NCBI GenBank assembly: GCA_003281335.1
Contig: QCCG01000001.1
Location: 186,001-250,000 of the forward strand
Length of the DNA stretch: 64,000 nt
Reading direction: 5' to 3'
DNA from: Prochlorococcus sp. AG-347-K19
GTDB lineage: Bacteria; Cyanobacteriota; Cyanobacteriia; PCC-6307; Cyanobiaceae
Shown here: positions 1 to 64,000 of the stretch, one piece after another
Layout of the letters: every line of letters begins with the position of its first letter
Position numbering within the stretch: position 1 is the first letter of the stretch
Position numbers and translations under genes: made by a program
The notes under the pieces: model-generated
The model's database searches: none
What the model was told of the DNA's origin: nothing
What the model saw: only the letters and a program-made list of their open reading frames with translations

Positions 1-2271
1 TGCGGTAATAGTGGTTACGCTGATCAAGGTCAAATCAATGATATGGCTAAATTAAAGCAGGTGCAGGCTACTTCAGAAGACTCTCGCAGCCGCTTTGGGG
101 ATGATACTGATGAAAGAAACCCAACTTTTTTCCTTCGTGAACTGCTTATTCTTCCTGATCTCACTAAAAGAGAAGTTTCTTTAGCTGTTGTTGATGATGA
201 TTTTCCATTCGGAACAGAATACCTAGCTAGTTCTACTTTTCGCGAAATTAACTTTGGTGAATTGTTAGCATCAGGGCAAATTCATACAATTGCTGGCAAA
301 AACTTAAGAGTAAGAGGGTTTGAAATTTGTAGAAGCTGCGGAAAAGTTCAGCAAGGCTCGCCCAGGGCTTCTAACCATACTTGGGGTTGCAAATTCCGTG
401 AGAAACCTGATTCTGCTGAACTTCATCACCTAATGTTTATATACCGCGAATTTAATTCAGAGGCTATTAGATTCCTTCTGCCTGGTTCTGATTTCTGGGA
501 TGATGTTGGACTACCCTCTTTTTTAAGTGCCCTTCATCTTGGACTCAAGCATCACTTTGGGGGCAAGGTTAATCATTTGCAATCTGCATTGTCTGAAGAA
601 CCTCAGCCATTAAGTCAACAGCGTAAAGCCTTTCTATACCTATATGACTCTATTCCAGGAGGGTCTGGGTATGTTCGTCAGTTGATGGAATCCAGAGGGC
701 GCGATTTACGAGCAGTTTTTGAAAAATCATTATCGATTATGACTAGTTGTCCTTGTAATGACGGTTGTTATCGTTGTATTTTTCAATATCGACAACGCTT
801 CGATCGAAAACGTACTAGTAAAGTTCGTGCTATCGAACAGTTTAAAAACATACTAAATAGATGGAATGATTTGAAATCTTCTGATCGCAGTCTTTCAGAA
901 ATAACAATTAATACTCGAGCTGAAAGTGAGCTTGAATTACGCTTTATTCAAAAACTGAAAGAAGGAAAAGGTCTGCCTGAAGGTGTCAAAGTCTCATTTC
1001 GTGATGATGTAATTAATGGAAGAAAGGGTTATAGAGTAATTTTCAATAATGGAGAAAAAAGTATTAGTTGGAAGTTAGAACTACAAGTACCACTTGGGTT
1101 GGAACAGGGTGTTGATGTCTTCTCAAGAGCTGATTTTTTACTTACTCCTACAGCAGGGGGTAAATCTATTGCAATATATACTGATGGGTGGGAATTTCAT
1201 CGAGGACGCCTGGCTAAAGATGCTGAACAAAGAATGGCATTACATAGAAATAATGACTATCTTTTCTGGGTATTAACTTGGGATGATGTAGTAGAAAAAC
1301 TTCCTAGTCCACAGAATGCACTTCAGCCAAACGGGCTTATACAGGTGAGACCTGAAGTCCTTAAAAGTGAAGGAGTTTTTAATAAATGGATACCTAATTC
1401 CGTTTTAAAGGAAATAGAGAAAAAAGGAATAATAAACTTACCTTCTAATAAAAATATTCAATGTCAAGGAAGTCTCGAACTTTTAATGACTTATATGGCT
1501 GCACCAATCGAAGAATTCTGGCAAAGTGTAGCCCAGCAATTTTCTCTATCTCAATTATCCAATACTAAAATTTCGGATAAAAAAATTTTTAGTAAGTTAA
1601 AGGAACTTAATCTACTCGAACATCTTGAAGATTGGAAGAATAACGATGAAAGAACTTTTGGTAATGTCCTTGAGCCTGCAACTGGTTTGATTTTAATTAA
1701 TGTTGGCGACATTACATGGCATAAAGAACTTAATCCAGGAGCTAGTTTCCGAGTTATACATTTTGATCCAACGCTAACAAATGATTCTCCTCATCAGGAA
1801 AAAATTTGGAGAGAGTGGATTCGACAAATTAATATATTTCAATTTTTGCCCAGACTTTTAATTTCTACTCCGGGCTGGACCGGTGAACAACAAAATAGCT
1901 CCATCAGCCCTTATTCTGTTTGGGTGAATAGATTTGACTCTACATCTTTAAATAGTCGAGATTCCTTTTCCAAAATTGAAAAGAGTTGGATTGAATTATC
2001 CTCATTGGTTGTTGCGGAATTTCGCCCAATTCTTGAAGCTATTAAGAAGTTAAATATTGATCAATCAATACCTATACCTGAAGTTGGTTTTGAGTTAGAG
2101 GGAAATAAAGGAGAGGTAATTGGACAAGCTGAATTAGCGTGGCCCAATAAAAAAATTGTTGTTTTAAATCAAGGGGATGATTCTAAAGTGTTTGAAAAAA
2201 AAGATTGGACTTATTTTGTTATCGATAACTCTCCTGAGAAAATTGCAAAAGCTTTATTTGAAGCTTTTTAA
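1..2271 (+). CDS. C-terminal part of large helicase-associated DUF1998 protein with nuclease-like domain (5' truncated by window)
   Basis: The reading frame is open to the first base, with a Cys-Gly-Asn start and no stop, so the first ATG (43) is probably internal and an N-terminal DEAD/DEAH helicase part likely lies upstream. Counting from that ATG, residues about 90-265 resemble the DUF1998 zinc module: CRSCGK near 96, a YDSIPGGSGY segment near 201-210, and CPC...GCYRC near 237-245. Residues about 290-420 look like a PD-(D/E)XK/Vsr-like nuclease: a Glu-rich start, then ADFLLTP, IYTDGWEFH and D..QR...HR. The tail contains GQAELAW near 696. DUF1998 helicases occur in DISARM (DrmB), Druantia (DruE) and Dpd systems; which one this is closest to, if any, cannot be told here. 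CGN arginine codons are frequent. The downstream helicase gene follows after 42 bases. Confidence 0.7.
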   Translation, partial: CGNSGYADQGQINDMAKLKQVQATSEDSRSRFGDDTDERNPTFFLRELLILPDLTKREVSLAVVDDDFPFGTEYLASSTFREINFGELLASGQIHTIAGKNLRVRGFEICRSCGKVQQGSPRASNHTWGCKFREKPDSAELHHLMFIYREFNSEAIRFLLPGSDFWDDVGLPSFLSALHLGLKHHFGGKVNHLQSALSEEPQPLSQQRKAFLYLYDSIPGGSGYVRQLMESRGRDLRAVFEKSLSIMTSCPCNDGCYRCIFQYRQRFDRKRTSKVRAIEQFKNILNRWNDLKSSDRSLSEITINTRAESELELRFIQKLKEGKGLPEGVKVSFRDDVINGRKGYRVIFNNGEKSISWKLELQVPLGLEQGVDVFSRADFLLTPTAGGKSIAIYTDGWEFHRGRLAKDAEQRMALHRNNDYLFWVLTWDDVVEKLPSPQNALQPNGLIQVRPEVLKSEGVFNKWIPNSVLKEIEKKGIINLPSNKNIQCQGSLELLMTYMAAPIEEFWQSVAQQFSLSQLSNTKISDKKIFSKLKELNLLEHLEDWKNNDERTFGNVLEPATGLILINVGDITWHKELNPGASFRVIHFDPTLTNDSPHQEKIWREWIRQINIFQFLPRLLISTPGWTGEQQNSSISPYSVWVNRFDSTSLNSRDSFSKIEKSWIELSSLVVAEFRPILEAIKKLNIDQSIPIPEVGFELEGNKGEVIGQAELAWPNKKIVVLNQGDDSKVFEKKDWTYFVIDNSPEKIAKALFEAF

Positions 2272-2313
2272 CTTATTTACTCAATGTTCTCTTTATCTTT
2301 TAAAAATATATAA

Positions 2314-4464
2314 ATGACTCAATCTCGTCTCACTGTTGCCGTTTCTAACGCCTTTTTCAAAAGTTTGAATAAGTTGTCCGATAAATCTCGAGGCAAAGTT
2401 GCTTCTTTTCTCTCAAAGTTTCGAGATAATCCGAGTAGCCCTGGTTTGAATTATGAGCATATTGAAGGAGGAAAAGATAAGTTAATACGTTCAGTTCGTG
2501 TAGATCAGGAAATTCGCTGCATTGTTAGGGCTCCAGATGAAGGAAATGTTTATGTTTTGCTTTGGGTTGATAAACATGATGATGCTTACCAATGGGCTAA
2601 AAGACGTTCTTGTCACGTTAATCGCGTTTCAGGAGCGCTTCAAATTGTAGATGTTGAGTCTGCAGAGGAGGCAGTAGCCACTTCAGTTGAAGGCATATCA
2701 GAAAAATCCACACCTTCAAAATCTGAAAACCTTTCCTCTCTTTTTGATAATTGTAGTAATGAACAGCTTATGCTTTTAGGCGTACCTGAGGTGCTATTAC
2801 CAGCAGTTCGCGCTTGTAATAATGAAGAGTCATTGGGCAGACTGATTGAATGGTTACCTCAGAGTTGTGTCGAGGGACTAATTCTTCTTGCAGATGGAGG
2901 CAATATTGAGGAAGTAATTAATGAAGTGGCTAATAATAATCAAGGGAAAGTTGATACAAGTGATGTTGCTACTGCATTGGATAGACCTGAAAGCATGGCA
3001 GAGTTTATGGTTATTACTGATGATGATGTTCTTGAAGCGATGCTTTCCGCACCAATGGAACAATGGCGGGTGTTTCTACATCCGAGTCAGCGTCTTTTGG
3101 TAGAGAGAGATTGGAACGGTGCATTTCGATTACTTGGTGGAGCGGGTACTGGTAAAACAGTTGTTGCGATGCACAAAGCAAGGTGGTTAGCGTCAAGAAA
3201 TATTAGGAATGGCAATTTAGGTAGGATTATGTTCACTACTTTTACTCGTAACCTTGCTACGGATATACGTAACAATTTAACCAAAATTTGTACTCCAGAA
3301 GAGTTGCAGATTATTGATGTACAACATCTTGATGGTTGGGTTTTGAATTTTTTAAAAGGGCAGGGTTTACCTGTACGTGTCTTTGATGAGAATGCGAAGA
3401 CTACTTGTTGGGATATGGCAATGTCCATGGAGGATACTTCCCTTTGTTTAGACAGACGTTTTTATGAAGAAGAGTGGAAAGAAGTCGTCTTAGCTAATGG
3501 ATGTACCTCTCTCTCTGACTATATTTCTGTAAGACGAATTGGTAGGGGAACGCGTTTGACTCGACAAAATAGAGTTAGAATATGGCCTGTATTTGATACC
3601 TTAAAATCTGAGCTTAGACAACGTGGTCTATGGGAGCCAGAAGAAGCTAAGCAAGCAGCTGCTGAATTATTAAAGAAATCTGATTCCTTCCCAAAATACG
3701 AATCTATAATTGTTGATGAAGGCCAGGACTTTGATATTTCCAGCTTCAAACTTCTCAGAGCATTAGTTGGAGAATCTCATCCAAATGATCTTTTTATAGT
3801 TGGAGATCCTCATCAACGTATATATGGTCGCCCTGTAGTTTTAGGGCAATGTGATATTGAGATTCGTGGTCGGTCTAGAAAATTAAGAATCAATTACCGT
3901 ACAACAGAAGAAACTCGCAATTGGGCTACTGCTGTACTTCAAGGCCTTGTTTTTGATGACCTTGATGGAGGTACCGAATCAAATAGTGATTATCGATCTC
4001 TTCTTCATGGAGATGAGCCTTTGATTAAGGGGTTTGACGATCCTGGTGAAGAACTTAAATTTCTCGTTAAAACCATCCATCAAATAAATTCAGAGCAAGG
4101 TAGTCTCAGCTCAACTTGCATCACAGCTCGTACTAATAAAGCTGTCAATAAATTAAATCTTTTGTTGCAGAAAGCCGGTTTCGATACTCGCATCATAAAT
4201 GAAAAGGAGTCAGATGATCCAAGTGATCATTCTCTTCGTTTAGCAACTATGCATAGGGTAAAAGGTCTTGAATTTGATCAGGTTTTAATTCCTGGACTTG
4301 ATGATTCTCAAATGCCTTACCGCTTTGAACTCGAAAAGAAACCAGACGAAACTTCAAAAGATTTATTTATTCAAAAAGAAAGATCTTTACTTCACGTAGC
4401 TGCAACAAGAGCAAAAAAAAGAGTTGTTATAACTTTCAGCGGTGAACCTTCTTCATTTATATAG
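2314..4464 (+). CDS. UvrD/Rep-family helicase with N-terminal RelE/ParE-like domain
   Basis: This is a 716-residue protein with the motifs of a superfamily 1A helicase. Walker A GGAGTGKT lies at 275-282, Walker B IIVDEGQDF near 466-474, GDPHQRIYGR near 495-504, the motif IV-like NYRTTEETR near 528, TMHRVKGLEFD near 647-657, and AATRAKKRVV near the end. Residues 1-100 resemble the RelE/ParE toxin fold: repeated hydrophobic/basic helices, then SVRVDQEIRCIV, and finally a HDDAYQWA segment. In related helicases this domain may bind nucleic acid rather than act as a toxin (inference). The gene is co-directional with the upstream DUF1998 gene and probably forms an operon with it. Codon usage is CGN-rich and unlike core genes. 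Likely an anti-phage or DNA-processing cargo gene; the exact job is unknown. Confidence 0.75.
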   Translation: MTQSRLTVAVSNAFFKSLNKLSDKSRGKVASFLSKFRDNPSSPGLNYEHIEGGKDKLIRSVRVDQEIRCIVRAPDEGNVYVLLWVDKHDDAYQWAKRRSCHVNRVSGALQIVDVESAEEAVATSVEGISEKSTPSKSENLSSLFDNCSNEQLMLLGVPEVLLPAVRACNNEESLGRLIEWLPQSCVEGLILLADGGNIEEVINEVANNNQGKVDTSDVATALDRPESMAEFMVITDDDVLEAMLSAPMEQWRVFLHPSQRLLVERDWNGAFRLLGGAGTGKTVVAMHKARWLASRNIRNGNLGRIMFTTFTRNLATDIRNNLTKICTPEELQIIDVQHLDGWVLNFLKGQGLPVRVFDENAKTTCWDMAMSMEDTSLCLDRRFYEEEWKEVVLANGCTSLSDYISVRRIGRGTRLTRQNRVRIWPVFDTLKSELRQRGLWEPEEAKQAAAELLKKSDSFPKYESIIVDEGQDFDISSFKLLRALVGESHPNDLFIVGDPHQRIYGRPVVLGQCDIEIRGRSRKLRINYRTTEETRNWATAVLQGLVFDDLDGGTESNSDYRSLLHGDEPLIKGFDDPGEELKFLVKTIHQINSEQGSLSSTCITARTNKAVNKLNLLLQKAGFDTRIINEKESDDPSDHSLRLATMHRVKGLEFDQVLIPGLDDSQMPYRFELEKKPDETSKDLFIQKERSLLHVAATRAKKRVVITFSGEPSSFI

Positions 4465-4509
4465 TTAAATTTTCGCTTAGAACTCCATCCCCTATGTACA
4501 AAAAGTAAT

Positions 4510-5592
4510 TTAAATGTTCTTTGAACCATATAAATGATTAGGACGACCGTTATTATTTTTATAATCTTTTCTAATTAAAAGTTCTTCCGAAAATAAATGT
4601 CTCAATATTCTTCTGGTATGTTGTTCACTAAATCCTATATTCTTTGAAATATCTTTTACATCTAGATAATCGTTTTTCTCTTTTAATAATTCTAAGATTT
4701 TAGAACGGCATAAATTTTCTTGTTTTGGTGATAACTGATTTTTACCAGAGGAGTGATAATACCATTTAAAAGTTTCCTGATCCCCTTGAATATTTAGCAA
4801 GGAACCCTCATCACAATTTCTCCCCTTTAAGCAAGTAAAAAGAAAGTGATCTTCAAAATCAGGTTTAATAGATTTATGAATACTCCAAATATCACTTGCT
4901 GCGGCATAGATTGATTGATTACCTATGACATCATGTTTGTTTACATTTATTCTCTCGCCATGCTCTGGTTTTTTTAAGTGCGAAGAAAATATTATGGGAA
5001 TATTTTTTTCGCATGCCAAATCATTTAGTTTATAAAGAGGTAATGCAAATTCAGCATCCTTATATGAATATTTACCACCCGTAAGAAGAGTTGTAATGGA
5101 ATCTAAAAAAACGACGTCATAATAATTTCCTATTAATTCACTTAACTTTTGAATATTTAATTTATCAAAGCCTCCATTTTTAAATAAAAAATCAACATTA
5201 TCAGATACTCCAATTATTCTTATTTTTTGGGCACAATTACTTCTTGATTCGTCAGCTTGAATAAACAAAACTTTTCCCTTTTTTGTAGAAAAAGTATTTA
5301 AAAATTTACTACCTTCTCCTATCGCAGATGCCATTGCATACATTAAAGATGTTTTCCCACTGGAAGATTCACCCGCAATAAGTATCAGATTTTTCCTTTC
5401 AATAATTTTGTCAATTATCCAATCTACTTTTTTGGTAGTTAATTTTAAATCTTTTGATGAAATAGGTTTTTGTACATTGTTGGAATGTGTAGATCTACTA
5501 TTAAATTTTTGATACATTTTGTTCTCGTAATTCTGATTTTGTAGCTTTTGTTTTTTTTCAATGTCTACGTAGCCGAAGTCTTCTAATGTCAT
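4510..5592 (-). CDS. RepA/RecA-like ATPase with C-terminal winged helix
   Basis: The protein has 360 residues and belongs to the AAA_25/RepA type of hexameric helicase-like ATPases. Walker A GESSSGKT lies at 74-81 and Walker B VVFLDSI at 160-166, with a sensor-like IIFSSHLKKPEHG segment near 200-212. Residues about 295-345 form a predicted winged helix-turn-helix (DISKNIGFSEQHTRRILRHL). Such proteins drive replication of plasmids and integrative elements. Its ATG overlaps the stop of the excisionase-like gene upstream (ATGA), so the two are translationally coupled. Codon use is AT-rich like the host. It converges with the UvrD helicase gene. The family call is firm; a replication role is inferred from context. 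Confidence 0.75.
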   Translation of the reverse strand: MTLEDFGYVDIEKKQKLQNQNYENKMYQKFNSRSTHSNNVQKPISSKDLKLTTKKVDWIIDKIIERKNLILIAGESSSGKTSLMYAMASAIGEGSKFLNTFSTKKGKVLFIQADESRSNCAQKIRIIGVSDNVDFLFKNGGFDKLNIQKLSELIGNYYDVVFLDSITTLLTGGKYSYKDAEFALPLYKLNDLACEKNIPIIFSSHLKKPEHGERINVNKHDVIGNQSIYAAASDIWSIHKSIKPDFEDHFLFTCLKGRNCDEGSLLNIQGDQETFKWYYHSSGKNQLSPKQENLCRSKILELLKEKNDYLDVKDISKNIGFSEQHTRRILRHLFSEELLIRKDYKNNNGRPNHLYGSKNI

Positions 5593-5846
5593 TTTTTGAC
5601 CTCCCTTTTTAATTCACTAATTAGTTGCTCGCCTTGTCTAATTAGACGACCTCGGTAATGGAACTCTTTAAGGATTTCAGAAACATTCCAAAGGATGCTT
5701 GAGTTGATATTTGCGCCTAAGATGTAATGTTTTTCTTCGATTAAAAACCCATTTTTTATATCACGATTTTTCTTTAAAAATTGAGAACTAACTCCTAAAT
5801 AAGCAGAAGCTTCTCTTGTTGGAAGCCAACGTGAATAATGTTCCAT
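5589..5846 (-). CDS. excisionase-like (MerR/HTH_17-type) DNA-binding protein
   Basis: This 85-residue protein starts with WLPTREASAYLGVSSQFLKK, the typical first helix-turn-helix of excisionase and HTH_17 proteins, followed by a basic C-terminal tail. Recombination directionality factors of tyrosine recombinases have this size and fold. It is also possible that it is a DNA-binding partner of the downstream ATPase, with which it overlaps by four bases. Its place between the recombinase and the ATPase supports a role in excision or control of the element. Confidence 0.65.
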   Translation of the reverse strand: MEHYSRWLPTREASAYLGVSSQFLKKNRDIKNGFLIEEKHYILGANINSSILWNVSEILKEFHYRGRLIRQGEQLISELKREVKK

Positions 5847-5873
5847 TTGAAAACTTTTCCTAGTTTTTAGTTT

Positions 5874-6074
5874 TTATTTCTTAGCTTTCTTTTCTTTCTC
5901 TATTTCAAGCTCACGAATAGCTGCCTTAACACTTGAAGGTAAACGTTTATCCCATGCTTTTGGTGCAGTTCCATCAGCACGACAGTTTATTACCCATTTT
6001 GAAGTGGGTATTAAATTAGATTCCTTTTTGCCTTTTGGGCTTCTAAACCTTCGATTATTAATTTTGATAGCCAT
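5874..6074 (-). CDS. small basic hypothetical protein of the integrative element
   Basis: This 66-residue, strongly basic protein (many Lys and Arg) shows no motif I recognise. It has an RRFRSPKGKK start, a short central segment with one Cys, and a Lys/Glu-rich C-terminal helix. It is co-directional with the excisionase-like gene, 27 bases upstream of it. The composition suggests nucleic-acid binding, which is inference only. Confidence 0.5.
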   Translation of the reverse strand: MAIKINNRRFRSPKGKKESNLIPTSKWVINCRADGTAPKAWDKRLPSSVKAAIRELEIEKEKKAKK

Positions 6075-6128
6075 TCAAACACCTGCCTCGAGTAAGAAAA
6101 TGAGACTTGTAAATCCTTAAAACTTACA

Positions 6129-6173
6129 TTCAGGTGAGCCTGAACCCAATGGACAGGGACGTGCCTTAGCGTT
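6129..6173 (-). promoter_or_regulatory. GC-rich leader/operator candidate with hairpin in the 6075-6225 gap
   Basis: Inside an otherwise AT-only gap lies a GC-rich block. It begins with a perfect 6-bp hairpin (TTCAGG, loop TGAG, CCTGAA, 6129-6144) and continues with GGACAGGGACGTGCC (6151-6165). It lies upstream of the small basic gene on the minus strand. It could be an operator, a replication or recombination site, or a structured RNA leader. No known RNA family was recognised. Confidence 0.3.
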
Positions 6174-6225
6174 GTTATTTATATATTAATAAGACTGGCA
6201 GATATGTCCATATATATTAAAAATT

Positions 6226-6522
6226 TTAGTCGTTTTCTTTTCTCCATTCTTCCATTTCTTTTACATGCTCTCTCATTTCTGGAGTATCTTTCCAAAACTT
6301 ACTATCGCACTCTCTACAACCAAACTTGCATTGAACAGGAGTTGGGTCTGGTATGCAACCAATTATAAATAGTGATTCATCGTAAAAATCTTCTTCGGTT
6401 GGATATCCCAGAATAGCTTTACCAATTTTTCTTGAATTACAAGAGGGACAACGATAAGGTTTTCTGTCTACCAGATACCAATTTGTATCCCCATAATTAT
6501 CAATCTGTTTTGCGTATGCCAT
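6226..6522 (-). CDS. zinc-ribbon-like hypothetical protein
   Basis: This 98-residue protein has two metal-binding-like Cys clusters: CPSC near residue 25 and CKFGCREC near 66-73. A charged C-terminal helix rich in Glu and Lys follows. It lies two bases downstream of the recombinase gene and is probably co-transcribed with it. I do not recognise the family; a small zinc ribbon with a nucleic-acid or protein contact role is plausible. Confidence 0.55.
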   Translation of the reverse strand: MAYAKQIDNYGDTNWYLVDRKPYRCPSCNSRKIGKAILGYPTEEDFYDESLFIIGCIPDPTPVQCKFGCRECDSKFWKDTPEMREHVKEMEEWRKEND

Positions 6523-6524
6523 AA

Positions 6525-7874
6525 CTAAACCTCAATCCTGTTTTTTAAATGTCTTTCAAATGCTTTTTCTAAGCTAAGCTCCGTTGTGTAAGATCCATAA
6601 AATGAATTGTGAGTTTCTACAGAATGACCCATTGCAGCAGCAGCATCTTTTACTGATATTGGGATAGTGGAGCCTTTATGACATTGATGTGCATATCTAT
6701 GTCTCAAGCTATAAGGAGTTATTTCAGGGTTATTTTTAATTATTTCTCTCCAAACCTTATTCCTTTCTATTAATTGTCTTAGTGCTTGCCCAACATCACC
6801 ATATTTATTTTTAGCTTTTACCATTTCTATCTGATTTAAGACTGGCATCGGTAATGTAATCTTTTTTGATTCGAATTGTTCTATAAGCTTATTCCCGAGG
6901 TTTTTTCTCGCCAAAAGATCCATAGGAAAAACTCTTCTATCTTCCTTTTTTGCTTTTGTATTTATATTATTTTTGATATTACCAACATATAGTTTGCCAT
7001 CTACAGCTCTAAGAACTGCAAGTTCAGAAAGCCTTAAGCCAAAAATAGAAATCAAACCAACTGCTAAAAATAATGAAGAATCTCTTGATTCAAGATCATC
7101 TAATAATCTAAGTAAATCATGTTCCTCAATATATGGAGTTAATTTATCTTGTTTAGTTCTATTAGATTTTCCAATTAGTTCTTTTCTATAGTCTTCGCTT
7201 GGCGGTTGCCATCTTTTTTCGTTCTGTGAATGTCTTTCGATCCCATATTTTAAAATCTCACACCAAGCATTGATATATCTTTTCCTCTCATCAGGTTCTA
7301 TATCAATAAGATATTTATCCGATAATTTTTTTATAAGTTCAACGCCTGTATTTGGAGAAGGATTATTATTCATTTCTTCTAAGAATCTACTAATTCTCCT
7401 AGCCCAATCTTTTTCGGTTTTACTTGTTAAACCTTGTTTGGTTTGCATGAACTGATCAACCTTTGATGCAGCATTTAAATATGCTTTTAAATCCTTTTCA
7501 TAGTTGGCATCATTTTTATTTAGAGGCCTTATTAATAAGAAATCATTCCAACTTTTATTAGGTTGTTTCGTTGCTTCTCCAATGAATTGAGCTTTCCATC
7601 TCCTTGTGGCTTCTTTGAGAGTAAGGTTTTTTTTAACAACTAATGGTTTTATAAATTCGATAGCTTTTAGTATCTCTATCCCTGAGGTTTTCTTCCATTC
7701 GATGGGTAAGGTTTGAGAGGTTCTTTTATTGGAAGAACCTAGTCCTTCGTTGTAAACATATAAAAGTTTTGTTCTACCGCTATTTTCGCCATTAACCCTA
7801 ATTCCTCGACCAAAATTAGTGCAGATATTTTTTCTTAATTCTTTTTCCCAAGAAGTGCTGTTAGCACTATTCAT
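6525..7874 (-). CDS. tyrosine recombinase/integrase
   Basis: The protein has 449 residues, with a SAM-like core-binding region (about 130-215) and a C-terminal catalytic domain. Visible catalytic elements are Arg281 in GLRLSEL, the second box around Arg391 (YSLRHRYAHQ), His417 in AMGHSVE and a nucleophile Tyr at 426 or 429 (SFYGSY). The first box-II position is Tyr instead of His, a common variation. The N-terminal 120 residues are probably the arm-site binding domain. The gene starts 128 bases from the 3' end of tRNA-Thr and points away from it, as expected for an integrase that targets a tRNA 3' end. It probably catalyses integration and excision of the element. Confidence 0.9.
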   Translation of the reverse strand: MNSANSTSWEKELRKNICTNFGRGIRVNGENSGRTKLLYVYNEGLGSSNKRTSQTLPIEWKKTSGIEILKAIEFIKPLVVKKNLTLKEATRRWKAQFIGEATKQPNKSWNDFLLIRPLNKNDANYEKDLKAYLNAASKVDQFMQTKQGLTSKTEKDWARRISRFLEEMNNNPSPNTGVELIKKLSDKYLIDIEPDERKRYINAWCEILKYGIERHSQNEKRWQPPSEDYRKELIGKSNRTKQDKLTPYIEEHDLLRLLDDLESRDSSLFLAVGLISIFGLRLSELAVLRAVDGKLYVGNIKNNINTKAKKEDRRVFPMDLLARKNLGNKLIEQFESKKITLPMPVLNQIEMVKAKNKYGDVGQALRQLIERNKVWREIIKNNPEITPYSLRHRYAHQCHKGSTIPISVKDAAAAMGHSVETHNSFYGSYTTELSLEKAFERHLKNRIEV

Positions 7875-7920
7875 TTTAAAAGTGTAATTAGTGCAAATAT
7901 TAGTGCAGAATTGCTATATT

Positions 7921-7946
7921 GTCGACATATCTAGATATATCTGGCT
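7921..7946. other. palindromic candidate recombinase arm/core site near attachment region
   Basis: Between the integrase start and the tRNA-Thr 3' end lies GACATATCTAGATATATCTGG, which contains the perfect palindrome ATATCTAGATAT (7927-7938). The nine-base word GACATATCT recurs on the opposite strand at about 6201-6209, upstream of the element's small genes. Repeated words of this kind are typical of integrase or excisionase arm sites; this is an inference. Confidence 0.3.
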
Positions 7947-8002
7947 AATAATCAATTTTAATTAATTTCTTATAACTTCTTTCGTAGCAATGCTTTTGGC
8001 CA

Positions 8003-8074
<72 letters not shown>

Positions 8075-8083
8075 AATTTTAAG

Positions 8084-8165
8084 TGGGCCGGGTTGGATTT
8101 GAACCAACGTAGGCAGAGCCAGCGGATTTACAGTCCGCCCCCTTTAACCACTCGGGCACCGACCC
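8084..8165 (-). tRNA. trnY: tRNA-Tyr(GTA)
   Basis: On the minus strand an 82-base class II tRNA is visible. The acceptor GGGTCGG pairs with CCGGCCC, the anticodon stem GCGGA/TCCGC encloses the anticodon GTA, a long variable arm is present, and the T loop is TTCAAAT. It lies nine bases upstream of tRNA-Thr and is probably co-transcribed with it. Confidence 0.95.
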
Positions 8166-8264
8166 CCACTATTTGAACTTATCAGTTAATGGACACTTTG
8201 TGTGAAATTGTTTTGGTTTTTTTGTTTCTTTCTAGATAGCATTTGTAAAGAAAAGACTTTATTG

Positions 8265-8708
8265 ATGATGAATATTTTATTGATAAATGGACCAAATCTA
8301 AATCTTCTGGGCACTAGAGAACCTGAAATATATGGTAATAAAACATTGAGTGATATTGAAAAAGATTTAACTAAAGTTGCTAAAGAAAAAAGTATTAATC
8401 TTGAATGTTTTCAAAGTAATCATGAAGGAGAAATAGTAGATAAAATTCAGGAGTCTGTAAAAAGTATCCAAGGTATTCTTATAAATGCTGGCGCTTTTAC
8501 TCATACCTCGATTTCAATTCGTGATGCTTTAATTGGATCAAAAATTCCTTTTGTAGAGTTACATATTTCAAATATTTTTAGTAGAGAGGATTTTCGTAAA
8601 GAATCTTTTCTTACAGATAAAGCTATAGGAATTATAAGTGGATTCGGCATATCAAGTTATTCTTTAGCTCTTGAAGGAATCATTGGATATTTGAGTATTA
8701 ATGATTAA
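8265..8708 (+). CDS. aroQ: 3-dehydroquinate dehydratase, type II
   Basis: The product catalyses the third step of the shikimate pathway in the cytoplasm. The 147-residue length fits the dodecameric type II family. Visible motifs are GPNLNLLG (9-16), the catalytic Tyr in EIYG near 23, QSNHEGE near 50-56, [10 protein letters not shown] near 73-82 and ELHISN near 98-103. An in-frame ATG upstream at 8202 would add a hydrophobic stretch absent from the family, so the ATG pair at 8265/8268 is preferred. It abuts miaE directly. Confidence 0.95.
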
Positions 8709-9317
8709 ATGCTAGTAAATTTTAAAAGGCCCACTTCTCATATTAAATATTTATCGTCATTTACCTCAGATGAGTGGATCAAACTCGCATTATCTAATCC
8801 AATAGATATTCTTATTGACCATGCTCATTGTGAAAGAAAAGCAGCAGGAGTAGCTGTTCAATTGATGTTTAGATATCCATCAGAACCAAATCTGGCAGAA
8901 ATTCTGAGTCCAATAGCGAGAGAGGAATTAGAGCATTTTGAAAAAATACTTTATTTTTTAAAGGATCTTGGACATTCTCTTGAGTCCTTAAAACCGCCTC
9001 CATATGGAGCTGAATTGTCCAAGAATATAAGGAAGGAAGAGCCCAATAGAATGCTTGATAGTTTTTTAATAGCTGGACTTATTGAAGCAAGAAGTCATGA
9101 AAGATTAAGCTTGCTTGCGCTGAATTCTGAAGACAAATCGTTTAAATCACTTTATGAGTCTCTGCTAGAGAGTGAGGCAAGACATTTTGGAGTTTACTGG
9201 AAACTAGCGCAAACTAAATTCTCTAAAAATCAAACTTTCAAAAGGTTAGAGGAATTGTCTGAAATTGAGTCAGAAATATTAGCTGAACCTTTTATATTGC
9301 CAAGGGTACATAGCTAA
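8709..9317 (+). CDS. miaE: tRNA-(ms2io6A) hydroxylase MiaE-like diiron protein
   Basis: This 202-residue protein has the four-helix ferritin-like arrangement of the MiaE family. Likely iron ligands are Glu42 (HCERKA), Glu73/His76 (EELEHFE), Glu126 (IEARSHERL) and Glu156/His159 (SEARHFG). MiaE hydroxylates the isopentenyl group of the modified adenosine at tRNA position 37. It starts immediately after the aroQ stop and is likely in the same operon, with cobI 16 bases downstream. Confidence 0.88.
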   Translation: MLVNFKRPTSHIKYLSSFTSDEWIKLALSNPIDILIDHAHCERKAAGVAVQLMFRYPSEPNLAEILSPIAREELEHFEKILYFLKDLGHSLESLKPPPYGAELSKNIRKEEPNRMLDSFLIAGLIEARSHERLSLLALNSEDKSFKSLYESLLESEARHFGVYWKLAQTKFSKNQTFKRLEELSEIESEILAEPFILPRVHS

Positions 9318-9333
9318 AGTTAATAAAATAAAA

Positions 9334-10089
9334 ATGATAACAAACAAGTATTTAAGTTTACTGAATCGATATAAAACTGATTTGCCAACATTCACCATAG
9401 TTGGCGTAGGCCCTGGAGATCCATCGCTTTTAACAATTGCTGCTGTGGATGCAATAAAAAAAGCGAAAATTATAGTTTTCCCAATATCAGATGATAATAA
9501 AAAAAGTTTCGCTGCGGAAATAGTCAAGAAATACACCAAATTTAAAAAAAATATCCCTATTGTTTTTCCAATGGCTAGGAAGGATTTTGATCCAGATGAA
9601 ATATGGTCTAATGCTGTAGAAAAAATTGTGAAATTTATACAAGATGGCGAATCAGTTGTATTACTTTGTCTTGGAGATACTTCACTATTTGCAAGTTCTT
9701 CTAATATTTTGAGGTTAATAAAAAATAATCATGCTGAAATCATTACCAAAACAATACCTGGTATTTCCTCTCTTTCAGCGGCAGCAGCTTTGAATGATTT
9801 TGATTTGGTAAAAAAAGGCGAGACATTGATCATCAAAGAATGCCCTTCCTCTAATTCAGAATTAACATCGCTCATTAGGGTAAGTAAGGGGAATAAAACA
9901 GTCTTGGCTATTATGAAAGTTGGGAAACGATGGAATTTAGTCAGGAATATTTTAAAAAAAGAGGATATTATCGATACATCATTAATAGCTTTAAGTGTTG
10001 GTATGCCTGATCAAATTATTCAATATGCATCCCAATATAAAAAGGATTTTATGCCTTATTTTTCTTTAATTTTGATAAGGTTCGATTAA
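9334..10089 (+). CDS. cobI: precorrin-2 C20-methyltransferase
   Basis: The enzyme adds a methyl group at C20 of precorrin-2 or its cobalt form in corrin (pseudocobalamin) synthesis. The SAM-dependent tetrapyrrole methylase signature GVGPGDPSLLT is at 24-34, a CLGDTSLF segment near 109-116, and a PGISSLSAAAA loop near 145-155. The length, 251 residues, fits the family. Its stop overlaps the start of the next gene by one base (TAATG). Confidence 0.9.
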   Translation: MITNKYLSLLNRYKTDLPTFTIVGVGPGDPSLLTIAAVDAIKKAKIIVFPISDDNKKSFAAEIVKKYTKFKKNIPIVFPMARKDFDPDEIWSNAVEKIVKFIQDGESVVLLCLGDTSLFASSSNILRLIKNNHAEIITKTIPGISSLSAAAALNDFDLVKKGETLIIKECPSSNSELTSLIRVSKGNKTVLAIMKVGKRWNLVRNILKKEDIIDTSLIALSVGMPDQIIQYASQYKKDFMPYFSLILIRFD

Positions 10090-10574
10090 TGCAAAAAAAA
10101 GAAAAAGTCTTTGGGAAGCAATTTAAATGGCCAATATGTAAGAAACTATTATTTCTTGTTCTCGAAGATAGGGTTAGTGATGTTTTTGTTTGTGAATTGG
10201 TATGGGAAAGACTTTTTTATACTAGAGAAACAACTTTAAATAATTGGGTTTCTAGCGCATTAACTCCTTTTTACTGGTCAGAAAAATTTGAAAAAGCTCC
10301 TCAAATCATTTCAGAGCGACCAGCCTCAGTACATTTGACTCGATCAATTCCAAAAAAATATAAACAGGGATTGAAAAATTTTCTTAATTTTAAAGGTTAT
10401 AAGATTAATGAACTCTATCCAAGAAGAACTAGAAGAGCGACGGCAGTAAATTGGTTGATTTATTGGGCGATTGAAAATGATTGTTTTTCGAAAGATAATG
10501 GATTAATGCCAAGTCCCAGTTTGCCCCCTGTTAATCCAGTCAAAGGACATTTTGGCGATCCAGAAATTAAATAA
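10089..10574 (+). CDS. DUF1823 family protein
   Basis: This 161-residue conserved cyanobacterial/plastid protein of unknown function matches the DUF1823 pattern from memory: a VSDVFVCELVWERL segment near 30-45, Trp-rich WVSSALTPFYW near 55-65, and a PRRTRRATAVNWL segment near 117-129. It contains no membrane segment or obvious catalytic motif. It overlaps the cobI stop by one base, so it is probably translationally coupled; no function is implied by that alone. Confidence 0.75.
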   Translation: MQKKEKVFGKQFKWPICKKLLFLVLEDRVSDVFVCELVWERLFYTRETTLNNWVSSALTPFYWSEKFEKAPQIISERPASVHLTRSIPKKYKQGLKNFLNFKGYKINELYPRRTRRATAVNWLIYWAIENDCFSKDNGLMPSPSLPPVNPVKGHFGDPEIK

Positions 10575-10648
10575 GTTTTTTTGAATAAGGTAAAAGATTC
10601 TATTAAAGGTATAGTTGTTATGGATACTACTTTCTTTGGAGAGACGAA

Positions 10649-12025
10649 TTGATTCTTCCTACAATAGCAATTATCGGAAGACCTAACGTTGGGAAATCTA
10701 CCTTAGTTAATCGTCTTTGCCAAAGTAATGATGCAATAGTATTTGATAAACCTGGTGTTACAAGAGATAGAACTTATCAAAATGCTTCATGGGGGGGTAA
10801 GGAATTTCAAATAGTTGATACTGGAGGTTTAGTTTTTGATGATGATAGTGAATTTCTCCCTGAGATCAGAACACAAGTTTTCTTAGCTCTAGAAGAGGCT
10901 TCACTCGCGTTATTGGTGGTAGATGGGAATCAAGGTGTTACTGATGGTGATTTATCAATAGCAAAATGGTTAAGAAACGCAAGCTGTAAAACAATCGTTG
11001 CTGTTAATAAATGCGAATCAACTACTCTAGGAATATCCCTAGCTTCAGAATTCTGGAAGTTAGGATTGGGCGAACCTAACCCTGTTTCGGCTATTCATGG
11101 TTCAGGTACTGGAGATCTTTTAGATCTCGTTATTGGCGAACTTCCTGAAAATAATATCCAGGATGATGAAGAAAAGATAATGATGTCAATTATTGGTAGG
11201 CCTAATGTTGGTAAATCTAGTTTGTTAAATTCAATCTGTGGAGAAAAAAGAGCAATAGTTAGTGACATTAGTGGTACGACAACTGATTCAATAGATACGC
11301 TTATTAAAAAAGGTGATAATTATTGGAAAATTATTGATACTGCGGGGATTAGAAGAAAGAAAAATGTTAAATATGGCACTGAATTCTTTGGTATTAATAG
11401 GGCTTTTAAATCTATAGATAGAAGTGATGTTTGTGTTTTAGTTATAGATGCGGTTGACGGAGTAACTGATCAAGACCAGAAGCTGGCTGGGCGAATAGAA
11501 GAACAAGGCAGAGCTTGTATAATAGTTGTTAATAAATGGGATCTTATAGAAAAAAATAGTTCAACAATTTATCAAGTAGAAAAAGAACTTAGATCTAAAC
11601 TTTATTTTTTGCACTGGTCAAAAATGATTTTTATATCTGCCCTAACTGGTCAAAGGGTTGATAATATTTTTGAGCATGCTCTTAATGCTGTAAATCAACA
11701 TAGAAGAAGAGTTACAACATCTGTAGTTAATGAAGTACTTAAAGAATCAATCAGTTGGAAAAGTCCACCAACGAAGAGAAGCGGCAAGCAAGGAAGGCTT
11801 TATTACGGTACTCAAGTAAAGAACAAACCTCCCACTTTTACTCTTTTTGTCAATGACCCTAAATTATTCGGAATAACTTATAGAAGATATATTGAAAAAC
11901 AAATTAGAGTAAATTTAGGCTTTGAAGGCACACCCCTCATTTTACTTTGGAGAGGAAAACAGCAAAGAGCTTTAAATAAAGAAGTAGAAAGAGAAAATAT
12001 TGAGTTAATTCAAAAAGATTTATGA
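10649..12025 (+). CDS. der: ribosome-assembly GTPase Der (EngA)
   Basis: This 458-residue protein has two consecutive GTPase domains and a C-terminal KH-like domain, the hallmark of Der, which acts in 50S ribosomal subunit maturation. G1 motifs GRPNVGKST (near 10) and GRPNVGKSS (near 183) are nearly identical; G3 DTGG and DTAG, and G4 NKCE and NKWD are visible. The TTG at 10649 with an upstream GGAGA is the likely start. The stop overlaps the next ATG by four bases. Confidence 0.96.
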
Positions 12026-12936
12026 ATTTGCTAACCAAATTTTCTGTTGGTCAATACGTTCATGGTAATAGAAGTTGGCTAAGATTTATAGATAGTAGAT
12101 TAAAAATAATTATTGTAATGATATTTTTAATCACTCCAATCTGGGCAGGTCCTATATGGAGATTGAGTTTAGTTGGTTTTTTACTATTAATTACTTTTTT
12201 AAGTTTATTGCCATCAAGAGTATGGTGGAGATCATTATTTTTTCTCTCATGTTTATCACTATTAATTGGATGTATATCAATACTTGCCTCGTCTGATATT
12301 CAATCTCTTGATGGCTACTTAAGAAATCCTAATGAGTTGCAAGTAATACTGGAAAGCCAAAAAGAATGGAATATTTTGCAATTTCCTTCTCAGAAGATAT
12401 GGTTTATTAATTTTGGTCCCTTCAACATATCAAGAAAAGCTTTTGAACTAGGAATAAAAACCTCAACTTTGATATTTACCGTTATTCATAGTGTGAATTT
12501 AATGCTTTTAACCACATTGCAGGAAGACATTGTATGGGGATTAAGTTGGTTTATGTATCCATTAAGAAAGATTGGATTGCCAATTAGTAAGTGGCTTTTT
12601 CAGTTGTTAATTGCATTACGTTTTATCCCTCTAGTGCAGGAAGAACTTCAAAATATCATTAAATCAGTGTCAGTTAGATCAATAAATTTTCGAAATCTAG
12701 GCTTAAAGAAATCCTTTAATGTTTTATTAATCTTAGTGGAAAGGTTATTTCAAAATATATTTCTGAGAATTGATCATGGAGCAGAAACATTGCTCTCAAA
12801 AAAAAATATTATTATTAAAACCAACAGATTTAGAACTCTTTATCCTTCAAAATCACTCAATGTAATTGTTAATACATTATCGATTTGTTTTATTTGCATA
12901 GCAATTTTTCTTAGAAAACTGTATGGTGCATTATGA
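12022..12936 (+). CDS. CbiQ/EcfT-like transmembrane component of an ECF transporter
   Basis: This 304-residue membrane protein has about five to six hydrophobic segments and a cytoplasmic helical region near 205-225, where EcfT proteins carry the ATPase-coupling motifs. Here that region reads [13 protein letters not shown], a loose match to the usual Ala-Arg-Gly type motif. EcfT proteins couple ATPases to a vitamin- or metal-binding S component. No ATPase or S component is adjacent, so the substrate is unknown. It overlaps der by four bases. Confidence 0.75.
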
Positions 12937-12954
12937 ATAACACAATATTTAGGT

Positions 12955-13221
12955 TTGAGTTCTGAGCGTTATTTAAACCATCCAACATTTGGTATGTTGT
13001 ACCAAGTTTCTCCTGGAAATGATGGGAGAGATATTTATGCGACTTTGTACGCTCAAAAAATGTTTTTTTTGGTAGAAGTTAAACAGAGAGAAGTTTTTTT
13101 TGAAGTTATACCTTACTTAGATGCTCGTAATCAGGCGGAATTAAACCTTCAAAAAGCCAGAAGAAAAGGATCTGAAGAACTAACTAAATGGGATAATCTA
13201 TTTACGCAAACTTTCTTATAA
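12955..13221 (+). CDS. pipX: PipX, PII-interacting NtcA co-activator
   Basis: This 88-residue protein begins SSERYLNHPTFG and contains LYAQKMFFLVEV and the R..AE..L...R C-terminal helix typical of PipX, a small Tudor-like protein. It switches between PII (GlnB) and the nitrogen regulator NtcA according to 2-oxoglutarate and ADP levels. The start is TTG (12955), preceded by AGG. It lies three bases upstream of pipY, the conserved cyanobacterial pair. Confidence 0.92.
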   Translation: MSSERYLNHPTFGMLYQVSPGNDGRDIYATLYAQKMFFLVEVKQREVFFEVIPYLDARNQAELNLQKARRKGSEELTKWDNLFTQTFL

Positions 13222-13224
13222 AAG

Positions 13225-13860
13225 GTGAACCCTGCAAATTATCTAAAAATAAAAAATAAAATACCATCAGATGTAAATATTCTTGCAGTAAGTAAAGGAT
13301 TTAAAAGTCAAGAAATCAAGACTATTCAAAATATAGGTCAGAACGATTTTGGTGAAAGTAAGGTTCAAGAGGCGTTTGAAAAACAATTAAGTTTAAAAGA
13401 TCTTAAACAAATAAATTGGCACTTTATTGGAAGGATACAAAGTAATAAAATAAGAAAAATAGTTCAAAATTTTAAATACATTCATTCTGTAGATTCATTT
13501 GAAAAGTTGCAAAAGATTTCTAATATTTCATGTGAAGAGAAGAAAAATCCATTAATAATGTTGCAGGTTAAGTTGAGTGATGACCCTACTAAAGGAGGCT
13601 TTAATCCTGAGTTTTTAATAGTGAAATGGAGAGAAATTCAAGAGTTGAAAAATATTTCATTAAAAGGTTTGATGACTATCAATCCTAAAGGACTTAGCTC
13701 TAAAGAAAATTCAAAGTTGTTCAAAAAATGTCGTGCTCTCGCTGATTCACTGCAACTAAATGATTGTTCTATGGGGATGTCAGGTGATTGGGAGGAAGCT
13801 ATTGATGCTGGAGCAACTTGGTTAAGATTAGGATCATTGATTTTTGGAGGAAGATCCTAA
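13225..13860 (+). CDS. pipY: PipY, YggS/PLPBP family pyridoxal-phosphate homeostasis protein
   Basis: This 211-residue single-domain TIM-barrel PLP-binding protein carries its PLP lysine at position 24 (AVSKGF). Further family motifs are GESKVQEA near 43, WHFIGRIQSNK near 70-80, SMGMSGDWEEAI near 180-191 and LRLGSLIFG near the end. It maintains vitamin B6 and amino-acid balance. The start is GTG, three bases after pipX, which makes co-translation likely. Confidence 0.94.
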   Translation: MNPANYLKIKNKIPSDVNILAVSKGFKSQEIKTIQNIGQNDFGESKVQEAFEKQLSLKDLKQINWHFIGRIQSNKIRKIVQNFKYIHSVDSFEKLQKISNISCEEKKNPLIMLQVKLSDDPTKGGFNPEFLIVKWREIQELKNISLKGLMTINPKGLSSKENSKLFKKCRALADSLQLNDCSMGMSGDWEEAIDAGATWLRLGSLIFGGRS

Positions 13861-13940
13861 TTAGTTATTTTTTTTTATAAAAATCTTATCTATAAACTTG
13901 CAGTAAAGTTCAACTAACGTTATTTAAGTATAGGTAGTTT

Positions 13941-13985
13941 ATTCATTTAAAAAATGAATCTATTACTTAAGGTTCTTAAACCTTA
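13941..13985 (+). promoter_or_regulatory. two tandem hairpins in the sepF leader
   Basis: The 152-base gap before sepF holds two perfect hairpins: ATTCATTT/AAATGAAT (13941-13959) and AAGGTT-CTTA-AACCTT (13969-13984). The second resembles GGTTCTTAACC upstream of pdhC. They may fold in the 5' UTR or form a protein-binding palindrome; no family is recognised. Confidence 0.3.
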
Positions 13986-14012
13986 GTAATCAATTTCAAG
14001 AGGATTTAAAAG

Positions 14013-14588
14013 GTGTCACTTATTTCTAGATTAAAGGCAGTTGTTGCAGGAGATGAGTATCTCGATGATGATTTTGATGAGTTGGATTATCCTTCAGAGG
14101 ATGAATTAAATGATATAAATAATTTCAAAAAAAATCCAAAGATTGCAAATGCACTTGCAAATTCAAATCCATTCGATTTTATGAATAACAACAGATCATC
14201 AAAAGTAGTTGGTATGCCAGGGATCTCAAATTCATCCTCAGAAGTAAGCTTAATGGAACCAAGAAGTTTTGATGAGATGCCTCAAGCAATACAAGCATTA
14301 AGAGAGAGAAAAACCGTAATTCTCAATTTAACTATGATGGATCCTGATCAGGCTCAAAGAGCGGTTGATTTTATTGCTGGAGGCACATACGCAATTGATG
14401 GACATCAAGAGAGGGTTGGTGAAAGTATTTTTCTTTTTGCTCCAAGTTGTGTAAATGTAACTAGTTCTTCCCCAGAAGAAGCCTCTCCTTCTTCTGTGCC
14501 TACAGAAAACACACCACATTATGGTTTGGGCAAAAATACTACTCCTGAACCAGCATGGGGTAATTCTAAATTAAGTGCTTATTCATGA
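14013..14588 (+). CDS. sepF: cell division protein SepF
   Basis: SepF links FtsZ to the membrane and the divisome in cyanobacteria. The 191-residue protein has an N-terminal helix ([12 protein letters not shown]), an acidic linker, and the SepF domain at about 80-155 with [31 protein letters not shown] and a G...FLFAP ending. A Ser/Pro-rich tail follows. The start is GTG with GAGG upstream. proC starts seven bases after its stop. Confidence 0.93.
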
Positions 14589-14595
14589 TTAATCT

Positions 14596-15408
14596 GTGAC
14601 TGATAAAATTGCGATTATTGGTTTTGGAAATATTGCAAGTGCTATAGTAACACCTCTATTAGAAAACAAATTAATTCAGCCAGAGAATGTTTTTTGTGTT
14701 GTAAATTCAGAAAAAAGTTTAGAAAATATAAAAAAAAATTATAAATATAATATAAACGTCTATAGATCAGGTTCTAATGATTCAAAAATAATTTGGGATT
14801 GTCAATATAAACTTCTTTCGATAAAACCCCAACAATTAAATGACATAAGTGAGACCCATCATATAAAAAACAAGGACAATTTAATAGTTTCAATTCTTGC
14901 CGGGGTTTCAATAAAAAGACTTGCTCAAAAGTTTCCTAATCATAAATGTGTGAGGGTGGTTACAAATATTCCAATAACTATTAAAAAAGGTTTAACAGGA
15001 ATTTCTTGGGGAGAAGAAATTACAGAAGATCAGAAAGAATTTACAAAAAAATTATTTGAAAATACTAGTAAAATTTATGAATTTACTGAAGATTACCTTG
15101 ATATATTTTTAGCTTTAACTTCATCAGGTCCTGCAATTATTGCATTAATTATAGAAGCATTAAGTGATGGAGGATTAAGCGGGGGATTACCAAAAATAAT
15201 TTCAGAGGAACTTGTTATGGAAATGATACTAGGAACTGTTTGTCTAATAAAGGAAAATAAACTCACTACTTCTGAGCTTAAAAATTTAGTAACATCTCCA
15301 GGCGGAACAACTATTTCTGCTTTAAGGGTTCTAGAAAAAAAGAGTGTAAGGTCAGCATTAATTGAATCAATAGTTTCGGCTAGTAATCGAAGTAAAGAGT
15401 TTCGTTAG
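14596..15408 (+). CDS. proC: pyrroline-5-carboxylate reductase
   Basis: The enzyme performs the last step of proline synthesis, reducing pyrroline-5-carboxylate with NAD(P)H. The Rossmann motif GFGNIASAI is at 9-17, TNIP near 133, and SSGPAIIALIIEALSDGG near 176-193, followed by the family's C-terminal TSPGGTTISAL signature near 236-246. The length, 270 residues, is normal. The start is GTG. The sepF-proC order is conserved in cyanobacteria as I know them. Confidence 0.94.
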   Translation: MTDKIAIIGFGNIASAIVTPLLENKLIQPENVFCVVNSEKSLENIKKNYKYNINVYRSGSNDSKIIWDCQYKLLSIKPQQLNDISETHHIKNKDNLIVSILAGVSIKRLAQKFPNHKCVRVVTNIPITIKKGLTGISWGEEITEDQKEFTKKLFENTSKIYEFTEDYLDIFLALTSSGPAIIALIIEALSDGGLSGGLPKIISEELVMEMILGTVCLIKENKLTTSELKNLVTSPGGTTISALRVLEKKSVRSALIESIVSASNRSKEFR

Positions 15409-15413
15409 GCTTT

Positions 15414-16571
15414 TCAATTATCTTTTAAGTTCATATAAACTTTTTCAAGTGAATTTATATTTTTAGTAATTGTGTATCTCTCAAGTATACGTTCTCTAGC
15501 TTTTTCTCCAAGATCTTTTGTAAATGAAGGGTGTTCTACAAGAATTGGGATTATAGTTTTTAATTGTGCAGCCACATTATCAGTTGAAATTACTATCCCT
15601 GCTCCGTTATCTAAAACTTCACCATCAGCTCCGGCATCTGTAGCTACACAAGCAGTACCAGCAGACATTGCCTCTAAAAGTGATAATGATAAACCTTCTA
15701 CTAAGCTTGGTAAGAAAAATACTTCTGCTATTTGCATTATTGCTATTCTAGTTTCTAAATCTAATTCGGTACCCCACCAAATTAATTTCTCATTACTTAG
15801 GTTAGAAAAACTATTTTCAAGTGTTGGCTTCATTGGTCCATCCCCAACAATAACTAATTTACAATTTTGAGTTTTTGTTTGGCGCCAAGAACGTAAAAGT
15901 GCCTCGATATTTTTCTCATTTGCAACCCTTCCCATATATAAAAAGATTCTTTCATTTCCAAGTTTGTTTTTTACCTGATCATATTTTTTATTTTTTTCGC
16001 AAAAAGGTTTCCAAATATTTTCATCAACGCCGTTTGGAATAATTATTTGTTTTTCTTTAGGTACTCCTAATTTCTCAAGAACATTTTTTTGAGGTTCAGA
16101 AAAAATAATTATTTTATCAAACTTTGCTAAAGATGGAGCATAAAGTTGGTACGTTAATTGTTGAGTGCTTGCAGTTAGATTTCTATTTTTTGCATCAAAT
16201 GGTGGATGAAATGTTCCTATAAGAGGAACATTAATTTCATTACAAAGCTCTGGAAGTCTAAAGTCTAAAGGAGATAAAGTTAGGCTTGCATGTACTATGT
16301 CAGGTTTTAATCTTTCCAATGATAGCCTTAGCTCTTTTTCTGCCCTTGGCGAGGGTATTGTATAAACTTGGGACTTAATTAAATATGGAAGACTTACATC
16401 AGGATCATTTGCAAGAAATAATGGTTTTGATGAATTTGAATTAGTGGGATTGTCGAAATGAATAAAACTAATTTTATGTCCTCGGGCCTTCAATTCCTTA
16501 GTAGTTGAATTACCATAAGTTACATTTCCACAAAAAGGAGATTTCTTACCCAACCAGGCAATATGAACCAC
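15414..16571 (-). CDS. glycosyltransferase family 4 protein
   Basis: This 385-residue GT-B protein has an N-terminal acceptor domain and a C-terminal nucleotide-sugar domain with LYMGRVANEKNIEALLRSW (about 219-237), VIVGDGPM near 249 and the EX7E-type PSLVEGLSLSLLEAMSAG near 290-306. It transfers a sugar from a nucleotide donor, likely to a glycolipid or glycan; the acceptor cannot be read. It converges with proC with a 5-base gap. Confidence 0.88.
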   Translation of the reverse strand: MVHIAWLGKKSPFCGNVTYGNSTTKELKARGHKISFIHFDNPTNSNSSKPLFLANDPDVSLPYLIKSQVYTIPSPRAEKELRLSLERLKPDIVHASLTLSPLDFRLPELCNEINVPLIGTFHPPFDAKNRNLTASTQQLTYQLYAPSLAKFDKIIIFSEPQKNVLEKLGVPKEKQIIIPNGVDENIWKPFCEKNKKYDQVKNKLGNERIFLYMGRVANEKNIEALLRSWRQTKTQNCKLVIVGDGPMKPTLENSFSNLSNEKLIWWGTELDLETRIAIMQIAEVFFLPSLVEGLSLSLLEAMSAGTACVATDAGADGEVLDNGAGIVISTDNVAAQLKTIIPILVEHPSFTKDLGEKARERILERYTITKNINSLEKVYMNLKDN

Positions 16572-16656
16572 ATTGATTTAATTAACTATTTATTAAGTTA
16601 ACAGGGAAAGGGGCCATGATCATATTTTTTAAATTTTTATATGCTTCATGAAAATA

Positions 16657-17442
16657 CTAACTATATATTTCTCTCAAGATTTTTAGTGAAGATAGATCCT
16701 TCTCTAATTGAGTAGAGATCCATGTCTCAATAATGAATAATATTTTAAGCCAGACTTTTTTAGGACCCAATAACTCTCCATTAGATTTAATTGGTAATTC
16801 TGGGAAAAGAAGTCTCTGTAATAGAGCAACTTCAGATGCATTTATTTTTAGATTACTTTGAGGATCTTCAATTGACGAAAACCCTTCACTTGGCAAATAA
16901 TAACAACTCCATTCCCAATTTCCTAAAGGAGGAATAATAGGTTCTCCAGTTTTACAGCAATGATGAATTGGTAAATTTATACCTCCAATGGCTAATAGAT
17001 GGATTAAAGATTGAATACTCATTGAGAGCATTTTAATATCTTCTTCTTTAGATTCTTCATACAAATAAATCCTATCTAGATGTGCAAGAACACATGTTAA
17101 ATAGTTTTGTTGCTTATCATTATTACCTACTAATAAAAAAGTTAATTCAGTTATTGCTTGCGCGGCTGCAAGACATTCAATATTTTTCCCTAGACCAGAA
17201 TAGCTTTTTAATATTTTAATTTGACGTACAGATTTAAGATTTCTTTTCCCAAAAATTTGCAGACTTAAATATGTTAATGGAGTAGCTGCGGCAAGACTAC
17301 TTTTAGGACGTCTAGCACCAGGTACCGCTAATCGAACAATCCCCTGCTCATCAGTAAGAATAGTTATTAATCTATCATTCTCGCCTAATGGAGAAACTTT
17401 AATACAGAGACCCTCTAATCTGCACTCACCAGAACCAGACAT
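16657..17442 (-). CDS. recO: DNA repair protein RecO
   Basis: RecO loads RecA onto SSB-coated DNA. The 261-residue protein has the N-terminal OB fold (LCIKVSPLGENDRLITILT near 12-30, GARRPKSSL near 42-50) and a C-terminal helical domain. The Cys pair at HHCCKTGEPI near 171-180 corresponds to the partial zinc site of the family. It starts directly after the stop of the deoC-like gene, so the two are coupled. Confidence 0.9.
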   Translation of the reverse strand: MSGSGECRLEGLCIKVSPLGENDRLITILTDEQGIVRLAVPGARRPKSSLAAATPLTYLSLQIFGKRNLKSVRQIKILKSYSGLGKNIECLAAAQAITELTFLLVGNNDKQQNYLTCVLAHLDRIYLYEESKEEDIKMLSMSIQSLIHLLAIGGINLPIHHCCKTGEPIIPPLGNWEWSCYYLPSEGFSSIEDPQSNLKINASEVALLQRLLFPELPIKSNGELLGPKKVWLKILFIIETWISTQLEKDLSSLKILREIYS

Positions 17443-18099
17443 TTAAAAATTTAATTCTTGGAAAATCTCACAAAAATTAGAAGTTCCAATGCAACTAATT
17501 CCATTATCAAACAAATCAATAACTTGTGTCAGTGTTTTTATCCCACCTACAACCTTTATTTGATTTTGAGAGCCTGTTATTTTTAGTATTTCGGGGACAT
17601 CATTAGATGTAAGAGGAGATCCAAACCCGTCCCCGAATTGAAAATTTTTTATTCCTAATTCCAAACATATTTCTATCGCATTAATAAAAACTTCTTCTTG
17701 TAGTTTTGATTTATTTATGATTATTGAAACTGGTAATCCAGATAATTTAACTTGCTCAATTTCAGCAGCGAAAGTTTCTAAATTTCTTTTGGATAAATTG
17801 ATAAAGTTTGGGATATATTCAATTCCTTTTGCACCCTTATCTTTTGCAAAACAAACTAATTCTTCAATAAATGAAACTGGTAAATCTGCTAAAGGGTAAG
17901 AAATAAGTGCGTTTATATCCGCACTGTAATTACCCAAACAGTTTTTAAGATCAGTTAAATAATTTAGTGAAGTAGAAATATTTTTGATATCGTATTTTCT
18001 TATTAAATCGCAATTCACACAGAAATCTTCCCATGATAAATAAGGGTTAATAATAATCGCATGAATTTTCTCGTTTAATTCATATTCAATATTGGGCAT
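17443..18099 (-). CDS. deoxyribose-phosphate aldolase-like protein with degenerate active site
   Basis: This 218-residue TIM-barrel protein aligns by eye with DeoC: SYPL near 67-70, GAKGIEYIPNFINL near 89-102, KVVGGIKTLTQ near 182-192. However, the Schiff-base segment, normally FIKTSTGF, reads NFQFGDGFG (152-160), putting Gln154 at the lysine position. The usual Asp of the DMVxN strand appears as Glu94 in IEYIPN. It may therefore lack aldolase activity or have another role. It sits between hpf and recO on the same strand. Confidence 0.72.
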   Translation of the reverse strand: MPNIEYELNEKIHAIIINPYLSWEDFCVNCDLIRKYDIKNISTSLNYLTDLKNCLGNYSADINALISYPLADLPVSFIEELVCFAKDKGAKGIEYIPNFINLSKRNLETFAAEIEQVKLSGLPVSIIINKSKLQEEVFINAIEICLELGIKNFQFGDGFGSPLTSNDVPEILKITGSQNQIKVVGGIKTLTQVIDLFDNGISCIGTSNFCEIFQELNF

Positions 18100-18106
18100 T
18101 TAAAAC

Positions 18107-18691
18107 TTATTTAGATTGAATCAATCCATAACCTCCATGATTCCTTTTATATATAACTTGAAGTTCATTATTTTTCTTGTTTCGAAAAACATAAAAATCA
18201 TGATCAATTAGATCTAATTGTTTTCTAGCTTCTTCTGATGAAATTGGATTCATTTCAAAGTATTTATTTTTTATAGATGGCTCAGGCAGACTTGCTTCAG
18301 TTCCTCCTTTAAATAAAGCTTTATCTAAAAAATTTGATTCCATACTTTCAATTGGTAAAGAATCTTTATTTTTAAATTGTTTATTGTGAATTGTTTTATT
18401 GTTTCTTTCTTTGTATTTGCGTAATTTTCTACAAAGTTTATTTGAAACTAAATCAATGCTTGAGTATAGATTTTCAGTTTTTTCTTCAGCTCTTATTACG
18501 GTACCATTTGCAAAAATAGTAACTTCTGCAGTTTGGAACGAGACTCTTGGATTCTTTTCAATTGAAAGGTGTATGTCAGCTTCTTTAACGATATCCTTAT
18601 AGTGATGTGTTGCTTTTTCTATCTTTGACTCAGTATATTCTTTTAATGCTCCAGTGAGCTCAAGATTCTTTCCATGGATTAAAATTTTCAT
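18107..18691 (-). CDS. hpf: long-form ribosome hibernation promoting factor (LrtA/HPF)
   Basis: The 194-residue length is that of long HPF, which dimerises 70S ribosomes into inactive 100S particles in dark or starved cells. The N-terminal domain (MKILIHGKNLELTGALKEYT, then DIHLSIEKNPRVSFQTAEV) is followed by a linker and a C-terminal dimerisation domain with SSEEARKQLDLIDHDFYVF and VIYKRNHGGYGLI. In cyanobacteria the protein was named LrtA, light-repressed transcript. Divergent from lipB. Confidence 0.93.
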   Translation of the reverse strand: MKILIHGKNLELTGALKEYTESKIEKATHHYKDIVKEADIHLSIEKNPRVSFQTAEVTIFANGTVIRAEEKTENLYSSIDLVSNKLCRKLRKYKERNNKTIHNKQFKNKDSLPIESMESNFLDKALFKGGTEASLPEPSIKNKYFEMNPISSEEARKQLDLIDHDFYVFRNKKNNELQVIYKRNHGGYGLIQSK

Positions 18692-18735
18692 AACAAATCT
18701 AAAAATATTTACTTACTTTCTAAATCTACTTAAAT

Positions 18736-19386
18736 ATGGATAATAGAACAGCAATAATTAAACAACCTGATAATATTTCTTCTTTTAATGATGTTTATAA
18801 ATTACAAAAAGAATATCAGGAGGCATTGATTTTAGATAATTCTAACCCTGATTTTATTTGGATAGGGGAGCATCAACTCTGTTATACATTGGGGAGAGGA
18901 TCTAATTACGATAATTTACTATTTTCTCTAAATGATGCTGAATATGATGTTTTTGAGATTGATAGAGGTGGTGAGGTAACTTGTCATATGCCAGGACAAT
19001 TAGTAACGTATTTGGTTTTAGATTTGAAAAATTTTAATAAAGATTTAAATTGGTACTTAAGAAAAATTGAAGAAATTATTATAAAAATCCTTGGAGCTTT
19101 TAATATAGATTGTCACTCTAGAAAAGGGTTTACTGGTGTTTGGATAGGAAAAAAGAAAATCGCATCAATTGGAATTGGGTGTAAAAGATGGATTACGATA
19201 AATGGATTTTCAATCAATATTGACTGCGAATTAGAAAACTTTAATAAGATTGTTCCTTGCGGAATAGAAAATTGTCTTATGGCAAATATGATTGATTACA
19301 ACAAAAATTTAAATATTCAAGAAGTCAAGAGAATTGTTAAAAAAACCATCGAGGAAGAATTTAATTTTGATTTTATATCAAAATAG
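18736..19386 (+). CDS. lipB: octanoyltransferase LipB
   Basis: LipB moves octanoyl groups from ACP to lipoyl domains such as that of PdhC encoded 3 kb away. The 216-residue protein contains [16 protein letters not shown] (77-92), the Lys of KIASIGIG near 141 and the catalytic Cys175 in IVPCGIEN, all as expected. The start ATG is at 18736, 44 bases from the divergent hpf start. Downstream is an acyl-CoA/ACP synthetase gene. Confidence 0.95.
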
Positions 19387-19413
19387 AAATTAAAATTTCA
19401 AAATCAATTTAAT

Positions 19414-21357
19414 ATGGGTGATTTAGCGTATTGGCCTGCAGCCAAACCTCTTTCTAAAAAAAATACATTTGCCAAAAATAGAGATTTTATTAAGAACCTT
19501 GATCATATAGATCAAATTTGGGAAAAATTAAAATTTAAATGTGGTGATACTCTAGCTGTTTGCGATTTAAGAGGGAAATACAAAGAAAAATTTTCTTATT
19601 CTGAGCTAGCTGATTTAATAACAAAAGTCTCTTTTTCTTTCGAAAATTATGGTTTAAAAAAGGGGGATGTAGTTACTGTAATATCTGAAAATTCTCCAAG
19701 ATGGCTAGCAGTAGATCAAGGCTTAATGCGTTTAGGAGCTATAAATGCAGTGAGAGGTATTAATTCTCCTTCAGTAGAATTAGACTATATTATTGGGCAC
19801 TCTAATTCAGTAGGACTAATAGTTCAATCAAAGGAAATTTGGCTAAAGTTAAACAACAAAGAAGAATTAAAAAAAAGACTCAAATTTATAATCAATTTAG
19901 AAGATGAACAATTTGAAAGTTTAATAAATTGGAGTACATTCATAAGTTCAGTAGAAAAAGAAAATTCACAAAATAATAATCTTGAAATATTTAATCCAGA
20001 AATTGATGACGTCGCTACTATTCTTTACACTTCTGGGACGACCGGAAAACCTAAAGGTGTGCCTTTGACTCATGCAAATTTTTTACATCAAATAATCAAT
20101 TTAGCCTATATCGCTGATCCAGAACCAGGGACCTCTGTATTAAGCGTTTTGCCTATCTGGCATTCTTATGAGAGAAGTGCTGAATACTTCTTTTTTTCAT
20201 GCGGTTGTTCTCAATACTATACAATTCCAAAATTTCTTAAAGATGATATTACACAAATAAAACCTGTTGTCATGGCTACTGTACCGAGACTATGGGAAGC
20301 AATACATGATGGTTTTTTTCAGGCTTTGAAAAAAATGCCTTCCAAAAAGCAAAAACTTATTAAGTTTTTGATAAGGAATAGTTCAGTTTTTAAAAGAAGT
20401 CTTAGAAAGATAAGAAATATAGATATAAATCAAATAACTTTTAAATCAAAAATCCCCTTACTGGGTTCTGTTATTAGCCGATACCCTTTACATAAATTGT
20501 CTACTATTTTGTTATGGCCGAATATTCTTAGACAACTATGCGGAGAAAAACTGAAATTTCCCATCAACGGTGGAGGTGCATTGCCAGAACATGTAGATCT
20601 TTTTTTTGAATCTTTAGGTGTAGATGTTTTGGTGGGATATGGACTCACAGAAACTAGTCCAGTATTAACTTGTAGGAGAAGAGAATTAAATGTTAGAGGA
20701 TCATCTGGGCAGCCTCTTTCATTTACTGAAATCAAAATAGTGAATGATGATAAAAAAAAGATTCTGAAGTTCAGAGAAGTCGGGAAAATTATTGTTAGGG
20801 GCCCGCAAGTAATGAAAGGTTATCTTAATAATGAAATAGCTACAAATGATGTTTTATCCAAGGATGGTTGGTTTGATACTGGTGATTTAGGTTTTCTAAT
20901 ACCAAATGGTTCTCTCTTTATAACCGGAAGAGCCAAGGATACAATAGTGCTATCAAGTGGTGAAAATATAGAACCGAATCCCCTAGAGACTGAAATTCTT
21001 AGTTCTGAATTTATTAATCAGATTCAATTAGTAGGACAAGATAAGAAATGTTTAACGGCTCTCGTAGTTCCTAATGTCGAATTGGTTAAAAGCAAGTTTT
21101 TGGAAGAAGACCTTTCAAAATTAAACCTGAATAAGAAAATTGGTACATTTTTCAAATCACAAATTAATAATTTGCTTAAAAGTCGATTAGGAGCAAGATC
21201 AGAAGAACAAATATTAGATTGTTATTTTGTTGATGCCTTTACTCTAGAAAATGGGTTGCTAACACAAACTCTTAAACAAAAAAGAAAAGAAATAGAAAAA
21301 AAGTATTCATTACAAATAGAAAATATGTATGAAAACAAATTTAGTAAGAAAATTTGA
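19414..21357 (+). CDS. AMP-forming long-chain acyl-CoA/acyl-ACP synthetase
   Basis: This 647-residue ANL-superfamily enzyme activates free fatty acids with ATP. The adenylation P-loop ILYTSGTTGKPKGVPLTH lies near 203-220, VGYGLTETSPVL near 408-419, DGWFDTGDLGF near 485-495 and GRAKDTIVLSSGENIEP near 504-520. Cyanobacterial members (Aas) recycle fatty acids released from membranes as acyl-ACP, the most likely role here. Length and motif order are normal. Confidence 0.9.
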   Translation: MGDLAYWPAAKPLSKKNTFAKNRDFIKNLDHIDQIWEKLKFKCGDTLAVCDLRGKYKEKFSYSELADLITKVSFSFENYGLKKGDVVTVISENSPRWLAVDQGLMRLGAINAVRGINSPSVELDYIIGHSNSVGLIVQSKEIWLKLNNKEELKKRLKFIINLEDEQFESLINWSTFISSVEKENSQNNNLEIFNPEIDDVATILYTSGTTGKPKGVPLTHANFLHQIINLAYIADPEPGTSVLSVLPIWHSYERSAEYFFFSCGCSQYYTIPKFLKDDITQIKPVVMATVPRLWEAIHDGFFQALKKMPSKKQKLIKFLIRNSSVFKRSLRKIRNIDINQITFKSKIPLLGSVISRYPLHKLSTILLWPNILRQLCGEKLKFPINGGGALPEHVDLFFESLGVDVLVGYGLTETSPVLTCRRRELNVRGSSGQPLSFTEIKIVNDDKKKILKFREVGKIIVRGPQVMKGYLNNEIATNDVLSKDGWFDTGDLGFLIPNGSLFITGRAKDTIVLSSGENIEPNPLETEILSSEFINQIQLVGQDKKCLTALVVPNVELVKSKFLEEDLSKLNLNKKIGTFFKSQINNLLKSRLGARSEEQILDCYFVDAFTLENGLLTQTLKQKRKEIEKKYSLQIENMYENKFSKKI

Positions 21358-21395
21358 TTTGTTCTATCTATATTGAAAAGGTAATTTAATTTTTT

Positions 21396-21839
21396 ATGGA
21401 AACAAAAAACTCAATATCTATAAAGCGCTCAATAGCTATTAAAGCTGTAGTTACACCAACTTGGAAGGAAGATGCTGAAAAAGAATTAAGTAAAGCAATT
21501 TCAAACATTGATCAGCAATTATCGCAACTGGAGCAAGAGGGGCAGCAAATAGTAAATAATATTAGATCCCAATCGGTTAATCCCTTAGATCCAAGAGTTC
21601 AAGAACAGGTTAGTCAGGTGCAACAACAAGTCGCAGCAAAACGAAATGAAATTGAAGAACAAAAAAGAAATCTTCTTCAACAACAGAGTCAAGTTCGCGA
21701 ATTAAAAATGGACGAAATTGTTGATCAAGGGCAAGTAGATAGTTTCTGTGATGTCACTGTGGGAGACAATCTTATTGAAAAAATGCAAGTATCGATTACG
21801 GTTAAGGATGGAGTTATTCAATCTATAGATAATAATTAA
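21396..21839 (+). CDS. YlqD-like coiled-coil protein
   Basis: This 147-residue protein has a long Gln/Glu-rich coiled coil at about 27-105 (SQVQQQVAAKRNEIEEQ) and a C-terminal beta-rich segment with VGDNLIEKMQVSITVKDGVI, which resembles the YlqD family. The function of that family is not established. It is co-directional with the upstream synthetase, 38 bases away. Confidence 0.65.
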   Translation: METKNSISIKRSIAIKAVVTPTWKEDAEKELSKAISNIDQQLSQLEQEGQQIVNNIRSQSVNPLDPRVQEQVSQVQQQVAAKRNEIEEQKRNLLQQQSQVRELKMDEIVDQGQVDSFCDVTVGDNLIEKMQVSITVKDGVIQSIDNN

Positions 21840-21962
21840 AGAGAAGATTTAGTATTTTTGATAAATATAAGTAAATCTTAATTTGGAAAAGTTTTAAATT
21901 CTAATCGATCTAAATTATTACTTTCTTAAGTTTTAAGAGTTCCCACTGTGAACATGATTTCG

Positions 21963-21997
21963 TATAATTAAAACAAGAGTTTAAAGGGTTCTTAACC
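21963..21997 (+). promoter_or_regulatory. candidate pdhC promoter and palindrome
   Basis: The 218-base gap before pdhC holds a perfect TATAAT (21963-21968) without a clear -35 element, which fits weakly conserved promoters in this lineage. Nineteen bases further on is GGTT-CTT-AACC (21987-21997), near the expected transcript start. The predicted 5' UTR is about 80 bases. Confidence 0.4.
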
Positions 21998-22057
21998 ATA
22001 AAAACTTTAGGAAGTTTGGTAGAAATCCCTTGAAACTTATGCAATAACAATTTTCTT

Positions 22058-23425
22058 ATGTCTCACGAAATATTCATGCCTGCCTTGAGTTCTACTATGA
22101 CAGAGGGCAAGATTGTGGAATGGTTGAAAAATCCAGGAGATAAAGTTGAAAGAGGTGAATCTGTCTTGGTTGTTGAATCTGACAAGGCAGATATGGATGT
22201 TGAATCTTTTCAAGATGGATATCTTGCGGCTGTTTTAATGCCTGCTGGCAGCACTGCACCAGTAGGAGAGACTATCGGTCTTATTGTAGAAAATGAGGAT
22301 GAGATAGCTTCTGTTCAAGAACAAAATAAAGGAAAACAACCCGAAGTTTCTAGTTCGGATCAACTTGAATTGGTAAGCAATAAAACTGAAGAAAAACCTG
22401 TGATTCAAAGTGAAATTGTTGAAAAACAAGAAAAAGAAGTCGTATTAATGAGTGAAAAGGCAGCCTCATCTTTTAATAGTGATCAAATAAATGCTGCTAC
22501 GAGTAATGTTTCTTCGAGGGTGATTGCATCTCCAAGAGCTAAAAAACTTGCCTCTCAAATGGGCGTTGATTTAGCAAAGGTTCATGGATCCGGACCTCAC
22601 GGAAGGATTCAAGCCGATGATATTTTAAAAGCTAATGGCCAACCAGTCTCTATACCATGGATAGGTGAAGGTGGTTCTCCTGCAAGTATACCTGGTGCAA
22701 ATTTGGGAGTTGAAAGTAAACCAGAAACTTCAGGAAATAGTTTTGGTAATCCCGGAGAAACAGTTAAATTTAATACTCTTCAGAAAGCGGTAAATAGAAA
22801 TATGGAATCTAGTTTAGATGTTCCATGTTTTAGGGTGGGTTATTCCATTAACACAGATAAATTAGATAATTTCTACAAAAAAGTAAAACAGAACGGAGTT
22901 ACTATGACTGCTTTACTAGTAAAGGCAGTTGCAAAGACACTAAAGAAACATCCTCAAGTTAACTCAAGTTTTTCAGAGAATGGAATTTCTTATCCAGAAA
23001 ATATAAATATTGCTATTGCTGTTGCGATGGAAGATGGTGGACTAATAACTCCAGTTTTAAAAGAACCATGCAATACTGATTTATTTGAATTGTCTAGGGA
23101 ATGGAAAGATCTCGTAAAAAGATCAAGATCAAAACAATTAGAACCTGATGAATACTCAACGGGAACCTTCACTTTATCTAACCTTGGGATGTTTGGAGTT
23201 GATAGATTTGACGCAATTCTTCCTCCAGGTACCGGTGCTATTTTAGCCATAGCATCATCGAAACCAACCGTTGTTGCTAATAGTGATGGTTCAATATCTG
23301 TTAAAAAAATAATGCAAGTAAATCTAACAGCTGATCATAGAGTGATCTATGGAGCTGATGGAGCTTCATTCTTAAAAGACTTGGCTTCCCTAATTGAGGA
23401 TGAGCCAGAGACTCTTGTCTCCTAA
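22058..23425 (+). CDS. pdhC: dihydrolipoamide acetyltransferase (E2 of pyruvate dehydrogenase)
   Basis: The E2 core transfers acetyl groups to CoA. The 455-residue protein has one lipoyl domain (1-78; lipoyl Lys in VESDKADM), a variable linker, a peripheral-subunit-binding domain (about 150-188; ASPRAKKLASQMGVDL) and a catalytic domain whose active site is ADHRVIYGADGA near 426-437. The single lipoyl domain matches other cyanobacterial E2 proteins. Its lipoylation depends on LipB encoded upstream. Confidence 0.94.
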   Translation: MSHEIFMPALSSTMTEGKIVEWLKNPGDKVERGESVLVVESDKADMDVESFQDGYLAAVLMPAGSTAPVGETIGLIVENEDEIASVQEQNKGKQPEVSSSDQLELVSNKTEEKPVIQSEIVEKQEKEVVLMSEKAASSFNSDQINAATSNVSSRVIASPRAKKLASQMGVDLAKVHGSGPHGRIQADDILKANGQPVSIPWIGEGGSPASIPGANLGVESKPETSGNSFGNPGETVKFNTLQKAVNRNMESSLDVPCFRVGYSINTDKLDNFYKKVKQNGVTMTALLVKAVAKTLKKHPQVNSSFSENGISYPENINIAIAVAMEDGGLITPVLKEPCNTDLFELSREWKDLVKRSRSKQLEPDEYSTGTFTLSNLGMFGVDRFDAILPPGTGAILAIASSKPTVVANSDGSISVKKIMQVNLTADHRVIYGADGASFLKDLASLIEDEPETLVS

Positions 23426-23431
23426 ATTTAA

Positions 23432-24556
23432 TTGATTTCTCAAATTAATAATGAAGAAAGAGATTATAAGCTTGAAGCTTATGATTATTTACTTGATCCT
23501 TCATTAATTGCTAGTAAACCTCCTGCAATTAGGCATGAATCAAGATTGATGATAGTTAGAAATAGTTTTTTAGAAGAAGATTGTTTAACTAATAAATTTA
23601 CCAAGAATCTTTTAGATGAATTTAGAGAAGGGGATCTTGTAATTGTAAATAATACTAAAGTTATGAAAGCTAGGTTAAAGGTTGAATTAGAAAATAAGAC
23701 ATTAGTCGAATTATTAGTTTTAGAAAGATCCCATGAATGTGTTTGGTTATGTTTGGCAAAGCCAGCAAAAAAGTTAAAAATAAATAGAAAATTAAAATTA
23801 AAATCTCCATTAGCAAAAGATATTAATTTGATTGTTGATGGAGTTGATGAAGAAACTGGAGGGAGATTTATTAAATTTCCGGAAAATATAACTTGTCTCA
23901 ATTCAATGAATGAACTTCTTGATAAATACGGGGAAATCCCTCTTCCTCCTTATATAAAAAATTCCGAAGAAGAATCTTTTCATGAGAAAAGTTATCAAAC
24001 TGAGTATGCAACAAATCCGGGGGCAGTTGCTGCACCAACAGCTGGTTTACACTTAAGTAAAAGTCTTATTTCCAATCTAAAAAAAAAAGGCGTAATAATC
24101 TTATCGATAACTTTGCACGTGGGTTATGGAACATTCAAACCAATTGATCAAGAAGATTTAAGTAACTTAAAACTTCACAAAGAATGGGTAAGTGTTAATG
24201 AGGAAGTAGTGGAGGAAATAAAAAGAATAAAGAAAACAGATAGAAAAATAATTGCTATTGGTACAACTAGCGTAAGAGCTCTTGAAAGTTGTTATTCTCA
24301 CGAAATTAATGACTTTATTCCCATAGCTAAATACGTAGATTTAGTAATTAAGCCAGGTTATAAATTTAAGGTAGTTGATGGATTATTAACTAATTTTCAT
24401 CTCCCTAAAAGTTCATTATTACTTTTAGTAAGTGCAATGATTGGTAGAGAAAGATTATTAGAATTGTATAAGAAAGCCATAAAAGAAAAATTTAGATTCT
24501 TCTCTTATGGCGATGCTATGTATATTTCACCAGATTCACTACTGGAGAAAAAATAG
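23432..24556 (+). CDS. queA: S-adenosylmethionine:tRNA ribosyltransferase-isomerase
   Basis: QueA converts 7-aminomethyl-7-deazaguanine in tRNA to epoxyqueuosine. The 374-residue protein shows YDYLLDPSLIA near 17-27, HESRLMIV near 35, the YATNPGAVAAPTAGLH region near 191-206, LHVGYGTF near 227 and a TNFHLPKSSLLLLVSA segment near 331-346. The start is TTG six bases after pdhC. An A-rich leader lacks a clear ribosome binding site. Confidence 0.94.
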   Translation: MISQINNEERDYKLEAYDYLLDPSLIASKPPAIRHESRLMIVRNSFLEEDCLTNKFTKNLLDEFREGDLVIVNNTKVMKARLKVELENKTLVELLVLERSHECVWLCLAKPAKKLKINRKLKLKSPLAKDINLIVDGVDEETGGRFIKFPENITCLNSMNELLDKYGEIPLPPYIKNSEEESFHEKSYQTEYATNPGAVAAPTAGLHLSKSLISNLKKKGVIILSITLHVGYGTFKPIDQEDLSNLKLHKEWVSVNEEVVEEIKRIKKTDRKIIAIGTTSVRALESCYSHEINDFIPIAKYVDLVIKPGYKFKVVDGLLTNFHLPKSSLLLLVSAMIGRERLLELYKKAIKEKFRFFSYGDAMYISPDSLLEKK

Positions 24557-24558
24557 AT

Positions 24559-25545
24559 TTAGGCTTTGACTGGTTCTTGAATGATTCCGCTTGGAACTTC
24601 AGTAAACATAATTGATGATAAATACCTTTCTGCTAAATCAGGTAGAACAACTACAATCGTCTTCCCAGCATATTCATCTTGTTCAGCTAATCTAACAGCG
24701 GCAGCAGCTGCAGCCCCACAAGATATTCCTACTAATAGACCTTCCTCTTTAGCTAACCTAAGAGCCATCTCAATTGATTCGTCATTTGTTACTTGTTCGA
24801 CCTTATCAACAATTGATAAGTCAAGGTTCTTAGGAATAAATCCTGCTCCAATTCCTTGGATTTTATGTGGTCCGGATTTAACCTCTTCTCCATTCATTGT
24901 CTGTGTAATAACAGGACTGTGTGATGGTTCTACAGCTACAGAAGTAATATTTTTGCCCTTCTCTTGCTTAATGTATCTTGAAACTCCTGTAATTGTGCCG
25001 CCAGTTCCAACCCCTGCAACTAGGACATCAATTTCACCATCGCAATCATCCCAGATTTCTGGTCCAGTAGTTTTGAAATGAATTTCAGGGTTTGCTGGGT
25101 TATCAAATTGACCTGGCATGAAATATTGAGAAGGATTACTTTCTGCAATTTCTTTAGCCTTAGCTATTGCTCCAGGCATACCTTTAGATGCCTCTGTTAA
25201 AACAATTTCAGCACCCAACACTGCCATAACCCTTCTTCTTTCAATTGACATGGATTCTGGCATTGTAAGGATCAGTTTATAACCTCTTGCTGAAGCAGTA
25301 AAAGCTAGAGCAATTCCTGTATTTCCAGAAGTTGGCTCAACAATAGTTTTGTCTTTTGTAAGTTTCCCACTTTTCTCGGCATCCCAGATCATGTTTGCGC
25401 CGATCCTACATTTGACACTATAAGCGGGGTTTCTACCTTCAATTTTTGCAAGTACTGTAGCTTTCGCGTTTTTAGTAACTGATTTTAATTTTACTAATGG
25501 AGTGTTTCCAATAGCAAAACTGTTGTCCTCATAAATTTTTGCCAT
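24559..25545 (-). CDS. cysK: cysteine synthase A
   Basis: The enzyme makes cysteine from O-acetylserine and sulfide. The 328-residue PLP protein has Lys45 in NPAYSVKCR, the substrate loop [13 protein letters not shown] near 67-79, [12 protein letters not shown] near 178-189 and SCGAAAAAA near 270-278. It lies downstream of two Cys/Met metabolism genes on the same strand (84-base gap), forming a sulfur amino-acid block. Confidence 0.95.
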
Positions 25546-25629
25546 TTATATATTGAGAAAATATATATTAATACTAACTATTATTCAGAAAAAGAGTGTA
25601 TAAGTTTCTATACGGTAAATACTAGGAAT

Positions 25630-27099
25630 TTAGAAATTATTTAGTGCTTCAGAAAAGGTTTTCCATAATTGATCTTGGTCTTCTAATCCAACTGATACTC
25701 TAATAAGGTGCGAGGGTATACCAAAACTTTCAGCCCAATCCAACTCGTCATAATGAGCTAGTAAAACATAAGGACAAACTAGAGTAAATTTTGTACCTAA
25801 GCTAGGTCCTTTAGATACTTTTAAAGAATCATAAAATTTTTTAGCTTTGTTCAATCCTCCATTTAATTCAAACGATAATAAGCAGCCGTATCCCCCATTA
25901 GAAGTAAGTAAAGAATTAAAATTTGGACAATTTTCAGGATGGAAAATATTTTTAATCTCGCTATGAGTCTCTAATCTTTTTTTTAATTCTAAACATGCTT
26001 TATTTTGTTCAAAAACTCTTTGATTTACATCTCTACTAACTTTCTCTAGATAAACTATATCTCCATCGGAAAGTATTGGAATATTAATCTCGTTTAATGC
26101 ATTTCTAAACTGATCAATCCATTTGCTTTTTGGATTTAGTATTAATGATCCGGCAAGAATATCACCACTACCTGAAAAAATTTTTGTAAGTGAAGTAAAA
26201 ACTATATCTGCATGTTCTATGGAATTTATATTTAAATTCGAACCAATTGTATCGTCAACAATTAGCGGAGTATTTAGCTTTTTTGCAATTTTTGAAATTT
26301 TTTTAATGTTTACACATTTGAGCATTGGATTACTTGGAAGTTCAATAATTAATGCTGATGGATTTATTCTTTTGATTTCTAATTCAATATCCGCGCAATT
26401 TTCTTCTGTAATTAACTTTGCTCCGTGAAAGATTTTCATTGGTAATTTAAGTACATCTACATATGGAAAACCAACTTGGAGTGTTGGTTTAGCTGGAAAT
26501 AATTTATATATGATTTCTAATGATGTATGCAATGCAGACATTCCAGATGAAGTTAAGTGAATATCATTAGAATCAATTTTTGTAGATTTAGAAATTCTAT
26601 TTTTTATTCTTTGTGAACATTCATTTACGTAAGATTTTGGAGGGCAATCTGCAAGACCTAGTTCTATAGCTGCAGCTCTTGAAGATAGACCAAGACCAGT
26701 ATGTTGCCAAAAATATTTTGCATAAATACTTCCTTCTTTTTCAGTTATTAAGAAAGCTAAATTATTTCTTTTTTCTATTAACGAGAATTGTTCAGAAGTA
26801 TTTCTATCAATGTATTTTTTAGCTTTAAAAGCTATTCTCTCATTCGGATATGGCCAGATACTTTTATTGTTGTAGTAATTTTGTTTTTTTACTTTTTCGC
26901 ATAATCTTTTCACTATGGGGTTTAGCCCAAATCGTGGGTAAATGGACTTCAATAAATTCATGCATTCTTGATCTTTTTCCTCGTAATTTATTACATCATT
27001 CCAAGTTGGTAATGCTACAGAAACAGCATGAATACTATCAGGAATTGCATATCCCAACTCTAAATTTTTCCATATAGGTTTTTTAAGTAAATCTCTCAA
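25630..27099 (-). CDS. long Cys/Met-metabolism PLP enzyme (cystathionine synthase-like) with N-terminal extension
   Basis: The C-terminal 310 residues match the Cys/Met PLP family: SSGMSAL (184-190), PSNPML near 255-260, VDDTIGSN near 281-288, and the PLP-binding Lys306 in TSLTKIFSGSGD. The first about 130 residues are an extension not found in ordinary MetB, reminiscent in arrangement of fungal cystathionine gamma-synthases. The usual Tyr-x-Arg N-terminal motif is not obvious. It lies three bases downstream of a normal-length paralogue, so the two may act together or as hetero-oligomers (inference). The substrate is not readable. Confidence 0.75.
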   Translation of the reverse strand: MRDLLKKPIWKNLELGYAIPDSIHAVSVALPTWNDVINYEEKDQECMNLLKSIYPRFGLNPIVKRLCEKVKKQNYYNNKSIWPYPNERIAFKAKKYIDRNTSEQFSLIEKRNNLAFLITEKEGSIYAKYFWQHTGLGLSSRAAAIELGLADCPPKSYVNECSQRIKNRISKSTKIDSNDIHLTSSGMSALHTSLEIIYKLFPAKPTLQVGFPYVDVLKLPMKIFHGAKLITEENCADIELEIKRINPSALIIELPSNPMLKCVNIKKISKIAKKLNTPLIVDDTIGSNLNINSIEHADIVFTSLTKIFSGSGDILAGSLILNPKSKWIDQFRNALNEINIPILSDGDIVYLEKVSRDVNQRVFEQNKACLELKKRLETHSEIKNIFHPENCPNFNSLLTSNGGYGCLLSFELNGGLNKAKKFYDSLKVSKGPSLGTKFTLVCPYVLLAHYDELDWAESFGIPSHLIRVSVGLEDQDQLWKTFSEALNNF

Positions 27100-27102
27100 T
27101 TT

Positions 27103-28266
27103 TCAGAATTTATTTAAAGCAAATAAAATGTCCGAGATTAAATCGTTTGTATCTTCACATCCAATTGATAATCTGACAAGAGCATCATCTATCCCTAGTA
27201 GATTTTTTGTTTTGTCATCAACAGAAGCATGAGTCATTGTTGCAGGGTGACAAATTAAACTTTCAACTCCTCCAAGGCTTTCTGCTAGAGAGAAATATTT
27301 GAGAGATTTGCAAAATTTAAAAGTATCCTCTTTCTTTAAATTTAATTTTAGGGTGATCATTGAACCTCCAGATTTCATTTGCGATTTTGCTAAAATAAAT
27401 TGCGGATGTTCTTGATTAAAAGGGTAAATTACTTTACTAATAATTTTATGATTACCTAATTCTTCAGAAATAAATTCTGCACTTTTAGTTTGTTGTTCGA
27501 TTCTTAAAGGAAGAGTTTTTACTCCTCTCGTAATGAGCCAACTATCAAAAGGAGATGGTTGAAGCCCGAGAGCTTTTTGAGAGAAAAGCATCTTACTATT
27601 CCATTCCTCATTATTTGTAAGTACTGCTCCGCCAAGTGCGTCACTATGTCCATTAATGAATTTTGTGGTGCTTACAAGCGATAGTGTTGCACCAAGGTCC
27701 AATGGTTTTTGAATAAGCGCTGTAGAAAATGTGTTGTCTACAACTACTGGTATTTCGAGTTTATTCGCTTCATCACAAATCGCCTTAATATCGAGTACCT
27801 TCAAAAGTGGATTAGTTGGACTTTCCAGCCATATCAAGGTTGGCTCGAAGTTTGAAATTTTTTTGACATTATTTTCGTTTGTAAAATCTGTGTATAAAAC
27901 TTCTAGTCCAAATTTCTTGAAAACTTTTTCGAACATCCTCACTGTACAACCATAGAGATTTGATTCGCAGAGTATCTTGTCACCTGATTTCAGTGTTGAT
28001 GAAATTGCAGTTACCGCGCTAATTCCAGATCCAAAAACTGTACAATATTTAGAATCTTCTATTGATTTAAGGATGTTTTCAAGAATTCTAAAGTTTGGAT
28101 TGCCTGATCTGGTGTAGTCGAAATTATCTTTATTTCCATGTTTGAAAGTAGATGTAGAAAAAATAGGAGGCATAACGCATCCAGTTTCTTCAGCAAATGT
28201 TTCCCCATGGTGAATAGATAAGGTCTTAAAACCTGGCTTTTTTATATTATTTTCCTTATTTCCCAT
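27103..28266 (-). CDS. metB: cystathionine gamma-synthase/lyase family protein
   Basis: This 387-residue protein has canonical family motifs: YTRSGNP (51-56 region), SGISAVTA near 80-87, ESPTNPLL near 148-155, VDNTF near 176-180 and PLP Lys202 in STTKFINGHSDALGG. Synthase, gamma-lyase and beta-lyase cannot be separated by eye. Its neighbours, a long paralogue and cysK, suggest transsulfuration and methionine synthesis. It is 76 bases downstream of rpsD, separated by a strong hairpin. Confidence 0.85.
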   Translation of the reverse strand: MGNKENNIKKPGFKTLSIHHGETFAEETGCVMPPIFSTSTFKHGNKDNFDYTRSGNPNFRILENILKSIEDSKYCTVFGSGISAVTAISSTLKSGDKILCESNLYGCTVRMFEKVFKKFGLEVLYTDFTNENNVKKISNFEPTLIWLESPTNPLLKVLDIKAICDEANKLEIPVVVDNTFSTALIQKPLDLGATLSLVSTTKFINGHSDALGGAVLTNNEEWNSKMLFSQKALGLQPSPFDSWLITRGVKTLPLRIEQQTKSAEFISEELGNHKIISKVIYPFNQEHPQFILAKSQMKSGGSMITLKLNLKKEDTFKFCKSLKYFSLAESLGGVESLICHPATMTHASVDDKTKNLLGIDDALVRLSIGCEDTNDLISDILFALNKF

Positions 28267-28288
28267 TATTTTTAAAAATAAGAATTAA

Positions 28289-28323
28289 ATTAAATCTCTC
28301 ATTTTTTAAAAGAGAGATTTAAT
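28289..28323 (-). terminator. 12-bp perfect hairpin between rpsD and metB
   Basis: ATTAAATCTCTC (28289-28300) pairs perfectly with GAGAGATTTAAT (28312-28323) around an A/T loop. It lies just after the rpsD stop on the minus strand. A strong uridine tail is missing, so it may be a terminator, an RNA stabiliser or a cruciform. Confidence 0.5.
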
Positions 28324-28329
28324 AATCCA

Positions 28330-28355
28330 AAGAAAAGTAGTATTATACTTTTCTT
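28330..28355 (-). terminator. hairpin across the rpsD stop codon
   Basis: AAGAAAAGTA and TACTTTTCTT form a 10-bp stem that spans the rpsD stop codon. Read on the minus strand, the 3' arm ends TTTTCTTT, which could serve as a weak uridine-rich terminator. It is followed by a second, larger hairpin. Confidence 0.4.
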
Positions 28356-28951
28356 GAATAATATTCAACAACTAGTAGTTCGTTTATTTCAAGAGCCACC
28401 CACTCTCTATCGCATTTCCCATTTATTTTTCCCGTTAATTTAGGTTTGTCTAAATCAAGATGAGGTGGGACATTTGCTAAGCCAGGGAATTCTATATTAC
28501 TTTCTACAAGTTTTTTGCTTGCTTTGTTTTCTTTAATTCCGATTACATCGCCTGATTTGCATTGATAACCAGCAATATCAAGAACCTTTCCATTAACGGT
28601 TACATGGCCATGATTTACTAATTGTCTTGAGCCTGGAATGGTACCTCCAAAACCCAATCTAAAACAAACATTATCAAGTCTGTTTTCTAAAAGTCTTAGT
28701 AGGTTAGTACCTGTAGATCCTTCTTGAGCTCTAGCTTTTTTCACATAACGTACTAGTTGTTTTTCAGAAACTCCATAATTAAACCTAAGTTTCTGCTTTT
28801 CTTCTAGACGAATTGCATATTCTGATCGCTTGCGACGGGCTTGGCCGTGCTGACCTGGAGGATTAGACTTCTTTGAAGCTTTCCTGGTGAGACCTGGTAG
28901 TTCTCCCAAGCGACGCGTAACCCTTAATCTGGGGCCGCGGTATCTTGACAT
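28343..28951 (-). CDS. rpsD: 30S ribosomal protein S4 (uS4)
   Basis: S4 nucleates small-subunit assembly on 16S rRNA. The 202-residue protein begins [20 protein letters not shown], contains the S4 RNA-binding domain ([12 protein letters not shown] near 91-102, NHGHVTVNG near 113-121) and ends with the typical VVEYYSRKV. Length and motifs are normal. It stands alone, away from the main ribosomal operons, as is usual in cyanobacteria. Confidence 0.97.
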
Positions 28952-29046
28952 AATTTTAAATTAAATAGAAAATTGCAATAAATTGGATAATTGATTAAAT
29001 TCAATTAAACTAATTACTACTGGAAATATCATTTTACATCATTAAA

Positions 29047-29283
29047 GTGTTCAAAACTATTAACAAATCAATTACTTCTATACTTCTTTTTATGATTTCC
29101 TTTTATCAAAAGTGGTTTTCTCCTTTTTTTGGACCAAGATGCAGATTTATTCCAAGTTGCAGCTCTTATGGATATGAGGCAATTACTAGACATGGTCCTT
29201 GGAAGGGAGGGTGGTTAACTTTAAAAAGATTAAGCAGATGTCATCCTTTAACTCCCTGTGGATGTGACCCTGTGCCTGACTAA
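29047..29283 (+). CDS. yidD: membrane protein insertion efficiency factor YidD
   Basis: This 78-residue protein has a hydrophobic start, then [36 protein letters not shown] and the [13 protein letters not shown] ending, all hallmarks of YidD. The family assists YidC-dependent insertion of membrane proteins at the inner membrane face. The start is GTG at 29047. It is divergent from rpsD and 4 bases upstream of a glutaredoxin-like gene. Confidence 0.93.
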
Positions 29284-29287
29284 ATGA

Positions 29288-29590
29288 ATGAAAATATTTA
29301 TTTTTGTTAGGCAGGGATGTTGCCTTTGTGATTCATTAAAAAACAAACTGGCAAAAATAAATCTTAATGAGTTATTCCCTAATATAGAGGAGCTTAAAGA
29401 AATTGATATTGATAGGGTTGATTTATATAAAGATAAATATAAAAAATATGATTATGAAGTACCTGTTATTGCTGTTGAAAGAATTAGGTCCGAGGAGATC
29501 ATAGAATTGCCTCGCATTTCTCCAAGATTAAAAGATGATCAATTAAAGAATTGGTTTCAAAAAAATATTAGTACCATTCTGGAGAAATAA
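29288..29590 (+). CDS. glutaredoxin-like (DUF836) thioredoxin-fold protein
   Basis: This 100-residue protein has a CCLCDSLKNKL motif (near 11-21), a redox CxxC with an extra Cys before it, and EVPVIAVE with the cis-proline (near 56-63), matching DUF836/glutaredoxin family 2 proteins. It probably acts as a thiol oxidoreductase; the partner is unknown. It lies nine bases upstream of murE and could be read from the same transcript as yidD. Confidence 0.8.
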   Translation: MKIFIFVRQGCCLCDSLKNKLAKINLNELFPNIEELKEIDIDRVDLYKDKYKKYDYEVPVIAVERIRSEEIIELPRISPRLKDDQLKNWFQKNISTILEK

Positions 29591-29599
29591 TTTTTTTAT

Positions 29600-31135
29600 A
29601 TGAGATCTATAAAATTACATAAACTTTTAGATTTGGTAGGAATTATTCCATCATCAAATCTTATCGATCAAGAAATCAATAATATTTCTTTTAACTCTAA
29701 AGAAGTACAAAAAGGAACTTTATTTTTAGGAATGCCTGGTTTAAATGTTGATGGAGGAAAATTTTGTATTGAGGCAATTGAAAATGGCGCAGAGGCTGCC
29801 ATTATTGGGCCTGCTGCAAAACAGAAAATTGGATCTATTGATCGAAAAAGGATTTTGGTTATAGAGGATAATTTAGATTATATTTTTGGTCAAATAGTCG
29901 CTGAGTTTTGGAATAGGCCTTCAAGAAAACTTAAACTTATTGGTGTTACGGGTACAAATGGAAAAACGACGATTACTTTTTTATTGGAATATCTTTTAAA
30001 AAAATTAGGAAAAAAAACTGCATTGTTTGGGACCTTATTCAATAGATGGCCCGGTTTCTCTGAAGTAGCTTCTCATACAACTGATTTCGCTGATAAACTT
30101 CAAAATAAATTAAATGCTGCTGTTGAGGCAGAATCTGAATTCGCGATATTAGAGGTAAGTTCTCATTCTATTGCTCAAAACAGGATATCAGGATGCGAAT
30201 TTGAGGCGGCTATTTTTACTAATTTAACTCAAGATCATCTTGATTATCACCCAGATATGGAATCATATTTTCAAACAAAAAGAAAATTATTTTTCCCACC
30301 TTACTTAAAAGAAAAAGATGGGATTTGTGTATTAAATCATGATGACCATTGGATATCTAAATTATCATCTGATCTTAAAAAAAGATCTTTATTAGTCTCT
30401 ACTAAGATTACTGAAAGTGAATTTGAAAATGATGATTTTTTTTTCGTAACAGATAAAAAATTTACTGAAAGTGGTTCCACTTGTATTTTTCATACACCTA
30501 GGGAAAAAATTCAACTATTTGTTCCACTTGTTGGTGAATTTAATTTAATGAATGCGATTCAAGCAATAACAATTTTGTATAAACTGAATTTTTCTTTAAA
30601 AGATTTATCAAAGTTAATACAATCTTTCCCTGGTGCTCCTGGGAGAATGGAGAAAATACAAATTGATGATAATGACGTTTCAAGATCTCTTCCAACAGTA
30701 ATTGTTGATTATGCCCACACTCCTGATGGATTAAAAAAAGTTTTGCAATCAATTAAAAAACTTTGTGAAGGGAAACTAATAACTGTTTTTGGCTGTGGCG
30801 GAGATCGTGATCGTAGTAAAAGGCCTTTGATGGGATCAATAGCTGAAGAGTTGTCTGATCAACTTTTTATAACCTCAGATAATCCAAGATCAGAAGAACC
30901 CCAAAAGATAGTAAATGATATTTTGATGGGTATAAAAAAAAGAGAAAAAATAACAATTGAAATTGATAGATTTAAAGCAATAAATGAATCTATTAAATTT
31001 GCTAATAAAAAAGATATTGTTTTAATCGCAGGAAAAGGACATGAAGACTACCAAATTCTCAATGATAAAGTTATTAATTTTGATGATAGAAAAATAGCTT
31101 ATAAATTTTTAAAAGAAAAAAATAAATCTCAATAA
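29600..31135 (+). CDS. murE: UDP-MurNAc-tripeptide synthetase MurE
   Basis: MurE adds the third residue to the peptidoglycan stem peptide. The 511-residue protein has the N-terminal uridine-binding domain, the ATP loop GVTGTNGKTT near 114-123, the EVSSHS motif near 194-199, NLTQDHLDYH near 213-222 and the DNPRSEEP motif near 434-441 that selects meso-diaminopimelate. The carbamylated Lys region lies near MESYFQTKRKLF. Length is normal. Confidence 0.96.
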   Translation: MRSIKLHKLLDLVGIIPSSNLIDQEINNISFNSKEVQKGTLFLGMPGLNVDGGKFCIEAIENGAEAAIIGPAAKQKIGSIDRKRILVIEDNLDYIFGQIVAEFWNRPSRKLKLIGVTGTNGKTTITFLLEYLLKKLGKKTALFGTLFNRWPGFSEVASHTTDFADKLQNKLNAAVEAESEFAILEVSSHSIAQNRISGCEFEAAIFTNLTQDHLDYHPDMESYFQTKRKLFFPPYLKEKDGICVLNHDDHWISKLSSDLKKRSLLVSTKITESEFENDDFFFVTDKKFTESGSTCIFHTPREKIQLFVPLVGEFNLMNAIQAITILYKLNFSLKDLSKLIQSFPGAPGRMEKIQIDDNDVSRSLPTVIVDYAHTPDGLKKVLQSIKKLCEGKLITVFGCGGDRDRSKRPLMGSIAEELSDQLFITSDNPRSEEPQKIVNDILMGIKKREKITIEIDRFKAINESIKFANKKDIVLIAGKGHEDYQILNDKVINFDDRKIAYKFLKEKNKSQ

Positions 31136-31216
31136 AATTTCCTAATTAAATAAGAAAGATTTTTACGCAAATCATAAGAAAAGTTTCTTAGAATCAATGG
31201 AGTTATTTTTAATAAA

Positions 31217-31921
31217 ATGAAAGGCTTAGCCTTAGTTGTAGGCGCAGGTGGAATTGGAACACAACTAGCTAAAGATTTGAATGAAAGTGAAAAAGATTTA
31301 GATGTTGTTTTGTGTGGAAGAAAAAGTGAATTTAACCCTTTTTGGGAATTAGATATAGAGGATTCCCAATCCCTTTTGCAGTTGAAAAATAAAATATCAA
31401 ATCATCCTTCAAAATTAAGGCTAGTTGTTAATGCTACAGGGAGACTTCATAGTGATTCTCTTCAACCAGAAAAAAGATTACAACATCTTGATAAAAAAAA
31501 TATGATGGAAAGTTTTTCAATAAATGCCTTCTCTCCTATTTTATTAGCTAAAGCGATTGAAGAATTTATACCAAAAGATTTTGATTTTAATTTTGCAAGT
31601 ATAAGTGCAAGAGTTGGTAGCATTGGAGATAATCAAACTGGAGGTTGGTATTCATATAGAGCTGCAAAATCTGCGCAAAATCAGTTTTTTAAATCTTTAA
31701 GTATTGAATGGGCTAGACGTTTCCCAAAGGCTGCTATCACATTGCTTCATCCAGGAACAGTAGATACTGATTTATCTAGACCTTTTCATAAATTTGTTCC
31801 AGAACATAAATTATTTAGTAAAGAAAAATCCTCCCAATTCTTGATCAATATTATTAAAAATCAATCACCAGCATCTACAGGAAAATTTATTGCATGGGAC
31901 AACTCGGAGATACCTTGGTAA
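31217..31921 (+). CDS. short-chain dehydrogenase/reductase family protein
   Basis: This 234-residue Rossmann protein has a modified cofactor loop GAGGIGTQLA near 9-18, VNATGRLH near 74-81, the Ser-Tyr-Lys set in SISARVG (near 133), GGWYSYRAAKSAQNQFF near 145-161 and HPGTVDTDLSRPF near 184-196. It resembles CsgA/C-factor-type reductases. The substrate is unknown. An inverted repeat (TAAGAAA-AG-TTTCTTA) precedes it near 31,180. Confidence 0.82.
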   Translation: MKGLALVVGAGGIGTQLAKDLNESEKDLDVVLCGRKSEFNPFWELDIEDSQSLLQLKNKISNHPSKLRLVVNATGRLHSDSLQPEKRLQHLDKKNMMESFSINAFSPILLAKAIEEFIPKDFDFNFASISARVGSIGDNQTGGWYSYRAAKSAQNQFFKSLSIEWARRFPKAAITLLHPGTVDTDLSRPFHKFVPEHKLFSKEKSSQFLINIIKNQSPASTGKFIAWDNSEIPW

Positions 31922-31948
31922 ACTAAATTTTTTTATATCAATAGATCT

Positions 31949-33124
31949 TTAAGTCAATATTTTTTTTATTTCTCTAGCAAGTAAATCAATCTCAGCTTCT
32001 GTAGTCATTTGATGTATGCATGCTCTAAACCATTTTGGATCTTCTAAAACTCTAATCCAAATTTTCTTTTCTCCAAGTTTCTTTACATATTTATCCTTAT
32101 CTTTAATATTTTCGATATTAAAACTAACAATCCCATTTAAATATTTTTTTTCTAAAACTAATTCAACACCCTTTGATTGATTTAATTCATCCCAAAGTTT
32201 TCCACTTAATTTTTTGATATTTTTGTTTTTTTGTTTTTCATGGCAGTCTTTATCCAAAAGATCTAAAGAATTCCGAAGCCCAGAAAGTAAGGGAATACAA
32301 GAGGTAGCTATTTCAAATTTCCTTGCATCATCATGAAAAAGATTATCTGAAGGCTCATAAATGCCTTGTTCTTTTTTTAATGATTTCCAACCAATTATTG
32401 TTGGATCTGTTTCACGAATAAATCTATCTGAGACATAAATGGCTCCAAGTCCTTCTGGTCCACATGCCCATTTGTGAGAAGTTATTGAATATAAATCAGA
32501 ATAAAAAACTTCTTTTTCAATATTTATGTGCCCAAAGGTTTGAGCACCATCAACAAGTAAATAAGAGTTTTCTCGATTATTTTTTAATTCTATAGAAATT
32601 TCTTTTAAAGGAATTTTATATCCAAAGTTCCATAAGATATGAGAAATAATTAGGATCTTAGTTTTACTATTTAGATTTTTCAAAATCTCTAAAGTTATAT
32701 TTTCGTCGTTTAGATTTTTAATTTTTTGGATTGGCAAAATTTTAAATATTAATTTATTTCTTCTGCAAAATTCTCGACTTGCAGCCACTACTCCAGGATG
32801 TTCACAGTCACTTATTAACAACTCTTCTCCCTCTTTTACTTTTATTCCCCAAAAGGGCAAAATCATACCGGAAGAGATATTTTCGGTAAAAGCTACATTC
32901 TTTGAATTGACACCTAATTTTTGCGCAATGATTCTTTTTGTGGTCAATATTTCTTTATAAATAAAAGGCCACATATCATTGGTAAATGGTCCTAAATCTT
33001 GGATAATCTCCCAAGTTTTAACTATTGCTTCTAAAGAAGATTTTGGTAATGGTCCTTGACCGCCATAGTTGAAATAATACTTATTTTTTAATGCGGGTAT
33101 TTGATCTCTTAGATTATTTCTCAT
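31949..33124 (-). CDS. class V aminotransferase family protein (isopenicillin epimerase/cysteine desulfurase-like)
   Basis: This 391-residue PLP enzyme contains FNYGGQGPLP near 18-27, ISDCEHPGV near 104-112, VDGAQTFGHI (191-200) and the PLP lysine at 218 in SITSHKWACGPEG. It lacks the clear C-terminal catalytic Cys loop of IscS-type desulfurases, so an epimerase or other lyase activity is possible. It converges with the SDR gene and is downstream of arsM on the same strand. Confidence 0.8.
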   Translation of the reverse strand: MRNNLRDQIPALKNKYYFNYGGQGPLPKSSLEAIVKTWEIIQDLGPFTNDMWPFIYKEILTTKRIIAQKLGVNSKNVAFTENISSGMILPFWGIKVKEGEELLISDCEHPGVVAASREFCRRNKLIFKILPIQKIKNLNDENITLEILKNLNSKTKILIISHILWNFGYKIPLKEISIELKNNRENSYLLVDGAQTFGHINIEKEVFYSDLYSITSHKWACGPEGLGAIYVSDRFIRETDPTIIGWKSLKKEQGIYEPSDNLFHDDARKFEIATSCIPLLSGLRNSLDLLDKDCHEKQKNKNIKKLSGKLWDELNQSKGVELVLEKKYLNGIVSFNIENIKDKDKYVKKLGEKKIWIRVLEDPKWFRACIHQMTTEAEIDLLAREIKKILT

Positions 33125-33160
33125 GGAAATTTATATTATAATTTCAACTCCTAAATTTTT

Positions 33161-33955
33161 TTAAATATTGCCCACTAAAGTTACTGTTCTAAATTCAATA
33201 TCCTCAATTACTTTCCAAGGTTCAGCACTCCTTTCTGCAAATTTTAAATTTTTAAATCCTAGTTCTTTAAAATCACTTATAAACTCTGGCTCATACCATG
33301 CTCCACTAATACATCCTGTCCATAAATCATGATCATTTTGCAATCTTAAAGGAACTTTTTTGTTAGAGACGATATCGCTAATTGCAATTCTTCCATTATC
33401 GTTTAAAACTCTTTTTATGTTATTTAGAAGGTTATTTCTAGATTCTGGACTTACCAAGTTTAAAACGCAATTACTTAAAATAATATCAACTGATTTATCT
33501 GCGATTAATGGATTTAAATTTTTATCTAATTCATCAAGTTTTTCAATTGAACCTTCTAGAAATTCTGTATTGTTGAAACCTATATTTTTTGTAACTTCTT
33601 TAGATGCTGATCTTGATAAAGAAAGCATGTCAGGATTCTGATCAACTCCAATAACTTTCCCTTCTTTCCCAACAATTTGGGCACAAATAAAAGCATTTTT
33701 GCCGCTACCACTTCCAAGATCTAAGACAATATCATTTTTTTGAACATATTTTGTTGGATCACCACACCCATAGTCTCTTTCTATAACCTCTTGAGGAATT
33801 ACTTCTAGTAAAACGGGATCAAACCCAACTGGTGTACAAAGACAACTTTCTTTTTCTTGTGCCGCTGAGCCATATCTTTCTTGAATCGCATCTTTATGAT
33901 CGAATTGATGAGGTGCTTTTTTCGATGTGTTTGTATTACAGCAACTTTCAGACAT
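33161..33955 (-). CDS. arsM: arsenite S-adenosylmethionine methyltransferase
   Basis: ArsM methylates trivalent arsenic to volatile or less toxic forms. Starting at 33955 the protein has 264 residues, the SAM motif LDLGSGSGKNAF (78-89) and the three conserved cysteines at 64 (DYGCGDP), 163 (SNCVLNL) and 215 (GCISGAW). A further Cys-rich start (SESCCN; SCLCTP) is typical of some cyanobacterial ArsM proteins. An upstream in-frame ATG (34051) would run through the terminator of the neighbour, so it is rejected. Confidence 0.93.
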   Translation of the reverse strand: MSESCCNTNTSKKAPHQFDHKDAIQERYGSAAQEKESCLCTPVGFDPVLLEVIPQEVIERDYGCGDPTKYVQKNDIVLDLGSGSGKNAFICAQIVGKEGKVIGVDQNPDMLSLSRSASKEVTKNIGFNNTEFLEGSIEKLDELDKNLNPLIADKSVDIILSNCVLNLVSPESRNNLLNNIKRVLNDNGRIAISDIVSNKKVPLRLQNDHDLWTGCISGAWYEPEFISDFKELGFKNLKFAERSAEPWKVIEDIEFRTVTLVGNI

Positions 33956-33986
33956 ATTTTTCAGAGGACTCTTGATAAATATAGCC

Positions 33987-34016
33987 AAAAAAAAAGCCCT
34001 TAAAAAGGGGCTTTTA
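33987..34016 (-). terminator. intrinsic terminator of the DUF4278 gene
   Basis: AAAAGCCC pairs with GGGCTTTT (33992-34015, 8 bp plus a G-T pair). On the minus strand the stem is followed by a run of T residues (TTTTTTTTTGGC). This is a classical factor-independent terminator lying 17 bases after the small gene's stop. Confidence 0.85.
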
Positions 34017-34031
34017 ATTTGTTTAATTAAA

Positions 34032-34205
34032 TTATTTAGTGTAATTAACACCTCTGTAATTTAATTCTGCTTTTTCATTACTTGAAGAAGCGTCATCCAT
34101 TCTGTTGGTGTATACGTTTCTTCTGTAGGTAAGTTCAACAAGTTGCTTTTTAGCAGCTTCTTTGTTTTGAACGTAGTTTTTACCTCTGTAAGTTAAAGTA
34201 GTCAT
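34032..34205 (-). CDS. DUF4278 small protein
   Basis: From the ATG at 34205 the product has 57 residues and shows two copies of a YRG/YRRNVY type motif (TLTYRGKNYVQNK near 3-15; LTYRRNVYTNR near 23-33; ELNYRGVNYTK at the end), typical of DUF4278. Two in-frame upstream ATGs (34241, 34229) would add a non-family extension. The gene has its own promoter, a structured leader and a strong terminator, so it is a highly expressed single-gene unit. The function is unknown. Confidence 0.75.
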   Translation of the reverse strand: MTTLTYRGKNYVQNKEAAKKQLVELTYRRNVYTNRMDDASSSNEKAELNYRGVNYTK

Positions 34206-34310
34206 GTTTCGATGTGACAACACGGCCATCCCCCGTTCCATGGTATGACTCGAACTGCGCCCTCAAATGAGGGTGAACGAAAAAGTAGCAATTGCTACCA
34301 AATTATTATA
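34206..34310 (-). promoter_or_regulatory. promoter and two-hairpin 5' leader of the DUF4278 gene
   Basis: On the minus strand TATAAT (34310-34305) is followed by the perfect 14-base palindrome GTAGCAATTGCTAC (34298-34285) with TTTTT behind it, then CCCTC-ATTT-GAGGG (34273-34260), then GGAACGGGGGATGG. Transcription would start near the palindrome, giving a leader of about 90 bases. The first hairpin with its T run resembles an attenuator. The rest of the gap up to 34,461 is featureless AT-rich sequence. Confidence 0.5.
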
Positions 34311-34461
34311 AGCCTATTTTTAGCTGCATGTCTAGCTTTTACAAATAGAAACGAAGATTTAATGTTTTTTTAATTATTATCTTAGGTAAATTTTTTTATA
34401 AATAGTCTCTAAAAAAGGTTTATGTTTATATTTGGTTTAATCTTCAAGTAACTATTTATTT

Positions 34462-34719
34462 ATGACAGGTTTTTTATATTTCTTGGGAAATACTTTAAGG
34501 TGGCCAGTGTTAAAGCCAAAAGAATTTTTTTCACTACATGCTTATTTTACAATTATTTATTTGATAACTTTTACTTTGAGTAAATATGATGTAAGCCAAT
34601 CAAATTTAGTTTTTACTTTAGGAATTCTTGCACCTCTTTTAATCGCTATTGGTCAAGGACTTCCAATTGATTGCCTTGATATGGAATCATCTTTGTTGAA
34701 GGAATTAAAAACTAAATAA
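34462..34719 (+). CDS. small hypothetical membrane protein
   Basis: This 85-residue protein has two likely membrane segments (about 27-42, YFTIIYLITFTL, and 48-64, LVFTLGILAPLLIAIG) and an N-terminal amphipathic part. I do not recognise a family. It is convergent with nfu. Its codon use is like that of core genes. Confidence 0.6.
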   Translation: MTGFLYFLGNTLRWPVLKPKEFFSLHAYFTIIYLITFTLSKYDVSQSNLVFTLGILAPLLIAIGQGLPIDCLDMESSLLKELKTK

Positions 34720-34741
34720 TATATATTTCAGTTAAAAATTT

Positions 34742-34987
34742 TTATAAAACCTGGACAACTTCGCTTATTTCAGGAATCATTTCTTTTAACTTTCTTTCAA
34801 TACCCATTTTGAGAGTCATAGTGCTACTTGGGCAACTACCACATGCTCCTTGAAGTCTGACTTTGACAATTGGACCATCTATTTCTGCAATCTCTACATT
34901 ACCTCCATCAGAAATTAAAAAAGGTCTTAGCTCGTCAAGGACTTTTTCTACATTTTCGTTTGTCAGCGAGAGTGTTTCAGTACTCAT
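34742..34987 (-). CDS. nfuA: NifU C-terminal-like iron-sulfur scaffold (Nfu)
   Basis: This 81-residue single-domain protein has [11 protein letters not shown] near 28-38 and the cluster-binding motif [14 protein letters not shown] near 53-66. Nfu proteins carry [4Fe-4S] clusters to photosystem I and other targets in cyanobacteria. Length is that of cyanobacterial NifU-like scaffolds. Divergent from mqo with a 70-base gap. Confidence 0.93.
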
Positions 34988-35057
34988 AATTTTGGTTTAA
35001 CTTTATAATAAGCCTAGAAAGAAATCTGATTAATTGCAAAAAAGATAATTTTCTGTT

Positions 35058-36554
35058 GTGACTTCATCTAAAAATTCCACTAATGACAATAGCTACTTTG
35101 ATGCAGTCTTAGTAGGAGCAGGGATAATGAGTAGTACTTTAGCCCTCCTAATTTCAGAAGTTTTACCAGATTTAAAATTTCTTATTATAGAAAAATTAAA
35201 TGCTCCAGGAAGTGAAAGTACTGGCGCTTTTAATAATGCAGGTACAGGACATGCGGCTAATTGCGAATTAAACTATACCCCTTTAGATGAAAAAGGAAAT
35301 CTAAAAATAGATAAAGCCCTCTCAATAAATCGTTCTTTTGAAACATCCATGTCTTTATGGGCCTCATTGTATGAAGCAGGGAAAATTGATATTAAGAAGT
35401 TTCTCAAATTTATTCCTCATATTAGCTTTGTTTCTGGTCAGGATAATATTTCTTTTTTAAAAAAAAGATTTCAGAAAATGACCGAAAATCCTGAATTTAT
35501 CGATATGGAATTTTCTACATCTTTTGATGAAATTTCATCATGGGCTCCTCTAATAACAAAAGACAGAAGTCCAACTACTCAAATTGCTGCTACCAGAATA
35601 GGTAGAGGAACTGATATTAATTTTGAGGCTTTAACTAAAGAGTATTTGTCATTAGTTTCCTTAAACAAAAATGTTGAAATTAGATACAAAACAGAATTAG
35701 TAGATTTAAAGAAAATTGATAAAAAACAATGGGAACTAGAAATCAGTTCTGAAGGTAGAAAAACTTCAATTAGAACTGGCTACGTTTTTCTTGGTGCTGG
35801 TGGAAAAACAATTAATTATTTACAAAAATCAAAAATTCCAGAAGCAAAAAGTTATGGTGGATTTCCTGTTAGTGGGAAATGGCTTATTTGCGAGAAGAAA
35901 GATCTAACAGAAAAACATAACTCAAAAGTATATGGTAAAGCTGATATTGGATCGCCCCCAATGTCTGTGCCTCATTTAGACACCAGATGGATTGATAATA
36001 AAAAACTTCTTTTATATGGACCTTTTGCTGGATTTACAACGAAATTTCTAAAACAAAGTTCATACTTTGACTTGTTTAGTTCAATTAAAAAGAATAATAT
36101 TTTTTCTATGTTAGACGTTGGTTTCAAGAACAACGATTTAATTAATTACCTAATATCACAATCATTAAAGAACCATAACTCGAGAGTTGAGAATTTAAAG
36201 AATATGATGCCATCAGCTAATCCTTCTGATTGGTATTTAAAAAATGCTGGTCAAAGAGTCCAAATAATTAAAAAAACTGAAGGTGGTGGTTCTTTGAAAT
36301 TTGGAACTGAGATTGTAAATTCATCTGATGGATCATTATCTGCTTTGTTGGGAGCCTCTCCGGGAGCAAGTACTGCGGTTTCAATTATGGTTGAGGTTCT
36401 AGAAAAATCTGTTTTATTTTTAAACGATAAGAATAATCTTCATAAAAAAATAAATGACTTAATTCATCCAGAACTATCATTCTCTGAAAATTACAGTACC
36501 TTCATAAAAGAAATTAAAAAAAGAAATAATTCCATTTTTGGTTTCCATCCATAA
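35058..36554 (+). CDS. mqo: malate:quinone oxidoreductase
   Basis: Mqo oxidises malate to oxaloacetate and passes electrons to the quinone pool at the membrane. The 498-residue flavoprotein shows the FAD motif [18 protein letters not shown] near 17-34, [12 protein letters not shown] near 57-68, GRGTDINF near 182-189 and [15 protein letters not shown] near 431-445. The start is GTG. This is a typical Mqo length. Confidence 0.94.
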
Positions 36555-36609
36555 TTCTAATTAGCTAGTATTAATCAAGATGTAATAAGAGGAGAATTTT
36601 TCTTTCTAT

Positions 36610-38418
36610 ATGACTGATATATCGGTTTCAAAAATTAGAAATTTCTGCATAATTGCTCATATTGACCATGGCAAATCTACCCTTGCAGATAGGTTACTTC
36701 AAGATACTGGCACTGTGCAGCAAAGGGATATGCAAGAACAATTTTTGGATAGTATGGATCTTGAAAGAGAGAGAGGAATTACTATCAAGTTACAGGCCGC
36801 TAGGATGAAATATAAAGCTGACGATTCCCAAGAATATGTTTTGAACTTAATAGATACTCCAGGGCATGTTGATTTCTCTTATGAGGTTAGTAGATCTCTT
36901 CAAGCTTGTGAAGGCGCCTTACTTGTTGTTGATGCAAGTCAAGGAGTAGAAGCTCAAACCTTAGCTAATGTTTATCTTGCCTTAGAAAATAATCTTGAAA
37001 TAATTCCTGTTTTAAATAAAGTTGATTTACCAGGTGCTGATGCTGAAAAAATAAAACAAGAAATAGAGGAAATTATTGGACTTGATACATCTAATGCAAT
37101 AAATTGTTCAGCAAAAACTGGAGTTGGTATTAAAGATATTTTGGAAGCAATCGTAAGAAGAGTACCTCCTCCTCAAGATGAAATTAAACTACCTACAAAG
37201 GCACTGATTTTTGATTCTTATTATGATCCTTACAGGGGAGTTATTGTTTATTTCAGGGTGATATCTGGGTCTCTAAATAAGAGAGAAAAAATATTATTAA
37301 TGGCAAGTAAGAAAAATTATGAACTAGATGAGATAGGAATAATGGCGCCTGATCAGCAGCAAGTTGATGAATTACATGCAGGAGAAGTTGGTTATTTAGC
37401 TGCTTCTATAAAATCAGTTGCTGATGCGAGAGTGGGAGATACGATTACTCTTTTAAATTCACCTGCCAATGATCCTTTGCCTGGATATAAGACAGCAAAT
37501 CCTATGGTTTTTTGTGGCTTATTCCCGACTGATGCTGATCAATTCCCAGATTTAAGAGTATCACTAGAAAAATTACAATTATCTGATGCAGCTTTAAAAT
37601 ATGAGCCCGAAACCAGTAGCGCGATGGGCTTCGGATTTAGGTGCGGATTCCTCGGACTTCTTCATATGGAGATTGTTCAAGAAAGATTAGAAAGAGAATA
37701 TGACTTGGATCTAATTGTAACGGCACCATCAGTTATTTATAGAGTTAATTTAAATCAGCAGGAACATATCTTTATTGATAATCCTTCTACAATTCCTGAT
37801 CCACAACTTAGAGAATCAATAGAAGAGCCTTATGTGAAAATGGAAATTTATGCTCCCAATGAATTTAATGGAACATTAATGGGTTTATGTCAGGAAAGAA
37901 GGGGAGTATTTATAGATATGAAATACATAACAACAGATCGAGTTACTTTGATTTATGAAATTCCATTGGCAGAAGTTGTTACAGATTTCTTTGATCAAAT
38001 GAAAAGTAGAACCCAAGGTTATGCATCAATGGAATATCATTTGATTGGCTACAGAAAAAATGACCTTGTTAGATTAGATGTTCTAATAAATTCAGAAAGA
38101 GCAGATCCATTAACTTCTATTGTTCATAAAGATAAGGCTTATGGAATTGGCAGAAGTTTAGTTGAGAAATTAAAAGAACTTATTCCAAAACAACAATTTA
38201 AAATACCTATTCAAGCATCAATCGGTAGCAGGATTATTGCAAGTGAAAGCATAAGTGCTTTGCGAAAAGATGTTTTATCTAAATGTTATGGAGGGGATAT
38301 TTCTAGGAAAAAGAAACTTTTAAAGAAACAAGCCAAAGGTAAAAAGAGGATGAAGGCAATGGGTAAAGTTGAAGTCCCTCAAGAAGCTTTTATGGCAGTC
38401 TTGAAATTAAACCAGTAA
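36610..38418 (+). CDS. lepA: elongation factor 4 (LepA)
   Basis: LepA is a membrane-associated GTPase that back-translocates or assists ribosomes under stress. The 602-residue protein has G1 AHIDHGKS near 16-23, RGITIK near 56-61, DTPGHVDF near 81-88 and NKVD near 135-138. The LepA-specific C-terminal part ends [27 protein letters not shown] ribosome binding site lies about 20 bases upstream. Confidence 0.97.
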
Positions 38419-38497
38419 TTTCTTTTAATTTAAAATTTATAGCTATTTATTTTTAAAAGAATTGGGTATATTTTATTTATATCTTTAAAAAAAGATT

Positions 38498-39343
38498 TTG
38501 GATATTAACTCATTTAATCGTGTCGGCGCAAATATCAGAAAAGCTGGATTTTTAATTGTACTTTTTTATCTTCTTGTTGTTTTAATAATGAAATTTTTAG
38601 AGGCCAATAATTTTTTTGGCTCTTCATTTTCAATGTTAAGCAATGATATCTTTGCCCCTCCTTCTCTTAAACATTTTTGTGGCACAGATAGATTAGGAAG
38701 AGATGTTTGCTTAAGAACTTTGCAAGGATCATCATTAGCGATAGAAGTTGTATTCTTAGCTATTCTTTTTTCATTAAGTTTGGGTTTGCCATTGGGATTA
38801 TTAAGTGGATATTTTGGTGGTTTTTTTGATAAATGCTTATCACTAATAATGGATACTATTTTTTCAATACCTGTAATTTTGCTTTCAGTTGTTGTGGCTT
38901 TTGTATTGGGTAAGGGTATCCTCAACGCGGCTTTGGCATTGTGTATTGTTTACTCTCCTCAATATTTTAGATTAATCAGAAATCAGACAATATTGGTTAA
39001 ATCCGAAACTTATGTGGAGGCAGCTCAAGTTGCAGGAGCTGATGTTAAAAAAATTATTTTTAAATATATTCTCCCAAATGTAATAACACCATTGCCTATT
39101 CTGCTTACCCTAAATGCTGCAGATGCTGTTTTGGTATTAGGAAGTTTAGGATTTTTAGGCCTTGGCGTTCCTGCAGATGTTCCAGAGTGGGGAAGTGATT
39201 TAAATCTGTCTCTTGCCGCTTTACCTACAGGTATTTGGTGGACGGCTTTGTTCCCAGGTTTGGCAATGTTTTTTTTAGTTTTAGGTCTTTCTTTTATAGG
39301 GGAGGACCTTGAAGAAATTTTTGATAGTCAAAATTCTGAATAA
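38498..39343 (+). CDS. ABC transporter permease (DppC/OppC type)
   Basis: This 281-residue membrane protein has about six hydrophobic segments, a HFCGTDRLGRDV motif near 60-71 typical of OppC/DppC, and the EAA loop YVEAAQVAGADVKKI near 171-185. Such permeases import peptides or nickel with a partner permease, ATPase and binding protein. None of these is adjacent. The start is TTG at 38498. Confidence 0.85.
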   Translation: MDINSFNRVGANIRKAGFLIVLFYLLVVLIMKFLEANNFFGSSFSMLSNDIFAPPSLKHFCGTDRLGRDVCLRTLQGSSLAIEVVFLAILFSLSLGLPLGLLSGYFGGFFDKCLSLIMDTIFSIPVILLSVVVAFVLGKGILNAALALCIVYSPQYFRLIRNQTILVKSETYVEAAQVAGADVKKIIFKYILPNVITPLPILLTLNAADAVLVLGSLGFLGLGVPADVPEWGSDLNLSLAALPTGIWWTALFPGLAMFFLVLGLSFIGEDLEEIFDSQNSE

Positions 39344-39345
39344 AT

Positions 39346-40017
39346 TTAGTTATTTGTAATAGGATCAAGTTCTCCTTGATCATTCAACTTTGGATATTCT
39401 TTAGCTGATTTTTTATACACCGCAGCTAATTCTGGGTAACACCATTCAAAAAGTGTTTTTTGATATTCATCCATATTTAACCCTTCTCCATTAGCGGGCA
39501 ATATACCTTTATTTTTTCTTTGGCGAACAGCTTCAAATAATAATATAGAGGCAGCAACTGAAACATTCAGAGATTGAACCATACCTCTCATAGGTATAAA
39601 AATTGATTGATCAACCATTGATATAAGTTCATTACTTAAGCCCCATTTTTCTGCTCCTAAAACAAAACATGTATTTTGAGAATAATCAAAATTTCTATAA
39701 TCTACTGATTCATTGTTAAGAGTCGTTCCATATAATTTAAAACCCTTATTCTTTAAATCAGATATTGCCGTGACAGTGTTTTCATGATTATTCAGTTTTA
39801 CCCATTTTTGACTTCCTTGAGCAGTACTATTAAAAGTCTTAATGGCATTCGTTTTGCTAATAAAATTTGCTTCGAAAACTCCTGCTGCATCGCATGTCCT
39901 TAATATCGCAGATAAATTATGTGGTTTATTGACATCCTCAATTAAAACAGTCAAGTTTTTCATTCTGCAATCTAAAACACTTTTGATTCGTTCAAATCTT
40001 CTTGGCAAAATTGACAT
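39346..40017 (-). CDS. trmH: tRNA (guanosine-18-2'-O)-methyltransferase TrmH
   Basis: This SPOUT-knot methyltransferase has 223 residues. Motif 1 NLSAILRTCDAAGV near 34-47, motif 2 FVLGAEKWGLS near 132-142 and motif 3 IPMRGMVQSLNVSVAASILLF near 156-175 are all clear. It methylates G18 in tRNA D loops. It converges on the ABC permease gene two bases away. Confidence 0.92.
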   Translation of the reverse strand: MSILPRRFERIKSVLDCRMKNLTVLIEDVNKPHNLSAILRTCDAAGVFEANFISKTNAIKTFNSTAQGSQKWVKLNNHENTVTAISDLKNKGFKLYGTTLNNESVDYRNFDYSQNTCFVLGAEKWGLSNELISMVDQSIFIPMRGMVQSLNVSVAASILLFEAVRQRKNKGILPANGEGLNMDEYQKTLFEWCYPELAAVYKKSAKEYPKLNDQGELDPITNN

Positions 40018-40114
40018 TTATAATTTTTTTCACACTTTTAAATTATATTCAAAAAATATTGATTACCTATTAAATCTCTTGGTTTATAATAATTTGGTAG
40101 TTTGAATTAACTCA

Positions 40115-40318
40115 ATGGCATACATAGAATGGGACTATACAGTAATAACAAGTATGGTAGAAAAACAAGGGTGGGATTTACCTGATCGTGAATCGGAAGA
40201 ATGGAATAAATTTAACGATGAATTAGGAGAAAAAATGAGAGGTGTCGGACTTATTTTTGAAAAATATTGTAAATTTACTCCTGACTTAGGAGAAGGAGTT
40301 CATTTTCTAGATGACTGA
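40115..40318 (+). CDS. small conserved hypothetical protein
   Basis: This 67-residue acidic protein begins MAYIEWDYTVITSMVEKQGW and ends GVHFLDD, with no Cys pair, signal or membrane segment beyond one Cys. I do not recognise the family, although the balanced codon use and clear start suggest a real gene. Confidence 0.6.
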   Translation: MAYIEWDYTVITSMVEKQGWDLPDRESEEWNKFNDELGEKMRGVGLIFEKYCKFTPDLGEGVHFLDD

Positions 40319-40335
40319 TCATAAATAGTTTTAAA

Positions 40336-40361
40336 CCATTGATGTATCCCTTAATCAATGG
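40336..40361 (+). terminator. 8-bp hairpin after the 67-residue protein gene
   Basis: CCATTGAT (40336-40343) pairs with ATCAATGG (40354-40361) with a 10-base loop, 17 bases after the stop. No clear uridine run follows, so this is a weak terminator candidate. The rest of the gap to 40,495 is AT-rich with nothing recognised. Confidence 0.35.
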
Positions 40362-40495
40362 CTTATTAATTAATAAGATAATATAATTTCACTAAATTAG
40401 AACTGGAAATTATTAAGGCTTTATAAAGCTTGTACTCTAAAAAAAATTTTTTATTCCACAAAAAGGTTATTTAATTTCTATATTTGAATAAAAAT

Positions 40496-40888
40496 ATGAA
40501 AAATAAATTAACCTTTTTATTCGATGGTGGTTGTCCACTTTGCTTGAGAGAAACAAATTTTCTTAAAAAAAGAGATACCTTAAATCAAATTGCATTTATA
40601 GATATTAATAGTAAGGATTATGATCGAAGTCTTTTTAATGACATCTCATACTCAGAAGCTATGTCAAACCTGCATGGGATTATTGAAAATGGTGAAATTA
40701 TTAGGGGATTAGATGTACTTGCATATTCATATGAATTAGTTGGTTTAGGTTGGGTTTATTATCCCTTAAAGATTAAGTTCTTATCTCCATTGTTGAGATT
40801 GGTTTACAGATATTGGGCAAAATATAGACTTCAAATTACAGGTAGATCCGATATTGAAAAACTTTGTACCTCACAATGTGAACAATAA
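40496..40888 (+). CDS. DCC-family thiol-disulfide oxidoreductase (DUF393)
   Basis: This 130-residue protein has the signature FDGGCPLCLRE near 9-19, with a CPLC redox pair and a FDGG start, plus GIIENGEIIRGLDV near 60-73. DCC proteins are thioredoxin-fold oxidoreductases of unclear partner. A TTG at 40484 is an alternative start. It opens a four-gene run with DUF2805, DUF2256 and a photolyase-related protein. Confidence 0.85.
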   Translation: MKNKLTFLFDGGCPLCLRETNFLKKRDTLNQIAFIDINSKDYDRSLFNDISYSEAMSNLHGIIENGEIIRGLDVLAYSYELVGLGWVYYPLKIKFLSPLLRLVYRYWAKYRLQITGRSDIEKLCTSQCEQ

Positions 40889-40890
40889 AT

Positions 40891-41127
40891 ATGGAAATTA
40901 TCGATATAGACAGAATAATAGAAATGTGTTGGGAAGATAGAACACCCTTTGAAGCTATAGAGTATCAATTTGGTTTAAAAGAGGAAGATGCGATAAAAAT
41001 TATGCGTCAAAATCTTAAACCCAAATCTTTCAAAGTCTGGAGAAAGAGAGTTTCGGGAAGAAATACAAAACATATGGCCCTTAAAGATTCAACTAGATTT
41101 AAATCTACTCATAAAAGAAAATTATAA
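40891..41127 (+). CDS. TIGR03643/DUF2805 family protein
   Basis: This 78-residue protein contains MCWEDRTPFEAIEYQFGL near 12-29 and the basic MRQNLKPKSFKVWRKRVSGR near 38-57, matching a family of small helix-turn-helix-like proteins found beside photolyase-related genes. It starts two bases after the DCC gene stop and lies three bases before the DUF2256 gene. The function is unknown. Confidence 0.8.
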   Translation: MEIIDIDRIIEMCWEDRTPFEAIEYQFGLKEEDAIKIMRQNLKPKSFKVWRKRVSGRNTKHMALKDSTRFKSTHKRKL

Positions 41128-41130
41128 ATT

Positions 41131-41262
41131 TTGAAAAATCTTTCTACTAAAACTTGTCCTGTTTGTAATAGGCCGTTTGAGTGGCGTAAAAAATGGAAAA
41201 ACTGTTGGGATGATGTTATCTACTGTTCAAAAAGATGCAGTAACAGGAAGTCGCAAAGATGA
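41131..41262 (+). CDS. DUF2256 zinc-finger-like small protein
   Basis: This 43-residue protein, starting at TTG 41131, has [26 protein letters not shown] and SNRKSQR, the DUF2256 pattern with a CxxC...CxxxC metal site. The ATG of the photolyase-related gene overlaps its stop (ATGA), so the two are coupled. The family often sits beside cryptochrome/photolyase-related genes; its role is unknown. Confidence 0.85.
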
Positions 41263-42749
41263 AACAAATATCAATTATTTTCCCTAATCAACTTTTTAGA
41301 GAAAGCCCAATCTTAAAAATAAATTGTGAAGTTTTGATTTTGGAAGACTCATTATTTTTTGGAAATGATAAATTTCATAAATTAATTAACCATAAAAATA
41401 AGTTAGTTTTTCATAGAGCATCTATGCTCGCTTATAAAAATTATTTAGAAATATCTGGCTTTAAAGTTTTATATATCGAAAACAAGAATAATGTTTCTAC
41501 AGTTGATCACTTATCGGAATTTATTAAAAATAAATATCAAAAAATAAATCTCATTGACCCTCATGATTTTTTAATAATGAAGAGGATTAATAATTTTGTT
41601 GAAAGTAATAATTTAACTTTAAATATTTTGCCTTCCCCTATGTTTATGAGCAGTAAAGATTTAAAGGATTTATTTGCATCAAATGCAAAAAAACCTCTTA
41701 TGGGGAGATTTTATGAGAATCAAAGAAAGAGCCAAAAGATATTAGTTAATCCTGATGATACACCTGAAGGTGGTAAATGGAGTTTCGATGAAATGAACAG
41801 AAAAAAATTACCAAAAAATATAAATATACCCGATACACTTAAATTACAAAAAAATAAATTTGTAGTTAATGCAGAAAGGTCATTAGCCAATTTTGATATT
41901 GAGTTTATTGGAGAAAGTAATAACTTTTTATATCCAACTAATTTTGTAGAGGCAGATGAATGGTTAAATGATTTTTTTAAACATAAATTTTTCTTATTTG
42001 GAGATTATGAGGATGCTATTTCTAAAGAAAATTCTTTTTTATGGCACAGTTTACTTTCTCCTCTTTTAAATAGCGGCTTATTAACCCCAGATGTAGTAGT
42101 AAATAAAGCATTACTTTTTGCAAAAAATAATAATGTTCCTATTAACTCTTTAGAAGGTTTTATTCGTCAAATTATTGGATGGAGAGAATTTATTTGCCTC
42201 GTCTATAAAAAGTATGGAACAAAGATGCGAAATAGTAATTTTTGGAATTTTGAAGATAAGCCAATTCCAAAATCTTTTTATCAAGGAAATACAGGAATTG
42301 AACCAGTAGACGTTGTTATTAAAAATATTATTAAATTTGGTTATTGTCATCATATTGAGCGGCTAATGATTGTTGGCAACTTTATGCTTCTATGTAGAAT
42401 TCACCCCAACCAAGTTTATAAATGGTTTATGGAAATGTTTATTGATTCCTATGATTGGGTTATGGTTCCAAATGTTTACGGAATGAGTCAGTTTAGTGAT
42501 GGTGGTATCTTTTCAACAAAGCCATATATATCAAGCTCTAATTATGTAAAAAAAATGTCTAATTTTAAAAGTGGCCCATGGTGTGAAATATGGGATGGCT
42601 TATTTTGGAAATTTATTAAAGATAATGAAAGCTTTTTTAGAAAGCAATATCGTCTGGCAATGTTAACGAGAAATCTCGATAAAATGTCAGAGGAAAAATT
42701 AAATAATCACTTAATAACAGCCGGTAAATTTTTAAGAGATATTCAATAA
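41259..42749 (+). CDS. cryptochrome/photolyase-related flavoprotein, lacking FeS ligands
   Basis: This 496-residue protein belongs to the deoxyribodipyrimidine photolyase-related (PhrB/FeS-BCP) family: SIIFPNQLF near 5-13, the FAD region with [13 protein letters not shown] near 300-312, HHIERLM (364-370) and [13 protein letters not shown] near 404-416. In FeS-BCP enzymes Cys residues in this C-terminal region hold a [4Fe-4S] cluster. Here the segment is short ([17 protein letters not shown], 431-447) and only one Cys is seen, so the cluster is probably lost. Likely a light-driven (6-4) photolyase or photoreceptor. Confidence 0.85.
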
Positions 42750-42854
42750 ATTAAGAGTAATAACCTACAATTGTCTGTGAAAAATTAAAAGAATATTATG
42801 TTATGAAGAAATATTAAGTACGGATGTTAACTTAGAAAAAATTAGATTTATCTA

Positions 42855-43034
42855 ATGGAAATTGGAACACTTTTCTTAAAAAGTAATTCGACGGGAATTA
42901 TCACTTTTTCTGAATTAGATTGGATAACTACCCATCAATCTAATTTCACTAGGTTGGAGGAATCCATAGCAATTAAACTAGGAAGATTGCTTGATGCAGG
43001 ATCTATCAATATTGGTTGCCGTTTGAAATCCTGA
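42855..43034 (+). CDS. small conserved-looking hypothetical protein (59 residues)
   Basis: The ORF encodes a soluble, mixed alpha/beta looking protein (GIITFSELDWITTHQ near 14-28, SIAIKLGRLLDAGSINIG near 37-54). No motif is known to me. It lies between the photolyase gene and rsmB in a region with no other long ORF, has an ATG start, and reads like coding sequence in its residue mix. Confidence 0.6.
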   Translation: MEIGTLFLKSNSTGIITFSELDWITTHQSNFTRLEESIAIKLGRLLDAGSINIGCRLKS

Positions 43035-43053
43035 ATAAGTTTTTATTTTAATA

Positions 43054-43196
43054 ATGATGTATCAAAAAGAAAAAAAATATTTTTTCGGGAAAGAATCCAT
43101 TCTTTAAATATCTTTCTTTTTTTAGGATTTAATCTTTCACTTATTTCTATCTTAGGTTTTATTTGGTTTAATTCTTCAATTGAAAAGGTAGTTTAA
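43054..43196 (+). CDS. tiny single-span membrane protein, requires -1 frameshift or is a broken gene
   Basis: The ATG at 43054 opens a 17-codon frame ending at 43107. In the -1 frame the sequence continues as IFFRERIHSLNIFLFLGFNL and on to a stop at 43196, a basic start plus one clear transmembrane helix. No ATG, GTG or TTG exists in that frame downstream of the previous stop. Two in-frame slippery heptamers sit at the switch: A-AAA-AAA (43071-43077) and T-TTT-TTC (43080-43086). A frameshifted product would have about 47 residues. A homopolymer indel or a rare start codon are alternatives. Confidence 0.45.
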
Positions 43197-43247
43197 ATTT
43201 TTGAATTTTTTGTATATTAAAGTTATCTTTAAAAAATTAATTATATT

Positions 43248-44564
43248 TTGAACATAGGATATTTACAAAGAAAGGCAGCTTGGGAAATTTTATTAAAAGT
43301 TAGTTCTGGTGATTTTTCGGATCATGCTCTTGAAAAGGTTTTAAAAAATTATCAATTTAATCCTCTTGATATAGCTTTTATTACGGAATTATCTTTTGGA
43401 TGCATAAGGTATAGAAAATTTCTTGATCTTTGGACGGATCATACATCAAAAATTACTCATAAAAAGCAGCCTCCAAAGTTAAGATGGCTTCTACATATAG
43501 GTTTGTATCAACTATTGAAAATGGATAAAATACCATTTCCTGCTGCTATTTCTACCACTGTAGAAGTAGCTAAAAAAACAGATTTAAATGGTTTAGCGGG
43601 AACTGTAAATGCGATATTGAGAAATGCATCAAAAAAATTAGAACAAAAAATCTTTCCGGAATTATCTTCTGATGGAAAAGAAAGAATTTCATATCTTGAA
43701 TCATTTCCATTATGGCTTGTGAAGGATCTTTATAAATGGGTCGGCAATAGCGAGGGTGAAAATATCATTAAGGCATTTAATAAAAAACCATCAATTGATT
43801 TGAGAATTAACCAATTAAAAACTAATTTAGATAACTTTTTGAAAGTACTTCATGAAAATAATATTGATGCTGAAATTATTAAAGATTTACATAATGGAAT
43901 TACTTTAAAATCTAATCCAAGATCTATAAAAAATTTACCAGGATATAGTGATGGACTTTGGACAATTCAAGATAGATCTTCTCAGTGGATAGCACCTCTC
44001 CTACATCCAAAAGAAGGTGAAAAGATTTTAGATGCTTGTGCAGCTCCAGGAAGTAAGTCTACCCACCTTGCAGAATTAACAAATGATAGTGCTGAAATAA
44101 TTGCCGTAGATAGATCAGCAAAAAGATTGAAAATACTGCAATCAAATTTAGAAAGGTTAAATTTGAAATCTGTTAATACCCTTAAGGCTGATGCTACGAG
44201 TTTGATTGAATTAAATCCTAAGTTTATATCTTATTTTGATAAGATTTTATTAGACGCTCCATGTTCAGGCATTGGAACTCTTTCCAGGAATCCAGATTCT
44301 AGATGGTCTTTAAGTAAAGAAAAAATAAAATCTTTAACTTTATTACAGGAAAAACTTTTGGAGAGTATTTTCCCTCTTTTGAAAAAAGATGGTACTTTAG
44401 TTTATTCAACTTGTACTATTTGTCCTGATGAAAATAATCTATTAATTGAACGATTTATTGAAAAAAACAAAACTTTAAAATTGGTTAGCCAAAAGCAAAT
44501 TTTACCTAGCTTGGATTATCCTGGTGATGGATTTTATTCTGCAATAATTTCTTATAAATCTTAA
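43248..44564 (+). CDS. rsmB: 16S rRNA m5C967 methyltransferase RsmB
   Basis: This 438-residue protein has an N-terminal NusB-like RNA-binding domain (about 1-130; LDIAFITELSFGCIRYRKF) and a C-terminal SAM domain with DACAAPGSKSTHLAEL near 262-277. The two active-site cysteines are in DAPCSGIGTLSRNPDSRW near 339-356 and YSTCTICPDEN near 385-395. The start is TTG at 43248. It converges on the PBP gene. Confidence 0.95.
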   Translation: MNIGYLQRKAAWEILLKVSSGDFSDHALEKVLKNYQFNPLDIAFITELSFGCIRYRKFLDLWTDHTSKITHKKQPPKLRWLLHIGLYQLLKMDKIPFPAAISTTVEVAKKTDLNGLAGTVNAILRNASKKLEQKIFPELSSDGKERISYLESFPLWLVKDLYKWVGNSEGENIIKAFNKKPSIDLRINQLKTNLDNFLKVLHENNIDAEIIKDLHNGITLKSNPRSIKNLPGYSDGLWTIQDRSSQWIAPLLHPKEGEKILDACAAPGSKSTHLAELTNDSAEIIAVDRSAKRLKILQSNLERLNLKSVNTLKADATSLIELNPKFISYFDKILLDAPCSGIGTLSRNPDSRWSLSKEKIKSLTLLQEKLLESIFPLLKKDGTLVYSTCTICPDENNLLIERFIEKNKTLKLVSQKQILPSLDYPGDGFYSAIISYKS

Positions 44565-44573
44565 AAATATAAT

Positions 44574-46352
44574 TTATTTTTTAATTGGAATTTTATAAAT
44601 TTCAGATATGAACTTCTTCCATAAATAAGCTGCATTCCCACTAGATAACTCAGATTCCTTGTTATCGTCGTAACCTATCCAGATCCCTGTTGTAAGGTTA
44701 TCAATGGAACCAATAAACCAGAGATCTTTATTTCCATCAGATGTTCCTGTTTTCCCATAAATTTTCTTTCCTTTTATAAAGGCTGCTTTAGAAGTTCCTT
44801 CTTTTACAGATTTTTCAAGAAGTTTATTTATTTTCTTGTTTATTTTTAAATCTAATATTTTCTTGGAAATAGATTTATTTTCCCAAATAGGTTGTTTTTT
44901 AAATGATTCTATTTTTTCTATGATTTCAGGTCTTTGAATCTTCCCATTATTGTTTATTGCAGAATATGCATTTGTGATGTTTAAAAGATTATCTCCGTAG
45001 GCGCCAATAGCTAATGATGGGAATTCCTCAAACTCTTGCTCATAACCTAGTCCAAATGAATTCGCTAAATTAATAATATTTTTTAAGCCGATTTTTTTTG
45101 TTATTGATATTGGAACGATATTTGATGAACTTTTAAATGATTCAATCAAAGATATTGAACCTCTATAGTCTTCTGAAAAATTTTTTGGGCAATAGCTTTC
45201 CCAGCATCTTGGTAAGTCTTCAAATTTATCTCTTAATTTTATTCCTTTTTTTAATGCAGCAGCATAAGGAATTATCTTAAAGGTAGACCCTAAGGGTCTT
45301 ACTGATGTAATAACTCTATTATATTCATTAATTGACGGATTCTTGCTAGTTACCATTGTCCTGATTAGTCCTGTATTTGATTCAATTGATAAGAGAGCAA
45401 ACTCAAGTTCTTTAGGTCCAGCATATCTTGATATTTTTTGGGCTTTTTCTTGCCAATCTTTGTTGATTGAGGATTTAATTCTTAAAAACTTATATTCATC
45501 TTTATTTTCAATTTTTTTATCTGTTTCTTGAAGAATAAAATTTATTAGTAATTTATCATCAAAAAAATTATCAGCTTTTTGATAATTTAAGTTTATTTTC
45601 TCTTGTATAGCCTTATTCTTATTTGCAAGAGAAATATATCCATCAATATACATCGATTCAAGGACTTTATTTCTATTTTTAATAGCTAGTTCTATATTTT
45701 GATAAGGTGAATAAATTGATGGAGCTGGAGCTAATCCTGCAATTAATGCGATCTCTGATAATGTCAATTCTTCTATAAGTTTTCCAAAATAAACTTGGGA
45801 AGCTTCGTTAACCCCGTATGCTCCTGAACCTAAATAAATATTATTTAAATATAATTTTAAAATTTGAATCTTGTTATATCTAAGTTCAAGTATGAGTGAT
45901 ATAAAAATTTCTTTGATTTTTCTTTGAAAACTTAAATCATTATTTAGAAAAAGTAGTCTGGCAACTTGTTGAGTAATTGTACTTCCTCCCTCTTTAACAT
46001 AACCACTTCTAATATTTTGAATAAGAGCACGTGAAATACTTTTTAAATCTATTCCATTATGTTTATAAAATCTTTTATCCTCAGAAGATATAAAAGAATA
46101 TTTAAGAAAAAATGGAATTTTTTGTTTAATATTATGTATTTCAAATTTGCGGCTTAATTTGCTAAGTATCTTATTATCAGAAGATGATACTACATAAGAA
46201 TAATTGGTTATCCCAGACCCTTTCTTTTTAGATACATCAAATTTTAATGTAGTAAATATAAGACTAATAATATAGAAAGATATTCCAGAAAAAATTAAAA
46301 TTGGAATTATTAAAACAAAAGATTTGGATCTAATCTTTTGCACCTTAGGCAA
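44574..46352 (-). CDS. class A penicillin-binding protein (bifunctional PBP1)
   Basis: This 592-residue protein has one N-terminal membrane anchor (about 11-35), a GT51 transglycosylase domain (SSEDKRFYKHNGID near 90-103, GGSTITQQVARLL near 125-137, LNNIYLGSGAYG near 173-184) and a transpeptidase domain with the SxxK box GSTFKII near 353-359, SSN near 408-410 and KTGTS near 541-545. It makes and cross-links periplasmic peptidoglycan. It overlaps the chlG stop. Confidence 0.93.
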   Translation of the reverse strand: MPKVQKIRSKSFVLIIPILIFSGISFYIISLIFTTLKFDVSKKKGSGITNYSYVVSSSDNKILSKLSRKFEIHNIKQKIPFFLKYSFISSEDKRFYKHNGIDLKSISRALIQNIRSGYVKEGGSTITQQVARLLFLNNDLSFQRKIKEIFISLILELRYNKIQILKLYLNNIYLGSGAYGVNEASQVYFGKLIEELTLSEIALIAGLAPAPSIYSPYQNIELAIKNRNKVLESMYIDGYISLANKNKAIQEKINLNYQKADNFFDDKLLINFILQETDKKIENKDEYKFLRIKSSINKDWQEKAQKISRYAGPKELEFALLSIESNTGLIRTMVTSKNPSINEYNRVITSVRPLGSTFKIIPYAAALKKGIKLRDKFEDLPRCWESYCPKNFSEDYRGSISLIESFKSSSNIVPISITKKIGLKNIINLANSFGLGYEQEFEEFPSLAIGAYGDNLLNITNAYSAINNNGKIQRPEIIEKIESFKKQPIWENKSISKKILDLKINKKINKLLEKSVKEGTSKAAFIKGKKIYGKTGTSDGNKDLWFIGSIDNLTTGIWIGYDDNKESELSSGNAAYLWKKFISEIYKIPIKK

Positions 46353-47292
46353 TTAAAAAACTATGTCCTATCGCTAAAGCTGTAACTAACATTCCAGTTA
46401 TGAGGAACGGTTGGGCACTTGCTTGATATTTGACATCAAACTTTAAAGGATCTCTCAGTAACCACATATCTTGAAATGTAATTTGTGGAATTATCAATAA
46501 AACCAAAATTACGGACGCCAAATTTTGACCAATGATTATTAATACTACAACCATTGCTAATTGAAAAATGTCAATCAGTCCTGCACTTATTCTACTTGCA
46601 TTTTTAATTCCAAATACTACTGGTAAAGAATTCAAGCCTAGTTTTGAGTCTCCTTCAACGCTTTTGAAATCATTAATAACAGCAATACCAAGTCCAGAGA
46701 GGCTATAGGCAAGCGTTAGTAAAGCCGTGATAACAGTTAATTTTCCAAACAAGGCTTGTCCTGCCCACCAAGGTAAAGCTATATAAGATGCTCCTAATGC
46801 ATAATTTCCAAGCCAACCATTTTGCTTTAATTTAAGAGGTGGAGCAGAATATATATAACTAACAAAAGATCCTCCTAATGCCAAAAATAGAACTGAGGGA
46901 AAGCTGTGATTAGCATATAAATCTAATAGAAAAGCAACTATTAGGCCTACAATAAGTAATACCCAAATTTGAATTTTTACATCTTTAATTGAAATTTTCC
47001 CAGAGGGAATAGGTCTATTTGGTTCGTTAATTGCATCAATTTCTTTATCAAAAAAATCATTTATGGTTTGAGTATAACCTGCCAAAAGTGGTCCACTCAT
47101 TAACATGCATGCGAGTGAAGCTAAAACATTGCTAAATGTCCATTCAAAATTTCCACTCGCAGCTGCTCCGCAAATAACACCCCATATCAATGGGATCCAT
47201 GTAATTGGCTTCATTAACTGTATACGAAGTTTCCATATACTTGAAGTTTCAGAGGCACCCTTAATTCCTAATAGTTGTTTTGGATCATTCAC
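46345..47292 (-). CDS. chlG: chlorophyll synthase (prenyltransferase)
   Basis: ChlG attaches the phytyl or geranylgeranyl tail to (divinyl) chlorophyllide in the thylakoid. The 315-residue UbiA-family membrane protein has about eight hydrophobic segments and the Asp-rich motif NDFFDKEIDAINEPNRPIPSG near 83-103, a second Asp-region INDFKSVEGDSKLG near 217-230, and an N-terminal KGASETSSIWKLR stretch typical of ChlG. It marks the organism as photosynthetic. It overlaps the PBP gene by eight bases. Confidence 0.96.
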   Translation of the reverse strand: MNDPKQLLGIKGASETSSIWKLRIQLMKPITWIPLIWGVICGAAASGNFEWTFSNVLASLACMLMSGPLLAGYTQTINDFFDKEIDAINEPNRPIPSGKISIKDVKIQIWVLLIVGLIVAFLLDLYANHSFPSVLFLALGGSFVSYIYSAPPLKLKQNGWLGNYALGASYIALPWWAGQALFGKLTVITALLTLAYSLSGLGIAVINDFKSVEGDSKLGLNSLPVVFGIKNASRISAGLIDIFQLAMVVVLIIIGQNLASVILVLLIIPQITFQDMWLLRDPLKFDVKYQASAQPFLITGMLVTALAIGHSFLIA

Positions 47293-47300
47293 TTTAATCT

Positions 47301-47525
47301 TTAACCTTTCTCAATTTCTTCTGGGAAAAACCAGTTTTGCTCACCATTCTGAAATTTCGCGGTGATTCCAATACTTCTGCCGTCCGTCATTTTATAGCCT
47401 GTTATTACGGCTTTAGGATTAGAGGATATTTGATCAATTAATTTCTCTGGTAGTCTATCTTTTACTTTGTTAATGTTAATTTTAATTTTACTACCGATTT
47501 TGGGTAATAATTTTGTTTCAGCCAT
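47301..47525 (-). CDS. DUF2862 small protein
   Basis: This 74-residue, basic protein contains KLLPKIGSKIKININKVKDRL and a GYKMTDGRSIGITAKFQNG segment, ending NWFFPEEIE. The pattern fits the cyanobacterial DUF2862 family. It is co-directional with chlG, eight bases upstream of it, and divergent from hisF. A beta-barrel RNA-binding-like fold is possible. Confidence 0.8.
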   Translation of the reverse strand: MAETKLLPKIGSKIKININKVKDRLPEKLIDQISSNPKAVITGYKMTDGRSIGITAKFQNGEQNWFFPEEIEKG

Positions 47526-47584
47526 AAGAGGTAAAATGGAAGCTATTATGCAAGATTAACAGCATTTGGACAATTTTTACTAAA

Positions 47585-48355
47585 ATGGTAGCTCTTCGTT
47601 TAATTCCTTGTTTAGATGTCGCTAATGGCAGAGTCGTTAAAGGTGTAAATTTTGTTAACTTGAGAGATTCAGGTGATCCTGTTGAATTGGCTTGTAGATA
47701 TTCTGATGAAGGCGCAGATGAATTGGTATTTTTAGATATTAGAGCAAGTGTGGAAAATAGGAATACATTAGTTGACCTTGTTTCTAGGACAGCAAAATCA
47801 GTAAAAATCCCTTTTACAGTAGGTGGAGGCATAGATTCTGTTTCTTCTATTAATGATCTTTTAAGAGCAGGCGCGGATAAAGTGAGTTTAAATTCCTCAG
47901 CCGTTAGAAATCCTGATTTAATTTCTGAGAGTTCTAGAGAATTTGGTACTCAATGCATCGTTATAGCAATTGATGCTCGAAGAAAAGTTAATAAATTTGG
48001 TGAGTGGGAGGTATATGTAAAAGGAGGGCGAGAAAATACTGGTATAGATGTATTAAGTTGGGCAAAGAAAGTTGAGGAATTAGGCGCGGGGGAAATATTG
48101 CTTACTTCCATGGATGGTGATGGAACACAGAATGGATATGATCTAAATTTGACAGAATCTGTTGCAAATATTGTTGATATCCCAGTAATTGCATCCGGAG
48201 GGGCAGGCTCTCTAGAAGATATCTATGATGTTTTCAAAAAAGGCAGGGCATCAGCAGCACTTTTAGCATCATTACTTCATGATAAGAAACTTACTTTAAA
48301 AGAAATAAAAACTTTCCTCCTTGAAAAAGAACTTCCAATTAGACCAAATGAATAA
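47585..48355 (+). CDS. hisF: imidazole glycerol phosphate synthase cyclase subunit
   Basis: HisF joins HisH to make imidazole glycerol phosphate and AICAR. The 256-residue beta/alpha barrel shows [19 protein letters not shown] (5-23), TVGGGIDSV near 78-86, [11 protein letters not shown] near 98-108, IDARRK near 129-134 and [13 protein letters not shown] near 203-215. Active-site Asp residues (CLD, AID) are present. Length is standard. Confidence 0.97.
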
Positions 48356-48400
48356 AAAATTTAATTTAATTCCAAAAAGAAATTAGTTTAAAATTTACAA

Positions 48401-49102
48401 ATGAAATTCACAAAAACTATCGAAGTCAAAAATATATTTAATAAAATTTCTTACAAGTATGACTTTTTAAATAATCTATTAAGTTTTGGGCTGCACAGAT
48501 TATGGAAAAGGAAATTAGTTAATTTATTAGAACCTTTAAATGGTGAAGATTGGGCTGATTTATGCTGTGGAACTGGTGACTTAGCATTCTTAATTTCTGA
48601 GAGAGTTAGTCCTAGGGGTTCAATTACTGGGATTGACAGTGCAGAGGATATTTTAAATATTGCTAAGAAAAAATCAGAGGTTAAAAAAAATGAATTTATT
48701 AAGTGGGAAATTAAAGATGTATTAGAAATTAATGGTTATTCAAAAAATTTTGATGGGATTTGTATGTCATATGGACTAAGAAACTTGAATAATGTTGAAG
48801 AAGGAATAAAAAAAGTTTTTTATCTTTTGAAGGATAAAGGAAGGGCAGGATTTTTAGATTTTAATCACTCAACAAGAAATTCTTTATCCAATATTTTTCA
48901 GAAAATTTATTTGAGATTAGTTGTAGTAACCATTTCGCGGTTTTTTAATTTAGGTCCAGAGTACGCATATATTGAAAAAAGTATTAGTAATTTTCCAAAG
49001 AAAAATGAGCTTATAAATATTGCTAAGGAAGTTGGATTTAAAAAAGCTGAATATAGGACTATTTGGGGGGGGCAAATGGGAATACTAATTTTGACTAAAT
49101 AA
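48401..49102 (+). CDS. menG: demethylphylloquinone/ubiquinone C-methyltransferase (MenG/UbiE)
   Basis: This 233-residue SAM methyltransferase has FNKISYKYDFLNNLLSFGLH near 13-32, motif I DLCCGTGDLAFL near 55-66, DSAEDILNIAKKK and the family signature SYGLRNLNNVEEGI near 121-134, with PEYAYIEKSISNFP near 185-198. In cyanobacteria it makes the final ring methylation of phylloquinone for photosystem I. It follows hisF after 45 bases. Confidence 0.92.
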   Translation: MKFTKTIEVKNIFNKISYKYDFLNNLLSFGLHRLWKRKLVNLLEPLNGEDWADLCCGTGDLAFLISERVSPRGSITGIDSAEDILNIAKKKSEVKKNEFIKWEIKDVLEINGYSKNFDGICMSYGLRNLNNVEEGIKKVFYLLKDKGRAGFLDFNHSTRNSLSNIFQKIYLRLVVVTISRFFNLGPEYAYIEKSISNFPKKNELINIAKEVGFKKAEYRTIWGGQMGILILTK

Positions 49103-49107
49103 AGAAT

Positions 49108-49638
49108 TTAGTTTTTTATTTTTCTCCAACAAAAAGAACACTTTCCCCATCGTTTGATTTCGCCCTCAGGAGTAGGGGAATTACAGAGAGTACAAATGCA
49201 CATATTATTTTGATGGATTCTGCTTGGATGCTTTGCCCAAACTATCTTTGCATTAGTAATTTTGCTGTTTTTATTTTTAATTTCATAATTTTGTATTATT
49301 TTTATTTCATTCAAAGTTATTCCAATTTTCTCAATTCTTTCTTTTAATTTATGCTTGTTATAGATTAAAGCTTGGCGCCATTGTGGATGATTTACTGCAA
49401 TAGTAAGTGTTTTTTTTTCAATATTTAATGGTTTGCATTCTTGAAAAAGTTCCAAGCCGATTAAGTTCTTCCAGTTTTCGTTGATTTTAGAAAGTTTATC
49501 TAAGTCTCCTAAGGATTTTTTGAAATTATCAAGACAATTTTTTAATGGATGTGGATTCCTTCTATTCACTATTGGCAAATGCTGTTTGTCCAATTTGTAA
49601 AATTTACTTATTAAGACTAAAGTTAATCTAATCTTCAA
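49108..49638 (-). CDS. DciA-like (DUF721) protein with C-terminal zinc ribbon
   Basis: This 176-residue protein has a DUF721 core (WKNLIGLELFQECKPL near 56-71, LTIAVNHPQWRQAL near 77-90), a family linked to loading of the replicative helicase. An extra C-terminal segment carries CICTLC near 148-153 and CSFC near 168-171, a zinc-ribbon-like pair. A shorter start near residue 16 is possible, since the annotated start lies only 30 bases from divergent birA. Confidence 0.78.
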   Translation of the reverse strand: MKIRLTLVLISKFYKLDKQHLPIVNRRNPHPLKNCLDNFKKSLGDLDKLSKINENWKNLIGLELFQECKPLNIEKKTLTIAVNHPQWRQALIYNKHKLKERIEKIGITLNEIKIIQNYEIKNKNSKITNAKIVWAKHPSRIHQNNMCICTLCNSPTPEGEIKRWGKCSFCWRKIKN

Positions 49639-49668
49639 AAAGATGCTCGTTGTTTTAATAAAGAATTT

Positions 49669-50418
49669 GTGAAAGTTTTTGGATCTGCAGCTAAGACAGT
49701 ATTTTATTTAAAAAAATTTCAGGGTCAATATCCAACCTGGAGTCTTTATTACAAAATAAAATGTAAAAGTACCGAAAATGAGCTTACAAACTTGCTTGAA
49801 TATTCTGAAATTAAAAAAAACCAGCCAGTAGCGATAATCGCTAGAGAACAGTTCTCAGGGGTTGGCCAAAATTCAAAAAATTGGGTTTCTCCAAAAGGCG
49901 GGATTTGGTTAAGTGCAGCTTACCCAATATTTTCAAAAGAATTTGCATGTCAAATATTTAATTTGTCTTTAGGTATTAAGTTATGTGAAATGCTTAGACA
50001 AGAGAATATAAATGTTTGTTTGAAATGGCCAAATGATATTTTTTTTGGTTCAAAAAAGTTGATTGGATTTTTACCAAGGGTAATAACAAGAGGCAAAGAA
50101 ATTATCTATGTAAGAATAGGACTTGGCATGAATGTTTTAAATTACACTCCATCAGAAGGTATTTCACTATCAAAAGTACTTCAAACTAAAAATATTAATC
50201 ATCATTATTGGACAGCCAAAGTTCTTAAAGCTTTTAATGATGCAATTGAATGTAATAAGAAAAAAGAATATGTGATTAAATCTGCAAATAAGTTTCTTAC
50301 TAAAAGTTTTTTACCTAGTGGTTATTGTCCTCATTCATGGAAAATAAGAGATATTGATTCCAATGGGAATTTAAGAATTGAAAATGAAACTCAACTGAAA
50401 GTAATTAGAAGGTTTTGA
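49669..50418 (+). CDS. birA: biotin--protein ligase (catalytic type, no repressor domain)
   Basis: This 249-residue protein attaches biotin to acetyl-CoA carboxylase carrier protein. Motifs are AREQFSGVGQNSKNWVSPKG near 58-77, GIWLSAAYP, LKWPNDIFFG near 119-128 and KLIGFLPR near 131-138. There is no N-terminal winged helix, so it cannot be a BirA-type repressor. The start is GTG at 49669. Confidence 0.9.
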   Translation: MKVFGSAAKTVFYLKKFQGQYPTWSLYYKIKCKSTENELTNLLEYSEIKKNQPVAIIAREQFSGVGQNSKNWVSPKGGIWLSAAYPIFSKEFACQIFNLSLGIKLCEMLRQENINVCLKWPNDIFFGSKKLIGFLPRVITRGKEIIYVRIGLGMNVLNYTPSEGISLSKVLQTKNINHHYWTAKVLKAFNDAIECNKKKEYVIKSANKFLTKSFLPSGYCPHSWKIRDIDSNGNLRIENETQLKVIRRF

Positions 50419-50420
50419 AT

Positions 50421-51107
50421 TTAATTTACTTTTAATTCAACTATTCTTCCATCTTTAAATTTGGCTATTTTTTTTGCGCGATTTGCAACTTCATCTTCAT
50501 GGGTAACTAAAACTATAGTTATTCCAGATTCATGCAGTTTGTCAAAAAGATCTAATACATCTTCAGTGGTTTTTGAATCTAGTGCTCCAGTAGGTTCGTC
50601 TGCTAATAAAATTGCAGGGTTATTTATAATAGCCCTCGCAATAGCAACTCGTTGTTGTTGACCTCCGGATAATTGGTTTGGACGATTATTCATTCTTTCT
50701 GAGAGGCCAACTTTTGTTAAGGCATTCTTACCTCGCTCTAATCTTTGCTCAGGATCAATACCAGCATAAATCATTGGCAAAGTTACGTTTTCAAGTGCAG
50801 TTGCGTCTGAGAGAAGATGAAATTGTTGAAAAACAAAGCCTAATTTTTGGTTACGTATTTCCGCGAGCTCATCATCAGATAAATTCTCAACAGGAATTCC
50901 ATTTAATTTATAAATACCTCCAGATGGTCTATCTAGACATCCAATAATATTCATAGCTGTACTTTTGCCTGAGCCACTAGCTCCCATTACAGCTAAATAA
51001 TCACCTTTATAAATTTCTAAGTTTATGCTGTCTAAGGCTTTAACAGTTAGATCTTCTTTCCCATATGTTTTAGATATATTTTTTAAACTCGCGACTTTCT
51101 TAGACAT
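50421..51107 (-). CDS. ABC transporter ATP-binding protein (LolD/MacB type)
   Basis: This 228-residue ATPase has Walker A GASGSGKSTAMN near 42-53, Q-loop FVFQQFHLLSD near 90-100, signature LSGGQQQRVAIARAI near 144-158, Walker B ILLADEPTGALD near 163-174 and the H-loop VLVTHE near 196-201. This subtype works with FtsX-like permeases in lipoprotein release, export or division. No permease is adjacent. It lies downstream of ndhB on the same strand. Confidence 0.9.
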   Translation of the reverse strand: MSKKVASLKNISKTYGKEDLTVKALDSINLEIYKGDYLAVMGASGSGKSTAMNIIGCLDRPSGGIYKLNGIPVENLSDDELAEIRNQKLGFVFQQFHLLSDATALENVTLPMIYAGIDPEQRLERGKNALTKVGLSERMNNRPNQLSGGQQQRVAIARAIINNPAILLADEPTGALDSKTTEDVLDLFDKLHESGITIVLVTHEDEVANRAKKIAKFKDGRIVELKVN

Positions 51108-51123
51108 TTATAAAAGAATTCTT

Positions 51124-52644
51124 CTAGGAAATATTGTTTGCTGTAGCAATAATATCTTGCAAGAAAGGAGTTTCTGAAACAGCTGTATTAGCTAATTTAA
51201 AAAGAGGATTAGACAGGATTCCTCCAAGAGCAGTTACTGCGACACAAGTATAAAGTGCAATTCTCAAGGGAGGTAATCCTACAATTCTCCAATTAATTTC
51301 AGGATATGATTTGACTATTTCAGAAGCTTCCTGTGGTTCTTTAACTACCATCATTTTTATCACTGAAATGTAGTAATAAATAGATATAACTGAAGTTACT
51401 AATCCAACAATTACTAGTAGATATTGATGATTCGCCCAACCTGCAAAGAACAAGTATATCTTTCCAAAAAATCCCAACATTGGAGGTAACCCTCCAAGAG
51501 ATAGAAGACAAAGGCTCAAGCCTAATGTAATGAGAGGATCTTTTTGGTAAAGTCCTGAGTAATCAAGAATTCTGTCAGAACCAGTTCTTAGTGAGAAAAG
51601 TATTACACAAGAAAATGCACCCAAATTCATAAATAAATATGCAGCCAAATATAAAACAGCAGATGATAAACCATCTTGTGTGCCAGATACTATTCCAATC
51701 ATTACAAATCCTGCTTGTCCAATAGAACTGTAAGCTAGCATCCTTTTCATTGAGGTTTGAGCTAGAGCTACAACATTTCCTAGAGCCATACTCAATATTG
51801 CCAAAATGGTAAATAAAAGTTTCCATTCTTCGTCAAAAGAAGAGAAAGTTGTGCTTAATATTCTTATTGCAAATGCAAAGCCCGCTGTTTTTGAACCAAC
51901 AGATAAAAAAGCTACTACAGGTGTAGGTGAACCCTCATATACATCAGGAGTCCATTGATGAAAGGGAACAGCTGCAATTTTAAAGGCAACTGTTGATAAG
52001 ACAAATACAAGAGCTAGTGAAGTAATAAAGGATGGCTTATTGATAATTTCTAAACCTATGGTCGTTAAGTTTGTTGAACCACTTAATCCATAAAGAAAAG
52101 AGGATCCATACAAATAGACCGCAGCAGCAGCTGATCCAACAAGAAGGTATTTTAAGGCCGCTTCTGAACTTCTTGGATCTCTCTTGAGGTAACCAGAAAG
52201 TAAGTAACTTGCTACGGATAAAGTTTCCAGAGATATAAATACACTAATAAGGTCAGTAGATCCACACAAAAGCATTGCTCCAAGAGTGGCTGAAAGAACT
52301 ATTGCAGCAAACTCGCCAATTGGGCTACCACTTTGTTCTGTATACCGCCAACTTATAAGTAAAGATATTAAGGTTGATAAAGAAATTATTGCTCTAAATG
52401 CGATTGCCAAATTATCTGAATTAAAGGACCCAAGGAATGCGCTTTCTACAGGATTACTCCATTGCGATGCCAAACTAACGAGAGAGCTGCCAATTGATAA
52501 ATAGCAAATTATTGGTGCCCATTTTGATGCAGTTTTTTCTCCAGCTAAATCTACAAGAAGTGTTCCAACAATACCTAATAAAATAAAAGCCTCTGGAATA
52601 ATGGCTTGAGCATTTAAATTAATTGTAAAGATTTCGTTGGGCAC
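51124..52644 (-). CDS. ndhB: NAD(P)H-quinone oxidoreductase subunit 2
   Basis: NdhB is a proton-pumping antiporter-like subunit of the thylakoid NDH-1 complex in respiration and cyclic electron flow. The 506-residue protein has about 14 membrane helices, with conserved charged positions in segments such as [20 protein letters not shown] near 140-159, [13 protein letters not shown] and [20 protein letters not shown] near 223-242. Length and motifs are those of cyanobacterial NdhB. Confidence 0.96.
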
Positions 52645-52708
52645 TTTATTAAATTGGATTAAATTAGATGTTTGATTGTAAGGGTCTAAGAGTTAATCTT
52701 AACTTGAT

Positions 52709-52714
52709 TATAAT
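52709..52714 (+). promoter_or_regulatory. candidate -10 element upstream of topA
   Basis: TATAAT lies 105 bases before the topA TTG start in the 175-base gap shared with divergent ndhB. No -35 match is evident. The rest of the gap is AT-rich without further structure I can support. Confidence 0.35.
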
Positions 52715-52819
52715 TTGTGGGTATGATTTTTGAAATTTTCAGAAGAAAATACTTGAAAAAGCTTCAAATAATCATAATATGCCCTAACAGAACAAAAACA
52801 CCAATTTTTGAAATAAACC

Positions 52820-55426
52820 TTGGATCACACACTTGTTATTGTTGAAAGTCCCACCAAAGCAAAAACCATAAGAAAGTTTTTGCCTCCTAATTATGAAGTT
52901 CTCGCTTCAATGGGACATGTAAGAGATCTTCCAAAAGGAGCTGCTGAAATACCTGCTGCGGTTAAAAAGGAAAAATGGTCAAGGATAGGAGTTAATACAA
53001 CAGAAGATTTTGAACCCCTTTATATAGTTCCAAAAGATAAGAAAAAGGTTGTTAAAGAGTTAAAAGATGCATTGAAAGGTGCGAACCAGCTATTACTGGC
53101 AACTGATGAAGATAGAGAGGGAGAGAGTATTAGCTGGCATCTCTTGCAAATACTTAAGCCTAAAATACCAACTAAGAGAATGGTTTTTCATGAAATCACA
53201 AAAAAGGCAATTAATAAAGCTTTAGACCAAACAAGAGAAATTGATATGGAACTTGTTCAGGCTCAAGAAACAAGAAGAATCTTGGACAGGCTTTTTGGAT
53301 ATGAATTATCTCCTTTACTTTGGAAGAAGGTAGCCCCCCGACTATCTGCTGGTCGTGTCCAATCAGTTTCTGTAAGACTTCTTGTTAGGCGAGAGAGAGA
53401 AAGAAGATCCTTTAAAAAAGCTAGTTACTGGGGGATTAAAGCTTCCCTAGTAAAAGATAATATTACTTTTGAAACTAAATTATTCAGTTTAAACGGTCAA
53501 AGAATTTCTAACGGTTCCGATTTCGACGAACAAACCGGTAAATTAAAAGAAGGAAATAAATCTTTAATAATTGGAGAAGAACAAGTAAATGATTTATTGA
53601 AGACTTTTTCCTCAGAGGATTGGTTAGTCTCAAAAATCGAAAAAAAACCATCCACTCGTAAGCCAGTTCCTCCATTTACAACTAGCACATTACAACAAGA
53701 AGCAAATAGGAAGCTTCGTTTGTCTGCAAGAGAAACTATGAGATGTGCACAAGGTCTATATGAGAGAGGTTTCATAACATATATGAGAACTGATTCAGTT
53801 CATCTCTCCGAACAAGCCACAAGAGCTGCTAGAGAATGTGTCAGTTCTATGTATGGAAAAGAATATTTATCTAACTCACCAAGACAATATAATTCAACTG
53901 CAAGAAATGCTCAAGAAGCACACGAAGCTATTAGGCCGGCAGGTGAAGTATTTAAAACACCAAAGGAAACTAATCTAACTGGTAGAGACTTATCACTTTA
54001 CGATTTAATTTGGAAAAGAACTGTAGCTAGTCAAATGGCGGAAGCTAGGTTAACAATGATTAATGCTGAAATTAGCGTAGGGGATGGATTATTTAAATCG
54101 AGCGGGAAAAGTATTGATTTCGCAGGATTCTTCAGAGCTTATGTCGAGGGAAGTGATGACCCAAGTTCATCCCTTGAACAACAAGAAATTATTCTCCCAA
54201 ACTTAACAACTGGAACATGTCTTGAAGTTACTAATAAGGAATCTACTTTTCATGAAACTAAACCTCCTGCAAGATATACAGAGGCTGCATTAGTTAAAGT
54301 TCTTGAAAAAGAAGGGATTGGGAGACCTTCTACCTATGCCAGCATTATTGGGACCATAGTTGATAGAGGTTATGCAAATATATCTTCCAATACTTTGGCT
54401 CCAACGTTTACAGCTTTTGCTGTTACTGCTCTATTAGAAGAACATTTTCCTGACCTGGTTGATACTACTTTTACTGCAAAAATGGAATCTTCATTGGATG
54501 AAATATCTTCTGGTAATCTTGAGTGGCTACCATACCTAGAAACTTTCTATAAAGGTAAAAATGGTTTGGAGGTAAAAGTTCAGAAAACAGAGGGTGATAT
54601 TGATGGTAAAGCTTATAGACAAGTTGATTTCGAAGACCTTCCTTGCGTAGTCAGAATAGGCTCTAACGGACCTTGGCTAGAGGGTACAAAAATTGATGAA
54701 TCTGGTAATGAAATTCAGGCTAAAGGTAATCTTCCAATGGATATTACTCCTGGAGATTTAGATATAAAGCAAGTTGATCAAATTTTAAGTGGCCCATCAG
54801 ATCTTGGAACTGATCCAAAAACTGGGGAAAAAGTCTTTTTAAGATTTGGCCCTTATGGACCTTACGTACAATTGGGAAATAATGATCAAGATAAAGCTAA
54901 ACCAAGAAGAGCTTCATTACCCAAAGAATTGAAAACTGATGATCTAACTCTAGATGAAGCCCTTGTACTTTTAAGTTTACCTAGATTATTAGGTGTTCAT
55001 CCTGAAGGAGGAGTTGTTGAAGCTGATAGAGGAAGATTTGGCCCTTACATCAAATGGATTAAAAATGAATCTGAATCTGAAAATAGATCCTTAAAGAAAG
55101 AGGATGATGTTTTTACCGTTGATATAAAACGAGCTTTAGAAATTCTTGCGATGCCAAAAATGGGTAGAGGTGGTCAAGAGGTACTTAAAGACTTTGGAAA
55201 ACCGAAAGAATTTAAAGAAAAAATTCAAATATTAAATGGAAGATATGGTGTCTATTTAAAATGTGGCAAAACTAATGTTTCGATTGCCAAAGATACTGAC
55301 ATAGAAAAATTTACCATAGATGAAGCAGTATCTCTTTTAGAAGAAAAACTAAAAGATAAAAAAGGCGCAATTTTAAAAAAAACAAAGATTAGTAATAAAA
55401 AAACTACAAGGAAAAAGAAAAGTTAG
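52820..55426 (+). CDS. topA: DNA topoisomerase I
   Basis: This 868-residue type IA enzyme relaxes negative supercoils. The Toprim domain starts TLVIVESPTKAKTIRKFL, with ATDEDREGESISWHL near 94-108. The active-site Tyr is in RGFITYMRTDSV near 316-327, and EGIGRPSTYASII near 495-507 is typical. The C-terminal half has repeated LRFGPYGPYVQLG, GRFGPYIKW and GRYGVYLKCG motifs instead of classical four-Cys zinc fingers, as in cyanobacterial TopA. The end is Lys-rich. The start is TTG at 52820. Confidence 0.96.
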   Translation: MDHTLVIVESPTKAKTIRKFLPPNYEVLASMGHVRDLPKGAAEIPAAVKKEKWSRIGVNTTEDFEPLYIVPKDKKKVVKELKDALKGANQLLLATDEDREGESISWHLLQILKPKIPTKRMVFHEITKKAINKALDQTREIDMELVQAQETRRILDRLFGYELSPLLWKKVAPRLSAGRVQSVSVRLLVRRERERRSFKKASYWGIKASLVKDNITFETKLFSLNGQRISNGSDFDEQTGKLKEGNKSLIIGEEQVNDLLKTFSSEDWLVSKIEKKPSTRKPVPPFTTSTLQQEANRKLRLSARETMRCAQGLYERGFITYMRTDSVHLSEQATRAARECVSSMYGKEYLSNSPRQYNSTARNAQEAHEAIRPAGEVFKTPKETNLTGRDLSLYDLIWKRTVASQMAEARLTMINAEISVGDGLFKSSGKSIDFAGFFRAYVEGSDDPSSSLEQQEIILPNLTTGTCLEVTNKESTFHETKPPARYTEAALVKVLEKEGIGRPSTYASIIGTIVDRGYANISSNTLAPTFTAFAVTALLEEHFPDLVDTTFTAKMESSLDEISSGNLEWLPYLETFYKGKNGLEVKVQKTEGDIDGKAYRQVDFEDLPCVVRIGSNGPWLEGTKIDESGNEIQAKGNLPMDITPGDLDIKQVDQILSGPSDLGTDPKTGEKVFLRFGPYGPYVQLGNNDQDKAKPRRASLPKELKTDDLTLDEALVLLSLPRLLGVHPEGGVVEADRGRFGPYIKWIKNESESENRSLKKEDDVFTVDIKRALEILAMPKMGRGGQEVLKDFGKPKEFKEKIQILNGRYGVYLKCGKTNVSIAKDTDIEKFTIDEAVSLLEEKLKDKKGAILKKTKISNKKTTRKKKS

Positions 55427-55433
55427 AAAAAAT

Positions 55434-56234
55434 ATGATTTTAAAAAAAAAAGAATTTTTTTTATTAATTTTTTTAATTTTCTTGCAATCATGCTCTGGAG
55501 GGAGGATTGGAAATTTTCTTGAAAGTAGTTTTAATGATTTAGAAAAAACAAGCAAAAATGAAGATTTACAAAATAACTTATTAAATAAAAAAGATGTAAA
55601 TTTAGAAAAAGAAAACAAAAAATTTGATGATAAAAAAAATAAAAAAATTAAAAAAGTAGTGCAGCCAAAAAATGTTCCAGAAAATAAAAAAGATATAAAT
55701 TTAGAAAAAGAAAACAAAAAATTTGATGATAAAAAAAATAAAAAAATTAAAAAAGTAGTGCAGCCAAAAAATGTTCCAGAAAATAAAAAAGATATAAATT
55801 TAGAAAAAGAAAACAAAAAATTTGATGATAAAAAAAATAAAAAAATTAAAAAAGTAGTGCAGCCAAAAAATGTTCCAGAAAATAAAAAAGATATAAATTT
55901 AGAAAAAGAAAACAAAAAATTTGATGATAAAAAAAATAAAAAAATTAAAAAAGTAGTGCAGCCAAAAAATGTTCCAGAAAATAAAAAAGATATAAATTTA
56001 GAAAAAGAAAACAAAAAATTTGATGATAATAAAAATAAAAAAATTAAGAATCTTTCAAAAAAAAGAAAAATTGAGCTTCAATCTTACAAAATAATATTCA
56101 TTTTAAAAGATGTAGATCCAAAAGATCCCACTGAAGAGTTGAGTTCCATATTGAGTAATTCTGAGGTAAATTTTGAAATAGAAAAGATTGAACGTATCTT
56201 AGATTCAAAAAATAAAAGTATGAATAAAAATTAA
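55434..56234 (+). CDS. lipoprotein with four and a half 33-residue Lys-rich repeats
   Basis: This 266-residue protein begins with a lipoprotein signal: Lys-rich start, hydrophobic core and lipobox LQSC near 17-20. After about 30 residues, four full copies and one partial copy of a 33-residue unit follow (NKKDINLEKENKKFDDKKNK and so on), then a conserved-looking tail with KDVDPKDPTEELSSILSN. The repeats are extremely basic and probably disordered or helical. It starts eight bases after topA and precedes a DUF2232 gene. No known function. Confidence 0.6.
   Translation: MILKKKEFFLLIFLIFLQSCSGGRIGNFLESSFNDLEKTSKNEDLQNNLLNKKDVNLEKENKKFDDKKNKKIKKVVQPKNVPENKKDINLEKENKKFDDKKNKKIKKVVQPKNVPENKKDINLEKENKKFDDKKNKKIKKVVQPKNVPENKKDINLEKENKKFDDKKNKKIKKVVQPKNVPENKKDINLEKENKKFDDNKNKKIKNLSKKRKIELQSYKIIFILKDVDPKDPTEELSSILSNSEVNFEIEKIERILDSKNKSMNKN
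55584..56040 (+). repeat. 99-bp tandem repeat inside the lipoprotein gene
   Basis: Unit boundaries are 55584, 55683, 55782 and 55881, with a partial fifth from 55980. The copies are almost identical at the nucleotide level: the first differs in one codon (GTA/ATA) and the last in the final part. Such identity means recent expansion or active homogenisation. The period is a multiple of three, so copy changes keep the frame. Confidence 0.95.
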
Positions 56235-56255
56235 TTAAAAATATTCAACAAAAAA

Positions 56256-56894
56256 ATGAAAATAACAACAAAAACTGAAGCATTAAATATTGTCGAGACC
56301 TCTTATTTAGCATCTCTTTCGTCTTTATTATGGGTTGCATTATATTATCTGCCAATTGGGGGAGCTTTATTAAGGTTGATTTTACCCCTTCCAATGATCT
56401 TGTTGCACTTGAGAAGGGGAAGTAAAATTGCATTGGAAGGACTTTTAATACAATTTCTACTTTTATTCATAATTATGGGTCCTGTTAGAGGAACTTTATT
56501 TTTATTTCCTTATGGGATTTTGGCTTTTTGGCTAGGTTGGTGTTGGTTTAAAGAAAAGAGTTGGAAACTTAGTTTAACTGGGGGAGTTGTTATTGGAACC
56601 CTTGGCTTTTTAATAAGAGTAATAGCATTATCTACTTTGGTTGGTGATAATCTTTGGGTGTTAATTACTAGAGCGAGTTATGGTCTAATAGAAAAGTTAA
56701 TTGGATTATTTAATTTACCTTTATATCCCTCAATTTTGAGTATACAACTAGGTGCAATTTTATTAATAATTTTTCAAGAAATAGTTTATGTTTTAACTGT
56801 ACATGTAGTTGCCTATTCTCTGTTTCCTAGATTTAAATTAACCATCCCAGATCCTCCAAGATTGTTAAATAGCTTAGTTGATTTTAATAATTAA
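56256..56894 (+). CDS. DUF2232 membrane protein
   Basis: This 212-residue protein has five to six hydrophobic helices (such as SSLLWVALYYLPIGGALLRL and VLTVHVVAYSLF) and charged loops of the DUF2232 type (LRRGSKIALEGLLIQF near 52-67, GPVRGTLFLFPYGI near 72-85). Cyanobacterial members are thought to be membrane components of unknown substrate, perhaps ECF-like. It is 11 bases upstream of cobT. Confidence 0.75.
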   Translation: MKITTKTEALNIVETSYLASLSSLLWVALYYLPIGGALLRLILPLPMILLHLRRGSKIALEGLLIQFLLLFIIMGPVRGTLFLFPYGILAFWLGWCWFKEKSWKLSLTGGVVIGTLGFLIRVIALSTLVGDNLWVLITRASYGLIEKLIGLFNLPLYPSILSIQLGAILLIIFQEIVYVLTVHVVAYSLFPRFKLTIPDPPRLLNSLVDFNN

Positions 56895-56905
56895 AAAAAG
56901 TAAGA

Positions 56906-58063
56906 ATGTACAGTACAGAATTAGGGATAAATTTTTTTGGAAATGAATCCAATAAAAAAAGACAACTCAATAAGATAGAAATACTGAAAAAGAATATTAA
57001 AAATTTAAAAATATTTCTTATAATTGCTGGCACTAACACATCACAAATTCCAGGAATTTCCGCAGCAGGTATTAATCCAAAATCGAGGAGAACAACTGCT
57101 CTCGCAGATGCTGAATTTTTACTTGAGGGTGCTTCAAAAGATCATAAATATAAATTGCCTCTTCTCAATGCAGGAGTAACTCCGGCCCTAATCAGTCATG
57201 TTTGTTCAAAGCTGATAAATACTTATCCAGTTATTGTTCCTCTGGGAATAGGAGCAAAGCCTTATTTTAATCATTTGGTTGTAGAAGATAGAAATTTGGG
57301 CCCATCAAATTGTCTTACTACTGGCAAATCGATGACTAAAGAGAGAGTTTTAAATCTCTATGAGAAAGGTCTTGCGATAGGAAAATCCTTAAAACAATCA
57401 GTTTTAATTTCTGAATCTGTACCGGGGGGCACCACAACTGCTCAGGCAGTAATGGAAGCTTTTGGTTTGCAGGCATCTAATTTAGTAGGGAGTAGTTTAT
57501 TTAAAGCTCCAAGAGAACTAAGAAGACAGGTAATTAAAAGGGGACTTTTAAATGCGAATTTCAAGGCTGATTCTGACTCTTTTGATGTTGTCGCGGCAGT
57601 AGGTGATCCTTTCCAAGCTTTTTCAATGGGTCTATTAATTGGTGCCAGGTTAGCAAAACAACCTGTAATATTGTCTGGAGGAAGTCAGATGTTAGCAGTC
57701 ATTTTGCTTGTATTAGAATTTTTAGGTGAAAAAAATAAAGATGAATTTATTGAAGATGTTTTTATTGCGACAACTCGGTGGCTTGTGAAAGATAATTCTC
57801 TAAATGATTTAGTAAATCTAATTAATGAAAAATATGATGTCAAATTATTAGGTTTAGCGAGTCCTTTAAATTTTAAATCTTCAAAATACAAAGAATTGAA
57901 GGATTATGAATTAGGTCATGTAAAAGAAGGTGTAGGTGCTGGTGGAATATCATTGCTTGCTTTCTTAGATGGATTTAAAAATGAAGAAATAGTTTCATTG
58001 TGTCAACAAAATCTGGAAATGATGAAGGGCTTAGGTCAAATTTCTTTAGAGAAGGATTGCTGA
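56906..58063 (+). CDS. cobT: nicotinate mononucleotide:base phosphoribosyltransferase (CobT-like, TIGR00303 family)
   Basis: CobT builds the lower ligand nucleotide of cobalamin or pseudocobalamin. The 385-residue protein has IAGTNTSQIPGISAAG near 39-54, SVPGGTTTAQAVMEAFG near 170-186 and VAAVGDPFQAFSMGLLIGAR near 231-249, with a C-terminal GVGAGGISLLAFLDG near 347-361. It matches the TIGR00303-type cyanobacterial form. Prochlorococcus is known to make pseudocobalamin, with adenine as the lower base. Confidence 0.88.
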   Translation: MYSTELGINFFGNESNKKRQLNKIEILKKNIKNLKIFLIIAGTNTSQIPGISAAGINPKSRRTTALADAEFLLEGASKDHKYKLPLLNAGVTPALISHVCSKLINTYPVIVPLGIGAKPYFNHLVVEDRNLGPSNCLTTGKSMTKERVLNLYEKGLAIGKSLKQSVLISESVPGGTTTAQAVMEAFGLQASNLVGSSLFKAPRELRRQVIKRGLLNANFKADSDSFDVVAAVGDPFQAFSMGLLIGARLAKQPVILSGGSQMLAVILLVLEFLGEKNKDEFIEDVFIATTRWLVKDNSLNDLVNLINEKYDVKLLGLASPLNFKSSKYKELKDYELGHVKEGVGAGGISLLAFLDGFKNEEIVSLCQQNLEMMKGLGQISLEKDC

Positions 58064-59062
58064 ATGTTTTCAAAATTTGCAACCAGAAGAGAATTTTTAA
58101 ATTGTGGTAAGCTTTCGCTTTTATTTTTCTTAAACTCTTGCAGTAATCTACCTAATAAAGTAAAAATTGCATTACAAAATTCTTTTTATCCAGAATCTTT
58201 TAAAGATACGATTCCAAAAGATTGGAAGCAGGAAAAAATTAATTTTGAAAAAATTCAGCTACAAAAAAATAGAAACACAATTTTGAATTCTGACTTTACT
58301 TTAATAAATGATGGATGGATTTCTAGTATAGATTTTTCAGAATTTGAAAAAATAAATGAATATGCACTGTTCGAAAATTTGGATAAGAGATCGATAGATT
58401 TTTTGGGAAGCTTTAATCAAAATCAGAGGAGTAAATTATTTCCTATTGGCGTAGTACCCTATACAATCATCATTAAAAATAATAAAGAATTAATAACTTC
58501 AGCAAGAACATCTTGGGATTTTCTTCTTTCTGAAAAATTAACTGGAAAAATTATTTTTCCTCAAAGTCCCAGAATAATATTTTCAATTGCTCAAAAAATT
58601 AATTCATCTAATTCTTTAAAAAAACTCAAAAGCCAAGCTATGTTATTTGATGATAAAAATATGCTCAATTGGTTGATTAATTCTGATGCTATTGTCGCAA
58701 TAGTTCCTTATAGTCTTTGTTCAAAATATTTAAAAATAGATCCAAGGCTTTCTTTAGTTTTCCCTAGCCAAGGCGTACCTTTGATGTGGCATTTTTTACT
58801 TAGTCGATCAAATCTAAATAATACAATATTAATGAAATGGATTAAATCTTTAGAAAATAAATCAATAGTAGATAAATTAGTAAGCCAGGGTTGGTATCTT
58901 CCATTCAATAGTGATTATTTGCAAAGTAAATATAAAACTGAAATGCTCCCCATCTCAGGACCTTCTGAGAAATGTTGGGAAAATAGTTGGTCTTTCCCTG
59001 TCTTAACAAATGAGCAAAAAATTAATCTTAAAAATATCTGGAATGAGTCCTTATCCCCATAA
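58064..59062 (+). CDS. extracellular solute-binding lipoprotein-like protein (PotD-like)
   Basis: This 332-residue protein has a signal sequence with a lipobox-like LNSCSN near 23-28 (RREF start). The mature part looks like a type II periplasmic binding protein: TLINDGWIS near 80-88, FPIGVVPYTIIIKN near 126-139, WDFLLSEKLTGKIIFPQSPR near 151-169 and AIVAIVPYS near 211-219. PotD-like proteins bind polyamines or metals. No transporter genes adjoin. It starts directly after the cobT stop. Confidence 0.7.
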   Translation: MFSKFATRREFLNCGKLSLLFFLNSCSNLPNKVKIALQNSFYPESFKDTIPKDWKQEKINFEKIQLQKNRNTILNSDFTLINDGWISSIDFSEFEKINEYALFENLDKRSIDFLGSFNQNQRSKLFPIGVVPYTIIIKNNKELITSARTSWDFLLSEKLTGKIIFPQSPRIIFSIAQKINSSNSLKKLKSQAMLFDDKNMLNWLINSDAIVAIVPYSLCSKYLKIDPRLSLVFPSQGVPLMWHFLLSRSNLNNTILMKWIKSLENKSIVDKLVSQGWYLPFNSDYLQSKYKTEMLPISGPSEKCWENSWSFPVLTNEQKINLKNIWNESLSP

Positions 59063-60193
59063 TCTTTTTGTAGGATTTTCAATTAATAAGTTATGAGTTT
59101 CTTTTAATAAATTCGGTATATCTAATTTACTAGGACATTTAGGAACACATTTATTACATTCTTGACAAAATGAGGAATTTTTTTCTTCCCACCAGTGGCC
59201 AGCTTTTCCTATTAAATTGTATCTTTCTTTTGAAAATTCTAATTGGCCATAACCAATAGATATATTTCTTAAACGAAGTATTTCTGGAATAGGCACTTCA
59301 TTTGGACATGGAAGACAAGATCTACATTGTTCACATTTGGTTGAGTTTAATCTTTCATTAGAAAGTTCCTCAATTTTATTAAGGGCGCTTTTTTCAAGTT
59401 TTGTAAGCTTCTCAAATGAGTTTCTAAGTTTATGCGCAAATTCAAAATCTTTTTTGTTTGTCGCCCCCAAGGATAAAGTTGTAATGCCTTTTGCGAGAAG
59501 AAATCGATACGCTAATTCTAATGGATGAAAAGGCTTAGAGGCCTCTATCAAAATATCACTTGGAGAATATAATCTACCGCCTTTATCTGCAGGTGATATT
59601 GCTAAAACTCCCATACCTTTTTTTATAGCTTCCTCTGCTAAAGCAATCTTAGATTGATCTAAATAATGTAAATGAAGACTACAAAAAGTAAAAACTTCAC
59701 AGTTAATTGCATCTTGAATTAGTGAATAACTTCCGTGAGAACTAAAACCCACTTGATCAACTAGTTCCTTCTCAAGTATCCAAGAAATGAATTTCTTACC
59801 CTCTCCAGAAAGAACCCAATCTAGATGTTGTTTTAAGTTGAGTCCGTGAATTGCAAGATTATTAATTTTCTCGCGATTTAAATTTTTAAGAGACTTTTTA
59901 AAATTATTTTTTAAAAAGTCAAAATCACCCTTTGGTAAAACTTTGGAAGTAATCACCCAATTTTTTTCTTTTATATTCTCTTCTATTGCTAATTTTTTTA
60001 TTGAATTTCCAATAAGTGATTCAGCATCACCATAAGAGGGTGCTGTTTCTATGTGGTTAATTCCTACATAATATGCATTTTTTATTATGCTATACATTTT
60101 TTCTAGACTTTCAGTTGCTCGCATTGTCCCCAAAGTGAATAAGCTCACTTTCGCCCCTCTACCAAATGATCTTTTTTGTGAATTAATAATCAT
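59051..60193 (-). CDS. aldo/keto reductase with C-terminal two-cluster ferredoxin-like domain
   Basis: The N-terminal 280 residues form an AKR barrel (HIETAPSYGDAE near 47-58, WVITSKVL near 78-85, AIHGLNLKQHLDW near 113-125). The C-terminal 100 residues have CEQCRSCLPCPNEVPIPE near 287-304 and CQECNKCVPKCPSKLDIPN near 345-363, each resembling a [4Fe-4S] site. Such proteins may link NAD(P)H or ferredoxin to an unknown carbonyl substrate. It overlaps the binding-protein gene by 12 bases at the end. Confidence 0.85.
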   Translation of the reverse strand: MIINSQKRSFGRGAKVSLFTLGTMRATESLEKMYSIIKNAYYVGINHIETAPSYGDAESLIGNSIKKLAIEENIKEKNWVITSKVLPKGDFDFLKNNFKKSLKNLNREKINNLAIHGLNLKQHLDWVLSGEGKKFISWILEKELVDQVGFSSHGSYSLIQDAINCEVFTFCSLHLHYLDQSKIALAEEAIKKGMGVLAISPADKGGRLYSPSDILIEASKPFHPLELAYRFLLAKGITTLSLGATNKKDFEFAHKLRNSFEKLTKLEKSALNKIEELSNERLNSTKCEQCRSCLPCPNEVPIPEILRLRNISIGYGQLEFSKERYNLIGKAGHWWEEKNSSFCQECNKCVPKCPSKLDIPNLLKETHNLLIENPTKRLWG

Positions 60194-60303
60194 CTAAATA
60201 TGATCAATTTCTTTTTATTTACTCTTTAATTTATTTATAGTTGAAAATGATTTAAAGTAAATTAAAGTAACTACAAAATTTTGCAAAAATATTTTTTTAA
60301 ACT

Positions 60304-60957
60304 ATGTTTACAGGAATAATTCAATCAGTTGGAAAACTAAGACAAGAAAAAAATATTTTAGAAATTGAAATTCTAGATAATTTATTTGATATGGCAATTG
60401 GTGACAGCATAGCTGTTGATGGAATTTGTTTGACAGTTAAAGAGATTTTTCAAAATAAATTTACTGTTGATGTTAGTGAGGAGACATTAAAAAAAACAAC
60501 TTTAGGAGTAAAGTCGAACTTGAATCAGATTGTTAATTTGGAGCCAGCTCTTAGGGTGTCTGACCGTCTAGGAGGGCATATAGTCAGTGGACATGTCGAT
60601 GGCCTTGGAACAGTTGAGAATATAGAAAAATTAGAGAAATCTTGGCTCTTATCAATAAAGTGGAAAAATAATAATTTTTCAAAATATGTAGTTAATAAAG
60701 GGAGTATTTGTGTGAATGGTATAAGTCTTACAATTGCAAAATATGAGCGGGAAGGAGAAATATTTACTATTGCGATAATTCCTCATACTTGGCATAACAC
60801 AAATCTGAATAAATTAAATATCGGTGACAGCGTAAACCTTGAAGCAGATGCACTAATTAAATATGTAGAGAAATTACTTTTATTTAATAAAAATAGTAAT
60901 CAAGATTTATCTTCTAATAATATTTCTTCCGAGTGGCTTAAAGAAAACGGTTGGTAA
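60304..60957 (+). CDS. ribE: riboflavin synthase
   Basis: The enzyme dismutates two lumazines to riboflavin. The 217-residue protein has two similar barrels. The first begins MFTGIIQSVGKL, with AVDGICLTVKEIF near 37-49 and GGHIVSGHVDGLGTVEN near 96-112. The second has GSICVNGISLTIAKY near 137-151 and HTWHNTNLNKLNIGDSVNLE near 161-180. This is the trimeric alpha-type enzyme. Confidence 0.95.
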   Translation: MFTGIIQSVGKLRQEKNILEIEILDNLFDMAIGDSIAVDGICLTVKEIFQNKFTVDVSEETLKKTTLGVKSNLNQIVNLEPALRVSDRLGGHIVSGHVDGLGTVENIEKLEKSWLLSIKWKNNNFSKYVVNKGSICVNGISLTIAKYEREGEIFTIAIIPHTWHNTNLNKLNIGDSVNLEADALIKYVEKLLLFNKNSNQDLSSNNISSEWLKENGW

Positions 60958-60967
60958 AATATATTGT

Positions 60968-61321
60968 TTAATTTAATGGAATCAGATAAATTGTTTTTGA
61001 CTCTTTTTTAAGATCGATTTTAAATTCCTGACCAGGTTCTAGACCTAATTTTTTAGTGTAGGCATGACCAATTAATAGGTTCCCATTGCCATGAACTTTA
61101 GTTTTGAATTCTGTCTGTCTGCCTCTTGAAGCTCTATTACCATTTTTACCCTGACGACCATTTCCTATTTTGTAACCCTTAGCTTCTATAAGCGCCCTAT
61201 AAAAACTTTTTCTTAAGATTCTTCCACTAGGACCTACGTACCCACAACCTTTTGCTATCTCATCTTCAGATTTTTTACTTAATAACTTTGCTTTTTCAAG
61301 AAGTTCTTTTCCTTCTAGCAT
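60968..61321 (-). CDS. cyAbrB-type transcription regulator
   Basis: This 117-residue cyanobacterial AbrB protein contains SEDEIAKGCGYVGPSGRILRK near 17-37, AKGYKIGNGRQ near 48-58 and the AbrB-like C-terminal swapped-hairpin with NGNLLIGHAYTKKLGLEPGQ near 79-98. cyAbrB proteins modulate nitrogen, carbon and redox genes. It lies between ribE (convergent) and the cytochrome oxidase genes. Confidence 0.9.
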   Translation of the reverse strand: MLEGKELLEKAKLLSKKSEDEIAKGCGYVGPSGRILRKSFYRALIEAKGYKIGNGRQGKNGNRASRGRQTEFKTKVHGNGNLLIGHAYTKKLGLEPGQEFKIDLKKESKTIYLIPLN

Positions 61322-61418
61322 TATCTGACAAATTCATAATTATATATTCTTACTAAAAAGGAGAACTGTGGCAATATAAATTAATAAAAAATATATTTAA
61401 TTTTTTAAATTTAGTTTT

Positions 61419-62021
61419 TTATAAAAGATACAAAATAATAAATAAAACAACCCATATTCCATCTACAAAATGCCAGTACAATTCAACAGCTTCCAATGGA
61501 AACATATTTTGACTGGTTAATCTTCCGCCATTTATTCTTGATTGCCAAGCAATAATTAAAATCATTAAAGTGCCTAAAGTCACATGTAATCCATGAAAAC
61601 CAGTAAGTGCATAAAAAGTACTTGCAAATAAATTATCGGTTAATCCAAAAGGTAAATGAAAATATTCAAATAATTGACATATTAAAAATATAATTCCAAG
61701 AAAAGCAGTAAAAAATAACCATTTTTGGGAATCTGAGTTTTTATCTTTTAAAAGTGCTTTGCCTGCTTTATGGAAAGTTGCACTACTAACAAGTAACAAA
61801 ATTGTATTGAGAGTAGGTATTGGTAGTTCTAATTCATAAATAGCACCATCTGGTAATGGATTTACTGCTTTATAAGTTAAATAAGCAGCAAAGAATCCAG
61901 CAAAAGTCATTCCGTCCGCAATTAGGAAAGTTATAAGACCAAACATTCTGAAGTCTTCATGTGTTTCATTAACTTCAGAATTATTTTTTTGAATTTCTTT
62001 TGAGCTATCTAGTGTTGTCAT
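61419..62021 (-). CDS. ctaE: cytochrome c oxidase subunit III
   Basis: This 200-residue protein has five to six membrane helices with FFAAYLTYKAVNP near 43-55, a TILLLVSSATFHKAG stretch near 72-86, LTGFHGLHVTLGTLM near 138-152 and the terminal EAVELYWHFVDGIWVVLFIILY, typical of CoxC/CtaE. It is the last gene of the ctaC-ctaD-ctaE operon read on the minus strand, six bases after ctaD. Confidence 0.94.
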   Translation of the reverse strand: MTTLDSSKEIQKNNSEVNETHEDFRMFGLITFLIADGMTFAGFFAAYLTYKAVNPLPDGAIYELELPIPTLNTILLLVSSATFHKAGKALLKDKNSDSQKWLFFTAFLGIIFLICQLFEYFHLPFGLTDNLFASTFYALTGFHGLHVTLGTLMILIIAWQSRINGGRLTSQNMFPLEAVELYWHFVDGIWVVLFIILYLL

Positions 62022-62027
62022 ATGTTT

Positions 62028-63653
62028 TTATTTCTGTTCAGAAATTTCTTTACCGTAACCATATGGTTCTTCAACTAATGGAGCTTCTCCTTCCCAATTT
62101 TCAACTGGAGGTGGAGAAGATGTTAACCATTCAGGTGTAAGAGCATTCCAAGGATTATCTCCAGCATTTTTTCCATTTCTCACACTAAGGAATACGTTAA
62201 TTAAAAAAGGAATTGTACTTATAGCCATCAAAAGAGCCCCAAGGCTACTAATTTGATTAACGAACTGGAATTGAGGATCATATTCTGCAACTCTTCTTGG
62301 CATTCCATTTAAACCAAGCCAATGTTGAGGAGCGAAGCATAAGTTAAATCCAATAAAAGTAATGATAAAGTGTAAAATTCCTAATTTTTCATTGAGCATT
62401 TTCCCAGTTACTTTGGGGAACCAATGATAAATGGAAGAGAAAATAATAAAAACAGTCCCTCCATAAACTATGTAATGAAAATGGGCTACAACGAAATAGG
62501 TATCATGTACGTGAATATCGAAAGGTACCTGTGCCAAAGCAACTCCTGTAATACCTCCAAAAACAAAATTTATAATAAATCCGCAAGAGAATAACATTGC
62601 ACTATTAATGGAAATTTTACCTCCCCATAATGTTGCAACCCAATTAAAAAATTTTATACCTGTCGGAACAGCAATAAATGCTGTGGCGATAGTAAAGAAT
62701 AATCTCATCCAAGGTGGCGTTCCACTCGTAAACATATGATGCGCCCAAACAACTAAACCCAAAACTACTATCCCCATTATTGAAAAAACCATTGTTGTAT
62801 ATCCAAAAAGTGGTTTTCTAGCATGTACAGGAAGTATTTCACTAACTAAACCAAAGGCAGGAAGGACCATAATGTATACAGCTGGATGAGAATAAAACCA
62901 AAATAAATGCTGATAAACTACGACATTGCCTCCTAAAACAGGATTGAAAAAACCTGTATTAGCGATGATATCGAAGCTAAGTAGAATTAAAGTGCCTGCT
63001 AAAACAGGAGTTGACAAAACAACTAATAGACTTGTTCCAAGCATTGCCCAACAATACATTGGCAATTGCATAAGCTTTAATCCTGGCCTTCTTAGTTTGA
63101 TAATGGTCGCGATAAAGTTTATTCCACCAAATATAGAGCTGCCTCCAAGTAATAGAACGCTCAGAATCCAAATAATTTGTCCCGATTGAGGAGTAGTTAT
63201 GCTCAAAGGAGGATAAGCCGTCCAGCCAGCCTGAGCAGCACCCTCAACAAAATAGCTTGCTACCAGCATCAAACCAGAAGGAGGAATTAACCAAAAAGCA
63301 ACAGCATTTAATCTTGGGAATGCCATATCTCTTGCACCTACATAAAATGGAATTAAATAATTTCCAAAAGCACCATTAACTACAGGCACTATCCAAAGGA
63401 ATATCATTATTGTTCCGTGTAGAGTTAAAACTTGGTTATAAACATCTCTAGGCATAAAGTCAGACATTGGACTAGCTAGTTCAATTCTAATGGCGCTCGC
63501 TAAGGTTCCTCCAATTAAATAGAAGAGAAAACCGCAGACTAAGTATTGTATTCCAATTACTTTATGATCAAGGCTAAAACTAAAGTATCTAAGCCAGCCT
63601 TTAGGTTGAAGGCTTTCATTATTAGTTTTTTGTGGATCAATTGATATTGTCAT
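62028..63653 (-). CDS. ctaD: cytochrome c oxidase subunit I
   Basis: This 541-residue protein carries the haem a, haem a3 and CuB sites. His ligands appear in LTLHGTIMIFLW near 73-84, LFWFYSHPAVYIMVLPAFG near 248-266, HHMFTSG near 303-309 and VAHFHYIVYGG near 387-397; the Tyr of the His-Tyr crosslink is in YSHPAVY. About 12 membrane helices fit the family. It acts as the terminal respiratory oxidase. Its ATG overlaps the ctaC stop. Confidence 0.97.
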   Translation of the reverse strand: MTISIDPQKTNNESLQPKGWLRYFSFSLDHKVIGIQYLVCGFLFYLIGGTLASAIRIELASPMSDFMPRDVYNQVLTLHGTIMIFLWIVPVVNGAFGNYLIPFYVGARDMAFPRLNAVAFWLIPPSGLMLVASYFVEGAAQAGWTAYPPLSITTPQSGQIIWILSVLLLGGSSIFGGINFIATIIKLRRPGLKLMQLPMYCWAMLGTSLLVVLSTPVLAGTLILLSFDIIANTGFFNPVLGGNVVVYQHLFWFYSHPAVYIMVLPAFGLVSEILPVHARKPLFGYTTMVFSIMGIVVLGLVVWAHHMFTSGTPPWMRLFFTIATAFIAVPTGIKFFNWVATLWGGKISINSAMLFSCGFIINFVFGGITGVALAQVPFDIHVHDTYFVVAHFHYIVYGGTVFIIFSSIYHWFPKVTGKMLNEKLGILHFIITFIGFNLCFAPQHWLGLNGMPRRVAEYDPQFQFVNQISSLGALLMAISTIPFLINVFLSVRNGKNAGDNPWNALTPEWLTSSPPPVENWEGEAPLVEEPYGYGKEISEQK

Positions 63654-64000
63654 AAATTTACCTCTGATTTTTTATTTTTGTTAAACCATTCGTTGTAATC
63701 AGATTCTTCTTCAACAATTATGGAGGCTCTCATCCCTCCATGATATGGGCCACATAATTCTGCGCAAATTATCGGATATTTCCCTACTTTTGTAGGAGTG
63801 AAATTCAGAATAGTAGGTTGCCCAGGAATAATATCCTGTTTAATTCTGAACTCTGGCACCCAAAAAGCATGAATAACATCTTTGGATTCCATTTTCATTG
63901 ATACTTTTTGATCAACAGGAACATGTAGTTCTCCTGATATGAAATTGCCCTTGGGATAATTGAATAGAAATGCAAATTGCATAGCTGAAACTTCAATTGA
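63650..64000 (-). CDS. ctaC: cytochrome c oxidase subunit II (C-terminal part, cut by window)
   Basis: The frame is open to the right edge (codons before the ATG at 63982 read SIEVSA), so the true start is outside. The visible part has MQFAFLFNYP, DVIHAFWVPEFRIKQDIIPG and the CuA site PIICAELCGPYHGGMRASI with its Cys pair, His and Met ligands. The end is charged. First gene of the ctaCDE operon. Confidence 0.95.
   Translation of the reverse strand, partial: SIEVSAMQFAFLFNYPKGNFISGELHVPVDQKVSMKMESKDVIHAFWVPEFRIKQDIIPGQPTILNFTPTKVGKYPIICAELCGPYHGGMRASIIVEEESDYNEWFNKNKKSEVNL

Follow-up and report, generated by a model that had tools for sequence, protein, structure and literature searches.

A complete defence operon, very probably ARMADA type II, as cargo of a tRNA-Thr-integrated mobile element in Prochlorococcus

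INTRODUCTION

Two adjoining genes stand at the left edge of the DNA analyzed here, one for a large helicase with a DUF1998-type zinc module that is cut by the edge and the other for a UvrD-type helicase. To what kind of system do they belong? The analyzed DNA as a whole, hereafter the window, is a stretch of 64,000 nucleotides (G000:C1:186001-250000) from a genome of 1.47 Mb in 36 contigs, and its gene content and a GC of 31% are consistent with Prochlorococcus. An earlier note, made from the letters of the window, had read the two genes as a two-gene defence module that might be undescribed, with one or more partners missing upstream.

We conclude, with a probability of about 0.93, that the pair belongs to a complete anti-phage operon of ARMADA type II, which is the cargo of a 24.2-kb mobile element integrated at tRNA-Thr in Prochlorococcus. 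ARMADA type II was described in a 2025 preprint by Bell et al. (PMC12458937). There, the type II gene order is called strict (BrxHII-like, PglX-like, YprA-like, and GajB-like with a RelE head), none of the four genes is dispensable in the E. coli system, and the defence is direct and non-abortive.

RESULTS

The gene pair is the end of a four-gene operon

Both genes at the edge are real, as the earlier note had it, since their frames are intact and conserved in another Prochlorococcus genome, in which ArmD is 83% and ArmC 74% identical. The left gene does extend beyond the window, the whole armC encoding 2155 amino acids (aa), and the suspected upstream partners were found as two further genes preceding it (Table 1). 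The four genes armA-armB-armC-armD are co-directional, are separated by gaps of 3, 2, and 42 bp, and are all free of stops. Because the DNA beyond the left edge shows armA and armB directly upstream, the two-gene reading is rejected for this locus; it was an artefact of the window edge, and the contig DNA to the left completes a four-gene operon. The GC content of the operon is 37 to 39%, versus 28 to 32% for the element shell and the host. Before armA, a promoter and terminator scan gave 6 promoter-like sites against 7.6 expected, which is no excess.

As for the domains, ArmC carries DEAD, Helicase_C, and MrfA Zn-binding domains, and the matches of its N-terminal part are DruE and other helicases only. 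The UvrD-type helicase recognized earlier 42 bp downstream of armC was borne out by matches to UvrD_C (E=3e-22) and UvrD-helicase (E=3e-18). In the first ~350 residues of ArmB no E-x-K was conserved in an alignment of three sequences, which are too few to decide on a type IIG nuclease, and a profile search of PDB with ArmB gave no relative at E≤1e-5.

Table 1. Features of the operon and of the right part of the element. Positions are those of the window unless a contig is given.
Feature	Position	Strand	Remarks
armA	G000:C1:174002-176920	+	972 aa, SNF2/RapA-type helicase; DrmD, BrxH, DpdE models
armB	G000:C1:176924-181801	+	1625 aa, PglX/type-IIG-like adenine methyltransferase, NPPW motif
armC, whole gene	G000:C1:181804-188271	+	2155 aa, YprA-like DEAD/DEAH helicase
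armC, 3' part	1..2271	+	Open at left edge
MrfA Zn-binding (DUF1998/MZB) domain of ArmC	526..780	+	Pfam PF09369 E=8e-14, window-frame residues 176-260
PD-(D/E)XK (Vsr-like) nuclease-like domain of ArmC	919..1308	+	Conserved residues, AlphaFold2 model
Terminal degenerate nuclease-like tail of ArmC	1978..2268	+	Common to ZorE, GmrSD, TmtA/sacsin-like, and other proteins
armD	2314..4464	+	716 aa; UvrD/GajB-like SF1 helicase with a RelE-like N-terminal fusion
RelE-like N-terminal domain of ArmD	2314..2610	+	Sub-threshold profiles; PMC12458937
RepA/DnaB-like AAA ATPase	4510..5592	-	Pfam AAA_25 E=6e-15; PHROG primase/helicase families
85-aa element protein	5589..5846	-	No family match above noise
98-aa Cys-rich protein	6226..6522	-	Adjoins integrase, conserved with element
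Tyrosine recombinase (integrase), 449 aa	6525..7874	-	NCBIfam XerA-type E=6e-8, under family cut-off
tRNA-Thr(GGT), integration site	8002..8075	-	
46-bp att repeat, 3' part of tRNA-Thr	8003..8048	-	45/46 identical to G000:C1:169862-169907

Relatives of the operon usually comprise four genes

Among 266 genomes of the same genus, ArmD was found at E≤1e-20 in that of the window only. At E≤1e-40, an ArmD-like match occurred in 24 of 300 family genomes, at an identity of at least 60% in 19 of them and of about 33% only in the other five. Named genomes yielded 429 ArmD relatives, and the best 80 of these were examined; they come from cyanobacteria, gamma- and deltaproteobacteria, Synergistaceae, and others, the nearest being that of Prochlorococcus sp. 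AG-409-A10 (83%). Within these best 80 of 429, ArmC lies upstream of ArmD at 73 loci. The seven ArmC-less loci include four whose upstream DNA runs to no more than about 1 kb and three (L124, L125, and L137) that have ZorE-like or other genes upstream instead. ArmB falls within the stretch at 31 of the 80 loci, the 10-kb flank ending inside or before ArmB, and ArmA was seen upstream at only two of the 80 with a flank of this length.

These data bear on whether the ArmC-ArmD pair is a separate, new system, that is, a two-gene module of a DUF1998 helicase and a UvrD helicase. With a 10-kb flank, 49 of the best 80 loci show no ArmB, such that the pair can look alone, three loci have ArmD without ArmC in the stretch, and 5 of 24 genomes searched as a whole lack ArmB at E≤1e-60. 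The remaining 19 of these 24 genomes do hold ArmB at that threshold, despite the fact that 21 of the 24 had been chosen for an ArmB-less flank. ArmB was located roughly 2 to 6 kb upstream on the contig of ArmC in nine genomes (G548, G550, G553, G554, G558, G561, G562, G563, and G564) and on another contig in G556 and G565, and at locus L087 other genes lie between ArmB and ArmC. Since ArmB is present in 19 of the 24 and often lies kilobases upstream, we reasoned that ARMADA II is usually a system of four genes, sometimes with insertions between B and C. The two-gene reading is very improbable, and in the genome of the window it is refuted by armA and armB directly upstream of the pair.

The operon matches ARMADA type II

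The strict type II gene set and order are both present at the window locus. The four proteins were compared with two references, the E. coli ATCC 8739 locus and a cyanobacterial locus on a Pseudanabaena plasmid. Global identities for ArmA, ArmB, ArmC, and ArmD are 44.5, 47.3, 37.8, and 44.4% to the former and 51.3, 51.3, 44.7, and 48.7% to the latter. The alignment of ArmC with its E. coli counterpart spans the full length of both (1196 bits, 2200 columns), whereas DruE-III of the same E. coli strain can be aligned in the helicase core only (120 and 82 bits). By alignment bits, ArmC is nearer to ARMADA than to the YprA homologues of Druantia.

Mutational data from E. coli were then used for a finer comparison. 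According to PMC12458937, ArmA K136 and D236, ArmB N971, ArmC K110 and D234, and ArmD K266 are needed for defence, and ArmB G605 and ArmD D454 have a partial effect. All eight residues are kept in register, as ArmA K139 and D239, ArmB G611 and N988, ArmC K102 and D228, and ArmD K281 and D468. Since the locus matches ARMADA II in gene set, order, domain architecture, and residues, it belongs to a known kind of system; the suggestion that the module may be undescribed is no longer tenable. We infer that the ARMADA II system would be active in its Prochlorococcus host. A remnant, with frames intact and the system decayed or silent in this host, would fit a streamlined host and the rarity of the system in the genus; with four open frames and 8/8 tested residues kept, we regard it as improbable.

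Could the operon be a variant of class 1 DISARM? ArmA matches DrmD (E=1e-97) and ArmB matches DrmMI (E=4e-55), as such a variant would have it. In contrast, the best PADLOC model for ArmB is type IIG, at E=3e-264, rather than DrmMI, the DUF1998 module is fused into ArmC with no separate DrmB, and DrmC is absent from the operon. The true DISARM of a sister element (L064, see below) scores far more strongly, with DrmD at E=1e-292 and DrmMI at 1124 bits, and ArmA and ArmB can be aligned only piecewise with that DrmD (32 to 33%) and that DrmMI (25%), respectively. A DISARM variant is therefore highly unlikely, and ARMADA type II is the assignment that we retain.

The operon is carried by a mobile element at tRNA-Thr

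Copies of a 46-bp att repeat, differing by one mismatch, lie at tRNA-Thr and at G000:C1:169862-169907 and thus bound an element of 24.2 kb. The interval between armD and tRNA-Thr holds the integrase, the AAA replication-type ATPase, and small genes. The ATPase, to which four sister elements have counterparts of 89 to 90% identity (L064, L065, L066, and L068), is probably the replication protein of the element, and the 85-aa protein is perhaps a small DNA-binding regulator, a guess from its position and a reading of its sequence. On the other side, a GIY-YIG-like gene (L005:4811-5872) lies upstream of armA, between the left shell and the operon. These results agree with the proposal in the earlier note of a probable DNA-targeting defence cargo, kin to the DISARM, Druantia, and Dpd helicases, borne by a mobile island next to a tRNA gene. 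On reading the open reading frames (ORFs), we recognized no Zorya II or Druantia III neighbor in the element.

A 113-aa protein beside the distal att was considered as a terminase small subunit and discarded, as its matches are an unnamed PHROG (E=7e-8) and a sub-threshold Sigma70_r4 only. Neither this protein nor the integrase has a relative among the viral contigs searched. With no terminase family match and no viral-contig relatives, packaging of the element is not claimed.

The mobile setting also bears on a housekeeping role. A repair helicase set of MrfA/YprA and UvrD type would share the zinc domain of MrfA and the UvrD motor; the locus is element-borne and occurs in 1 of 266 genus genomes, the opposite of a fixed core locus, its GC is deviant, and it includes methyltransferase and nuclease-like partners. 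The earlier note had named a plain MrfA-like repair helicase and a housekeeping context as the findings that would tell against it. Instead, ArmC, encoded together with partners in one operon, far exceeds a plain MrfA in size, and the locus is here an island of accessory DNA. A repair set is accordingly the least probable of the readings weighed in this work, and the defence operon stands as the preferred one.

The shell holds other defence systems in sister elements

Eight further genomes of the 266 have the same integrase (91 to 97% identical), in each case beside tRNA-Thr, and armD is absent from all eight at E≤1e-20. Cargo was assigned with PADLOC from nine proteins of L064 and L068 and seven from L061, L065, L068, and L070. 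L064 carries drmD-drmMI-drmA-drmB-drmC, and L068 carries brxB, brxC, pglX, and pglZ of BREX. L065 was judged to be DISARM from its similarity to L064 (a set at 52 to 95% identity, with drmD cut by the stretch taken). A common helicase/WYL/methyltransferase set is present in L061 and L062, and L066, cut by the contig start, shows only a 28.7%-identical DrmD-like protein; the L063 stretch is too short to show cargo. PADLOC gave no match for a 278-aa protein of L068, a 987-aa protein of L061, a 398-aa protein of L065, and a 1737-aa protein of L070.

On the left, the shells of the window element and of L064 share 95.6% identity across 1,856 bp; on the right, the value is 93.9% across 3,584 bp. The similarity on the right begins ~30 bp past the armD stop and ~24 bp past the drmC stop; that on the left ends ~45 bp before drmD in L064 and ~1.2 kb before armA in the window element. 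Another element, L071, is 6.8 kb in size, lies at tRNA-Thr, and has a related integrase (60%), and genes of the left flank of the window element are found beyond its att. We read these boundaries as whole-cassette swapping of defence systems in one mobile shell, which the sequence comparison would suggest.

Nuclease-like domain of ArmC and head of ArmD

The zinc module proposed earlier for the left gene was borne out by a Pfam MZB match (E=8e-14), and the PD-(D/E)XK-like part is a putative one, an AlphaFold2 model aligning best with nucleases of this type at middling Z scores. In the Vsr-like domain, D89, D106, H111, D118, R122, and D140 are invariant in 26 sequences (numbering of the aligned 467-aa segment). 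In the model of this segment, residues 18-215 best match 3hrl (Z 7.2) and residues 368-467 best match PvuRts1I (Z 6.1), both middling values; Foldseek alone returned nothing at E≤0.001. For ArmC of ARMADA II, PMC12458937 describes a C-terminal Vsr-type PD-(D/E)XK domain, often plus a further inactivated Vsr domain, as well as BrxA-like and MarR-like insertions and a coiled-coil finger.

The ArmD model superposes on UvrD with a Z of about 32. The RelE-like N-terminus proposed earlier for this protein is also called in PMC12458937, which places a RelE-like domain on the head of ArmD; our own profile searches yielded Gp49-, HigB-, and ParE-like matches that are all sub-threshold (HigB E=0.15 and Gp49 E=0.11 for the N-terminal ~100 residues). 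In the homologue at L137, the N-terminal Gp49 match has an E of 0.009, and no curated cut-off was reached. R62, R68, H88, and Y92 of the head are invariant in 21 aligned sequences, and its modeled secondary structure may be read as RelE-like. A profile search of solved structures (PDB) with the head gave no relevant relative.

The tail of ArmC recurs in other defence proteins

In PADLOC, the end of ArmC (window-frame residues 663-749) matches positions 285-367 of the 375 of the ZorE model. The first profile built for this tail also took in some proteins other than ArmC, such as a ZorE, a GmrSD, and two short ones; a second one, A2, was made from ArmC ends only and used for the genome searches (E≤1e-5). 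As detected with A2, 17 of the 300 family genomes have the tail, and all 17 are among the 19 with a close ArmD; the ArmD match is incomplete in the other two (G063 and G292). In 24 ArmD-selected genomes, A2 found 32 tail copies, of which 21 end ArmC-sized frames. The frames bearing the other 11 include ZorE or ZorE-sized proteins, a GmrSD-type protein (L131), three sacsin/TmtA-like proteins, and two short proteins. Tail proteins of 391 and 400 aa were taken as ZorE-like by reading and from their neighbors, and HNH matches in the ZorE-like proteins of L137 and L153 are sub-threshold. With the first profile, the tail of E. coli ATCC 8739 ZorE was found even though this protein is not a profile member.

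Of the three sacsin/TmtA-like proteins, one is sub-threshold for SACS but matches TmtA at E=4e-12, and at L137 the TmtA match covers 6-1524 and the tail follows it at 1529-1604. In genome G187, a second UvrD-type protein bears it. A GmrSD-like protein at L095 gave a weaker match with the first profile only (E=2.5e-8) and was not recovered by A2 at E≤1e-5, which has one match only in that genome (G547); the L095 case thus rests on the profile of mixed membership.

Tail-bearing ArmC, ZorE, GmrSD-type, TmtA/sacsin-like, and second UvrD-type proteins are often clustered around one armD gene. Across the A2 searches (300 family and 24 ArmD-selected genomes), the tail copies of one genome lie at most about 22 kb apart, except in G205, where two copies 130 kb apart each stand beside an ArmD of their own.

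Partners of the tail were counted in the 197 genomes of the G544 family. The tail is present in 26 of them, a DruE-III-like gene in 16, and an ArmD match in 6, near full length in 4 (G544, G601, G641, and G744). DruE occurs in 10 of the tail genomes, and 4/4 genomes with a near-full-length ArmD have the tail. The associations with DruE and ArmD have Fisher p values of 1e-6 and 2e-4, respectively, uncorrected for genome relatedness. Neither a near-full-length ArmD nor a DruE-III-like gene is present in 14 of the 26, among them G606 and G632 with three tail copies each on separate contigs. Hence, the tail is enriched with ArmD and DruE, is not exclusive to them, and requires neither. Of 5426 E. 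coli genomes, 581 have a match to zorE of ATCC 8739 and 525 to armD.

A tail that serves as a dock for armD, with ArmD partners only, was also considered; it was ruled out by these 14 of 26 genomes.

The AlphaFold2 model of the tail best matches PvuRts1I, AbaSI, and Can2 at a Z of 5 to 6, which may mean a common arrangement only; all three are PD-(D/E)XK-type nucleases. A profile search of PDB gave no relevant relative of the tail. The model agrees in direction with inactivated Vsr domains at the ArmC end, as described in PMC12458937. A 2026 preprint (PMC13192584) describes a C-terminal nuclease-like region, unassignable there, on 53 of 59 Druantia-linked ZorE leaves; judging by position, we take this region to be the ArmC tail domain. 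No stable ZorE-Druantia complex was found in that work, which speaks against a simple dock. By term searches of the two main texts, ZorE, GmrSD, TmtA, and sacsin are absent from PMC12458937, and ArmC, GmrSD, TmtA, sacsin, and Vsr are absent from PMC13192584, the link through the tail being drawn in neither. A tail common to ArmC, ZorE, GmrSD, and TmtA/sacsin-like proteins, often near such loci, looks like a new lead.

We tentatively propose, as a possibility that we ourselves consider doubtful, that ArmC ends in an adaptor or shared tag of ~95 residues rather than in a nuclease, one that plugs unrelated effectors into helicase-driven DNA-processing systems. If true, the tag would couple neighboring ARMADA, Zorya, Druantia, and type IV restriction systems.

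DISCUSSION

The mechanism of the operon is most likely methylation-aware restriction, for which we infer a division of labor among the four proteins. ArmB, a PglX/YeeA-type adenine methyltransferase, would recognize a motif and mark or discriminate self DNA; ArmA (SNF2/RapA-like) and ArmC (YprA-like, with canopy and zinc modules) would translocate on invading DNA, which the Vsr-like PD-(D/E)XK domain of ArmC would cut. The UvrD-type ArmD would process exposed DNA or nascent RNA, and its RelE-like head may act on the nascent RNA. The outcome would be direct, non-abortive interference. By analogy with a preprint proposal for ZorE, the tail may recruit, or be recruited to, shared DNA intermediates.

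By this assignment, a multi-helicase defence system of a type demonstrated in E. coli is present, complete, in Prochlorococcus. One integrative-element shell holds ARMADA, DISARM, or BREX as whole cassettes at a single tRNA gene, and the ARMADA and DISARM shells, 94 to 96% identical beside the cargo, offer a natural comparison for the spread of large defence systems in the ocean. The common tail would offer a testable reason for finding certain defence systems side by side and acting in concert, and a candidate homology for the ZorE extension left unassigned in PMC13192584.

Comparison with known systems sets the locus apart from several relatives. In BREX, brxC/pglY and pglZ stand beside pglX; none of the four operon genes is of the brxC/pglY or pglZ kind, and neither PglZ nor BrxC is among the PADLOC matches listed (best 25 per protein; the N-terminal part of ArmC lay outside the scan). 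Druantia type III has in common with ArmC the YprA helicase core and zinc domain of DruE; as described in PMC12458937 and PMC13192584, DruE has two PLD domains and a DruH partner, and the system is without a methyltransferase, SNF2, or UvrD gene. The alignment of ArmC to full-length DruE is confined to the helicase core, and no DruH was recognized on reading the ORFs of the window and its upstream DNA. DISARM class 1 shares a homologous SNF2 helicase and PglX-like methyltransferase and, in L064 and L065, the same element shell; its drmB (DUF1998) and drmC (PLD) are separate genes and its DrmA is distinct, whereas the ARMADA operon is without such genes.

Within ARMADA, type I has SNF2, PglX, and YprA genes in common with the locus, in many cyanobacteria in the same order, but lacks armD; the RelE-UvrD fusion gene armD is the mark of type II (PMC12458937) and is present here. 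The ARMADA II systems of E. coli NCTC 12900 and ATCC 8739 have the same four genes, order, domain fusions, and catalytic residues, at an identity of 38 to 47% to ATCC 8739. Both the E. coli system and the window locus reside on a tRNA-targeting mobile element, which here is a different one, a cyanobacterial tRNA-Thr element. Tycheposons, as described second-hand in PMC10872708 and PMC11389934, are tRNA-integrated elements of Prochlorococcus with a tyrosine recombinase and variable cargo, and by that description the tRNA site, the recombinase, the att repeat, and the variable cargo are all found in the element that carries the ARMADA operon.

Differing cargo in related tRNA-Thr elements

In sister genomes, tRNA-Thr elements with the same integrase carry other cargo at the place of ARMADA: DISARM in L064 (G433:C8) and L065 (G454:C1), BREX in L068 (G533:C5), and a helicase/WYL/methyltransferase set in L061/L062 (G450, G521). 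Across aligned shell DNA, the AG-347-K19 element and L064 are 94-96% identical, and three small shell proteins, whose N-termini look like signal peptides, show 95-96% identity in L064. A 113-aa protein is found in four elements, its other copies being 88-96% identical to that of AG-347-K19; it looks like a terminase small subunit, and its sole family match is a PHROG of unknown function. Two large cargo proteins had no PADLOC match at E≤1e-5.

Features of related elements and ARMADA-like loci
Feature	Location	Context
1737-aa cargo protein	L070:5635-10845	related tRNA-Thr element
987-aa cargo protein	L061:13927-16887	related tRNA-Thr element
113-aa protein	L005:2020-2361 (G000:C1:170020-170361)	immediately inside distal att, AG-347-K19
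113-aa protein relative	L062:1681-2019	immediately inside distal att
113-aa protein relative	L069:10410-10748	immediately inside distal att
113-aa protein relative	L072:792-1118	immediately inside distal att
Three proteins, 151-175 aa	L005:3264-4742	shell, AG-347-K19
GmrSD-type gene with tail	L131:1376-3610	between armB and armC
GmrSD-type gene with tail	L095:532-2679	between armB and armC
Tail	window 1978-2268	ArmC
Tail, two copies	L131:3011-3283; L131:3338-3592	GmrSD
Tail	L137:3928-4197; L137:9533-9763	
Tail	L156:15180-15425	

ARMADA components in other contexts

The degenerate nuclease-like C-terminal tail is common to ArmC, GmrSD, ZorE, and TmtA-like proteins, and in two distant lineages (L131 and L095) a tail-bearing GmrSD-type gene separates armB and armC. 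ArmB-, ArmC-, and ArmD-like genes also occur in a MAG labelled Methanococcoides, an archaeon (L106); according to Bell et al. 2025 (PMC12458937), archaea are without ARMADA type II. The tail in L106 closely resembles the one in a deltaproteobacterial MAG (L112), which makes mis-binning likely. At L124 and L125 (Pseudomonas) and L137 (Vibrio albus), ZorA-ZorB-ZorE-like genes are followed by an ArmD homologue, with no ArmC within the stretch examined around it; ArmD may serve Zorya-type systems.
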